This document shows positions 1 through 64,000 of a stretch of DNA of 64,000 bases, one piece after another. The translations under genes and the position numbers were made by a program. How positions within the stretch are numbered: position 1 is the stretch's first letter; each line of letters opens with the position of its first letter. Under the pieces are notes generated by a model. It had not been told where the DNA came from. It did not search any database and was given only the letters and a program-made list of their open reading frames with translations. Source of the stretch: Amphirosellinia nigrospora (lineage: Eukaryota; Ascomycota; Sordariomycetes; Xylariales; Xylariaceae). The DNA is taken from NCBI GenBank assembly GCA_004123355.1, contig SCHM01000004.1, positions 6,103,017 through 6,167,016 of the forward strand. The letters are read 5' to 3'.

Positions 1-3000
1 ATTTATTATTTAATAATAATTAATTATAAACGAAATAAACTTATAAAAAAAACGTAAAAATTTATATTATAATTTTTATTTTTTATTTTTTATTTTTATT
101 TAAATAATTTTATTTTATTTTAAAATTAAATAATAATAATAATAATAATTTTATATTTAATTATTTAAACTTAATATTAATAAAAATAATAATTAATTTT
201 TAATAATAATATTTTAATTATTATTAATAAAAATATATTTTAAAAAATATTTTTTAAAAAATTAAACTTTAATAAATAAAAAAACTTAAATTATATTATT
301 TTAGTTATATTAATATTAAATATATTAATAATATATAAAAAAATAAACTTATAATAAATATAAAAAAAAAAATAATTTTAAAAAAATAGTTTTTTTTTAA
401 AAAAAATATTTTTAAAAATTTATTAATTATAAAATAAATTTAATAAAAATATTTAAGCAGAAATTTTATTATAATTTATATTTTATATAATAATAAATTT
501 TTTTTAATTATAAATAATTTTTTTAAAAATTAAAAATTAATATATATATAAATATAAACTAATAATTATAAAAAAATTATTAAACTATTTAATTTTATTA
601 TTATTATAAATTTTTTATTAAAAAATTATAAAATATAATAATAAAAATAAAAAAAATATTAATTAACTTTTTTATTATTATTAAAAATATATAAAAAACT
701 TTTAAAAATAAATTATAATTATTATTAATTCGATTTATAATATTATTTTAAATAAACTATAATTTAAATATTATAATATTTTATTAAATTATTAATAAAA
801 TTATTTAATATTTTTATTTTAATTATTTTTTAATTATAATATAAATATTATTTAATAATAAATAAAATAAATATATAGCTATAATATTTAATTTATTAAT
901 TTAATATTAATTAATAAAACTATTTTAAAATCGAAAAAATATAATATTAATATAATAAAAAAAAATAAATAATATTAAAAATAAAAAACTAAAAATATTA
1001 TTTTAAAATATAATAATTTAATAAAAAAAATTTAAAAAAATAAAATAAATAATATTTAATTAGTTTATTAAATTTATTTTTAAAAAATATAAACTATATT
1101 TTTTATAAAAATTATTTAATTTTTATTTAAAAGTTTAATAAAAAAAGTTTTTATTATATAAAATAAAATAATATTAATTATATAAAAAAACTAATAATTA
1201 AAATATTTATTTAAATATAATTATTTTTAATATAATAATAAAAAAAACTAAATAAAAAAGTTTATATTATTAATATTAATAAAGTTAATAAAATAATTAA
1301 AAAATTAAAAAAAAATAAAAACGATTTTTTAAAAAAAAAAATAAAAAATTAAAATAAAAAGCGTAAAAAATAATTTTTAAAAAATATTAAAATTTAATAT
1401 ATATTTTTAACCGAATTAATTTTAATATATTTTTATTATATTATTTATAAATAAATTATAAAATAAAATTTTTTAAAAATAAATTTAAAATTAATTTAAA
1501 TTATAGCTTTTTATATAAAATATTATTTTAAATTAAAACTATATAAAAATTTTTAATTAAAAATTTATATAAAAGTTTTATTAAATTTAATAATATTTTA
1601 TATAAATATTTATTTTATTTATAAAAAAACAAATAATAGGTTTTATTTTTATATAAATTATTATAAACTAAATAAAATTATAAAAAAAAACTAATATTTA
1701 TTTTTTTTATTAAAAAAATTTTAGCTTATATTAATAAAGCAAAAATTTTTATTTAATATATAATAAATATTTAATTATATTTATATATTATTTAAAAATA
1801 AAATTATATAATATTTTATATAATATAATATATATTAATTATTAATATTATTATTTAGTTTTATTAATAAATTTTAATATTTTAATAATATATTAATAAT
1901 ATATTATTTAATTTTTAAATAATTTTTATAATATTACGCTAATAATATTATTATTTATTTAAAATAATAAAAAAATATATTATTTATATATATTATATAT
2001 TAAATAATTAATTTAAATTAAACTATAAATTAATTTAAAAAAGTCCGAATTTTATATTATAAAAACTAAGTTTTTAAATTAATTATTAATATTAAAAAAA
2101 ATCTAAATAAACTTTATTAAAATTAATATTATATTAAAAAAAACTTTTATATTAATTAAAAATATATAATTTTTTTTAAATTTTATAACTTTTATTAAAA
2201 CTTTATTAATATTTAAAATTATATTATTATATTTTAAACTAATTAATATAAAAAAGTATATTTTTATATAAATTAAAAATATAAAAAATTATTTTATTAA
2301 TTTAAAAAAACTTTAATATGTTTTTTTTTATTAAAATATTTTAATTATAATTATTAATAAAAATTAAAACCGATTTTTTTAATAGCGTTAATTTTAATAT
2401 ATTATATAATTTATAATAAAATTTAATATTTTATAATATATTTTTTAAAAATATTTTATAATATTAAATTAAACTATAATATTTATAATAAAAATTATTA
2501 ATAATTATATTATATTTTAAAAAATAAAAACTTAAATTAATTAATAGTTATAATAAACTTTTTTTAATATTTATTAATAATTAAATATTAAAATTTTTTA
2601 GTAAAAATAATATTTTAATTTAAAATAAACTAAATAAATTAATTTTTTTTAAAATATAATTTTTTAATATTATATTATTTTAAAAAAATAATATATTAAC
2701 TAATATTTTATTATAAAAATAAAAAAACCTAATAATATAAAAAATTAAAAAAAAATATAATATTATTTTATAATATTTTAACTAGTTAATAATATAATAT
2801 AATTAATTTTATATAAATAAAATTATATTAAATAAGTTTTATTAAATATATAATAATTAAACGTTTTTATAAAATTATAATTAATTAAATAAGTTTTTAA
2901 AAAAAAACTATAAAAATATAAATATAAAAATTTATTATTAATAAATAAAAAATAATAAGCTAAAAAATTTATAAAAACTAAAAAATAAATTAATTATATT

Positions 3001-4920
3001 TATAAACGTTTAATTATTTTTAATTTTTTATTTAAAAAATATATTTTATTAAAAAAATATATTATAAAATATTTATTATATATTTTAATAAAAATAAAAC
3101 ATATAAATTTATTATTAATATTATTAATAGTTTAAATTAAAAAAAATTATAATATTATTAATAAACTATATAAATATAAATTTATTAAAATATTTAAAAA
3201 TAAAATTTTAATAAATTTATATTTTTTTAATATTTAATATATATAGCGCTATTTTATTATTAATTTTAAATAAATATTTAAAAATAAATATAAATATAAT
3301 AATATATTAATTATAATAAACTATTTAAATAAATAAATATAATTTATTTATATATTAAAATAACCGTAAAAAATATTATTAAAATATATTATAAAAAACT
3401 TTTTTAAGTTTTTAAATATTTATAATTATAATATTAAACTATAAAGTTTAGTTTATTTTATTTTTATAAATAAGCTATATAAACTAATAAATATAAAATA
3501 TATATTAATTATTATAAAATATTATAAAATTATAAAATAAATAAAAATTATAAATAAATATATTAATTAAAAGTTATAATTATATATAAATTATTATTAA
3601 AATAATTAGTTTAATATATTTATTATAAATTATATTTAAACGTTAATTTTTTATATTTTAATAAAATTATTATTTTATAAAATTAAAATAAGTTTTTAAT
3701 ATTATTTAATTTTAATTAAAAAAATTAAACTATAAATAAAAAGTTATAAAGCTTTTTAAAAAAAAAAAAATTCGAATAAATATATAAAAAAAAATAAAAA
3801 AAATGTATAATTTATTAAATTAATTAAAAAAAACTTATAGTATATTTAAAAATATATAATTAATTAAACTAATAAAATTAATATAAATTTAATTTTAACG
3901 TAAAAACTATATATTAATTTTAAAAAAAAAATAGTTTTAAAAAATAAATCGTTTATTAAATAAGCTAGATTTTTTTATAATATAATAAATTTAAAATATG
4001 CGAAAAAAATAAAAATATTTTTATATTAAACGTTTTTATAATTTAAAAAAGTATTAAATTATTATATATAAACTAATTATAAAATATTTAATAATTTATT
4101 ATTAGGTTAAAAAGTAAAAAATTTAAAAATAAAAAAATAATAAATTTAAAGCAAAAAAAATTTATAGTTAAAAAAATGTAGACTTTTTAACTTTATTATT
4201 AAAAATTATAATATTAAATAAACTAAAAAAATTAAAAGTTTAATAATATATAATTTTATAAAAAACTTTAAAAATAATATAAAAATATTAAAAAACTTTT
4301 ATAATAAAACTTTAATTTAGTTAAACTTTTAATAAAATTATAAATATAGCTAAATATAGTATAAAATAATAATTTTAACGCGTTATATTTAAATAATAAT
4401 AAGCTATAATATAAAGGAAAAAATAATATAAAGAAAAAACGCGTAAATATAAATACTATTAAACAAAAAAAACTTTAAATAATATATAAAAAACTAATAT
4501 AATAACTTAATAATATAAAAGCTTTATAAGAATTTATATTAATAAAAACTTAAAGCGATTTTTTTTTTCGTTAAAAATAGTTATAATTTCGACTTTAATT
4601 AAATTATTTTTTTTTTAAAAAAAAAGTAGTTATAAATCTACAAGCTTTAATAGCTATGCTTTATTATTAGCTATAATACCCGTAATTTTTCTTATAATAA
4701 CTATTACTTATAATAAATATATAATTATTATTCGTAATAAATATAGTTATAATAAATAAAAGCAAGCATTAATAATAAATATAGCTATTTTATATAAAAT
4801 ATTTAAACAGCTGCTTATATTATAAACTTAAACTTTTTTTTTTTTTTATTTTATTTATAGATTTTATTATAATATATTATATACTAAAGCCTTGTTTTTT
4901 CGAATGTATAAAGCGTAACT
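1..4920 (-). mobile_element. Decayed LTR-type element, copy 1 (cut by window edge)
   Basis: This stretch matches the reverse complement of the left three quarters of the element at 15261-21970. The match is clear at the LTR (4628-4920), just inside it (around 4390-4450 against 15740-15790) and deep inside (around 1300-1390 against 18800-18890). The rest of the element lies beyond the left edge. It is a heavily mutated fossil without readable coding capacity. The superfamily (Copia or Gypsy) cannot be told. Strand is given relative to the second copy, since transcription direction is unknown. Confidence 0.75.
4628..4920 (-). repeat. LTR of copy 1
   Basis: About 290 bp, beginning AGTTATA and ending GCGTAACT. 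It aligns along its length with the reverse complement of the LTRs at 15261-15550 and 21684-21970, including the shared stretch TAGCTATGCTTTATTATTAG. The two ends are a short inverted pair (AGTTA/TAACT). Confidence 0.72.
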
Positions 4921-7900
4921 AATAAACGCTTTTTTTTTTTAGCAAAATATAAAACTTAAATAATAAATATTATAATAGCTATAAAAAAAACGCGCTATAT
5001 TAATTATTTTAACGTTAATATATACTATTTTTAGCTATATAAAAACCTGCTTTTATAAAACTATATCGAAGCAAAAAAATTATATAATATTTTAAATTTC
5101 GATAAAAAAGCTAGCTAAACGTTTAACTATAAATAATTATTAACGTTATATATTAAATTATGCTAACAAAAAATCAATAATAATATATACTATTAAGCAA
5201 ACTACTTTAAATATTTAAAGCACCGTTTTTATAATAAATATTACGTATAAATATAATTATTTCGTTTTATTATTTTATTTTAAGGTAAATAATAAACTAT
5301 AGTTAATATTTTAACTTTAAACTTTTAATAAAAACAAAAAAATATTTAAAATATATATATATTAGTATATTTAACGCTTATTAATTTAATAGCTTTAGAA
5401 AATATTTTTAAAGCTTTAAAAACTGTTTTTAAAGCTAAAATATTACCGAAAATAGTAAATTATGCCTTTAAAAGCTTAAAAACGAGCACTTACGTTAATA
5501 TACTACAAGTTATTAATCCTTCCTAGGGATTTATTTCATTTTAATAAAATCAAGCTATTTATTTATATATATAATTAATTTTTTTATTTTTTTCTTTATT
5601 GCTTGTTTATATTATATATTAATATTAATTATCGAAGTAAAAATAAACGTTAATGTTTGCGTAAAAAAAAATAAGGTGCATTTTTAAGCTTTTTTAAAGC
5701 AAACGCTATATTAAATAAAATAAAATCAAAATTAAATAATTTAAACTATTAATATAATGCTTACTAATATTTTTTCGACCTAGTTATTATAACTAAAATT
5801 AAGGATTATAAAGTATAAAAAAGTAATTATATTATATTATAGCTTTAAAAAAGGATATTTTAAGCATTAAGCTTAAATAAAAAAAAAATAAGTAAAAAAA
5901 AAACAAAAATAAAGGTTTTAACTATTAGCTCGTTAATAAAAAAAAGCTAATAATTATTGTTTTAAATAAATTTAATGTTTATAATATATGTTTTATAAGC
6001 GCAAAAAAAAGTAATATTTTAAATTTTAAATATAATATATTATTATTAAATAAAATAAATATTACCTTTTTAAATAAAGCTATTATTAAAAAATATATAA
6101 ACTTATATAAATAATCTTTAAAAGTTAAGTTATAATTAAATAATAAATAATTATAGTGCTAAAAAAGCTATATAAATTTAAGTTTTTATTTTTTAAAAAA
6201 AAGTTTATAATTTTTTATGCTTAGAATTTTTTTTTTTTATATAGCTTCGTTAATTTTTATATAACCGAAAAAAAAAACCTATATAGCTAGTAAAACTTAT
6301 ATAACCGTAAAGCGAATATTTAGTATTTAAGTTTAGCTTTAATATTTGCTTTAATATAATAAATATAATATAAGTAAAAAGTTTAAATACTTAATTTATT
6401 TTATATTAAAAGCTAATATTTTATTTAAAAAAAAAAAAAAAAAGTATTAATATATTAACCTATAAATAATAATAAATATTTATAAGTATATATTTTACGC
6501 CGTTTAATATTATTATTATTATTATTATATATTTTTATAAAATAGTTATATTATAGCTATAGCCCTAAATAAATAAGTTAAAAAAATAAAGCTATAATAT
6601 TAAAACTTATAATAACTTATATAATTACTTTAGTTTTATAAAGTAATATTTAGCGAACTTTATATAAAACTTTATATAATATTATATTGTATATTTATTA
6701 AAATTTATATAATATTTATTTAAACTAAATATATTTAAAGTTTTTATTATTAATATATTATATTAAAAAATAGCGAAAATAAATAAACGTATATATTTTT
6801 TAACGTTTAAGTTTTTTTTAGTTTAAATTTATTAAGTAATAATATTTAAAATATTAAAATATATAAAAAAATAAATAAATATATATTATAATTTAACTAA
6901 TAAGTATTTTAGCTAGCTATTAATTAAAATATATAAAAAAAATAAGTTTAAATAAATATTTTAAACTTTAATAATATATTTTTATATTTTAACGTCCGTT
7001 TATAAACTTTATAATATATTAAACTAATAAATATACTATTGTTTAGCTAAAAAAAATAAATTATTATTTTAATTATTATTAGTTTTGTTTTAAATATTAT
7101 TGTTTTTTTTGTTTTTGTTTTATTATAGCGATTTCTTTTAAATTTTGTTTAAAAAATATATTTAAATAACTTTTAAAAAAAATATTATTTTTATTTTTAA
7201 CGAACGGATTTTTATTTTTAAAATTTTAGCCGTAAAATTTATTTATTATTAATTAGAAAACGTTTTATTATATTAAAAATAATAGATTTAAATATAGTAA
7301 ACTATTTATATTTAAATATTATTTAATTAAACTTTTAAGTATATTAATATAACTTAACGGGTTAAAACGTATAAATAATCTTTTTATATTATTTAAATTA
7401 AAGTTAAAATCGACGCTAAATATATAAAAAAATATACTTTTAATGCTATTAATATTGCTAAGGTTATAGTTGCTAAAGTATTAGCCGAACGCTATAAGCG
7501 CTAATAAAATAGTTATTTTATATTTTTATATAATATTTAAAGATTTAATTGCTTAATATATATAATTAAACTATACGTTTTAAAAAAAAACGTAATTTAT
7601 TTAACGTTTAAATTATATAAAAATTTAAAATATTTAGTTATAAACCGAGCTATTTTTAATAATATTTTATAGTTATATAATAATAATAATAATAGTAAAT
7701 ATAAAAATAATAATAATAATAATAAAAATATTATTAAAAGTAAAAAAATTTTATATTATTTAAATAAACTTAAGTTTTATAAAATAACTGTTTAGCTATA
7801 AATAAAAATTATAATATATATTATAAGCAAACTTTATAAAGCGTTTTTAATATAATATAAAGCTTTTTAATAGCTTTATATTTTTTTTATTTTTTTTTAA

Positions 7901-10900
7901 AAAGCGTAATAAAATAATATATATAAATAAAATATAAAACTTATATATAGTTTTTAATAAAGTTAATATTATTTAAATATATTAAATTTTTATTAGGTTA
8001 TTATATAATAGTTCGTTTATATAATAATATATAAATTATAGTATTAAAAATATATTTTATATATATAATTTAAATTATATTAAATATAAAATATTATAGC
8101 TATTATATAAATCTTTTGTAATTTAATATAAAAAAAATTATAAATAAAAACTATAAGACTTTTTTTCGCTATAGTATTATAAAATAATTATATTAGCTTT
8201 TAATATAATGTTTAAAGGTTTAAATATTAAATAATAATAATTATATATAATAAAAATATTTAAGTATTATATTAAAAAAAAACTTTTAGATTTTATTATT
8301 TAATTATTAATTTATTTATTAATAATATTAAGCGTAATTAAATAGCGATTTTTATAAGAGTATTAGTGCTTAAAATTAAAAAAGAACGGGCGAATATATA
8401 GTAGGACTTTTAATTATTGTTTAAATTTTAAGCAATATATTAAAACCTAGTATTATATTAGCTAAGTATTTATATTTATTAATATAAAATATAAACTTTA
8501 TAAGCTATTATAAAATGAACTAATTATATATATTAAATAAATTTAAATATAAGATTTTTTAAAATAGTAGCGCTAGTTTATTTAAATTAAAACTATATAA
8601 AAACAATAATTATATTTAAATAAAAGCTTTTTAACGTATTAAAGCTTTTTAATTATTTTTTATTATAGATCGACTTTTTTAAAGCTATAAAGTAAATTTA
8701 AAATAGCTTTTAAAGCAGATATATATAATAATAATATAAGCTTAATAAATATTAATATTATGTTAAAGTGGGCAATTTTTTTAAAAATAATATTAAAATA
8801 TATAATTAAATTGTTAAAAATATATTCGTAATAATAATAAAGCTTAAATTAATTAAAACAAAAAGCGAAAAATGTTTTCGATTAATATATATAAAAGTTA
8901 ATAAATATATAGGGCGTTCGAATAATATATATAAAAATTTATGTTTTATAGCCGGATAATTAAATAGCGCTTAAACTAAAAATAATTATTAAAATATTAA
9001 TATTTAAAAGCTACTTTTTAATTAAATTGTTAAAACATTTAATAAGTTTTTTAATTTTTATTATAATTATTAATAAAAAGTTTATTAAGCGAATAAAACT
9101 ATAATATTTAAACTATATATTATAATTATTAAAAATAATTATATAGTTTAAAACTAGTTTTATAAAAAAATTAAGCTTAATAATTTTATAAAATATAAAT
9201 TGTTTATATATATAAACAGGTTATATTTATATTATAAGCTATTTTATATTAATTTAGCTTATATTATATTCGAAATAAATTAATATAACTAAAATAACGC
9301 GTTTATTAAAAAAAAGCATATATTTTATGTTTTTAAAAAAAGGAAGTATAAAAAACTATAAAATATATAAGCTTTTATATTTAATATAAATAATAATATA
9401 TTTATTAAAGCATAATTAAATTATAAAAAATTAATAAAATATATAATATATTGTTTTTACGATATATAAAATATATTTAGTTTAAATAAACGTTTATATT
9501 AAGTACGTAGTTTAATTAACTTTTATATATTTATTAAACTTTGCGGCTTTTTATATTTATATACGACTTTTAAAACCTATTTGTTTTTAGTTTATTATTA
9601 AAAATAAAATATTTATTTTAATTAAATTAATATAAATATAAAACTTTTAGTAATAATAATTAAGCTTAAACTTATTTATAGTTTTTATATTTAGATTAAG
9701 TTTTTTAATAAGCTAATAAATTTTTAGGGTTATTTACTATATAATATAAATACGATTAAAATAATAAAAAAAAAGCAACAAAAATTCGTTAAATAGCTAA
9801 GCTTTAAAAAATATATATTAAATAATAAAAAGGACAATTAATTATAACTAAATTAGTTTAATATTAACTATATTAATATAAATATAAAAAAGAACTTTTA
9901 TTAAAACATAATATAAAAGTAGAATTTTAATAATAAGTTTTAAACGTAAAATTATTTTTAATTATTATAAATAGTTATAATTTTAGCTTAAAAATTATTA
10001 TAATTTAAAAGCGATATATTATATTATATTATTAAAAACTATAATTAAACGTAAATATTAATAAATAAAAAAGAAAAGGTTTATTAATTTAATTAAAAGT
10101 AATATTTAATTTTAAAATAAAGTTAAATATTTAAGTTATTTTTTTTCGTTTTTTTTTTTTGTTTTTATTATTATTAGCTTTATCGATTTTTAAATTAGTT
10201 ATTAGCTATTAAAATAGCTTTTTTAAGCTAGCTAGTTTTTATTTTTTATATAGTAATAAAAACTATTTTATTAATTTTTAAAAATAAAGCTTATTATTAA
10301 TAGTAAAAAATTGTTTAAAAATATAACGCTAGTTAATTTTTAAATTTTATATATTAAAAGCGTTTTATATATATAATATATTGTTTTATAAATAATTAAA
10401 TTATTGTTTTTAATATATACGTTTTTTTTAGTTTAAAAAATAGCTAAAGAAATAATAAAGCTAGTATTTTATTATTTTGTTTATAGTTTATAATATAAAT
10501 ATATTTTTAATAAGTATATATAATTAACCGTTTATTTTAATAATAGCGCGTTTTTAATTTATAATATTTATATTTAAAGCGTAATTAAAAAGCTATAGCT
10601 TGCGATTTTAATTTTTTATTTATTTATAAATATTTTAATTTAATAAAACTATTAACGCTAATATGTTAATTATAAATTATATATTTATTATTAATAAGTA
10701 AAATTAAAATACTTTATTAAAAATAATTAATAATAATATAATAGTATTAATGCTAAGTTATATAACGTTTATTATTTATAATTTTTACGAAAAACTATTA
10801 GGCTTTATTAATATTAAAAGCGCTCTTAATTTTTTTATTAATATAAATAAATATTTACTATAAAATTATTAAATAAGTATTTATAGCCGTAATATATAAT

Positions 10901-13461
10901 TTTTTTATAAGTTTATTATGTTTTTTTTATTATTTTAGTATATTTTAATAATTTTAAGCAAAATATAGCTAATAATAGTTTTTATAAGTTTTATTTAATA
11001 TATATAATTTTATTATAAGTTTTATTATTTTAAAATTTTAACCGATTTTAAAAATATAAATATTAAATAAAGCTGCTATTTTTTCTAGCTTTTAATAGTT
11101 TTACTAAATAAGTTTTTTTTTAGATATATAGTTTATATAACGTAGCGCTAAAAAAGATTTAAAGCTATTAATGCCGCGTTTATAAAATAAATATAATTAA
11201 TACGTTTTAATTTAAAATTAAATAGCTAAAATAAATATATAAAATAAACTAAAATAATAAAAACAATAAAATATTAAAACTTACCGGCTAAGGTTATTTT
11301 ATAAGGATATAATACGAAGTAAAAATATTATGCTTATTTAAATTAGATTTATATATTAGCTATATAAAACTAAGCTTTATAAATATAAAATATAAGTATT
11401 TTATATTAAATAATTAAAAAAATATAAAAAACGGACAATAGTATATTTATTTAAGCATTTTAATATATATTTATATATAGTTTTTATAAGCGGTAAAAAG
11501 CGCATTAAAAAATAATTTACCTGCGCGTTATATTTATATTTATATATAACTAAACAAAAAAATATATATAAGCGTATATAAATACTATAGGTTATTTTTT
11601 TATTTTAAAACAGTAATATAAATAAATACTTAACTTATTAAGTATTTAATATTAATAGTTTTATATATAATATTTAAATTTAAATAAAATATCCAAGCTA
11701 ATAATATTAAAATAAAAATAAAAATAAAATAATAAAATTTATTAGTATATATACGCCGATTATTAAATTAATCAATAAACTATTTAAATAGTATTTTCTT
11801 TTAATAGAATTAAATAATTTTATATTAAGCTAAAAATATATAATAAAAAGTTTATAAATATAAAAACAATAATAATTAGTATATAAAAACAACTATTATT
11901 ATTATTATTATTAATAGCTTAATTAAAAAGTAAAAGCTAAATAAAAAAACTAGTTTTTAATTATAAATAAATATATAATAAATATATATATTAAACTTAA
12001 GCAAATAACTCGTTAAAAATAATAAAAGCTCGTTATAAACTATATAATGTATTATAACGTTTTATTTTATAACTTTTTTATAAAGCTACTAATATTACTT
12101 TTTTAATATTTAGTTTTTATAGCTTTTATTTATAATATATATTTTATTAATTAATTTTTTTAAGCTTTCGCTAATTTAATAAATTCTTTATTAATTTTTA
12201 TTATATTTATTTAAGCCGCTAAAAGCTAGAATAAATAAAAATAAACCTATTTAAATAGTATTTAATGCTTGTTTTTATTTATTTTTATAAAAGTATTTAA
12301 ATAACTAAAAAATTAAAGTAATAAAGCGTTTTTTTAATACCGACTAAATAAAATCGACAGTTATATAAGTAATAATTTATTCCGTATTATTATTATTAGT
12401 TTTATTATAATTTAATATAAATTTATTAAATTTATTATTAAATTTATTAAATATAATATTTTTGCTTGCTAATAGTTTAAAAGTTAATTAAATTAAAGAT
12501 TTTTAACGGACTATTAAACAAAGTTTTAAGTTATTAGCTTATTAAAGTTTTAAGTTTTTTAGATTTTAAAAACTACGTTAAAAATATTAATAGGTTTTTA
12601 TACTAATATATATTAAAATATTTTTTTTTACGTAGTTTATATATTTTAAAGCAAGTTTTCGTTTTAAATATATAAGTTTTTAAAATATATTAAGATTTGC
12701 TAACTTTAAAAGCTTTTATTTTTATATATAATATTAAAATTTATTTTTTTTTTATGTTTATAATATTTTTAAGTAGTATTTTTCGAAATATAATAAACAA
12801 ACATATAATATTTTTTAAAACGTTTAAAAAGCTTATTTTTTATATATATTTTAATAATTAGTTTGTTTTTTATTTTATACTATTTTTTTAAAATATTAAG
12901 ATAAATTAAATATTATTTTTTTTTAAAATTTAAAACTAAATATTTATAAATAGTTTTATATTAGCTGCTAAAAATAAACAAAATAATAATATTAAAGTTT
13001 AGTTTTTTTATTTTATTATTGTTTAGTTTTTAAGTAAAATATAAAATAAAAATTAATAAAAATTAAAAAATAAACAGCGTTATATAATATATAATTTATT
13101 ATTTTTTTTTTAAAAATATATTTAAGCTTATTTTAATATTAATAAATAAAAAACAAAAAAAGTTCTTTAGTAAGCTTTTTAAATTTATATTAAACAGCTT
13201 ATAAATTAAGTTTATTGTTTATATTATAATAAAGCTTAAAATATTTTTTTATTTTAATTATTTAAATAAACTTTAATTTATATTAAACTATTATTTAAAA
13301 CTTAAATATAAATTTTTATAGCTAATATTACTATTTTATTTTTTTATACTTAAATAAGTTTATTTAATTTAATAGTATAAATATATTATTAATTTATCCA
13401 ATATATAATATTAAAAAAATTAAATTTTATTATACTAGCAAAAATAAAAACTTAAATAATA
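4921..13461. other. AT-rich RIP-like sequence, no gene recognised
   Basis: About 8.5 kb between the first LTR copy and the palindrome. No open frame, RNA gene or clear long repeat could be recognised by eye. Small patches keep more G and C, for example around 5460-5560 and 11280-11350. These may be single-copy remnants or less mutated parts of other old elements. The length would fit one or two further degraded transposons, but I see no terminal repeats that prove it. Confidence 0.6.
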
Positions 13462-14256
13462 ACGTACCACACAACCATCCTGGCCACACAACTATCCTAG
13501 CTACTTAGGCTTGGCATTTTACTAAAATTATAATAACTTTACGGAACTAAGCTTAATCGGGAAATAATTTATAGGTTTAATATATAACTATATTTAGTAT
13601 ATAAATATAATTTTTTTAATTTTTTACGCTAGCTTAATAAGGTTAAAACCCGGTTTTTAAAGTAAGCTAAAAATAAAGCTAAAATAAAATCCTAGTTAGT
13701 ACTAGCGTATAATTTTACTAAAATTTTAAAAAATTAAAATTAGATTTATTATGTTTTTATACTATATATTTTTTTCGAATTTTTTAAGCTAGGTTTAGTA
13801 TTTCTTTTTATTTTTTAAAATATAAAAAAATGTAAAAAATTAAATAAAAAAATTAAAAAAAATTAAAAATAATAAAAAAATAATAAAGTTTTACACTTTA
13901 AAAAATAAAAAAAATACTAAACCTAGCTTAAAAAATTCGAGAAAATATATATAGTATAAAAAACATAATAAATCTAATTTTAATTTTTTTAAAATTTAAT
14001 AAAATTATACGCTAGTATTAACTAGGATTTTATTTTAGTTTTATTTTTAGCTTACTTTAAAAACCGGGGTTTATAACCTTATTAAGCTAGCGTAAAAAAT
14101 TAAAAAATTATATTTATATACTAAATATAGTTATATATTAAACCAATAAATTTTTCCCGATTAAGCTTAGTTCCGTAAAATTATTATAATTTTAGTAAAA
14201 TGCCAAGCTTAAATAGCCAGGATAGTTATATGGCCAGGATAGTTGTTGTAGTACGT
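13462..14256. mobile_element. 795-bp palindromic foldback/MITE-like element with TA flanks
   Basis: The left arm starts ACGTACCACACAACCATCC and the right end reads, in reverse complement, ACGTACTACAACAACTATCC. The arms stay nearly identical for about 390 bp each up to a centre near 13,860. Differences between arms are mostly C/T or G/A, as RIP would give. The dinucleotide TA sits directly outside both ends (13460-13461 and 14257-14258). TA target duplication and long inverted repeats are known for Tc1/mariner/pogo-type DNA elements and MITEs derived from them. No transposase frame fits, so a non-autonomous element is likely; the family assignment is inference. Confidence 0.78.
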
Positions 14257-15260
14257 TATATATAAAATTAATTATTAAATTTTTATTTTATTTGCTTAAA
14301 TAGCTAATATATATATATAATATAAATTATAAAAAAAACCCTTATATATATATACTTATATATATACGTATATAAATATTAATTATAAAAAAACGCTTAT
14401 ATATATATACGTTTATATATATATATATATAAATATAATATTAATTATAAATATAATATAAAAAAAGATCTTATAACTATTTTATAATACGTTTAAAGTT
14501 TAACTAACTATAAGCTATTATAAAAGATTAATAATTTTTAGTTTAACTAGTTAAAAATTATTTTTATTATTTTTAACTTTTTACTATTTAACGAATAATC
14601 GATATTATTTTATAATTATATATATATTAAATATATAAGTTTAATTTATTTTATTTTTAAGTTATATAAGTTTTTAAAGTAATAATTATATAACGAAATA
14701 AAAAGTTTTAGTAGTTATTTTTAGTTTATTTATTAAATAAAAATTATAAACATTAAAAGCTTTAAATCGATAGCGAATTTTTATATATAAGTTATATAAT
14801 AGCTTTTTATATTAATAATATTTTTGTTTTTTTAAATTGTAGCATTATATAATTATTATTTTAAAAGCTTATATATTATATTTTATAGCTAAATTAAACG
14901 ATTTAATATATTTATAAAATAATGTTTAATAATATATAATATATAAAAATATAAGGATAAGTTTTAATTAAAGGTTATAAATATTTATAAAGTTTATATA
15001 TTAAAAATTTAATATAAATATTATAATTACTATTTAATTATAAAGTTTAGCTAATTTTATAATTAAATGTTATAAGATTTAGCTAATTTTATAGCTAATT
15101 TTAAGTTATATAAATATTATATAATTTTTTTAAAATTTATATAATATAAAAAATAAAATATAATTTGCTATTTTTTTATATTTAAAAAAATAATAAGTTA
15201 TAATTATTATTAATATATATTAATATATACTTATTTTATAAACCTTATAAAAATAAAAAA
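14257..15260. other. AT-rich spacer with TA-rich tandem repeat
   Basis: This lies between the palindrome and the second LTR element. Around 14,325-14,450 a unit of roughly 60 bp made of AAAAAAACG(C), (TA)n and ATTAATTATA is repeated about twice. Nothing else could be recognised. Confidence 0.6.
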
Positions 15261-15550
15261 AGTTACGCTTTATATACTTAAAAAAACAAAGCTTTAATAT
15301 ATATAGTATATATTATATAAAATTTATAAATAAAGTAAAAAAAAAAAAGTTTAAATTTATAATATAAATAGCTGCTTAATACTTATATAAAGTAGCTATA
15401 TTTATTATTAGTATTTATTTTTATTTATTATATTTATTTATTATAAATAATAGTTATATTTTATTATAAATAATAATTATTATAAGTAGAGATTATAAGT
15501 ATTATAGCTAGTAATAAAGTATAGCTATTAAAGCTTATAAATTTATAACT
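15261..15550 (+). repeat. Left LTR of copy 2
   Basis: Begins AGTTACGCTTTATATACTT and ends TTATAACT. It pairs in direct orientation with 21684-21970. It is clearly more AT-shifted than its partner. Confidence 0.75.
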
Positions 15551-18500
15551 ACTTTTTTTTCGAAAAAAAAAATAATTTAACCGGGGTTAAATTATAACTA
15601 TTTTTAGCGAAAAAAAAATTACTTTAAGTTTTTACTAATATAACTTTTTATAAAGCTTTTATACCGTTAAATTATTATATTAGTTTTTTATATATTGCTT
15701 AAAGTTTTTTATTTAATATAATATTTAAATATATATAATATTTATGCGTTTTTTTTTATATTATTTTTTTTTTATACTATAGTTTTATTATTATTTAAAT
15801 ATAGCTTATTAAATTTATTTTTTGCGCTATTTTTAGCTATATTTATAATTTTATTAAAAGTTCGGCTAAATTAAAGTTTATATTATAAAAGTTTTTAGTA
15901 TTTTTATATATTTTTAAAGTTTTTTGCCGAATATTATATATTATTAAAGTTTTAATTTTTTTAATTTATTTAATATTATAATTTTTAATAATAAAGTTAA
16001 AATATTTATATTTTTTAATAGTAAATTTTTTTTATTTTTAAGTTTTATTATTTTTTTTAAGTTTTTATTTTTTAATTTAATAAATAAATTATTAAATATT
16101 TTTATAGTTAATTTATATAATAACGATTTAATATTTTTTAAGTTATAAAAACGTTTAATATAAAAATATTTTTATTTTTTTTATATATTTTAAACTTTTA
16201 TTATATTATAAAAAATCTAGCTTATTTAATAAATGGTTTATTTTTTAAAATTATTTTTTTTTAAAATTAATATATAATTTTTTACGTTAAAATTAAGTTT
16301 TATTAATTTTTATTAGTTTAATTAATTATATATTTTAAATATATTATAAGTTTTTTTAGCTAATTTAACGAATTATTATTTTTTTATTTTTTTTATATAT
16401 TTATTTAAATTGTTTTTTTTTTTTAAAAAACTTTATAATTTTTATTTATAGTTTAATTTTTTAATTAAAATTAAATAGTATTAAAAAACTTATTTTAATT
16501 TTATAAAATAATAATTTTATTAAAGCGTAAAAAATTAACGTTTAAATATAATTTATAATAAATATACGTTTAAACTAATTATTTTAATAATAATTTATAT
16601 ATAGTTATAATTTTTAATTAATATATTTATTTATAATTTTTATTTATTTTATAGTTTTATAGTATTTTATAATAATTAGCGTATATTTTATTTTATTAGT
16701 TTATATAGTTTATTTATAAAAGCAAAAATAAATTAAAATCCGCGGTTTAAAATTATAATTATAAATACTTTAAAAACTTAAAAAATTTTTTATAATATAT
16801 TTTAATAGTATTTTTTATAGTTATTTTTATAATAAAATATAATTTATATTTATTTATTTAAATAGTTTATTATAATTAATATATTATATATTATATTTAT
16901 TTTTAATATTTATTTAAAATTAATAATAAAATAATATTATATATTTAAATATTAAAAAAATATAAGTTTACTAAAAGTTTTATTTTTAAATATTTTAATA
17001 AGCTTATATTTTATATAATTTATTATTAATAATTAATTTTATTTAATTTAAACTATTAATAATATTTAATAATAAATTATATGTTTTATTTTTATTAAAA
17101 TATATAATAAATATTTTATAATATATTTTTTTAATAAAATATATTTTTAAATATAAAAAGTTAAAAATAATTAAACGTTTATAAAATATAATTAATCCGT
17201 TTTTTAATTTTTATAGATTTTTTAGTTTATATTTTTAGTTTATTAATAATAAATTTTTATATTTATATTTTTATAGTTTTTTTTAAAAATTCGCTCGATA
17301 ATTATAGTTTTAAAAAATATTTAGTTTATTATATATTTTAATAAAACTTATTTAATATAATTTTATTTATATAAAAATTAGTTATATATATTATTTACTA
17401 GCTAAAATATTATAAAATAATATTATATTTTTTTTTTAGCTTTTTATATTATTAGGTTTTTTTATTTTTATAATAAAGCGTTAGTTAATATATTATTTTT
17501 ATTAAAATAATATAATATTAAAAAGTTATATTTTAAAAAAAAATTAATTTATTTAGCTTATTTTAAATTAAAATATTATTTTTCGCTAAAAAACTTTAAT
17601 GCTTAATTATTAATAAATATTAAAAAAAGCTTATTATAGCTATTAATTAATTTAAGTTTTTATTTTTTAAAATATAATATAATTATTAGTAATTTTTATT
17701 ATAAATATTATAATCTAGCTTAATATTATAAAATATTTTTAAAAAATACGCTATAAAATATTAAATTTTATATATATAATAATATATTAAAGTTTATATT
17801 ATTAAATATATTAGTTTTAACTTTTATTAATAAATTATAATTAAAATATTTTAATAAAAAGAATTTTATTAAAGCTTTTTTAAACTAATAAAATAATTTT
17901 TTTATTTTTTAGTTTATTTAAAAAATATACTTTTTTATATTAATTAGTTTAAAAACGCTATAATATAACTTTAAATATTAATAAAGTTTTAATAAAAGTT
18001 ATAAAATTTTAAAAAAAATTATATATTTTTAATTAATATAAAAGTTTTTATTTTAATATAATATTAATTTTAATAAAGTTTATTTAAATTTTTTTAATAT
18101 TAATAATATAGCTTAAAAACTTAGTTTTAATAATATAAAACTCGGACTTTTTTAAATTAATTTATAATTTTATTTAAATTAATTATTTTAATATATAATA
18201 TATATAAATAATATATTTTTTTTTATTTTTAAATAAATAATAATATTATTAATATAAATATTATAAAAATCGTTTAAAAAATCAAACAATATATTATTAA
18301 TATATTATTAAAACGTTAAAAATTTATTAATAAAGTTAAATAATAGTACTAATAATTAATATATATTATATTTTATATAAAACGTTATATAATTTTTATT
18401 TTTAAATAATATATAAATATAGTTAAATATTTATTATATATTAAATTAAATAAAAATTTTCGCTTTAATAATATAAGCTAAAATTTTTTTAATAAAAAAA

Positions 18501-21500
18501 ACAAATATTAGTTTTTTTTATAATTTTATTTAATTTATAATAATTTATAAAAATAAAACTTGCTATTTATTTTTTTTATAAATAAAATAAATATATTATA
18601 TAAAATATTATTAAATTTAATAAAGTTTTTATATAAGTTTTTAATTAAAAATTTTATATAGTTTTTAATTTATTTAATAATATTTTATATAAAAAATTAT
18701 ATTTTAAATTAGTTTTAAACTTATTTTTAAAAAACTTTATTTTATAGTTTATTTATAAATAATATAATAATAATATATTAAAGTTTATTTAGCTAAAAAC
18801 GTATATTAAATTTTAATATTTTTTAAGTATTTTTTTTTACGCTTTTTATTTTAACTTTTTATTTTTTTTTTTTAAAAATTATTTTTATTTTTTTTTAATT
18901 TTTAATTATTTTATCGATTTTATTAATACTAATAATATAAACGTTTTTTATTCGGTTTTTTTTATTATTATATTAAAAATAATAATATTTAAACTAAATA
19001 TTTTAATTATTAGTTTTTTTTATATTAATTAATATTATTTCGTTTTATATAATATAAGCTTTTTTTATTAAATTTTAAATAAAAATTAAAGTTATATTTT
19101 TTAAATAAGTTTTATATTTTTTAAAAATAAATTTTAATAAAAACTAATTAAATATTATTTGTTTTATTTTATCGAAGTTTTTTTTATAAAATTATTATAT
19201 TTTAAAATAAATATTTTTAGTTTTATATTTTTTAAATATTATTTCGTTTTTTTTATTATTATTAACGTTATATTTTTCGATTTTAAAATTATAGTTTTAT
19301 TAATTAACGTTAAATTAATAAATTAAATATTATAATTATATATTTATTTTATTTATTATTAAATAATATTTTATATTATAATTAAAAAATAATTAAAATA
19401 AAAATATTAAATAGTTTTATTAATAATTTAATAAAATATTATAATATTTAAATTATAGTTTATTTAAAATAATATTATAAATTAAATTAATAATAATTAT
19501 AAATTTATTTTAAAAAAATTTTTTATATATTTTTAATAATAATAAAAAACTTAATTAATATTTTTTTATTTTTATTATTATATTTTATAACTTTTTAGCA
19601 AAAAAATCTATAATAATAATAAAATTAAATAGTTTAATAATTTTTTTTATAAATTATTAGTTTATATTTATATATATATTTATTTTTATATTTTCGAAAA
19701 AATTATTTATAATTAAAAAAAGTTTATTATTATATAAAATATAAATATATAATAAAAATTTTTATTTAAATATTTTTTATTAAATTTATTTTATAATTAA
19801 TAATATTTTTTAAAAATATTTTTTTTAAAAAAAAATTATTTTTTTTAAAATTTTTTTTTTTTTTATATTTATTATAAGTTTATTTTTTTTATATTAACCG
19901 GTTTAATATTTAATATATTATATATAGCTAAAATAATAATAACTTAAGTTTTTTTATTTATTAAAATTTAATTTTTTAAAAAATATTTTTTCGAAATATA
20001 TTTTTATTAATAATAATTAAAATATTTATTATTAAAAATTAATTATTATATTTTATTAGCGTTAAATTTAAATAATTAAATAAAATTATTATATTATTGT
20101 TTAATTTTAAAATAAAATAAAAAGTTATTTAAATAAAAATAAAAAAAAAAAAAAATTATAATAATAAATTTTTACGTTTTTTTTTATAAATTTATTTTAT
20201 TTATAATTAATTATTATTAAATAATAAACTATTTAAAAATAATATTTATATAAATATTAAAATTAATATTTTTTTTAAATATTTTAATATAGTTTTAATT
20301 ATTAATTAAAAAAATAGCTTATTTTTAAATTTTTTTTTTTTAGTTTTATTAAGTTTAATTTTATTAATTAAATAAATAAAAATAGTTTAAAATTTAAAAA
20401 ATTTAATTAATATATATTAATTAAAACTAAATAATTAAAAATTAGCTTTAGTTTTTTTATTATAATTAATATTAATATAAATTTTTTTAAAATATTTTAA
20501 AATAACTTTTAAATTAATTAATATATTAAAATAATCGGATAAAAAATAAAAAAAAAAATTATTAACTATATAGTTTTTAATATAAGTTTTAATATTAGCT
20601 ATTTTAACTATATTATTATAAAACTAATTAATATTAAATTTAAAATAATTTTATATAGTTTAAATTTATATTTTAAACTTAAGTTTATTTTTAATTATAT
20701 TATTATAAAAAATAAATATTAATATTTTAATTATATATTAGTTATTTTTTTTATTATTTAATAAAATAAAAATTATTTTATAATAATTTAATAAATTAAT
20801 TATTTATTAGTTTAAAATATTTAAATTATTTTAAGCATAATTATATTATTTAGTTATTTTTATAGTTTATTTAATAATTGATTAATAGTTTATTAGTTAG
20901 TTTATTATTAGCTAAAATTATTTTTAATTATAAATTAAAAAATATTAATAATATATATTAATATAATATATATTTTATTATAAAAAATAATAATTTTATT
21001 TTATTTTTTTATTTAATTAAATAAAACTTTATTTTATTTATTTAATTTTTTAGCAAAATATATAAATTAATAGCTAAATAATAATAAACTATTATTAAAA
21101 AATATATATTTTTATTTTTTAAAAAATAATAATAAAGTTTTTATATATATTATTTATATTAGTTTAGTTTATATTTTTATAAAATTAAACTAAATTATTT
21201 TATTATATTATATTATTTAGTTTAAAATAAAAGCTAAGCTTAGTTTTTTTTATTTATAATTTTATATAATTATTAATTAAATATTAAATTATATAGTTAA
21301 AACTAATAATATTTATATTAAATTTTTATTTTAAATATATAGTTATTAATAATATTATAAAACTATTATATTAAATTAATTAAAAATAATTAGTTTTTAT
21401 AGCTTGCTATTATAGTTTTTATATATAGTTTAAAAAACTAAAATAAATATATTTTTATTATTTATTAAAGTTTTATTATAAAAAATTTATTATTTTAAAT

Positions 21501-21683
21501 ATTTAAAACAAATAAATTTAAAATATTAATAAAAACTTTAGTATATATAGCTATATATGTTTATTATTTTAGTTTATTTTTAAAAAATATTTTAATATTT
21601 TAAGTTAAATTAATCGTTTAGTTTAATTAAAAAATATTATAAAAATAATCTTAATATTTTAATATTATAAATAATTTATAAAT

Positions 21684-21970
21684 AATTATGCTTTATATAT
21701 TCGAAAAAATAAAGCTTTAATATATATATTATATATAATAAACTATAATAAAATAAAAAAAAAAAAAGTTTAAATTTAATAAAAATAGCTACTTAAATAT
21801 TCGCATAAAGTAACTATATTTATTACTAGTGCTTACTTTTATTTATTATACTATATTTACTACGAATAGTAGTCACGTATTTATTACGAGTGGTAGTTAT
21901 TATAAGTAGAGATTACGGGTGCTATGGCTAATAGTAAAGCATAGCCATTAGAGCCTGCAAATCTATAACT
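21684..21970 (+). repeat. Right LTR of copy 2
   Basis: Begins AATTATGCTTTATATATTCG and ends TCTATAACT. Its second half (about 21820-21970) keeps many G and C bases (for example GGTGCTATGGCTAATAGTAA), so it is much less mutated than the left LTR. Confidence 0.78.
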
Positions 21971-23792
21971 AAAAGTAAATATATTATTATTAATAAAATT
22001 ATATTTATATTTTATATAACTATTTAATTATATATAAAGTTTTTTTGTTTATATATTTAAATCCTTATTTTTAGTAATATTAATTAAATTAAACTTTAAA
22101 TTTTAAACATTTAAACATAAGCTTTTATTACGTATAATATAAAATTAAATATATAAAAAAAAATAAAAATTTAAGCATATAAATAAAAAACTTTTATATA
22201 TAATTAAATAGTTATATAAAGCTTATAAAAATAATTTTATTAATTTTTTATATAATAATAAATATTTGCTTTTTATTTTTATAAAGTTTATAATAATATT
22301 TTTTTGCTGTTTTTAAAAGTTTTAATTTTTTAATTTTAAGTTTAATATAACTTTGCTTATATTTTTAATTTATAAATAAATTTTTAAAACTTTTGCTTTT
22401 TTATAAGCTTTTAAAAGTATAACTTTTTAAAAAGCGTTAAAACTATTTAATATTAATATTAAATAATAATATTTTAGCTTACGAAAATAATCGGAATAAT
22501 ATTAGCTTTTTAAAACTTTTTAAAAGTTTTTAAACGTTTATATTATTTTTATAACTAAGTTTTATAAATAGTTTATATAATATATATTATAGCTATATAA
22601 TAGATTTTTATTTAATAAAAATTTTATATATAAAAAAATACTATAAAAATTATAGCGTATTTTAATATTTTTATTTTTTTTTAGCTTAAGCTTTAATAAA
22701 ACTAGGTTTTTTATACTAGCTGTTTTATAATTATTTATAACTATAGCTTTATTTTATTTAATATAAATAAACTTTTCTTTTATTAAAATTAAAGTTTTTA
22801 AATAATTGTTTAAAATATATTAAAAATTATAAGTAAATTTTTATTTAGTTTAATATTATTAAAAATACTAACGATTAATATAAAAATATAATAAGACTTT
22901 ATAAAAATTTTAATAAATAAAATATAAAGCGCGCTATTTTTTGCTTTTAAATACGTTTTTACGCTATTTATATTAAATTTATATATTTAATAATAATTAA
23001 AACAGCTAGCGTAAATTATTAGCTAAAACTAATTTAATAAAATAAAATTATTTAAATATTATTAAAGCTTTATTAGCTTTAAATTATTTATAGCTAAAAT
23101 TTAAATAATAAAATAATAAATTTTTTATTATTTTTATAATAGTTATTTATTTAATAATTTATTTTATTAAACTTTTTATAATAAAGCTAAAACGTTAAAT
23201 ATAAAATAAAAATTTTACGCGTATTATTAAAGTTTTAAATAGTTTAAACTAGTTCGAAAAAATAATTACTAAAAAGTTTTTTAAAGCTTTTTATAAAAAC
23301 AATAAAACTAGCAAAAACGTTAACCAGCAAAAAATAGCTTAATAAATTTATTATTATAAAATAAATCTAGTAAATATATAAAACAAACGTAAAATTTTAT
23401 TATATTAATTTAAATATTAGCTTTATATTATATAAAATAACTTTAAGTTTATTAGTAAAAAGTGCTTTTTTATATCGTAAAAACAATATATTATATTTAT
23501 ATTTAGCGATATAATTTGTTTAAGCAAAAAATTAAATAGTGCAGTTATAGCTAGTCCGAAAATAAATAATATTTTTTAATTTATATAGCGTTTTAAGTTT
23601 ACCTACTTTTTATGCTTTAATATTTTTTATATTAAAGCATATTAACTAGTTTAAGTTAGTTTTATTAGTAAGCAAAAATAGCTTAGTATATAAAATAAAT
23701 AATTAAAAGCTAAACATAAATTATTAAACAAGTAAATTAATAATTAATAATATTTATTAAACAATTAGTTTATTATTATAATATTTTATTTT

Positions 23793-23823
<31 letters not shown>

Positions 23824-26800
23824 ATTTTTTTTTTTAGCTTTTTTTTAGCTAGCTAGCCTAATTAAACAGCTTTTTAATATTAGTTTAAGATTTAAAACTT
23901 AGCTACTTTATTATTAATATTTTAATATATTAATATAGTTTTAAATATATTTATTAATATTATAATTTTTAAAATAATTAACGCTATTATATTATTAGTT
24001 AAATTAATATTATTTATAAGTTTATTATTTTTATACGTTTAAAATAAATAATTAACCTTTTTTATATAAATAGTTTTTAGCGGGGCTTTTTTTATAAAAA
24101 AACTCTTTTTAATTAATAAAGTTTACTTTTTTTAATTTTAAAACTTATGTTATTTAAAGCTAAATACTTTTTATAGCTTATATTTTTAATAAATAAAATA
24201 AAAAAGTTTATTTTAAATAAATTAAAAAAAAAAATTAAGCTATTTTTAATAATATTTTTAATATTTATAAAAAACTTAGTTTTATTAGTTAATATAAAAT
24301 TTTATATTTTATTTATATATTTAATTTTATTAATTATTTTTAGCGTTTTTAAACAAAATAAAATAAAATTAACTATTAGTAAATAGATTAAAATAATAGT
24401 AAAAAAAATAAAGCTAATAAAAAAAAATATTAATAAAAATAAAAATAATAATAAAAACAAAAATAAAAAAAACAAAAATAAAAAAGCTATTAGTTTTATT
24501 AGTTAAAATATAATAGCTTTAGCTTAATAATCGATTTGTTTTTTTAAACTAATTATATATTAAACTAATTTATTTAATTTTTATAAATATCCGAACGTTA
24601 AATAATATAATTTATAAATTAAAATATTATAGTTATATAATATATTTTATAAATATTTATTATATATTATAATCTTTTTTAATTTATTATATATTTTTAA
24701 AAATATATAAATTGTTTATTATTATTATTTTTTAATTATAGTTTTTATTTTTTAAAATCTTTTTATATTAATTTATTTATTTTATTATAATATTATAAGT
24801 TTTTTAATTCGTTTTATTAGCTTATAATATATTTATAATAACGTTAAATATTTTTTTAATTATTTTAATTAATATTATTAAAAATATTATAATTTTTTAT
24901 ATAATATATTCGATATAATTTATAACTTTAAAATTAAAATCTTTATAATTAATAATTTTAAACTTTTTTAATAACGCTTTATAAACGAAAATAAAATTAT
25001 TTTTTAAAACAATAATTATTTATTAAAATAGTTTAAAATAAAATAAACAAGGTTTTTTTTAATTAAATTATTTAAGCTATATATTCGAAATATTATTAAT
25101 AAAACTTTAAATATTATTTTTTCGAAATAAATATTATTTTTTAATTTAAGCTTAAAATTATTTAAATAAATATTTAATATAATTTTAAATAATAATATTT
25201 AGCTTATAATAGCTTAAAATTTTTAAACGATTAGTTTTTAAATAGCAACTTTTTTTTAATAAAGTAATTATTAATATTAATTAAATTATTATAATTTATA
25301 TTTATAGGTTTTTAACTAGTTTTATATATAATATTTTTATAAATATTATTTTTAAATAGCTTAAAAATATATTAAGCTATAAAGTTAATATTAATAATAA
25401 TTTTTAATAAAAAAATTATTTTATATTTTAAAATAAACAATTAAAAAATAACTATTTAATTAAAACTTATAATATTAATTCGAATAATACGATTTAAATA
25501 CTATATAAAATATTTAACGGTAGAAAAATTAGCTAAATATTTAATTATTTTATAAACTAATACGCTAAACTTTTTTTTATAAATATTTAATTATACTATA
25601 TAATTTTATAAAAAATAATAATTAATTATTATAATAAAATTTTTTTAAAAAATTATTTCGAAACCGTATTAAAGTTACATAATATTTTAAACATTAACAA
25701 TTAGCAAATTATTTATATATATTAAAAATACTAAATTATATTATAATATTATATTATAAAAATATATTTAACGTTATGTTTTATAAATTATTTTTAGCGA
25801 TTTATAATATTTTTTAGCGCATTTTATTATTTATTATTATATTTATAGTATTTTATTATTTTAAAACTTAATTTATTTAATAATAAATTTAAACCTAAAA
25901 ATTTAAGCTTAATTAATAGCTTTTTATATTGTTTATAAAAATAATTTTAATATTAAAGCTATATTTTAAGCTATTTTAAAATAAATCTAAACTAAAGCAA
26001 ATAATTAAAATAAAAATTAATATATTAAAAAATAAAATATAGCTTTAATTTTTAAATAATATTTAATAATAGTTTAAAAATAAAATAGTTAATACTTTAA
26101 TTATTTAAATATTAATTATTTTAAAGTTTAATAAAAAAAAATTATTAATATATAGCTTATATAATAAAAAGCTTATTAATATATATATTATAAATATAGC
26201 TATTATTTTATTATTAATTTATTAATTTATTTTATAAAAATTTGCAGCAAAACTTTAGTTTTTATTTATTAAAGCTTTTAAAGCGTAATAATTTAATTAT
26301 AATAATAAATACAAATATTAAAGCTTACGTTCTTTATAGTTTTTAGCGCTTTATAGCTAATAATTTATAATATATTATATTATATATTTAATAATATATA
26401 TTAGGCTAGTTTTTATAAAAATAATAAAAAAGCGCGGGTTTTTATTATAATAAAACTATTACGAAATATTTAAGCCGACCTAAAAAATAAAGTTTTTATT
26501 AAAATAATATTTAATATATTTATTATTAATAAAATTTTTAAGTATATTTACTAACCGAAAATATAGCTTTTTTGTTTAATATAATTATTTAAAATTAATA
26601 ATAAAAATAAATTTTTTCCCGAGCTTTATACGTTTTAAAATATAAATATATAAGTAAAAAAAGATAAAAAGCTTTAAAATATTATTAAACTAATAAGCTA
26701 ATTAAAAACTATATATATTTTTTTTTATTTTAATATTTATTATTTTATTACTAGTACTAGTTTTAAAGTTTATTTTTAAGATTTTAATATTTAAATTTAT

Positions 26801-27350
26801 AAATATATAGCTATTTTTTAGGTTTTTAATTAATAGCCGATAATATTATAAAATTTTAATATTATAATAAAATATTATAAATATTTAATTATTTTAGCTA
26901 TATTATTTATAATATTTATAATAATAATGTTTTTTATATTATAAACTTATTATTTAAAAATTTATAAGTTATATAATTTATTATTAAATTTATTTAATTT
27001 ATTTTAAACTAAAAACTTTATAATAGTTTATAAATTATATTGTTTATATATTAAAACTTTATATTAAAAATAAACTAAACAATATAATAAATATAATTTT
27101 AACAAAAAATTTATTTTTATTAAATAATATTTATATATTTTGTTTTATTTTTATTTATTAGCTAAAAAAAAATATAATTTTAATAAAATAAAACTACTTA
27201 AAATATTTTATAATTCGTTACTACTAGTTTTATTTTTAGGGCACTAAAACTATAATAAGCTTATAATATTATAGTTTCCTTAAAAAAATATTATTATTTA
27301 ATTTTAATTTTAACGCTATTATATTTAAAAAAAAATATATGTATTATATA
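21971..27350. other. AT-rich RIP-like sequence, no gene recognised
   Basis: About 5.4 kb without open frames. It holds an uninterrupted run of 25 T at 23796-23820 followed by more T-rich sequence, and an A-rich purine stretch near 24,400-24,490. I could not find terminal repeats or a match to the LTR element. Confidence 0.6.
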
Positions 27351-27446
27351 AGTTACAGTGGGTGCACTGTACGACCAGATCCCAATATAGCCACTAATAG
27401 AATGCCAAGCCTCCACCTTGGTATTCCACATCCCTTTTACAGGGGG

Positions 27447-27521
27447 TAGCGCAACTGCGTAGTGGCCAGGAACGCCAATCGTGACAATACCAAGGTAACC
27501 GCAGCCTGCAGGTTCGAGCCC
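27447..27521 (+). promoter_or_regulatory. Candidate Pol III internal promoter (A box and B box)
   Basis: The A-box candidate TAGCGCAACTGCGTAGTGG lies at 27447-27465, close to the tRNA consensus TRGYNNARNNGG. The B-box candidate GGTTCGAGCCC at 27511-27521 fits GGTTCRANYCC. The gap of about 45 bp is within the range for tRNA genes and SINEs. In the partial copy the A box recurs around 27785 but the B box is missing. Confidence 0.55.
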
Positions 27522-27631
27522 TGTAGTGGTAAAAGGCCCAGCCTTTTCCGGGTGCGTATATTGGTTACTTCCCCTAGCACACAGGTGCCCTGAACGCCTC
27601 GACTAGCAGCCCTACTTGACCGCCCCGTGGA

Positions 27632-27663
27632 GGGGGGGGGAAGGGGGGGCTAGGGTTCAAGGG
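27632..27663 (+). other. Potential G-quadruplex in the SINE-like unit
   Basis: Four G runs (9, 7, 3 and 3 bases) are separated by loops of 2, 3 and 5 bases, which meets the usual G3+N1-7 pattern. It overlaps a small hairpin, GGGTTCA with TGAACCC (27653-27671). No function is known from the sequence. Confidence 0.45.
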
Positions 27664-29304
27664 ACTGAACCCTGTGTAAGGAGGGGGGAAGTTACAGTGG
27701 GTGCACTGTACGACCAGATCCCAATATAGCCACTAATAGAATGCCAAGCCTCCACCTTGGTATTCCACATCCCTTTACAGGGGGTTAGCGCAACTGCGTA
27801 GTGGCCAGGAACGCTAATCGTGACAATATATTAAATTCGCGTAATAAATTTATTAGCTTAAAAAGCTAATAAAAATTATTAGTTTATAATATTTTAAGAT
27901 ATTTTTATAGCTTTAATATATATATTAAATTTAATAGCAAAAGTTACTTTAATAAAACTTAAAAAAAATTAAAGCGTAAATATTTATTTTTTAAAAGCTA
28001 ATAAATTAAATAAATATTATTTTAAAATATTAATAAGTTTAGCCGTTTTAATATATTAATAAATTATTATTAAAGTATAATTATAAATAATAGTTTAAGC
28101 AAACTAGCTATAAATTTATTATTTAATAAATATTAATAATATAATTTTAATAATAAATTATTTAACGCTTTTAATTTTAAAAGCTTATTAAGCTAAATAA
28201 AAAGTTTTTTTAATAAAACAAAAAGCTTTTTTAATAAGGTAAAAAGCAAAAAAAACGATTTATTTTAATAATAAAAAAAATTTATTTTTAACGATAAAAA
28301 AAAACGATTTATTTTTAATAATAAAAAAAATAATTTATTTAGTTTATTTAATTTTTATAGTTATATTAATATTACGCTTTAATATTATAAAAAAATACGA
28401 TTAATTTATCCGATTTTAATAATATTTATAATATATATAAAGTTATTTTAATATTAATAAAATATTATAACGATTTTGCTAATAAAATTTTTAGCGTATT
28501 AATAAGCTTATATTAGCCGGCCTTAAATTAAATATTAAAACATAAGCTAAAAAATTTATTAGTTATTTAATTTGTTTTGCTTGAGTTTTATAAAGGAGGT
28601 ACGACTAAATAAAAAGAAGGTTTTCTTGTCGATAAAAAATTTTTTTTTTTTATATCCTAAATAGGAAATTCTTTTACCCGAATTAGGAACTTTTTTATTT
28701 TTACTTATTATTATATATATTTAGTCTTTAGTATATTTTTTATTATACGGATAATTATAAATTTAATAAAATAATTTAAGGTTAAATATTTATATTAAAA
28801 GTAATAATATAATATAAATAAATTATAAAGTTTTATTTTTAATTTTTTTTTATTATAAATTGTACTAAATTTAATTTTATATTAAATTAATTATTTAATA
28901 GTTATATGTTTTATTAAACTTAATTATTTAATAGTTATACGTTATATTAACTACGATTATTTAATATTATTCGTTTAATTATATTTATAGTTATTTTATT
29001 TTTTTATTTTTTTAATTTAATATTAATTTAAATATTTATTATTTTTAGGTTATAAACTAGTATTGCTATTATAAACCTTATTTAAATATAATTTTTATTA
29101 AGCTATTTTTTAAAAAGATTATAGTTACTATAAAATTAGCCGTTATACTAGCGTAATAAATATAGCAGTATTTTTTTATAAAGTGTTTGTTTATAACTTT
29201 TTTTGCTTATTTTTTTGTTTTTTATTATAATGTTTTAAGCGCAGTTTTTAAGTTTTTAAAGACTTTAAAGCTTTAGATTAATTATAATAAACGCGTTTTT
29301 TAAG

Positions 29305-29545
29305 TTTTCGAGTTTTTTTTTTTTAAACGTTTTAGCTAATTTATAAAGTTTTTTTTAAATTTATTAATAAGTTTAAGCTTTTTTTGAAAAGTTTTTTTTT
29401 TTAAACGTTTTAACTAGCTTATAAATTTTTTTAAACTTATTAATAAATTTAAGCTTTTTTAAAAAGTTTTTTTTTTTTAAACGTTTTAGCTAATTTATAA
29501 AGTTTTTTTTAAACTTATTAATAAGCTTAAGCTTTTTTCGAAAAA
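29305..29545. repeat. Tandem repeat, ~77 bp x 3
   Basis: AAACGTTTTA recurs at about 29325, 29403 and 29479, each followed by the same order of T-run, TTATTAATAAGTTTAAGCTT and T-run. Three units of 76-78 bp with few differences. Confidence 0.8.
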
Positions 29546-29613
29546 AATAAAAGTTTAATATGTTATAAAAATTAATATACTTTATAATAGCGCCGTTATT
29601 TAAAATATAAAGT

Positions 29614-29700
29614 TTATAATTATATTTAAAATTAAAAATAGCTTATAATTATATTTAAAATTAAAAATAGCTTATAATTATATTTAAAATTTAAAATAAT
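29614..29700. repeat. Tandem repeat, 29 bp x 3
   Basis: TTATAATTATATTTAAAATT begins at 29614, 29643 and 29672, giving three near-identical 29-bp units. Confidence 0.85.
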
Positions 29701-30791
29701 AATTTATACTTATTAAAGAACTTTTTTAATTTTATTTAGGTTAAAAATCGTTTTAAAAATCTTAATATCGTAATAAGTTTTTTTTACCTAAAGTAAAAAT
29801 TAGTTATTCGCTGTAATATTTAATTCTTTAATTTTGTTTTGTAGCTCGAAATTATAATCTAATTATAAAGCAATAATATAATTTTAGCGTATATTGCTGC
29901 TATTAATAAAACAGATATATAAAAATACCGTATATTAACGTTTATACTTATAAGCAAATCTATTACTACTATTAATTAAACAGCCGAATATTTTTATAAC
30001 GTAGTTATGTAATTACGCAAAAAAACAAGATATTACGGTTAATAAATTAAAATAGAATAGCAAGTTCTACTATATATAACTTATTAAAAAAGAGCGAACT
30101 AGCATAACTAGCAACTATAACTTACTTATTAACCTAAATACGTAGTTCCTAAAAACTTAAGCATTTTTGCCTTTAAATTAAAGGGCCTTTAGTATTAAAA
30201 AAAATAATAAATTATAATATAATTTATTTAATAGTTTATATTTTAAAGTTTAAAAACTATTAATTTTAAAACTATATAAATTAATAAAAACTAGTAAAAA
30301 ATATTAAAAGTTATTTTTTAATAATAAATTCGCAAAAACAATCGTAAAAAAACTATTATATTAGTTTATTAAAAAAGTTTGTTAGTCCGCTTATAAAAAA
30401 GTTTTTAATAATATATAATAAAAAAACGTAATTATATACTTATTTAAAATGTTTTTTTAAACGTTTATTTTATTAAACGTTTTAGTTTATTATTTTTAAA
30501 ATTTTCGCTTATTAGCGTTAAAGCGTAGCTTTATATAATAATAGTATATAAAATTAACTGCTACTAAAATTAAAATTATTTATAAAACTTTAAATAAATA
30601 TTATATTTTTAATATAATAATCTAAAAAGTAAAAAGTATAGTTATAACTATATTAATAGTTTTTTTATTTATAGCAATAGCTCGGCAAAACTTTTTAAAA
30701 GTTTTTTTAAAGCTTTTTAACAATAAAATAAATAATCTTAGATTGCTCTTAAGCACCGTTTTACAAGTGCAGTTCTATTTAAAATAGGAAA

Positions 30792-31133
30792 TTATTTATT
30801 TATTTTATCTAATTCGGCTAGAGGAATAGGTGGAGGAGTTAGGTACGGGTTACCAGAATCTATAGAGTTGCTTGGTGGCGTAGGAGGAGGAGTAGGGTAT
30901 GGGTTACCGGAATCTATAGAATTCTGGGGGGGAGTAGAAGGGGGAGAAGGAGGAGGAGTAGGAGGAGGAATGGGATAAGGATTGCCAGGATCCATAGAAT
31001 TAGGTAGAATAGTAGGCGGAAGAGTATGATAAGGACCAGTAGCCATAGAACAGCAGGGATGAGGAAGACGAGGAGCAAGATAAAGGCTGCTAGAAGCCAG
31101 GGCACTATTAAAAAAGGAGAGGCAGACATGCAT
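30792..31133 (-). CDS. Small proline-rich repeat protein at the AT-block boundary
   Basis: Up to 113 residues. The C-terminal half has three tandem units built on NS(I/M)D(S/P)GNPYP followed by PPPTPP. I do not recognise the family. The promoter side looks real: a TATATAAA box about 200 bp upstream and a C/A-rich leader typical of well-expressed fungal genes. A GTAAGT at 31180-31175 and a T-rich TAATAG ending at 31105 could bound a 76-nt intron. In that case translation would start at the in-frame ATG near 31046 (MATGPYH), giving about 84 residues, but no good branch site is seen. The same DNA also reads as a very hydrophobic 71-residue frame from 31129, probably a side effect of the pyrimidine-rich strand. 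Its position at a RIP boundary and its low complexity recall fast-evolving secreted genes, but that is speculation. Confidence 0.42.
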   Translation of the reverse strand: MHVCLSFFNSALASSSLYLAPRLPHPCCSMATGPYHTLPPTILPNSMDPGNPYPIPPPTPPPSPPSTPPQNSIDSGNPYPTPPPTPPSNSIDSGNPYLTPPPIPLAELDKINK

Positions 31134-31332
31134 AGCTGACTGATTTTTCTTCTTCTTCTTTTCTTTGGTTCTTGACTTACGTCGTGTTCTTTTAATCTTA
31201 ATCTGCTGTAATCTTTGCCTTTGTTCTTGTAATTGTTCTTTCTATTCTTTGTGTAGTTGTTGTTTTTCTTGAGGGTAAGTGTTTGGTAGATGAGAGACGA
31301 AAAGGAAGCCGGAAGGAATACCGAGACGCGGG

Positions 31333-31340
31333 TTTATATA
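31333..31340 (-). promoter_or_regulatory. TATA box of the boundary gene
   Basis: TATATAAA on the minus strand, followed by a leader rich in CAA, ACA and AAG triplets up to the ATG near 31133. Position and context fit a core promoter of the proline-rich gene. Confidence 0.55.
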
Positions 31341-32570
31341 TCCCCGGCCCATTGTCGACGATCAAAGCCGTTGTTAGTGGAACAGTGGTGGAGTCCGGGA
31401 ACGGGGTGGGTGTTGCGTCTTCCTTCCGGGCGAGCGGGTCGTATGAACAAAGAGCGCGTTTTATACCATGTGGGAATAGTATTACGCGGTCTGAAACTAT
31501 GGGTGAGAGGTAGAGTAGGTAAGATGAATCAATTGGTATACCGAGATGTATCACGTATTCTAGGATGCTAAATATACTATCGAACAACGCAACGGATCAA
31601 GTGATGTTTGGTGTACTGTACTTGATGTTATATCTACTACGTTACCAAAAAGAAGCACATATAACGTAGAACAGATAATGTGACACACCCAGTAGCTTAC
31701 TGCCAACGACGAGGCACAGCCCCGTCCCGTCATCGCCGAGCCGAAACCTCGGGTGACCGTGAACAGCGCATCGCCCAACCACCGGCCATCACATCATCAC
31801 ACCTCCGCAACGCAGCCCAGCAACGCCGGCAAATATGTATCATGCCACAGCCTCGCAACATACGACACCCGCACGGGCACATCCGAGCGTCGGTTCGCCC
31901 TCCCCCGTAAGTGGGGTGCGCAAGGGCAAGGGCGAAGAGCCCGCGATACCGCCGGACGGGGCACGTGGTTGAAGTTTTAAAGCGCCGCTAATATGTACGC
32001 TGCTGACCTCAGACACGCTACTCTTGCCTAAAACACAATCACAAGTCTCGATTCCAGTGATTCGTGACGTGCTGCCGGGCCACACAAGGTTTCAACAACC
32101 CCCACGATCGGCATTTCACGTCGTACTTAAACTCAAGGTATGCGGGCTTTGGCAACAAACGCAACCGTGCGTCTCCTACACTACCCAAGCAGTCCGACAA
32201 ACAGCAGAACCGTGGGGCCAAAATAAGAGGTAAGCAGGTGCTACCGTCCACGAACCCCAGCCTTGTATCCGAGGAGAAAGGAGAACGGAGATCGTCGATT
32301 AGGGGGCGCCTCAGCAGCCATAGGTCGTCTTGGCGGGCGTCGAGGAGGGTTCCCTATACGACTTTGCTATGCCGGCAGTGGGCGGCAGGGGGGAGACGGG
32401 GATATCCGCCTTGGTTATTGACTTGTCTCGCTTGGATAGAATAGATATATGCGACTCCGTCCCGGTTGGATGGACTGGATGAGACGGCCCTCCCGCTGGG
32501 TTGCGGCCTCGCTACTCCAACTCCTGCACGCTATGACATTGTCGGGAGTCCGTATTGCGGATACACCACC
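31341..32570. other. Intergenic region between divergent genes
   Basis: About 1.2 kb of normal composition between the TATA box of the proline-rich gene and the GNAT start. Open frames here overlap each other on both strands and show no domain or repeat. I see no RNA gene. It probably holds the promoters of both neighbours. Confidence 0.6.
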
Positions 32571-33395
32571 ATGGACGAGGACGACGTCAACTCATCCGAG
32601 GCGCCATCGCCGACCTCGACCTCAACCTCGCGATCTGAGTACGCTGAAAGCGTGATCCGCTCCGCGTGCAAGAGTGACACGGAAGCCATCGTCGAGGTTG
32701 AGGCGACTTCTTTCCCCCAGGTGTACTGCGACGCTGTTGATTTGGTGGACTGCCGTCGACGCGAACTCGAGGGAGGGTACCCCTGCTGTAAGATTCTCGC
32801 GGCTACTTCGGAGTTTGGCGAACCATCTGGGGTTCATGGATTCATCATCTTCGAATCGTATCTCCATTCGTTCAGAGAGTACCGTGACTCGAAGACCGGG
32901 GAGGGCATCACGCTACCGGCGAACCGCCCCCCGGACAAGAACCCGGCTTACAGCATTCTGATGGCAGCGATACGGGCTGATCCGGCATTGCTCGAAGAAG
33001 AATTCTTGTGTGAGTTCACCCCGTGATTGATAAGTCACGTTAACTCATTATGGGTAGTCGTTTCCGAGATCTGCATCCACCCCCACGTTCGGGAGAAAGG
33101 CAATGGAACGAGGCTTATGCATCACATGGTGGAGATGGCCGATGTACTCGCCGTCAAGATCATCGTGCTCGTTGAAGGCTCAGTGTCCGACGCGGCGCGG
33201 CAGTGGACGACAGATGAAGTCGAGGAGGTCGATGCCGTTGAATTGACAGCCCTCAGCAAAAAGGAGCAGAGAACGGCTGTGCAGTTCTACGAAGACAAGC
33301 TGGGGTTCGAGAAGAGAGCCTATTTCTTCTGGGGTCGGCGAGATAGTGCCATCCCGAGGATCTTTCATGTGATGCAGTATCCAGCACACGGCTAG
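32571..33395 (+). CDS. GNAT-family N-acetyltransferase
   Basis: Two exons, 258 residues. The start is the ATG in CACCATGG; an upstream in-frame ATG at 32466 has a weaker context. The intron is 33010-33057 (48 nt, GTGAGT..GGGTAG) and carries the stop that otherwise breaks the frame. The splice joins ...EEEFLC to FVSEICIHPHVREKGNG, giving the GNAT acetyl-CoA loop (R-E-K-G-N-G-T) after the strand VSEICIHP. A later AVQFYEDKLGFEKRAYFF is the usual GNAT motif B region. The first ~25 residues are Ser/Thr/Pro-rich and probably disordered. The substrate cannot be told. It is convergent with hapX and, unlike its neighbours, needs no frame correction. Confidence 0.85.
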
Positions 33396-33663
33396 CCGAC
33401 TGGCGGAGGTACACGGCTAACCATTTTAGATAAGATGGAGGCGAACAGTAAGGGTGGTAGGCTTAATATGGGGTTGGGGGTTGGACAAATCAGATGGTAC
33501 GTTTTGAATGGTGTTTCCTTCTTCCAATGTGAAGGCAAGCGTTGATGGTGGTCATTCCTCGCAGCAAACTGTATCATAGCTCGCAAGCTTACCATGCTGG
33601 CGAATTGCTTTTCAATTACTAGTTTCATTTCCGTCTGATGGCATTCATCATGTTGCCGTTCAC

Positions 33664-35438
33664 TTATTTCCCGAACCGGACGTCAAACTCCTTGAGCACC
33701 CCCATAATGCTGGCCGTCTCAACGTCCAGGGCTGTCCGGCCAAGCGTATTAGCCGGCTTGGGGACAGCCCTGAGTTTCGGTAACCATGTTTCAAGTTCAT
33801 CAGTCGCCCGGTCAAAACCGGGGTGACTTGATAAGGTTTGATAAGCATCTGCACACGACAGACTGACCCCCACAGACGTATTGAAGGTCTGAGCGGGCGC
33901 ATCAGCAGACTTGCAGCATCCTGAGCCGCCCGAGCCACCGCAGCACCCACCAGATGTTTTTCCGGATTCACGGGCGAAGGTGGCTGCAAGGCTTCTACAA
34001 AAAAGTCCTGACTTGGGGTCTCTGAGACATTGGGAGCACGTGCCAGGCCCGTTCGCACCGCAGCCACTTGGCTTGCGTGCGGGCTGGAACGACTTGCGAT
34101 TCAGAGAGCTCAGGCTGGGCAACTTGATGGCTCCTGTCGAGGTGACTTCCATGGGAGAAGGGCCCACATCGTCCTCTGAGTAAGGGGGTGTTTGAACTTG
34201 CTGGCTCAAGGGGGCAGAGTCTGAGCGGCAGCGGTTTCGGCGCACATGCAATAACTACTCTCCGTGCAAAAGCCGCACGGCCCGTGGCGGTGGAAGTAGC
34301 GGCTGTGCCGAGAGTAGAGGCTCTGTTGGAGCCAGGGCTGCAATCGACACCTTCTTCTTAGAGAACATGGCAGTAAAATCGATCTCATTAGGGTACGGTT
34401 CTGACTTCTGTCGCTTTTCTTCGGGGGCTGTGGCAGGAGTACGAGGGCTTTCGTTTTAGCTCGGCTTCAATGACAGGTACGGAACTATTCAGTGCCGCCT
34501 CAAGACATTCACACGTTGTGCCGAGGCTGCATTTCCCACATTCGACTGCGGGGCTTGAGAGCACATCATCGACACAAGCACATGGCCCTGTGGAGCTACA
34601 GTTTCCACAGCCAGCGGCATCCGGTAACACTTGCAGATGATTCGATGATACCGATGAATCCGGAGGGATATCATCTGGGGTATGGAGAAGGCGGTTGTTG
34701 AATTGCGTTGGCTAGAGACATTGTTTGCCAAGCTACCCTGGGAGTGTGGTGATGGGAGGAGAAACTCTGCATCTGTCCTTGATGGGACATGAAGCTCCCG
34801 TTTCTCGATGAGCTGCTGGAGGTTTCGTCTTGCCAACGGCGTTGCAAAGACTGCAGCTCTTTGGCGAGGCCGAGTGTGCCGCACGTTCCTTTTCTAGTGT
34901 CTCCTTGAAAGAATGATTCTGGGTCTTTAAAGATTCAACCTCGGCGTTTAGGCCCTCTATCTGGTGATGCAATTGTTGCTGGATGCGTTCATTCTCGTCG
35001 CGTTGCTCCTCGAGTTCCTCTTCCAACTCGCCGACACGGGCCGCCCTCCGCTCGCGGAATGCCCGCTGGGCAGCTCTGTTCTGGGCCTTGCGTTTGTGGG
35101 CGGTGTATCGGTGGCGGGCTTCCTTCCAGGCTTCGGGCGTGGCGGATTACCCATTCCCTGCTAGTAATAGAGGTCTTGGGAGGTAGCACGGCCGCGTTGG
35201 GACCTGCATTGATAGGTTTGATGGCTAACTGTGGTGCTAACGAGAGTGGTGTAGACGTATTTGAGGATGGAGAGAAGTCCGAGCCAGGGAGGAGGCCGCC
35301 GCCGGAGGTGAAATGGTAATTTAGTCGGGTGGGCCTCGCAGCAACTTCAGAGGATGAATTAATAGGAGCAGTAGGGACGCCATGCTGAATGTTGAACAAC
35401 AACAACGGTGACCGGAGGTCCATGAGAGGCGGTTTCAT
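33664..35438 (-). CDS. HapX, bZIP iron-responsive regulator (several apparent frameshifts)
   Basis: In order: an N-terminal CCAAT-complex-binding segment (TSREWV then PPRPKPGRKPATDTPPT), a bZIP basic region (RKAQNRAAQRAFRERRAARV), a coiled coil (GELEEELEEQRDENERIQQQ), then the HapX cysteine-rich regions CGNCSSTGPCAC, CGKCSLGTTCEC, CGFCTESSYCMC and CSQC..LFC. After these come GGCCGGSGGSGCC and a conserved C-terminus ending KEFDVRFGK. HapX binds the CCAAT complex and represses iron-using pathways when iron is scarce; the Cys regions sense iron-sulfur status. Total ~590 residues, near the family norm. The frame changes about nine times, near 35143, 35095, 34866, 34823, 34675, 34446, 34392, 34281 and 34208. 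Eight fit one missing base each; the one near 34281 fits two missing or one extra. All conserved parts survive, so error is likelier than loss of function. Confidence 0.93.
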
Positions 35439-35941
35439 TCGCTGTTCAGAAACGGATGCAATAACTTCCTGATGCAGCAGGAACCTTTGTGGTTTATTCG
35501 CTATTGAGTGATAGTTGGTATAGTTGGCGATAGGATTCCTCCGCTTAACGTTTCATGTAACCGGCCTGGACTTGCATTTGGCAGAAGAAACAATGGATAA
35601 ATGGAAGGGAGAATCCGATGGCACGGGGAGAAAGGCAATGAACAAGGCAAAAGAAGGAATCCGCGGACGGGCGAAGTTTGACCCTTGAACGACGGGGCCT
35701 TGCTAGGTAAGAGCTGCGTGTCCTCAGCAGCTCGAAACTGCACGCTGTCGAGACGAGATGATAATAGATGTTCGGGGTCCGGTGTGCGGTGAAGAATTCT
35801 CTTGGTGCCGCAGTGTAAGTGCGAGTTTTCGGCCGACCCAGGCGAGTGTCCAGTAGCGGGCAAATCCAACCGTGGGGGGGAACCGGAGGAGAACAGTGCG
35901 AGTGGGCTGAGACTGAGACTGAGAGAGCGGGATGTGAGGGG

Positions 35942-36005
35942 ATTGGGTGAATGGGATATGATGTAGATGGGATGTAGATTGAAAATCACTGATCAGATTG
36001 ATAAG
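35942..36005 (-). promoter_or_regulatory. CCAAT box and GATA motif upstream of hapX
   Basis: ATTGG on the plus strand at 35942-35946 is a CCAAT box in hapX orientation. GATCAGATTGATAAG at 35991-36005 holds a GATA core (TGATAA) next to ATCAGAT, resembling but not matching the ATCWGATAA site of the iron regulator SreA. In Aspergillus, hapX is repressed by SreA. The link here is inference from this resemblance. Confidence 0.3.
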
Positions 36006-36701
36006 ATTATGCTGGGACTACTACTGCGGACAGTTACTGGGGGGGGCTTGTGGCTCGAACCGCTGCGACCCTCGCTATTACCTAGGTACCACTGCACACT
36101 ACCTATACCAGGTAACTGGGTGGATTCTGGTGCGACGCGATGGACTGATAATGACCAATGGTTAGCGTCGGTGATCGCTGGCGGCTGCTTTCAGTCCACT
36201 TCGATGGACTCAGTTTGTTCTCGGCCCGGACTTTGGCTCAAGTGGGCTGATGAGAGAATTGTGCGAGAGTTACCAGGTAGGTACCGACCTGCATTGACCC
36301 TGGATCGTCTAAACGGACCGCGGTTGGACAATTACCTCGTCTCCTGTCAGGTTCCTGTGTTCTGCAGTGCGCACCTGTAGACTCTTTAGATATTCGACGA
36401 GGTAAGGTACTGCTGTAGTGTATCATATGACAATCTGCTAACCTGTATGTAGAATCGTCAATCACTCGGGTAGGATCGGAGCTATGTTGTCCTAGCCAGA
36501 AATCCGAGGGACGCTAAGGTTAGGTAATGTGATGCCCGTACGCCCGTATGCTGTGCGCCCACGCCGGTACCGGCCCTACCGCAGGGCCTCGGCGCGGAAC
36601 CTTCCATTACCATTGCCAGCTGCCAGCTCTTGTCAGAAGGTGGGAGCTTTCAAAACACCATTCATCATCCCACTTTCCTATCTAGACCCTGGTCGACACT
36701 A

Positions 36702-36747
36702 ACAACGAGCAACGGGCAACGGGCAACGGGCAACGAACAACGAACAA
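36702..36747. repeat. 8-bp tandem repeat (CAACGGG/CAACGAA type)
   Basis: About six units of AACGGGCA or AACGAACA follow each other upstream of COG2. Confidence 0.75.
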
Positions 36748-37043
36748 AAAGCAATGGACGCATGACAACATCACAAATTACACACGAACGGCCCGACCAA
36801 CGATAGAAACCTGCCATCTCATTTCTATACGGGCAGTCTCAATAATCATACTCCGTCTATAGGTTCACATGCCATTGTCGTAGACACTACAGTCGATTAT
36901 AAGGAGGCCGTTGATTGCATGCGGTAGCCCAACCACTGTGTAAACCAGCGGCGAGCTCGCACAGCTCTAGCTATCGCGGGAGACAGAAAGACACACTTTA
37001 TCATTGGGCCCCGATCTACTCAAACCCCCAATTCTCAATCGCC

Positions 37044-37930
37044 ATGGCGCATCCTCCCAACCTCGCCGCCCCAATACCCAGCCGGCCCCTCGGCAGCTCA
37101 AGGGCATTCGAGTTGCCCTCGTCGCCTTCGACATCCGGCGCCTCCGATGCGGAAGATGACACACCTCTGCCCTTCCCGACCGCGCTGCCACGGTCCGACT
37201 TCCTGGCGCCGACTTTCAGCGCGGCCTCGTACCTGTCATCGCTCCCCCACCGGCACCAGACACTCGAGGACCTGCGGTCCGATCTACGCGAGCGCAGCGC
37301 CGCCATTGGCTCGGAGCTGCTGGAGCTCGTGAACGCCAACTACGCCAGCTTTTTGGGGTTGGGCGACGAGCTGCAGGGCGGCGAGGATCGCGTGGAGGAC
37401 GTGCGGGTCGGGTTGCTCGGGTTCCGGCGCGCCGTGGAAGAGGTGCGGTCCCGCGTACGGGAGCGCGGCGCGGAAGTCGCCGGACTGACGGGCGAGTTGG
37501 GCGCCGTGCGCGGAGAGATCGAGACGGGGCGGAAGATGCTCGAGCTCGATGATCGGATCGCCGCGCTCGAGGGCCGGTTAGCGGTTGGCGGTCTTGGCGC
37601 CGAGAGCGACGAGAGTGAGGATGATGCCGATGACGAAGATGAGGAGGGGGAAACTGTGGGGAGCAGCGCGGCGAAGCTAACCCAGCTGGCGGGTGACTAC
37701 GTGGCGGTGGACGAGCTCGCTGATGAAATTGGGAGGGAGACGCCAGTCGTCAGACGGATGGAGGAGAGGATGGTGAGGTGTCGGAATACGCTTCTCCTGG
37801 ATCTTAATGCTGCGTTGAAAGAGGCTAGGAAGGCGGGTACACCGGGACGGACGAAACTCCTCAGGCTTATGGGGTGTATGCTACGCTCGACGCCCAAGCC
37901 GAAGCCGTGAAGGCACTGAAGAGTAGTTGA
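37044..37930 (+). CDS. Conserved oligomeric Golgi complex subunit 2
   Basis: COG2 is part of lobe A of the COG tethering complex, which holds recycling vesicles at the Golgi. The family N-terminus is clear: LPFPTALPRSDFLAP, then YLSSLPHRHQTLEDLRSDLR, then SELLELVNANYASFLGLGDE, followed by a long coiled coil (about residues 110-200) and an acidic linker (SDESEDDADDEDEE). About 295 residues, normal for the short fungal form. The start is the ATG in CGCCATGG; an upstream in-frame ATG at 36915 adds an unconserved extension. Near 37868 one T seems missing in CTT(T)AT. The shifted frame gives LRLYGVYATLDAQAEAVKAL, the expected COG2 end, stopping at 37930; the uncorrected frame stops at 37910. Convergent with the uL1m gene. 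Confidence 0.88.
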
Positions 37931-38224
37931 TAACGACGAACAATTGGAGGGGCATGCATGGAGCGAGACATTGCCCTTGTTTTGCCATACATTCGTATAT
38001 TTCCATTTACACACAAATGATTCTTGGCAAGGATGATATCACGAGCCTTGCAAATAAGAGATACCCAGATATTTACAAATCATCAATTATATATTTTTTT
38101 TTTTTGGATCGAAGAAAAGGCAAGTAGCATAGAAACTTGGCCCTCATATGATACACTCTTATACAGTGGTATTCTAATCATCCGGGCTATATAAACAATG
38201 AAAATAGCAATTATTTACATTTAT

Positions 38225-39000
38225 TTACATAGCCGTACTCAAATGCGCAGGCGTGATCTTCTCATCGGTAGCAGCAACCGTGCCGTTTAGAGGAAACCCA
38301 GGGCCATTCGTCGACGAAAGCACGACCTCGATGAGATCCTTCTTGACACGGCCTTCGAGGACCAGAATTCTGGACTTGACGGAACCGATCATGGTCTTGA
38401 TATTCTCCGACAGCATCTTCGGCGTGAACTGGATATTGCCGATGGGCATCCTAATGGCCCCGATCTTTTCCCTGTAATTCTCGGCACCCACCATTTCGTG
38501 CATCATGGTAACGACGCTCTTAGTGATCGAGTTAGTCTTGAGGGAGGGCATGAGCCCCTTGGGACCGAGAATACGCCCCAGGTTCGCCTTCTTGAGAGCG
38601 GGCTCCGAGTCCACGTGGCAGATCAGCCGGTTAAAGGGCAGCTTGCTCGCGTTGGTGCGGATCATCTCGAAGAGTGATTCTTCCCCAAAGGCTACGGCGC
38701 CGCCTGTCCTCGCCTCGTGCATGGCGCCTGATCCTTCTTTACAGATTACTGCGATCCGTGTGTCGTTTTTCACGGGGTAGGGGAGTCGGAGGCGGTCGCG
38801 GAGTACTGGCCCGTTCTTGATGGTGCGGATCTTGAGCGCGAGCTCGTAGGTCGCTTGTGAGGGGGACGGCCTACTTCGGCGGCGCGGAGGTATCTATGTT
38901 ATTGATTGCTTGTTAGTCGGGGGTCCTAGTTGACTGTGTAATGTTGACGAATCGAGGAGGATGTGTATATATGTATATAATATATTATATATTATATACG

Positions 39001-39032
<32 letters not shown>

Positions 39033-39317
39033 GTAAACACACCTCATGGCATCGCACAGCGAGAACTGCTCTTCTTTGCTCGGGGTGGCGTATTTATACT
39101 CCTTGAAACGCTGCTGCTTCCTCCTCTTCTTCAGCTTCTCCTTCTCGCGCTCACGCGCCCGTATGGCCACAGTGCCAGAGCTCTTCCATCGTAGCTGAGT
39201 TGTTGATACGGCGGGTGCTAATATTCTGGGTATCGTGGCAGTCGTAGCTGTCGGTCTGGTCATGGATGATAGGCTAAGCCTCGCCATGGAGGTGATGCAT
39301 TGATTCGTTGTGGCCAT
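38225..39317 (-). CDS. Mitochondrial large-subunit ribosomal protein uL1m
   Basis: Ribosomal protein L1 family, mitochondrial 54S subunit. Exon 1 (39317-39043) starts in AAACCATGG and encodes an Arg/Ser/Thr-rich N-terminus, likely a mitochondrial presequence, then a lysine-rich helix (REREKEKLKKRRKQQRFKEY). The intron is 38894-39042 (149 nt, GTGTGT..CATAG, branch CGACTAAC) and contains a GT microsatellite. Exon 2 has YLRAAEVGRPP, KNDTRIAVICKEGSG, ANLGRILGPKGLMPSLKTNS (the L1 signature GxxLGPKGLMP) and GNIQFTPKMLSENI. Near 38860-38865 the frame shifts by one missing base in a G run, between VGRPP and SQATYELALKIRTI. About 314 residues. It is divergent from the GluRS gene, so the two may share a promoter region. 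Confidence 0.9.
39000..39023. repeat. (GT)n microsatellite in the uL1m intron
   Basis: About 11-12 GT units directly after a TATA-rich stretch, within the intron. Confidence 0.9.
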
Positions 39318-39838
39318 GGTTTCTGGGCGAGTGTGCGGGTGTATCGTCGTCGTCGGCGTCGTCGTCGCCGGTCTGATATGTCGGGTCAGGAGCGCAGAGA
39401 CTCACGGGCTCGGCCTAGACCAGACCAGACCAGGGTCGTGATCAGACTTTGGTGGAGCGACTCAATTGAACTTTTGCGAAAATTATGGACACCTGACATC
39501 TCAGGCCACAATAAGGTGTTGGTATTATCTTATCTCTTATCGAGACCAGCTCACCTCCCTAATTATATCTTATCTTATCGGAAAGCTCTCCACCCCGCCC
39601 CATCAGCAAGAGTCACCCCGCCATGATGCATCTCATCCCTATGCTTTTTCTTTTGACCCCGCCACAAATCAACGGATGGGCTGTTGTAACCTTGTTCTTG
39701 ACTCACTCACACGACGACTTCGGCCGAATTTGTGTCAAGCTAAATCAAATCTAATATCAGTACAAGCTAGGACATTTATTCTTTTTGTAATTATACATCT
39801 CATTTGAATCTGATCTGGTTTGTTGTCTTCTATCCAAA
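39318..39838. promoter_or_regulatory. Shared promoter region of uL1m and GluRS
   Basis: 521 bp between two divergent starts of translation genes. It contains GTCGTCGTCG-type and CCAGACCAGA-type short repeats near 39,340-39,370 and 39,418-39,435, but no TATA box that I can place with confidence. Short frames here are not conserved. Confidence 0.5.
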
Positions 39839-41913
39839 ATGAAGGTCGACGAGCTCGTGGCCATCTCCGAGTCGCTCGGTGGTGACTTCAAGTCCATCGA
39901 GCCTCATCTCATCCGCCTCGAGAAGCATCTGACACTACGCACATACCTATCCGGCTACACGCTGAGCGAGTTCGACCATAAGATCTGGGTGGCCATCAGG
40001 AGCAACAAGGTAGCCATATCCTTCGTGCGCAAGGGATCCTACGTCAATCTGCATCGATGGTTCGTCTTCGTCGAGCAAGCCCACCCCGAGATCCAGACCG
40101 AGGTCAAGGCAGCCGACTCGGTGCGCAAGGCCAAGGTCCAGGCCGCCAGCCGTGCCGGTGCCAGCTACAACTTGGCCCTCCAAGAGACCGAGAAGGGTGT
40201 CGTCACTCGATTCTTACCCGAGCCGTCGTGAGTAATAAATACCCAGATCACTAACACGTCGTCATCGTCCAATCCGGTATTGGGTTGCTGATTGGGTGTC
40301 AGGGGCTACCTTCACATTGGACACGCGAAAGCAGCTCTCCTAAGCGACTACTTCGCCCACCAAGCATACGACGGCAAGCTACGCCTACGACTCGACGACA
40401 CAAACCCTTCAAAGTGAGCAATTTTGTCAGTTTTAGAAGCATGAGGTTTTCTCTTTCAGAATAAGAGAGTGCCTAGAAACTTCTGAAACCCCCGCAAATC
40501 AACTCAAAAGGGCGATAACTGACTCGGAGTGCTATAGAGAGAAAGAAGAGTACCAAGATGCCATAGTCGAGGATTTAGCCCTGATGGGTGTCAAACCTGA
40601 CGTCGTGACTTACACCTCCGACTACTTCGACCACCTTTACGAGACCTGCCTAAGCTTGATCAAGAGCGGCAACGCCTATGCCGACGATACCGACGTGGAG
40701 AAGATGCGCGATGAGAGATGGAAGGGAATCGAGTCCAAGAGGAGGAACCGGACCGTTGAGGAGAACCTTGACATCTTCGAGCAGATGAAGAACGCCACCG
40801 ACGAGGGCCTGAAGAACTGCATCCGAGCCAAGATCAGCGTCGACAACCCGAATAAGGCCATGCGGGATCCCGTCATCTATCGATGCAACCCAACGACCCC
40901 CACCACCGTACCGGTACCAAGTGGAAGATGTACCCGACCTACGATCTGGCCTGCCCCGTCGTCGACAGCCTCGAGGGCGTGACTCACGCCCTGAGGTCGA
41001 CCGAGTACACAGACCGCAACCCCCAGTTCCAATGGTTCTTGGACACGCTCAAGCTGCGCCAGGTGTACATGTGGGATTTCTCCCGCATGAATTTCATCCG
41101 CACCTTTCTCTCCAAGCGCAAGCTGGCCAAGCTGGTGGACAATGGCCAGGTCTGGGGCTGGGACGACCCCGCATGCCAACCATACGGCAGGCGACGTGGA
41201 ATGACCATTGCCGCGCTGCGCGACTTTATCCTCAAGCAGGGTCCGTCGCGCAACGTAGTGACGATGGACTGGACCAGCTTCTGGGCCGCCAACAAGAAGG
41301 AGATCGACCCCGTCGCGCCTAGGCACACCGCCATCCTAAAGAAGGATAGCGTCAAGATCAACATCACGGGCGAGGGCGCCCCTGCGGAGCCCCGAACCGA
41401 GGACAAGCCGCTGCATCCTAAGAACCCGGCCGTGGGCACCAAGAAGGTGGCCTTTAGCAAAGAGGTCCTCCTCGACCAGGAGGACGCCAAGAGCTTCGCC
41501 GACGGCGAGGAGATCACCTTGATGCAGTGGGGCAACGCTCACGTGCGCGACGTCGCCGGCAGCGACCCAATCACGAGCCTCACCTGCGAGCTACACCTGC
41601 AGGGCGACGTGCGCACGACCAGCAAGAAGGTGACCTGGCTCTCGACGCAGGGGCAGAAGTTGATCGACGCCGAGCTCTGGGAGTTCGACTACCTGATCAC
41701 GAAAGACAAGCTCGAGGAGGACGATGACCTGGAGAAATTCTTGAACCCCACTACGGCGAGCATGGAGGAGGCCTTCTGCGACGAGGGCGTGACAAATCTG
41801 AAGGAGGACGATATTATCCAGCTCGAGCGAAGGGGTACTATCGGGTCGACAAGGCGTATGGGGCGGAGAAGAAGATTGTGTTGTTTAGCATCCCTACGGG
41901 CAAGAACAAATAA
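39839..41913 (+). CDS. Cytosolic glutamyl-tRNA synthetase
   Basis: Charges tRNA-Glu in the cytosol. Exon 1 (39839-40227) encodes the GST-C-like N-terminal domain. Intron 1 is 40228-40302 (GTGAGT..GTCAG). Exon 2 (40303-40413) begins [12 protein letters not shown], the class I HIGH motif. Intron 2 is 40414-40537 (GTGAGC..CTATAG, branch CTGAC). Exon 3 carries the rest of the catalytic core, [10 protein letters not shown] (KMSKS equivalent), [20 protein letters not shown] and the C-terminal anticodon-binding barrel. Frame changes sit near 40889 (C run; restores [14 protein letters not shown]), around 41170-41190 (between GWDDP and RRGMT, where two changes cancel) and near 41831 (restores [20 protein letters not shown], stop at 41911-41913). 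About 625 residues, close to the fungal norm. The protein is essential, so it cannot really be broken. Confidence 0.92.
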
Positions 41914-44900
41914 TGATACCTGCGTGATGAATTGTAAAGATATACTACGCCCAGCGAGGGTAGGTAGAGAAGAAAAAGAAATGAAGAATTTGGCTATTTG
42001 GCTGTTTGATAACAAGTGTCTATAAGCTTATACTTCATTATTTCGTTTCATCTTTAGACTTCATTGCTTTATATTGCCATCATATTCCCTCACTATACAT
42101 ATGATAGCCTCCATGGCCCGATGTATTTATGTCTATCCATATAAATTATATGATATTATCATTATCAGAGAGTCAACATTAATACTAGTGATCTAAATAG
42201 TAATAATTAAAACGAACGCCACTAAATTCCCAGCAAGGTAAAGCATGAATGCCAAGTATCTGCCTTATGTAAGTTTGGCAGATCAAGCCAGGTACGCATG
42301 AGTATGCTACGTACCTACCTAGGTATGCCATGCCATGCTATGCTATGTCATGTAATGCAACGCAGCGCACAGGCTGGAGTCTTGTTTTTCTTTCTTGGAA
42401 TAACCTTGTCCTGGACAGATGACCCGAAGAAGACAACAAACAACCTTACATCCCAAAGCAGAGGACCCCAAAATAGAGGACCCCAAGTAGACAACAACAA
42501 CCTTGCCTAGGTAACCTTGAACAACCCAAAGCAGACAGACAGACAGGCAGACAGCGACAACCTGGCCCCGGCAACCTTGGCTAACGTAGACGGAACATAG
42601 TAGCCGAGAAACTACCCACTCACCCACCAGCGGTACAGTTGTCGTACCTGCGCAAGCATGGAAGCTCACGATGCCTTAGTCGGGTGGGCGGGCCATCTGT
42701 GTCGGTAAGGGTACCTTACCTTGCCTTTCCTGACCTTACCTGACCTTACCTCCCTACCTGCTCTACTCTACACACCCCAGTAACAGGTAGGTAGGTAGGA
42801 TAGCTAGGTAAGGTAAGTCACATCCATCTATGTGACAGTCTCTTCCCTTTCCAGACCAGATGGGTGCCTAAGAAAGGGAAAGGAAAAGGAGGTGTTCTCA
42901 TCAACGTAGGGCTCTACCGATCGATGCAGGCAACTATACCCAATACGACTACGCTGCTTACTTATTCTTAGACCGACTGGGGGATAGTGTAGATGGATGG
43001 ATGCCTTGTCGTCTCGATAGGATCGGTGAGCTGTAAGTATGAAGCGGGTAGGCAGTGGCCAGGGGGTTGAGTGAGTAGGTTAGGTAAGATACATAGATAC
43101 CTCCTTATCTACCTACCAGACGGCTCTAGCTGACTCGACTGAGTAACTGGCTAGATGTAACTATACCCAATACAACCCTTTCGCTCCAAGACAGACCGAC
43201 TAGAAAGGAGATAGTTAGCGACACGACGTATCCTATAGGTGATCGAAATATGCATTATCCTGCAGATTTGGCATCCCATGTGATGTTTCCCATAGCTGGA
43301 TTCGTTTCGCGTTTATCGTCTTGCTATTTATCCCTAACCTAATCCAGCGTGGCCGTCTCGACGTGTCAGTTCACGACGGGCCCGGCCGCGCCCGACCCGC
43401 GCTGTTCTTTCTCCGGAGCTGTCCTGTCGCCTTGCGGTTGACTTACGGCCCAGCTGACCTTGTCTGTACTGACTGTATTGATCGAAACGAGAGTTAGGCT
43501 GGATAGAAGAGGTAAGTATAGCCAGCCCGTCGTGAAAGCATCATGCTCACCCGGCGACACCGGGGCGTGCCACATGTCCTTGTCCTGGGATATGGGTGGA
43601 TAGAGGAAGGTATACTGAGTGTAGGTAGGAATCACGGAAAAGGAAGATGATCGGTCTACATAGTATGGGGAATATGGTGGATATTGGGGGTTGTCGCGCG
43701 AACCATAGCCGATATAGCTAGATGTCGGGATCAAGCCTCGAGACCAACCTAGTGCAAATCTAGCCGGGCACAGCTCCGACTCATTGAAGACAGCTCGTCT
43801 CATGATATTCTTGTGATATTCTAGTATAAGACATGAGGAGCGTAGCAAGCCGTAGCATTTTGACTTCAGATAGCCCAAAATACTTAGGTCATGGATAATC
43901 CGTGTTTAGTTGTTCTCGGTAACAGGATCTTTGAACCATCTTAGATGTAGCTTTAACCATTGCATTGAGCTTTAAACGTTCAATTGGAAGTGTGGCGGTA
44001 AGCGCGAAGTGAGTGGCACAAAAAATATTCAGCGGCATGAAGGGGACCATTCCGGGCTAGCAGCGAATTCTGTGTTCTTCGTGTATTCCCTCGAATATCC
44101 AGTATGTCTTAGCCGTTCATTGATTTCGCCAATAGAGACGCGCTGTTGTAAGAATAGGAAAGCACAGTTGTTCACAAGGCACAGGACGGACTACCCGTAA
44201 ATGATGAACGGAGAGTGGCTGCTACATGTTACATCCCAAGGAATGGGCCTAGAAGAACCGACGATGCGGAGACCCCACCAGAGACTGAAACAATGACGCT
44301 GGGGACATGCTGCTGGGACGCTTTGGCTGGGGACACTTACAGGTGACGTGCAGGGTTGAGAGATTGGTACAAGGCTGAAAGGGGAGATTTGGAAGTGGAT
44401 GGAACAACAGCCACGAGGGTTTTCGGGACGGGCGAGTGGGCTTGTCGCGAGCGGAGGGCGGACGCGGATTGGCCAGGCTTGGGGGCGGGTGTCAGGTTCG
44501 GTTGGACTTCACCTTACCCTCTGCAACGCCATACTGTTCGTCCGATTCCTCATCGCCATGTCGGCGCATAAGCCGTCCATCAAATGCTGCAGCAGACCCA
44601 ATGGACGAGGCAAGATGGGAAGAGGTACAGGCAATGCGCGACAGGGCGCCTGAATTCCCAGCCAACCGCAGACGAATAAAGCAGAAACGGGACGTGGATC
44701 GGGCTAGCGTACGGCGGCTTGCCTTGCGGGCTTTACAGGCTTGCAGGTGGCTATATCGATGCGTTGGCAAAAGGGAGAGTAAAAAAAGTAACAAAGGAAA
44801 AAAAAAGAGGAGCTGGCCGTCGAGGGTTTGGCGCGTGGGCGACGTGGATCGGGTGGATTGGACGGGTTGGATGGCTGGTCGAGTTGGGCTCCTCTTTTTT

Positions 44901-46270
44901 TTTTTCACGACGTCGGCTCTCGTTTGTTAGCGAAAGAGTGAAAAAGGACATTCGACAATAATAATCAGTTCTTATTGCTGACTAGATGAGATTAGCTGTT
45001 CGGGTTGGTTATAAGATCCGTCAACCGACCCATTCAGGACTCTTGTATATGCGAAAAGGCGGAGGAGACCAAAAACGGACGAGGCAGTCATTCCGACAGA
45101 CAGGCAGACAGACAGATTGATGCAGTACAGTAGGCAGAGAGAGACAGTAAAGCCATAGTGATTGATGATATGCACGATGCAAGGCCAGCTCAGCAAGCAG
45201 CAGCTGGCCGCCTCTTTAGAATTGTCACGCCTCGTCAGAAACATCTGGCGGTGGGCGGCGGCGGTTGACAAACCAACCAGGCATGGGGAAAGGGGGCAAA
45301 AGCCCTTTCCTTCTATGTTTCGTATGCGTATTATGATAATGATGCTGATGATGTGAGGGGAAGACGATTAAACAGTAGAAAGGCGGTGGGAGTAGTTACT
45401 TACTAAGTACCTGGTAACTTACTCACACGCCCTCTGCGACTATTGACCAGCTCATCACTCATAGGACGACGTATTGTATCACTCGCTCACATACACACGC
45501 ACACACAGACAGACACAGACCACACACACGCCTTCAGTCGGTCGGTCAGTCAGTCAGGCAGTTAGCTAGTAATCACTTACTTACTATCTCATAGCACGGC
45601 CCAATGCGTGCCGTAGGTATTCATTCCCAGAACGGGGTAAATAGGCACGTACGCAGCAGACAGGTTAAACATCAACATCTGAGTATGCAGGTAGGGACGA
45701 AAAATTGGCGGAGAAGACGAGCTGGTCTCACATTGAGATATGGGAAAATGGAGATGCTGCCGTTCATATGTTCCTCATCATAGATGTTGTGTTCTGGTTT
45801 GCGGTTTGTGTTGGGGTGTGTGGATGAGGATGGGCAGATCCGTCGAGGGGTTGCATCTGGCATCGAGGTTGTAGTCGCAGGTAGCGGTAGGTACTGCGGA
45901 AGTCGACAGCGGCTATCGTGGCCGCCCGAGAGACAGGGTTGGTACTGCCGGGGTCTGGCATTCGACATGGCACACACCCACGGAGCACGGCATTTCGTGG
46001 CACTTGCCGCCCTTGTACAGGCACATGCACACCACAGTACTGTACCTACTGTAGGTGCTGTATTAACTGACACCTGTAGGTAGCCACCCTCCGCAGGAAG
46101 GGTCTACAAGTAACCCAGGGAAGTAGTGTACAACACAATGAACATAGGAAAGGGTGCGATCGGAGAGAGAGAAGAGCAGGCGGCACGGAATGCATACACA
46201 CAAAATGCACAAGGCAGGAAAGAGATACCTTTACAGTGGGTTCTAGTGGATCAGCAGCACGGATGGCTGG

Positions 46271-46338
<68 letters not shown>

Positions 46339-47565
46339 GTCTTCTCTCACACTCTCCAACCTCTTCAACGCCTTTCTCGCCCAGACCAGAAAATCACCCG
46401 GACAGGGAGCGAGGTACATACAGTACTGCTCAGAAGTCCACTATATGACTGGTGTAGTATAGATACAACCCAGCCCAACCTATACCACATACTCCATGCT
46501 CCATGGCTCCACGCTCCACGCTCCCCTGATCCATGCTCTCTATTCCCACCATCCTCATGCCTGCAGCACACCAGCACACGAACGACAGCAAACGACAGCG
46601 AACGACGACGCCGGCGCCCAACATCCACAACTGTGCGACGCCTGTACATTGGCCACTCCGTCTCGACACACATCCCAGTCGCCCTGCGTCGTCTGCGGTG
46701 TGCCCGTATCTGATTGGTGTCGCCGCCATCTGCTGGCCACGACAGGGGTGTGGCTTATCCGCAGCCATCCATCACATCAGTCCAGGTACATGACGCTAGA
46801 TACTGTACTCACGACATCGAAATACTATATACACTCACTTATTAATACTCACATGTATTAGATATATGTATACTCCAGATCAGCTATTGTACAGCTGGCC
46901 AACAGTCAGACTGAGTTAGTACTGATCTGGTCTCTGTTGTTTCGCCTTCGTCTTCTTTTTCTTTTCTAGACTAGTTCTTGCTGTTCTCTTTCTCTTCCGA
47001 TTCCCATATTTCTGTTTCATATCCTATTCGGACCCCCTTCAACATCGCAGTCGGGAGGAGCCACACACACATACTTGAACCAACATAGATAGAGCACCAT
47101 TGAAGAAAAGGTGACGGGATCGCTCACCACCACTACCACCTTTAACTTACCATCCACCCACACACCCAATCCCCAAACCGATACCTTCCTTGCTACCTTA
47201 CCAGAAACCCTACCTTACTACCAGGTATAACGCATTTCTGCCCGAGTCCCGACGCCGCCCGCCGCCGCTGAAATGAGCTAAAACAGCCACCCCGCCTTGA
47301 CCGGCTTCCTTCGACTTTCGTCCTGGCCGCCCTATCTATATCGTATTCTTATTATCCACTTACCTACACTACCTCTTGACAGCCAGCCAGTCAGGCTTGC
47401 TAGGGTAGCTGGAAACGAGCTAAAACAGCCGAAGCTATCTCCACCCCGCGCGCGAGCCTCGACTGTTATAATAACTGGTCTCGAACTAATATATAGCGAG
47501 ACCTGTGTCTTTCTGCTACTTCCCCCCTGCTTCCTTCTGAGGCGGAAAGTCCTCTGACCCCGCGC
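41914..47565. other. 5.6-kb region with no convincing gene
   Basis: The region has many short low-complexity motifs: AGGT/ACCT clusters (42,300-42,320, 42,700-42,815), CAGACAGA runs (42,535-42,555, 45,100-45,115), CACACACA (45,490-45,530) and a GATT microsatellite. Open frames at 43366-43878 (-) and 44436-44930 (+) have no domain, no repeats and no good start context. The last ~650 bp are strongly pyrimidine-rich on the plus strand, like a long 5' leader of the next gene, and GAGCTAAAACAGCC occurs twice there (about 47,268 and 47,419). A non-coding RNA is possible but not shown. Confidence 0.6.
46270..46338. repeat. (TTGA)n microsatellite, 17 units
   Basis: 69 bp of perfect TTGA repeats. Length suggests high slippage and strain-to-strain variation. 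Confidence 0.95.
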
Positions 47566-50500
47566 ATGCGAATCGAGCATCACCTTGAACTCCGGAGCGG
47601 TCGCGACGCTCTTTCGCAACACTGGCCTGTGCCTGGCAGCTCTACTACGAGTGCTGCTGCTATAGACGCCGATTCGCCGCCAGTCGCCGACTCTTCTTAT
47701 GGACTCACGATGATCTCCATGCAGCGCTCACTCTCGTCACCGGTCTGCGTGCATCCAGCCCCTCGTGAGTGATCCCGCTCGATATACTTATGTGCTGTGG
47801 CCGTGGTTGCTGATTTGTCTATGCGTTACGCTTCAGCTGTGTCGCCGACCGCATCAAACCCATCCCGACCGTCAAGTCCCTCTCCCGATGCCCTCGTCGT
47901 GACGTCGCAACCACGCCGACATAGATCACGAAGCCCCGTGCATTCGGCCCCACCACCCGAGTCCACTGATTCGCCCATAGTTTCCAATAACGACAACATC
48001 TCCCACGATGAGACCAAACAGGATGTTGGCACGAGTGTGCCCTTGAAGCCGATTGTGGATCAGGCTTCAATCCAACCAAGCACCAATTCGGCCCATGACC
48101 GGGCCGTCGCTTCTTCGTCGAGTACGCCACATTCTGCACTCAAGGATGCGCTTAAGGACACCCTCGAGGACACTCACCAAGATGATGGCCCTTCCGCACA
48201 CTCCGGCAGCCACTCTTGGCCGACGTGTCCCAATATACTGCCAACTACGTAACCGTGGAGGATGAAGGGACCACCCTTCAAGAGCTGGCCCATTTGGTGC
48301 GACTCTCCAAGTACCAAGAGCGCAAGCGCGCTAACACGCGCATACGTCTCCAAAGGAGTCTCATCTCCACGGCCCTATCTTCGCGTCTCACCCGTTGCGG
48401 CGAGACTACGCAACGGAATCTGGCTGATCTTTTTCGGTCTGGAGATACCCATATGTTTGCTAAGGTATATGATGCCATTCAGGATGTTCGTACTAGCTGC
48501 GACCACACCCGTCTATGCCTTTTGGAGCCAGACATGGGTCTCGATACCCTTCAGGCGGCCGGTATGGCCTCTTCGGACACTTTGGATCATCCACCCAGTG
48601 TCGCCGGGAGTATCAGTGGCAGCCCTGTCACCCCGTTCCTCGCTGACCTTGATGCCACCTCCAGAGAGACCATCCTCCACTTCCTTGCCCAGCTACGGAC
48701 AAATCCCGACTATCTAGCTGCTCGGTTATGTGCCCTCAGTGTAGCCGAGCTCCAGGCTCTGACTGTATTTCATATTGGATTGGATCCCATAGAATCCGTT
48801 CTGCCCTTTGGTAACACGCAATCTAGTGGGCGTGGAAGCACTAGCGCCGCGAATAAGAGCTCTGCCAGTGCTGTTGAGCGACTCTTGTCGTTTCAGCGCC
48901 ACGACCCTTTGTCTGCACTCATTTATACTTGTTTCGCCAATTCGGCTGGTCCAGACAGCGCCGAAGACAGGAGAAGAACACAGGTATGGTCAACCGCTTG
49001 CGCCCGTCTGATTCAGACCGCCCCGGTCGAGTATGAAAATGTCCTTGTGGCCATAGTACGTTTGGTCCGCTATGCGTGATTGGTCTGGACGTTCTAGTAT
49101 GGAGTGGTTTATCATGAAGGTATTAAAAGACGGTGCGTTTCTCCTAGACAGGGCGGATGACCCCAGGGCAATCGGTTCCACGATATTGGAGATTGGACTA
49201 CCAAAGATTCCATCAGGATCGAGGAATTCTATGACCAGGTCTTGGATGAATTGTTCGATCTCCTCGATGACGAAGATGGTACGGGCATTCCCGAAGGCGT
49301 TTTGGAATTGGGAAATGAAATCTTACGCCACCTCCAAAACATTGCGCCTTCCAAGGTTGACTCTACGCGACATTGGTTTGTATACAAATGGATCTTCTCC
49401 AACTGGTTAACGGCTGTTCTCATCCACCCGAGAATTTCGGAATGATGGCCGAATACAACATCACAGAATATGGCTGCCAAAGAATCCTCAAGAACGTTGC
49501 TCTCAAGGCCCGAGACTTGGTTAATGATATGCTAGTACCCATCACTTGGGACAACCGGTATCGACACCTTGAAGATAAAGAAGCATATTGAGAATCTCGT
49601 AGGTCGATTTAAGCCGTCGAGGACACAGAAAACGGCGAGACTACTACCAGCTAGGTCCATTACCTCCTTACGAGAGACCGCCGAGGTTCATCCTTATCTT
49701 GTTGTCAGCCCAGCTGACCTCCTTACCTTGGTCAATGCCCTCTTTCCAGAGCGGCGCCCTCAATCTGCCCAATCAAGCGGTACTCGATCTGCCGCACCAT
49801 CTATCTCTGGATTTTCAGCTATCTCCCAGCCCATTTCTGTGGCAACGTCAAGGCGGGATATGGATACGTCATCTGTCTTTGGCATGAGTGTCTCTCCAGT
49901 ACGTAGCGAAACCACATCATACGAGCCCCTGCTTGATCGAACTTTGGGTACGCCCCAACGGTATTCGCCTCCTTTTTCAGAAGCACCCTCACGACCTCCG
50001 GAGAGCTACGAAGAAGATGGTCAAAAGCTCCGTGTCGCTATGCGGGAAATGAGCCGGGTTCTCGGCGCCGACGCCGTAACAGGCTCGTGCCACCCATGTG
50101 CCGAGAGGTGGGCCGTTTTATTCGTCTCCGCGGATGGAGAGGGGCTTTCTTTGCAGATGACTTATGACCCTGATGATGACGACGACGAAGAAGATTCCTC
50201 TGGGGCTAGTGAAGATGACGAACCAGAGGAGAAGTCGGAACTCAGCAAAGACTACCATCAACTACGTGACTCTATCTTAAGGCTTGTGGAAGATTTTGAA
50301 ATCCCACGCAGCCTTGAGGGTGGCGACACACATACTACGTTCAGCAATCGAGCTTCGAGGCTCAAGAAATATCGGTCCAAGAATAAGATTATTACACCGG
50401 AGAAAAATATGAATAGTCGAAACCCCTATCGTAAACGTGACGATAGCACACCCAAGGCAGTTATTCGGTGTTGACTACCATGTTAACAGCTGCGTCGTCG

Positions 50501-53025
50501 CAGTCACGAATTCAATCGGACTTTGTGGCTGCGCATATGTACTGGAGAACTCTTCAGCAATTAAATGCACTAATCTCGCCTTCGCTTCGGAAAAACGGGT
50601 TCGCGTCATTGCTGAATATCTTCTCACGGGTCCACGGGATTCATTGCACCACTCTGCGTCAGCGATTGAAGAGTATGATGCCTGGCTTATTTGGCTCAAG
50701 CAAAGTCAGGAAAGGCACGAAGGACTAATCGATACTATGATGACACGCCTGAAAGCTCTTCGAGACAAGATGTGGTACGTAACCGAGGTCCGTAACTCGG
50801 AGGTATACGTACACGCTCGCACGCTCTGCAGTGCCTTGAAAATTATGGGTGTGCACAGGATGCCGGTTCATTCCAGGAGAGTCGTGCCCAGCTGGCTCGC
50901 AACCCCACGTTAAATTTCATCCACAAAGCGGAGTCACAGATGCTTGGACTGCTTGCTGCTCGGGAGGAGCAGGGTGGCCTAACAAGCTTACTGATGATCA
51001 AATAGAGAAAACCAACAAGTGGCTTCAGCAATCGCACGTCAGAAATGTGTGTGTGGGCGAAGAACGAATCCACCGCCTGTGCTGCGAAATCGACAACTGC
51101 GTGGGCAGACTGATCGGCGATAGCGTCACTGCAAACCCTGTTCTCTGGTCCAGTGCATTATATATGCGGGATCGGAAAACATTCGACGGCCCCTCCTCGT
51201 CGCGGTCGGGATCGCGAGAGCAACTACGGAGGTGATGATGCTATGAGTGTCATTAGTAGCGAGTATAATCGAAGATGGACGCCAACTGCCAACCGCCCTA
51301 GTTCCGTGCTCCGCGGTATGTCCATGAATAATAGGAGTCAGATATCTATGGACTCAGGTCGTCATAGTTGGTCTCGAGCGAGCACAGCCGCGATGGATAT
51401 GTCAGAGTACCATTATGGACAATCCTCGCCATCGATCGATTCCGCCACGACTTTCTTCTCCCCTTTTAATTCCACCATATCGGCTAGCAGTTCAGCTACG
51501 TCTCGGGCCCAGTCTCCCACCGGCAGTCGGGGCGGCCTGCCAGGCTTGTTTTCGCACCCGTACCAACAATCGCTCCCTTCCACGGCCTCGCTAACCCAAC
51601 CCGACACAACTGCTTCTTCTACAGAGACAGTCCAGCAACAGCGCCTTTCAGAAGAAAAGCACCGCTTCTTATCTGATCTTCGTCAGACCCTATACAGCCT
51701 GTTGATATCCGACCTGGGAAACTTCCTCTATGCTTACGGCTCGGAAACAGACATCTGGTTCAACGAGCTGGGTCAAGAATGCCTGGATCTTCGGTCCGCT
51801 GAAGATGAAGTCGCGCAGCGCGCTTTAGCCAATCAGGATGCAAATACCGGCCATACCAGACCGCAAGTCGTCGAGAAGAAGAAGAGCTCGATCAATCTGC
51901 GTGAAGTCAGGGACTCTCAAATTAGCCAAGGCTTGCATAGACGTGATAGCCCATCCGCACGAAAATACAGCGGCTCGGCAGGTAATGAAAGGCTTCTACT
52001 AAGGTGTCTCCATCAGCCCTGAAAGACACTGCTACATTCCCCTATAGGAAGGCCTACCAGCGGCTTTTAAGAATGTTTTCTATTCATCCTAATCCTACGC
52101 TAAACTCAACATCTTATATGAGCTAGAGCAACTCATCAGTGCTGCTATATCTTCGGGTAGTCGCCGCTCACGCCAGTCGCCAAGAAACCAGGCCACCCAA
52201 CCGACGACCAGGGCGGCTCTAGCAGGCAAGAGCAACCTGACAAAGAACGTCGTTCTACTGCCCACCATGGATCTTCAGCATCAGGGCTAGCTATACGGAG
52301 CACCTCAGACGTCGAAACACGTTCGACTGCTCCCATCAATAAGGGACATCAAGAGGCACTCCGCACGGTTCTGCAGTCTCTTCTTCGGGATATGGAAATT
52401 CGTCCCAAGACTTTATTCCGTGACTTGCAGTTTATCAGCGCGTTCGTGCCTTCTTCTGTCCTCGATCTTGATCGAAATGATGCGTATTTTGATACGGTAG
52501 TGGCGGCCTTGTCGCTCAAGAAGGAGATCGTTTCTACCATGGTGGAAGTGGCCGATGGCATAGTGGCCGCCTCTCGCAAGTCCAACAACAGTTACAACGT
52601 GAGCAGCATGCCGGACCCGTTGTTCCCCAAGAGCTCACTACACGATGCGGCCCGGATGTTGACCATTGCGGCGAAGGAGGGCGACTCGACGGCGCAACGG
52701 GAACTAGGACTTCTTCAGCTGTCTAACCCGAGCATGTGTCTCGAACTACCTTGCCTCTGTCTAAAACGCGCGATGTCTTTAAGCAGACCGTCATGGAAAG
52801 TTCGAGCATCCGCCCGGGAGTAGCATGCGGCATCAGGGGGATCGCTCCAGACCTGGACTCGGCTCTTCGATGCCAGGGTTCGCGGGCAGTTCAGACCCTA
52901 GCATCAATAGTGATGTCCGAAGCGACCCAGCACTCATGTGTGTCGCCTTGCATTGGATGGAAACGGCACAAAAGGGTGGTGATGAGCTGGCTAAAAACTT
53001 CATGAGCCAAAGCCGAGAGATTTAA
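47566..53025 (+). CDS. Very long conserved fungal protein, Sel1-like C-terminus, function unassigned
   Basis: Pieces in all three frames line up in order into one protein of about 1,780 residues. Exon 1 (47566-47764) is followed by an intron at 47765-47836 (GTGAGT..TTCAG). Then come a Ser/Pro-rich disordered part, a helical region (RRNLADLF-like, TTQRNLADLFRSGDTHMFAK), AMRDWSGRSSMEWFIMK, WFVYKWIFSNWLTAVLIHP with MMAEYNITEYGCQRILK, the block SCHPCAERWAVLFVSADG, an acidic stretch, HMYWRTLQQLNALISPSL, EEYDAWLIWLKQSQERHEGL, a Ser-rich linker and AARMLTIAAKEGDSTAQREL, then HWMETAQKGGDELAKNFM. The last two resemble Sel1/TPR-like repeats. The middle WL..I.HP block loosely recalls RasGAP helices; I am not sure. 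At least ten frame changes, for example near 48214, 49055, 49190, 49430, 50470, 50630 and 51220. The exact start is uncertain. Confidence 0.7.
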
Positions 53026-54622
53026 ATGGTGGGATGAAGGGTAATGATGATGATGATGGAATTGATCCTACCGTTCAGCTTAGTTGTTCATGATCGATCC
53101 TTTCATATGCGCCTGTTGGGAAATGTTTTTGCATATCGGAGGTTCGGGTACGGGATACACGGTACAGGAGCCTCAAATGGATGGTGGTAGGGTATGGACT
53201 TTCTGTTTGGCGATTTCATCATTGCTCGTTTTCCCTGGATACCCTATATAGTTTTTCTATCTTTTGTTGTCGTACTTGATTTTTAATTATCACTTTTTCT
53301 TTGTCATTCACCTGTTTTACTTAGTTATTTACCCATTTTACGTTACCTACTTACCTACCTATATAACTCAGCTCTATTGCTGGTTTCCCTTACCTCGCCC
53401 ATGGCGGCTTTACTTACGTTATCTTATCTTACCCCATGTTTTCATGTACCTATCTACTCCATGGGTATTACTACTCATGTATGAGTTTGGGCACTACCGT
53501 ACCGTAGAATGACGATTATTACCTACCTACCTACCCACCTATCTAGCTAGAGATGGACGTTCACACGTTTTAGGTTTGGTATACATACATACAGACATAC
53601 AGACATAGATGGTATGAACCAACAACTTATGGGATGATACATGCTTGGATTATATGCTGGGCAGGTGCATGGTATATGTGGATGAATGGATGGATGGATG
53701 CCTGATGGATACACGCTTGGTCGTGTACTTCTAGGTAGATGAGTTAATGAATGAATGGAATTTGGACTTTAATATGAGATTTTTTCTTCTTCTAATATTG
53801 GGTGATGTAATGTGAATGTTTGTTTGTGAGCGTAAGTGTAAGTGTGTGTATGTGTGAATCGTAGACTCTCACCTGCCTTGCTTGGCCTGTTTATTAATCT
53901 AATGTGTAGAGTAAGGTCTGTGTTTTATATTTAGTGCTCAAGCTTAGTGCGTTCCGAACCTCGTCTCTTAGTTTTGCGGCTTGGTGGAATGTTTAGACAC
54001 ATAGATAGACAGGTAAGGTAAGGTAAGGGAAGTGTAAGTATAAGTGTAAATATAGGATCAATCCTAACAATCAAAGTGTGCCAGGGAAATAAATATATAA
54101 TGTCATCCGATACAGACTATTTAGAACGGAAAAGTAAACCGAGGCGTCCTGGTTAATGACTCGACGGATTTGTTGAGTAGAAACTTGCTAAGATTCACTT
54201 GACGGCGTTACTATCGCGGTTTTCTGGGGGCGAGTGAGGAAGATGAAGCCCCAGCGGTTATAATATTGGCTTTCCTCTTCATATTTTATCATTAGCGTGG
54301 TATAGTTCTACATAATATCTCATCCAAGTCAACGATTTGCTCCAAGTCAATGATTTGCTGTTGCATCTCAAATGTTGCTGTTGCCTGGCTATTCGGGGAT
54401 AGTAGTGGCATATAAAATTGAAGTAAGGGATGAATACGAGCTGGATCCCATTATAGGACACACGTACGCACGCCTTACCATGGAACTCGACAACACAACA
54501 CATGTTTTCTTACACCTCACCCAATATGAAAATTATCATTTCCAAGTATTCATGTAGAATACGTATATTTCTATCCATCTAGTACGCGCAAGAAGTGGGT
54601 ATCACAAATCACTCAGCAGCCA
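53026..54622. other. Intergenic region with short repeats
   Basis: 1.6 kb between the 3' ends of the long gene and ceramide glucosyltransferase. It holds ACCTACCTACCTACC-type runs (53,343-53,362 and 53,520-53,545), ATACATACAGACATAC near 53,581, GGATGGATGG near 53,688 and GGTAAGGTAAGG near 54,013. No gene is seen; small frames at 53264-53512 and 54279-54557 have no support. Confidence 0.6.
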
Positions 54623-56349
54623 TCAATCGGTCTTTCCACCACTATTGACAGGACCTCTCCCATTCATCATCTTCGTATCCTCTTCATCCATCGCAATGAC
54701 GGTCATATCCGACCTCACACGAAACCGTCTACCGCGCCAGTTAACGCCGGTCCCGAGAAAAACGGCCCAGGTCCATATGGGCAGCGCGAGGATCTCGCGT
54801 CCGAGCCAGGCCAGCAGCCATTGACCAAAGGGCCGCTTCTCGGCTCCCCACGGCTCGCGCCCCGTGCAAATGAGGGCGTGTTCTCGTCGACGGAGATGCT
54901 GAGTCCGGCGTGGAGTCGCTTAGACACGGCGCGGTCGACGAGCATCCAGAGCGTGACGCATAGAATCCAGAGGCGGAAGAGGGTGGCCCAAGTCTGAGGG
55001 ATGCCGAATGTCTCGTGGACCCAGGGGACGGTGGTGAGGCCGAAGGACAGGTAGAAGCAGCAAACAAGACTCTCGACGCCGTGTTCGACTAGCGTCGCCG
55101 ATAAAACGGTCCACTTCCTGGCGCGGAGCCATCGGACCCTGCGCGCGACGTAGGCGGGGATGGACATGCCGGCCATGGGCTGGATGGCGAGGTCGCCGTA
55201 GACGAGGCCGTGGTTGGCGAAGCCGGGGAAAGCGGTGCGCCATAACAGATCGCCGATGACGTGGTCCTCGCACATGTAGGAGGAGAAGTGGTCGATGCCG
55301 GTGGGTAGGACGGTGGCGGTGTGAGCGAGGACGGGGTTGCGGGCGGGATCGGTAGCGGCGTCGAGGTGTGACTTGCGGAACATGTTGCTCTTGCCGACGA
55401 TGCAGGGTGCGATGCCGACCGTGTTGATGGCGCAATAGAACTTGGCGTGCGTGGTGGCCATGAAGGCCTCCTCCAGCCGTCCGCCGCCGTGGGCCCGGGA
55501 TCGCGAGAGAACTGACGACGGGACGCCGACGTCGCCCGTACCCGTGCCACCCGTTACCGAGGCGTTGGACAGCAGGGCCTGGCCCTCGGTGCCGACATGG
55601 CTCATGGAAGTCACCGTATCCACGACGAGGGGCAGCTGGTGGACGAATTTGAAGGGTGTCGCCCGTCGGTCGTTGGGTTGGAAGCCGCAGAGCTTGTCGA
55701 CCATGCGGCCGGCGACATCCTTGGCGACCCAGACGTTGCAGTCGAGGGGCCACACAATATCCCCTTGGCCTCTCTGTATGCCCTGCTCACGTTCCGGATT
55801 TTGGGGTTTGGGCCGATGTTGTCGGCGTCACCATGTTCGCCGGTCAGGTACGGATCCTCGGCCTCGACAAAGACGCGGGCATCGAAATCGGGGAAGTCGG
55901 CGACGAGCTGGCGCAAGACGGGGTAGGCGGGGTCTTGTTTCGACTCGACGCAGAAGTAGATGGTCAGCTTATCCCGCGGGTAGGTCTGGTGGAAGACGGA
56001 GGCGAGACACTCGTAGAGGGCTGGCTCGAGGCCCTTGGCAGGTCGGATGATGGTGACATGAGGGATGTCTTGTTTGGGGAGGGTCGGAGAGACGGGTTTC
56101 TTGGGTATCGACGAGTAATGTCGGAAGCTGTTGGTGTTGGGCGGTAAGCCTTTGTCAGAAGATGTAGACGTACCATGCCATGCTGGCGAGAGACAGCCGA
56201 GAAATGGAGTCGAAATGTGAGAAGATGGATGGTTGGATGGATGGATGGATGGATACTTACAGCTTGTAAGTACCCAAGCCTTGGACGACGAGGACGAGAC
56301 AACCCCAGAATAAGCCCACACAGGCTAATAGGTAGATTATGGTGTGCAT
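54623..56349 (-). CDS. Ceramide glucosyltransferase (GT21)
   Basis: Transfers glucose from UDP-glucose to ceramide at Golgi/ER membranes, the first step of glucosylceramide synthesis. Exon 1 (56349-56261) encodes [20 protein letters not shown], a transmembrane anchor. The intron 56128-56260 (GTAAGT..CAACAG, branch CTGAC) contains a GGAT repeat. Exon 2 gives [40 protein letters not shown], the D-rich donor site ([22 protein letters not shown]), the acceptor region [14 protein letters not shown] and [11 protein letters not shown], the (Q/R)xxRW motif, followed by C-terminal membrane helices. One missing base near 55762 (C run, before DIVWPLDCN) and one near 54875 (before [20 protein letters not shown]) shift the frame. 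With both, the gene ends at 54623. About 530 residues, normal for the family. Confidence 0.92.
56225..56254. repeat. (GGAT)n microsatellite in the GCS intron
   Basis: About six to seven imperfect GGAT units, close to the 5' splice site of the ceramide glucosyltransferase intron. Confidence 0.85.
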
Positions 56350-57595
56350 TGGCAGAGCATGGTGTTGGTGTAGGTATACAATCGAAGCCTCGAGGTAGAG
56401 ATGTATAAAGGAAGCTGTCGATTAATTCTGGTATGCTGGCTATAGGATAAGTGCGGGTGTTCAGATGAATGAGGTCAATTGCGATATTGAGAGAAGAGGA
56501 CAAAATTGCACCGCACAACAAAGTAGATAGACAGCTATTCCAATTTGGCCTAGTGAAATACAGTTGCCGTGAGACACCAAACGAAAGCTTATCCAGGCAA
56601 GGCGGGCAAGAGGAACCGGTCGAAGTGGCACATCGTCATTTTATTTTTTTTTTCCACCTCTGATCAAACAAAGGAATCGACAATACAGATTTTATGTATG
56701 CAGTCAATAGGTAACGTACAGTACCTTAATATCGGTTCAGGGCACCGACCCACACGCCCGAGATGGATATAGGTTAGGTGCCTATACAACCATCCAATAG
56801 CTGTGGAATGTGGGCAATCATGACTCGATGTCTAGCGAGAAAATAGAACCACAAGAGGATAACTCAGAAAGCGCAGTGACACTATATTTTTTAGTGTTTT
56901 TGAGTATTGTGAAAAGAAATAAGAGGGATCTCATGAGGGACCTCAATGTCTTGGAATATTCGACATCTAGTGGAGACATTCCCGTCATGCAGGGGATTGA
57001 TTTATGCAGATAATGAGGGACAAAGCAGAACTTGGAACTTAGGTAGGAGGTAGGTACTCAATGCAACTATAAGGTGTATAGCAGCCCACGTTCTGCAAGC
57101 TTAGGTACCTAGGTAGGTTAGGTAGGCCCGAACACCGAAGTTTCCCCACCACCGAGAAAAAAACCACTGATAAGCTCCAGCTACACCTCAGCAAATCCTT
57201 TTCCTTTTCTCATCCTGCTTGGCCAGAGCAAATGAAAATATGTGAGCGCTGTGCTATTCGCCTGCCATTGACAGGCCCCATTACTCTTATATTCCTTTTT
57301 GGTCCTTGGTTCTTCACGATATTCAGTCCAGATTAACGCGTCAGCTCATTCCTATTGTTGTCTGCGCAATTTGGATTGCTCGGTGAAGCCAACCTCGTTC
57401 GCTACCTATAAACGGTGAGTAGTTTATTTCCAATTCTTGCCATCTCATTGGCCGAAGCGCAATTACTGGGGATTGTCTTATCGCGGTGATGACACACTTT
57501 ATTCGGAGCTTAGAGATGAAATACTCTCCATGAGTGTCCCAAATATAGACTACAACGGTATCTGAGCGATCAAACCACCCCCTCGTCGCCAATCT
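56350..57595. other. Intergenic region between divergent GCS and SEN2
   Basis: 1.2 kb, probably two promoters. It has a dense AGGT/ACCT cluster at 57,040-57,128 including TTAGGTACCTAGGTAGG. The short frames present (56469-57013, 57341-57604) have no domain support. Confidence 0.6.
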
Positions 57596-59331
57596 ATGAC
57601 ACACCCACTCATGAAGGTATCGAATGGAGAGCTAACGGGCTTTGAAGGTACTGAAATATGTGAGGACGGCCATGACAGTCGTAAACAAACTTGCGCCTGG
57701 CGCGCCCAACCTGAGGCCCCTGAGGCGCAGACGAGACCAGGGCTTGGACGGAAACAGAAAAAGTCCTCAAGTACACCGAACAAGATTCCTCTTCACCAGC
57801 TCTACGCTCTACCTGCCCCTCTTCGCACCTTTCCTCTGCCCAGCTTCTACCCCAACAACCCACTGTCACTTTTTCATGTGCTTTGGGCATGGACGAGGCA
57901 AACCCTCTCTCCCCACCAGCCGAGCCTTCTGTCATTCACCAGGGCCAATGGTCCGCTGAGACACGCTCTGTACATATTCGAGATGCCAGATCGATCAGAG
58001 CCCTCTGGGAGCAAGGCTTTTTCGGCAAAGGCAACTATAGTCGAAGTGAGCCAAACTGGTTGAAGCGGGAGCAGAGTCGGCAGGGCAATGGTCCCAAGAA
58101 GGTCGCTGAGCTGGTGACCGTGCAACGGCGTGAAGAGCGAAAGATGATGAAATGGGATCGTGCCAAGAAGGAACAAGAAGCAATCCTACGGACCCGGCTT
58201 GAAGAAGCCTGGCTAGCGCCAGTTGGTCCCAAAGAGCTCCTCGCCTTGCCAAATTCTCACCAAGATTTATTAAGCTTGTCGCCGTTGAGTAGCCTGAGCA
58301 ATGGACATGTAACTGCGAACGGTTCCACCAACCCCTCTTCACCGAAAGCTATTTCTGGCGCCAACGGCGGTGTGACGTCGTCAACAAGCATACCTATGCC
58401 CCCTTCTCTCGGACTAGGCGTGAACGGTGATGTGGTTGATGAAGCTGACAAGGTTCCCTTTCCGTCTTTGAATGGCGACCACGTCGATCCTCCGACCACC
58501 CCGATCGCGAAACGTGCTGTGTCTTCATCAGATGATACTGGCTCTACTCTCAAGCGGAGGAAGAGTGTACGATTCTCGCCGAATGTAGAGTCGACCACTT
58601 TCCAACTTGGTGATCCTCCCAGTCCTCATCTTTCTTCGTCAACCAACGGCAAGCTGCCGAACGGCCATGTAACCAATGGAACTGTAACCTTGCCGCAGTC
58701 TGTGGATTCAGTTCCGATCGAGGATTCCTCTATCACCAAGCCCGTAGAAAGTATAACTGGTGTAACGGAATTGGTGGATAGGGAGCATCTTCAACTGACT
58801 CCGGAAGAAGCCTTCTATCTCGTCTTCGCGCTAGGTGTCCTGTCTGTCACAGATCCTGCTTCTGGGAAAGCAATGACAAGTCGTGAATTATTCAACCTGT
58901 TCTGTGGCCCATCATCGTCCCTTCCGAACACCACAGCATTGCGTCCGGATGACCCATTCCTTGTTCAGTACGCTGTCTATCACCATTTTCGGTCACTGGG
59001 CTGGGTTCCTAGGCCTGGCATCAAATTTGGTGTCGACTGGCTCCTGTACATGGGTGGCCCTGTGTTTTCACATGCCGAATTTGCCATCGTTGTCCTCCCC
59101 GCATACACGGATCCATATTGGAAATTTCAGGGCCACGAGGCACCAAAACGGTCGTGGCATTGGCTGCACTCTATCATTCGAGTACAGAGCCATGCTCTGA
59201 AAACCATGGTCCTGGTATATGTCGACATACCACCCCCTCACGAAGACTCGGATCCATCGACTTTGCTGAAGCGGTACAAGATCCGCGAATTCATCATGAA
59301 GCGTTGGCAGAGCAATCGTAACAGAGATTGA
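57596..59331 (+). CDS. tRNA-splicing endonuclease catalytic subunit Sen2
   Basis: Cuts the 5' splice site of pre-tRNA introns. The main body from 57889 ([10 protein letters not shown]) to 59331 is one intact frame with [21 protein letters not shown], a Lys/Arg-rich helix, a Ser-rich linker and the nuclease domain [16 protein letters not shown], then [40 protein letters not shown] and [16 protein letters not shown]. The Tyr, His and Lys of these last blocks fit the catalytic triad. The conserved N-terminal segment [20 protein letters not shown] lies just upstream in another frame (57596 onward), so one base seems missing between about 57895 and 57935. The true start is uncertain: 57596 is the first ATG of that frame. 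About 578 residues if joined. Convergent with the MFS gene. Confidence 0.9.
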
Positions 59332-59650
59332 TCTCGTGTATTGTACTGTATAACATGTTGTAGCATAAGATGTTGGGATGAGCCGTTGGGTTTTATCTAA
59401 TTAGGATTACAATACACTTTTGATAGAAGATGTAACTAATAGGCTTCCCATGCTCTCGCCACTTCTGGGATTCCTCGCCTCATGTATATGATAATGTGAA
59501 TTGATTTTGTGCAATCTTGCAAGGTTCTATACATCAATGAAGCGCTTTTGGAATGCATTGTGCTTATCCAACTATGTGTACATGTTTACGAGTATATGCA
59601 AACTGCTTACTATTCTATCACAGTCCTTCTCTTTCACCGCAGCCGTGACA
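59332..59650. other. Spacer between convergent SEN2 and MFS gene
   Basis: 319 bp between two stop codons, probably both 3' untranslated regions. Small frames on both strands are not conserved. Confidence 0.6.
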
Positions 59651-61222
59651 TCAAGAATCATCGTCATCACCTCCATTGTCGGTCTGCTTCTCACTCGTCG
59701 CCGGCAGGAATCTCGTCGAGACGGTAAACCCCGCAGCAAGAATGAACAAAATAACCCACACGAAATAGCCGTAAAGGAACTGATTCCGCGCCCCAACAGC
59801 AAACAGACTAGCAAACAGTGCCGGTGAGAACGACCTCAATCCACTCGTCAGCGTGAGCGCCAGAGCATTGAGCATACCCAATGTCTCATGCGAGGGGGAA
59901 ACATCGTTCAGCGCAAGCTGGACGCCTGTAAACGCCATACTAACCCCGGGCCCGAGGGAAAGGAGTGTGGGCGCGAGGATCCAGAAGGTGGTATTCCCAG
60001 CAGAAGTACGCGCTCGTAACACGAGGTTGAGGAGGGGCATTAACCCAAGAAAAAAGGGTATGCGCCGCCGCAGAGACGCATCACCCCGTTTGTGCCCATT
60101 CGCCGTTGTAAGGGAGGGAAGACGAGGAGAAGCCAGATTGCTTGCGAGAGGCCCGTTAGGCCCATGAAGAGGGAGATTTGCAGCGGGGAGAAACCGAGTC
60201 CACCGAGCTCGATGTGGGTGGCCCAGAAGACGGGGACGATGGCTGTGTACGCGAATGCGAGGAGCATGGCGTGGCCATAGTTGTACAGCACGATGGCCAC
60301 GCCGGGCGTAGCTAGGAGCTCGCGCGTCGAGGCGCGGGGACGCGGGGTTTGTTGTCCTTCGCCTTCCTCGCCGTCTTCCTGCAGCTTCGGCGGGGGAGGG
60401 TTTCCTTGACGAAGAAAAAGGAGGTGGCCACGGCCGTGAGGCCGATGCCCCCGATCACGAAGGAGGAGAGCGCGTAGGGGAACGCCTCGAAGAAGTACAC
60501 CCCCTTGAAGACGCGCGGGTACAATCTCGCGGGATCGGCGAGGGCACCACCGAGGAGCGGGCCGAGGAAGATGCCTAGGTTCCCCGCGACCGCAAACCAC
60601 GAGAAGGCGAGCGCCTGGTTCTCGCGGCCGGCGTTTTCGGAGATCATGGCGCGCACCGTGACGATGCTCCCGGCGAAGACGCCGGCGAGGCAGCGGTAGA
60701 CGACCATCTGGGCGATGGAGCGGGCGGTGCCGAACAGGGCGGTGGCGACGGCGACGCCGAGCAGGGAGGAGACGAGCACGGGCCTGCGGCCGAGGCGGTC
60801 GGCGGCGCGGCCCCAGGGCACCATGACGAGCATCTGCGTGAGCGAGAACAGGGACTCGATGAGCCCGAGTAGAAGCCCATGTCGGCCTCGGCGATGGTTC
60901 CGTGCCCGTTGCGCAGCACCATCTCGTTGATGTACGGGAATATCGAGAAGAAGGCGATCGGCTCGATGAGGCGCGCGTAGCAGAGGAGGAGGATCTGGAG
61001 TTTGGGGAACGGGGTTGCTTGGGGTGTTGGGTTGGGTGAGGTAGGTGATGTAGGGGATGGGGTGGTAGACAGGGAGGTGGTGGTTGGGGAGATGAGGGCT
61101 TTGGTGTCTGCGTCGCCTGATGTTGTTGTGGGCGATGACGAGGTTGCCAGGAGCGGTGTTGTTTCGCTTGTTATGTTGTCGTCGCCCTCATCGTCGCTCC
61201 TTTGGGGGTTATGAGGCGCCAT
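59651..61222 (-). CDS. MFS transporter (DHA1-like)
   Basis: Twelve-helix proton-driven exporter type. The start is the ATG in CATCATGG; an upstream ATG at 61261 is less likely. The first ~70 residues are a Ser/Thr/Pro cytosolic tail with TTPLLAT. The first helix is KLQILLLCYARLIEPIAFFS. The loop 2-3 signature GRAADRLGRRPVL is MFS motif A (GxxADRxGRR). YRCLAGVFAGSIVTVRAMIS is helix 4, and GNLGIFLGPLLGGALAD is a motif C-like glycine-rich helix. The second half carries TPGVAIVLYNYGHAMLLAFA to the end. Three one-base losses shift the frame near 60866, 60394 and 60045, each in a G, C or A run. About 523 residues. The substrate is unknown; relatives are annotated as multidrug or small-molecule exporters. 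Confidence 0.85.
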
Positions 61223-61898
61223 GATGAGACTGTTGTGGTTTCTCGAGCGAGAAACTGTCAATCCAATTCTAATTTAGCGTGTTTATGACATTGGTATCAA
61301 TTGAATCATTCCGATATCCAATTGTGAAGTATCGTGAAATATAGGCAGCGTGAGTCAAGATGTTAAAGTGAAGCTCACCCATCTGACATGACCTTATCTG
61401 AATGATAAAAGATAAGCGATGAGTGTTATATAGCGAGTAAGTTCTTGACTTAGTCATCTACATATAGGCTAGTCTAGAGCTTACTGGGTTGGGGATTTCC
61501 TGATGCGGATAAGCCTCCGAGGTTTCCGGGGTTGGGACTACATATACCCTGGTACCTATTCAACCAGCAGCCCAGACTGAAAACCCTTTTCAGTGCCGTG
61601 AAATAGTCGTACCATCCAGCTACTTGAATCTGTGATAAGAGGTTGGAGGGCATACTCATATACATACAGTGGTCCTCGTGCGATAATTTCATGTATTTTT
61701 TTAAAGCATTGAAAGTTGGGAAAAGTTCTGCACAGTCTTCGCAAAGCCCCATATAGCGTTAATCATCGTGTAGGAAATGAATAACCGAAACCGCGAAGTT
61801 GACTCCGTTATCCACGATGTGCGCCAAAGCAAAGAAATATTCCAAACACCTGTGTAGTTGTGTTATGAAAAAAGTAGTATCCTTCATCGTAAGTTTCG
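61223..61898. other. Intergenic region, MFS promoter side
   Basis: Composition is more AT-rich than the genes to the left. It contains only the small frame listed separately. Confidence 0.5.
61474..61752 (-). pseudogene. Possible remnant of a C2H2 zinc-finger gene
   Basis: The frame starts MGLCEDCAELFPTFNALKK and continues YMKLSHEDHC. Spacing C-x2-C-x3-F-x5-L and then H-x2-H fits a C2H2 finger except that a Tyr stands where the first finger His would be expected. The rest of the 92 residues has no match I know. It may be a remnant, a real small gene or chance. Confidence 0.25.
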
Positions 61899-63607
61899 TT
61901 AATCATCATTGAATGAAATGAATGCTGCCTCCGCTTCTTCTTCTGTCATGACTTCAGGCCAATTTGCGGATGTCTCCTCTAGAAACCTATTCGCCATGTC
62001 TTCCTCGGCGAAATCCTCACCCGCGGGGAAAGACCCATTTTCGTCATCTCGGTATCCGTCTTCCTCTGAATTACAGTCTTCTAATACACTGCCACCTCCC
62101 CCAAGTCGCTGTCTCCGGGTGTCGGGGGCGTGTATTCGTGGGGAAAATCACATTCAGAGTCAGAACACTCGGACTCATGCACATTGTAAGGATACCTCAT
62201 AATATTCTCGTTGAACAACATCTCCTCGTCCTGTTGAGTCCATTCCCGATTTGCTTTGAGGATATTCACGACCTCCATGCGGTTTTCATTTTGGGCGAAC
62301 TTGATGGCCCGAATGTATTGTCTCTGGCCAGTTCCTTCCGTCTTCGCACCGTTGCATAGGAGAAACTGGACCATATCAAGGTGACCATTCATAGATGCGG
62401 CTTCTAGTGCTGTCACGCCTTTCTCCGTCGCGCGATGCGCGTTAACGTCGGCTGGTGGTTCATTGTTAATTAGTACTTTGGCAATTCCAATATAGCCATC
62501 TTCGGCTGCGCGTTGCAATGCGGTCCTACCAATTCCCTTTTCTGGCTTCGCATTTGGAGATAGTCTATGATTTAGTAGCATATTCACCATTTCGAGGTTT
62601 CCATGCATGACAGCACTTTGAATCGGATGCCTGAGCTCGCGATGTTCCAACCAGTCTTCGTCTGGCGAATCTTGTTCTAATAGCCATTGAATAACATCGG
62701 TTCTGTTATGGGACGCTGCAATTTGGATAAGAAGTGAAAATCTGAGCGGAACATCTTGCTCAATCATAGAATGACACGAAGGAGCCTTGACGATTGAGTT
62801 GTCAAGAATGCTGCTGTATATAAACCTGACCTGTTCCAGACTTCCATCCACAACTGTACGGAATAAAGTAGTTTCGTCCGGTTCGTAGCCACTCTTCAGC
62901 ATCAGAGAAAAATGTTTTTCTCGCCCAGCTCCGACAGCATATGCTAGAGGAGACCCCTTAAGCCATCGTATGCTTCGCCAATAATTCCTAAAGCGGGGGA
63001 GAGATTCAGCTATACTACGAAGATGCGTCCAGGAAAGAGTGCTTTCGCAGAAATCACGGCAGAATAGATGTTCACTGTCAAGAATGTAATCGGGAGACGG
63101 AGGGATGACGGATAGCAAATCTTGAAGTATTTCTAGATTAGAGGTATGTGCTGCGATACCCACTGCTGTACTCTCTAGCATATCTGCGTCGGGTGTTTTT
63201 GGACGGCGCGCGAGTACGTCCTGATAGTAGAAACGGCAATTTTCTTTTCTCACTGTAACTGACAGCCGAGGCCCACGATGTGACACAAAGTCTGCGTGTG
63301 AGAGAGAAAAATCTATTTCCCTGCCATAAACGGATCGGCCACCTTTTGATGATAAGGAAGCTAGGTGTACCGCAGCACACAGTGCCCCAGAGTCGTAGTA
63401 TCCAGGATCAGCAGCAAATGCCCAGTTTATGGTGGCTGGGTCCCTACTCAAAATAGCCGCTTCCAGGAAAGAGGGATCCTCGGGTCGCTTTGTTTTGATA
63501 TCCACACCCAAGCTGAGTATTGATGCAGTTGTTTCAATGTCGCCAATTGGCTCACCTCGGCCGGTAAGGCGGATCTCTCTCCCTTCCAGATTCTTTACAG
63601 TTTCTCG
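61899..63607 (-). CDS. Ankyrin-repeat protein
   Basis: Four or five ankyrin repeats in the C-terminal half: LRHPIQSAVMHGNLEMVNML, GRTALQRAAEDGYIGIAKVL, GVTALEAASMNGHLDMVQFL and weaker ones. The N-terminal half (SFLEAAILSRDPATINWAFA onward) is helical, with no other domain seen. The long frame stops at 62081, but one missing base in a G run near 62098 leads into an acidic tail (DCNSEEDGYRDDENG, EEEAEAAFISFNDD) ending at 61899, so the gene is longer. The 5' end is unclear: there is no ATG at the start of the frame, and a TAG lies at 63610-63608. The same frame upstream reads GKRRKDYSYYYEISPAIIRS and NALPFITFVELL, so coding probably reaches about 63740 or an ATG at 63822, with an intron holding GCTAAC. 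Such proteins often sit in fast-evolving fungal gene families; partners are unknown. Confidence 0.75.
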
Positions 63608-63875
63608 CTACAGCAGCTCGACGAAGGTAATAAAAGGGAGCGCATTATCACAAGAACGAATGATAGCAGGACTGATTTCATAATAGTAGGAATAATCTTT
63701 TCTCCTTTTTCCTATGATGACTATTAGTCCTCCTTTATTTCTATAGCAAATGCGTTAAAGTACCCTGTTAGCTATTGTTACCGCCATAATCACCAGGCAA
63801 GGAGGGCACTCATGTTGGCCATGTGCCAGAAACTATTGACATCGAAGTCAACTAGACTCTGCAACTTTTAATTTG

Positions 63876-64000
63876 CTAAAATGCTGCATCTTCTGGCCCG
63901 AATTCCTCCTTCAGTACATCATAATACTTTTCGCCGACCCAAGCAGACCCGGTCACAACCGGCTTTCGGAAGCCGCCGTTATCTTCGACCGCGAAGAAAA
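63876..64000 (-). CDS. 3' end of an unidentified gene (runs off the right edge)
   Basis: An open frame from the window end reads FFAVEDNGGFRKPVVTGSAW, continues VGEKYYDVLKEEFGPEDAAF and stops at TAG (63878-63876). The 41 residues have ordinary codon use and mixed composition, so they look like a real C-terminus. I do not recognise the family. It reads in the same direction as the ankyrin gene, whose possible start at 63822 is only 54 bp downstream. Confidence 0.55.
   Translation of the reverse strand, partial: FFAVEDNGGFRKPVVTGSAWVGEKYYDVLKEEFGPEDAAF

Follow-up and report, generated by a model that had tools for sequence, protein, structure and literature searches.

A short unit of ordinary base composition within extremely A+T-rich DNA raises the question of what kind of element it is and by which route it may have been mobilized. 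The window, i.e., the whole stretch of 64,000 nucleotides analyzed here, covers positions 6103017-6167016 of contig C6 in the Amphirosellinia nigrospora genome (48.1 Mb, 11 contigs). Across positions 1-30,000 the GC content per 1-kb bin amounts to 2.7-15.6%, except for the bin bearing the element (31.7%); it is 23% in the bin 30,001-31,000 and 40-65% in the bins from 31,001 onward. The A+T-rich blocks appear to be of the RIP type, as in filamentous fungi. The original prediction had described a 339-bp unit plus a partial copy, both of normal composition, in A+T-rich surroundings, and such a repeat was indeed found, the element having a GC content of 0.55 compared with 10% and 12% in the adjoining 1-kb bins. 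The first 4 kb of the window (1-4000), with 2.7-4.6% GC, are extreme even in comparison with RIP-mutated blocks. Of five window ORFs submitted to Pfam, one was without any domain; the others matched the N-terminal domain of COG2, a tRNA intron endonuclease, ankyrin repeats and, weakly, a glycosyl transferase.

Anatomy and genomic copies of the element

The element spans 475 bp (27351-27825) and is composed of a 136-bp direct repeat, a 203-bp non-coding internal region and a second 136-bp repeat, with ATATA on both sides (27346-27350, identical to 27826-27830). A 140-nt direct repeat with a spacing of 339 nt is detected at 27350-27489 and 27689-27828 (96% ungapped identity), of which 136 bp on the forward strand, 27351-27486 (5' LTR) and 27690-27825 (3' LTR), are the repeat proper, while the leftover bases of the match belong to the flank. 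Both LTRs read AGTTAC...GTGACA, with like termini in other copies and solo LTRs, the differences between them being two one-base indels and a C/T exchange. LTRs usually end in TG...CA, and the AG...CA ends of the window element were counted against the LTR-element reading. No ORF of at least 50 aa overlaps 27351-27825. The internal region (27487-27689, forward strand) contains the hairpin AAAAGGC-CCA-GCCTTTT (27531-27547), the inverted repeat AGGGTTCA-AGGGAC-TGAACCCT (27652-27673) and the polypurine tract AAGGAGGGGGGA (27678-27689), which abuts the 3' LTR. The G-rich tail previously proposed for the unit corresponds to this polypurine tract adjoining the 3' repeat.

Genome searches returned at least 23 matches for the whole unit, at least 20 for the repeat alone and at least nine for the internal part, all of which are lower bounds, as the search scores best candidates. 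The unit matches resolve into one place of a second family (L023/L041) and at least 15 places of family 1, namely L001 (the window), L002, L003, L005, L006, L009, L010, L014, L015, L017, L018, L020, L042 and the chimeras L043 and L044, so that the unit is dispersed rather than single-copy. Five of these places (L010, L014, L018, L020 and L042) carry solo LTRs, three of which (L014, L020 and L042) have a perfect target site duplication (TSD), and L002 has the order repeat-internal-repeat-internal-repeat, i.e., it is a three-LTR copy. In L006 (1268-1823) part of the right-hand LTR is duplicated, so that three LTR-like pieces are present, and at L042 a dispersed repeat of about 237 bp is nested inside the solo LTR, which is of the LTR_A type.

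Perfect 5-bp TSDs were found at 11 of the 14 family-1 places tested, with four of five positions matching in L010 and three of five in L006 and L018; the test left out family 2 as well as L005, where the array runs on and the right end is unlocated. When flanks were mispaired, only 2 of 182 pairs matched, none of 100,000 permutations reached 11 (maximum 7), and shifting the frame by one to three bases yielded no match, although the ends had been set at the common termini with anchors picked after the flanks were known, which means that the test was not blind. The combination of 5-bp TSDs and fixed ends argues for an integrase-type insertion as in LTR elements, and not for LINE-type retroposition of a SINE.

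By its anatomy, the window element is a TRIM, a miniature non-autonomous LTR retroelement: it combines terminal direct repeats within less than 1 kb, no coding capacity, a short TSD of fixed length together with solo LTRs in the family, and a polypurine tract. The original prediction had raised a TRIM with terminal direct repeats as its alternative, and rightly so in view of the two-LTR, solo and three-LTR copies with 5-bp TSDs. The SINE that it had put first does not hold. A tRNA-derived SINE arranged in tandem copies would agree with the A- and B-box-like motifs, the short length and the lack of an ORF; SINEs are marked, though, by LINE-type insertion with variable TSDs, a 3' tail and no terminal direct repeats, whereas the window element has 5-bp TSDs and two LTRs. 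Besides the 11 perfect duplications, the family has both termini in common, its solo copies correspond to the first 136 bp only, and the three-repeat copy and the polypurine tract point in the same direction. We consider such a SINE very improbable and, given that solo as well as two-repeat copies are flanked by 5-bp TSDs, regard it as refuted. A structural RNA gene or another conserved host locus could explain unmutated DNA within a mutated block, but its probability is negligible with at least 15 dispersed places and the perfect TSDs at 11 of 14; in the window, ARAGORN detected no tRNA and no Rfam family reached its gathering score, which led us to dismiss the structural RNA gene. A preference of the family for Pol III genes was likewise unsupported, since ARAGORN found a single tRNA gene (at L042) among 20 loci that include all 15 family-1 places. 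There, the solo LTR_A-type repeat (L042:5389-5866) lies in DNA of ordinary composition, with its start some 40 bp downstream of a tRNA-Met gene.

RIP-type mutation, chimeras and the candidate helper

The clean state of the window copy had been attributed either to its being too short to trigger RIP or to its arrival after the surroundings were mutated. In comparison with the window copy, L009 displays 137 C/G-to-T/A changes, no reverse transition and one transversion, and the corresponding numbers are 86, 1 and 8 for L005, 98, 2 and 15 for L017, 89, 8 and 32 for L015, and a mild 27, 2 and 7 for L003. In the pooled L005, L009, L015 and L017 copies, C was changed most often before A (150 of 247, 0.61), followed by T (0.45), G (0.40) and C (0.25). 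These four copies, which are among the longer ones, are heavily RIP-mutated, and thus the TRIM family is not exempt from RIP; for the family, the explanation by length does not hold. No RIP-type bias of that size was seen in the middle unit of L002 (the only part of that copy compared), LTR_A of L043 or the solo LTRs of L010, L014, L018 and L020, and L006, L042 and L044, judged by GC content alone, have values of 0.54, 0.49 and 0.53, respectively. A length dependence of RIP, with the four longer copies strongly mutated and the compared solo LTRs not, was considered and dropped because the numbers are too small for such a claim. The other explanation fits the window copy, albeit without amounting to proof; the simplest, though unproven, reading is that this copy was inserted late, when the block was already A+T-rich.

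Two chimeric insertions were observed. L044 is composed of a foreign LTR (LTR_B), the internal region from the equivalent of 27528 and LTR_A inside one ATAAT duplication, while in L043 LTR_B is joined straight to LTR_A inside one TAATA duplication. In both, LTR_B is the left-hand partner and stops precisely at its own 3' terminus, an arrangement suggestive of a transfer during plus-strand synthesis. Following the known mechanics of plus-strand transfer, we infer that LTR_B plus-strand strong-stop DNA may have moved to the TRIM minus strand in a common particle.

LTR_B measures 216-221 bp, has at least 41 matches in the genome and forms at least four same-strand pairs 6.6-6.9 kb apart, and 14 of its last 15 bases agree with those of LTR_A. 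A solo copy of 216 bp (L061) has AGCGT on either side, as judged by eye. The pair on contig C10 encloses an RVT_1 reverse transcriptase match that is broken by three TAA stops; the integrase families PF00665 and PF17921 gave no match on C10, the candidate-helper copy included, so that the kind of helper is deduced from one RVT_1 match and its place. Self-complementarity of LTR_B, assessed in two RIP-mutated copies only (L075 and L076), was equaled by 661 of 3000 shuffles. The internal part of the TRIM matched TRIM copies only, one chimera included (at least nine places), which was counted against the explanation preferred below. The LTR_B element is a likely candidate for the helper of the TRIM. 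Elsewhere in the genome, five reverse transcriptase matches of equal score (C1:5499608, C1:12638343, C4:2326918, C4:7647740 and C4:7655988) lie in open frames of 757-1075 aa, each with an Integrase_H2C2 match and an rve match below the cut-off nearby. They seemingly belong to one LTR element family that is unmutated although the genome bears the marks of RIP.

The putative self-primer and the tRNA-like boxes

The 11-bp inverted repeat mentioned in the original prediction, which gave no coordinates for it, probably corresponds to two stretches at the 5' side of the element. The sequence ACCTTGGTATT (27415-27425, forward strand) in the LTR is the exact reverse complement of AATACCAAGGT (27486-27496), which consists of the last LTR base and the first 10 internal nucleotides. 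The putative primer binding site (PBS) adjoining the 5' LTR is therefore complementary to the element's own LTR, and the Tf1-type complementarity of 11 nucleotides between a putative RNA 5' end and the PBS is found at 11 of 11 positions in the window. By analogy with Tf1, 27415-27425 would be the 5' end of the element RNA, the self-primer and the start of R. A TATAG motif (27386-27390) lies 29 nt upstream of this primer copy and may act as a promoter; the same 29 nt separate the two in L041 of family 2. Shuffled primer sites reached at least 10 pairs in 2 of 5000 cases and shuffled LTRs in 4 of 5000, and none of the other 20-mers of the internal part tested against the LTR exceeded 8. Among nine family-1 leaders, all 11 pairs are formed in five (the window, both L002 units, L009 and L015) and 10 of 11 in L003, while the site is damaged in the remaining three (a one-base deletion in L006, absent in L005 and broken in L017). 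In the predicted RNA fold of 27415-27496 the 11-bp duplex closes around three hairpins with a z-score of -3.75, compared with -3.05 and -3.21 for the L002 units and weak values for L003 (-0.85) and L041 (-1.31), the pairing being favored by the choice to cut the ends of the folded stretch at the duplex.

A second TRIM family, located at L041:3995-4389 and at places on C9, C2, C4, C1 and C6, has the layout of the first but another self-complementary 11-mer. At least seven places show the LTR-internal-LTR arrangement by coordinates, the sequence itself having been read at L041 alone. Its LTR carries ACCTTGGTTAA and is followed by TTAACCAARGT; compared with family 1, both sides are altered together in three of the 11 pairs. 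The pattern CCTTGGTTAA...TTAACCAARGT was recovered at four of the nine listed family-2 places whose match spans LTR and internal part, and its backward control at none; at two of these four it matches both strands, which means a full 11-bp duplex there. The pattern search did not find the compensated form at the other five listed places. In the L041 leader 10 of 11 positions are paired between the two stretches if G-U is allowed, so that the compensation in family 2 rests on the genome pattern search.

We consider it probable that an autonomous LTR retrotransposon resident in this genome mobilizes the 475-bp non-coding TRIM in trans, with self-priming of the Tf1 type. Transcription would begin at 27415 in the 5' LTR, and the RNA would fold back with its first 11 nt onto the 11-nt site where LTR and internal region meet. 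The RNase H of the helper, which probably carries the 216-221-bp LTR_B, would cut behind base 11, leaving an RNA primer for extension by the helper's reverse transcriptase. Second-strand synthesis would then be primed by the polypurine tract, and the helper integrase would insert the DNA with a 5-bp duplication, while LTR-LTR recombination could give rise to solo LTRs and tandem three-LTR copies. We infer the start site, the RNase H cut, the use of the helper and the polymerase of the TRIM in this scheme.

The tRNA-like A and B boxes noticed originally do exist, and their positions straddle the LTR border. Scored against the A- and B-box consensus strings, the B-box-like GGTTCGAGCC (27511-27520), which is contained in a T-arm-like hairpin (27506-27526) of the internal region, agrees at 10 of 10 fixed positions, and the A-box-like TAGCGCAACTG (27447-27457) in the LTR at 7 of 8 by hand count, making it a putative Pol III box. 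A solo LTR consequently has no B box. In dinucleotide shuffles of the 340-bp unit, a full B box arose in 5 of 3000 cases, and an A box (at least 7 of 8) together with a B box 25-90 nt apart in none of 3000. The 15-mer T-arm core CAGGTTCGAGCCCTG has nine exact genome matches, every one within places of the two TRIM families, and an exact tRNA origin of the T-arm was therefore rejected, as no tRNA gene carries the identical 15-mer.

These boxes may serve Pol III or RNA structure. If they are a working promoter, the element would be a TRIM driven by Pol III (TRIMp3), comparable to Helenus or Cassandra, and the 11-bp complementarity would be an RNA structure or a secondary feature. The joint occurrence of both boxes, which no shuffle reproduced, speaks for such an element, and so do the better A box of L041 (TAGCGTAGTGGG, 8 of 8 by hand) with its identical 15-nt T-arm core, and the tRNA-like LTRs and 5-bp TSDs of fungal Helenus TRIMs, as far as the accessible text describes them (PMC10886601). 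Nevertheless, the B box lies outside the LTR, unlike in Helenus, ARAGORN recognizes no tRNA, the A and B boxes are 32 and 96 nt from the proposed start, respectively, and the TATA motif 29 nt upstream would suit Pol II too. Runs of five T are absent from the window element, while L041 has one after the B box, a possible Pol III terminator that also weighs against this reading. Taken together, a Pol III-driven TRIM of this kind appears rather unlikely. Both aspects could be joined in a lineage with a split tRNA-like module, in which an A box and an anticodon-arm-like hairpin in the LTR and a T-arm with the B box in the internal region would provide a Pol III-type promoter, and the primer site would replace the variable region; the RNA would then mimic a tRNA and prime by its own 5' end with no need of a host tRNA. 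We regard this joint reading as unlikely.

Comparison with known elements

If the preferred reading, trans-mobilization with Tf1-type self-priming, is true, a 475-bp parasite of a self-priming element would show how little sequence trans-mobilization needs. Two families in which primer copy and site differ together would support the 11-base primer rule by natural covariation, the chimeric insertions would point toward a specific helper LTR, and the mix of RIP-mutated and clean copies could be used to date insertions against RIP. Self-priming is known from larger yeast elements, and no report of a self-priming TRIM was found in the literature searched, whose coverage excludes most subscription papers; as far as we found, it would be new in a miniature element. 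TRIMs are mentioned alongside RIP in the available part of a Venturia paper (PMC4646964).

As far as the excerpted descriptions go, TRIM/SMART elements of plants, some animals and fungi share with the window element a length below 1 kb, two short LTRs, a non-coding internal region and a polypurine tract, together with solo LTRs and tandem LTR-internal arrays (PMC6934838; PMC10886601). The TRIMs in the accessible part of PMC10886601 are described with a tRNA-primed PBS, whereas the site of the window element is complementary to its own LTR. Fungal Helenus (Kojima 2024, TRIMp3) is similar in its tRNA-like A and B boxes, 5-bp TSDs and solo LTRs; according to the same partial text, its tRNA-like sequence is located in the LTR, its PBS is tRNA-primed, and the author found no complementarity between the two (PMC10886601). 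In the window TRIM, by contrast, the LTR holds the A box and the internal region the B box, with the primer site in between. The window TRIM thus falls outside the definition of Helenus, which has both boxes within the LTR. The bivalve biv-TRIM also resembles it in lacking a conventional PBS and having tRNA-like stretches in the inner domain, and is set apart by its description, in which, to the extent that the text was available, the authors cite self-priming of other elements and give no clear mechanism for biv-TRIM (PMC6934838).

The closest likeness in priming is to the self-priming Gypsy elements Tf1, Tf2 and Tj1. In the consulted portions of the literature, the first 11 RNA bases of Tf1 pair with a PBS adjoining the 5' LTR and are cut off between bases 11 and 12 (PMC7175516), and the PBS of Tj1 is complementary to the mRNA 5' end (PMC4600332). 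The window TRIM shares this 11-base complementarity to an RNA 5' end, which here is a putative one, and as far as its sequence can tell it would prime like Tf1. Tf1, Tf2 and Tj1 are coding elements, whereas the window TRIM comprises 475 bp and codes for nothing.
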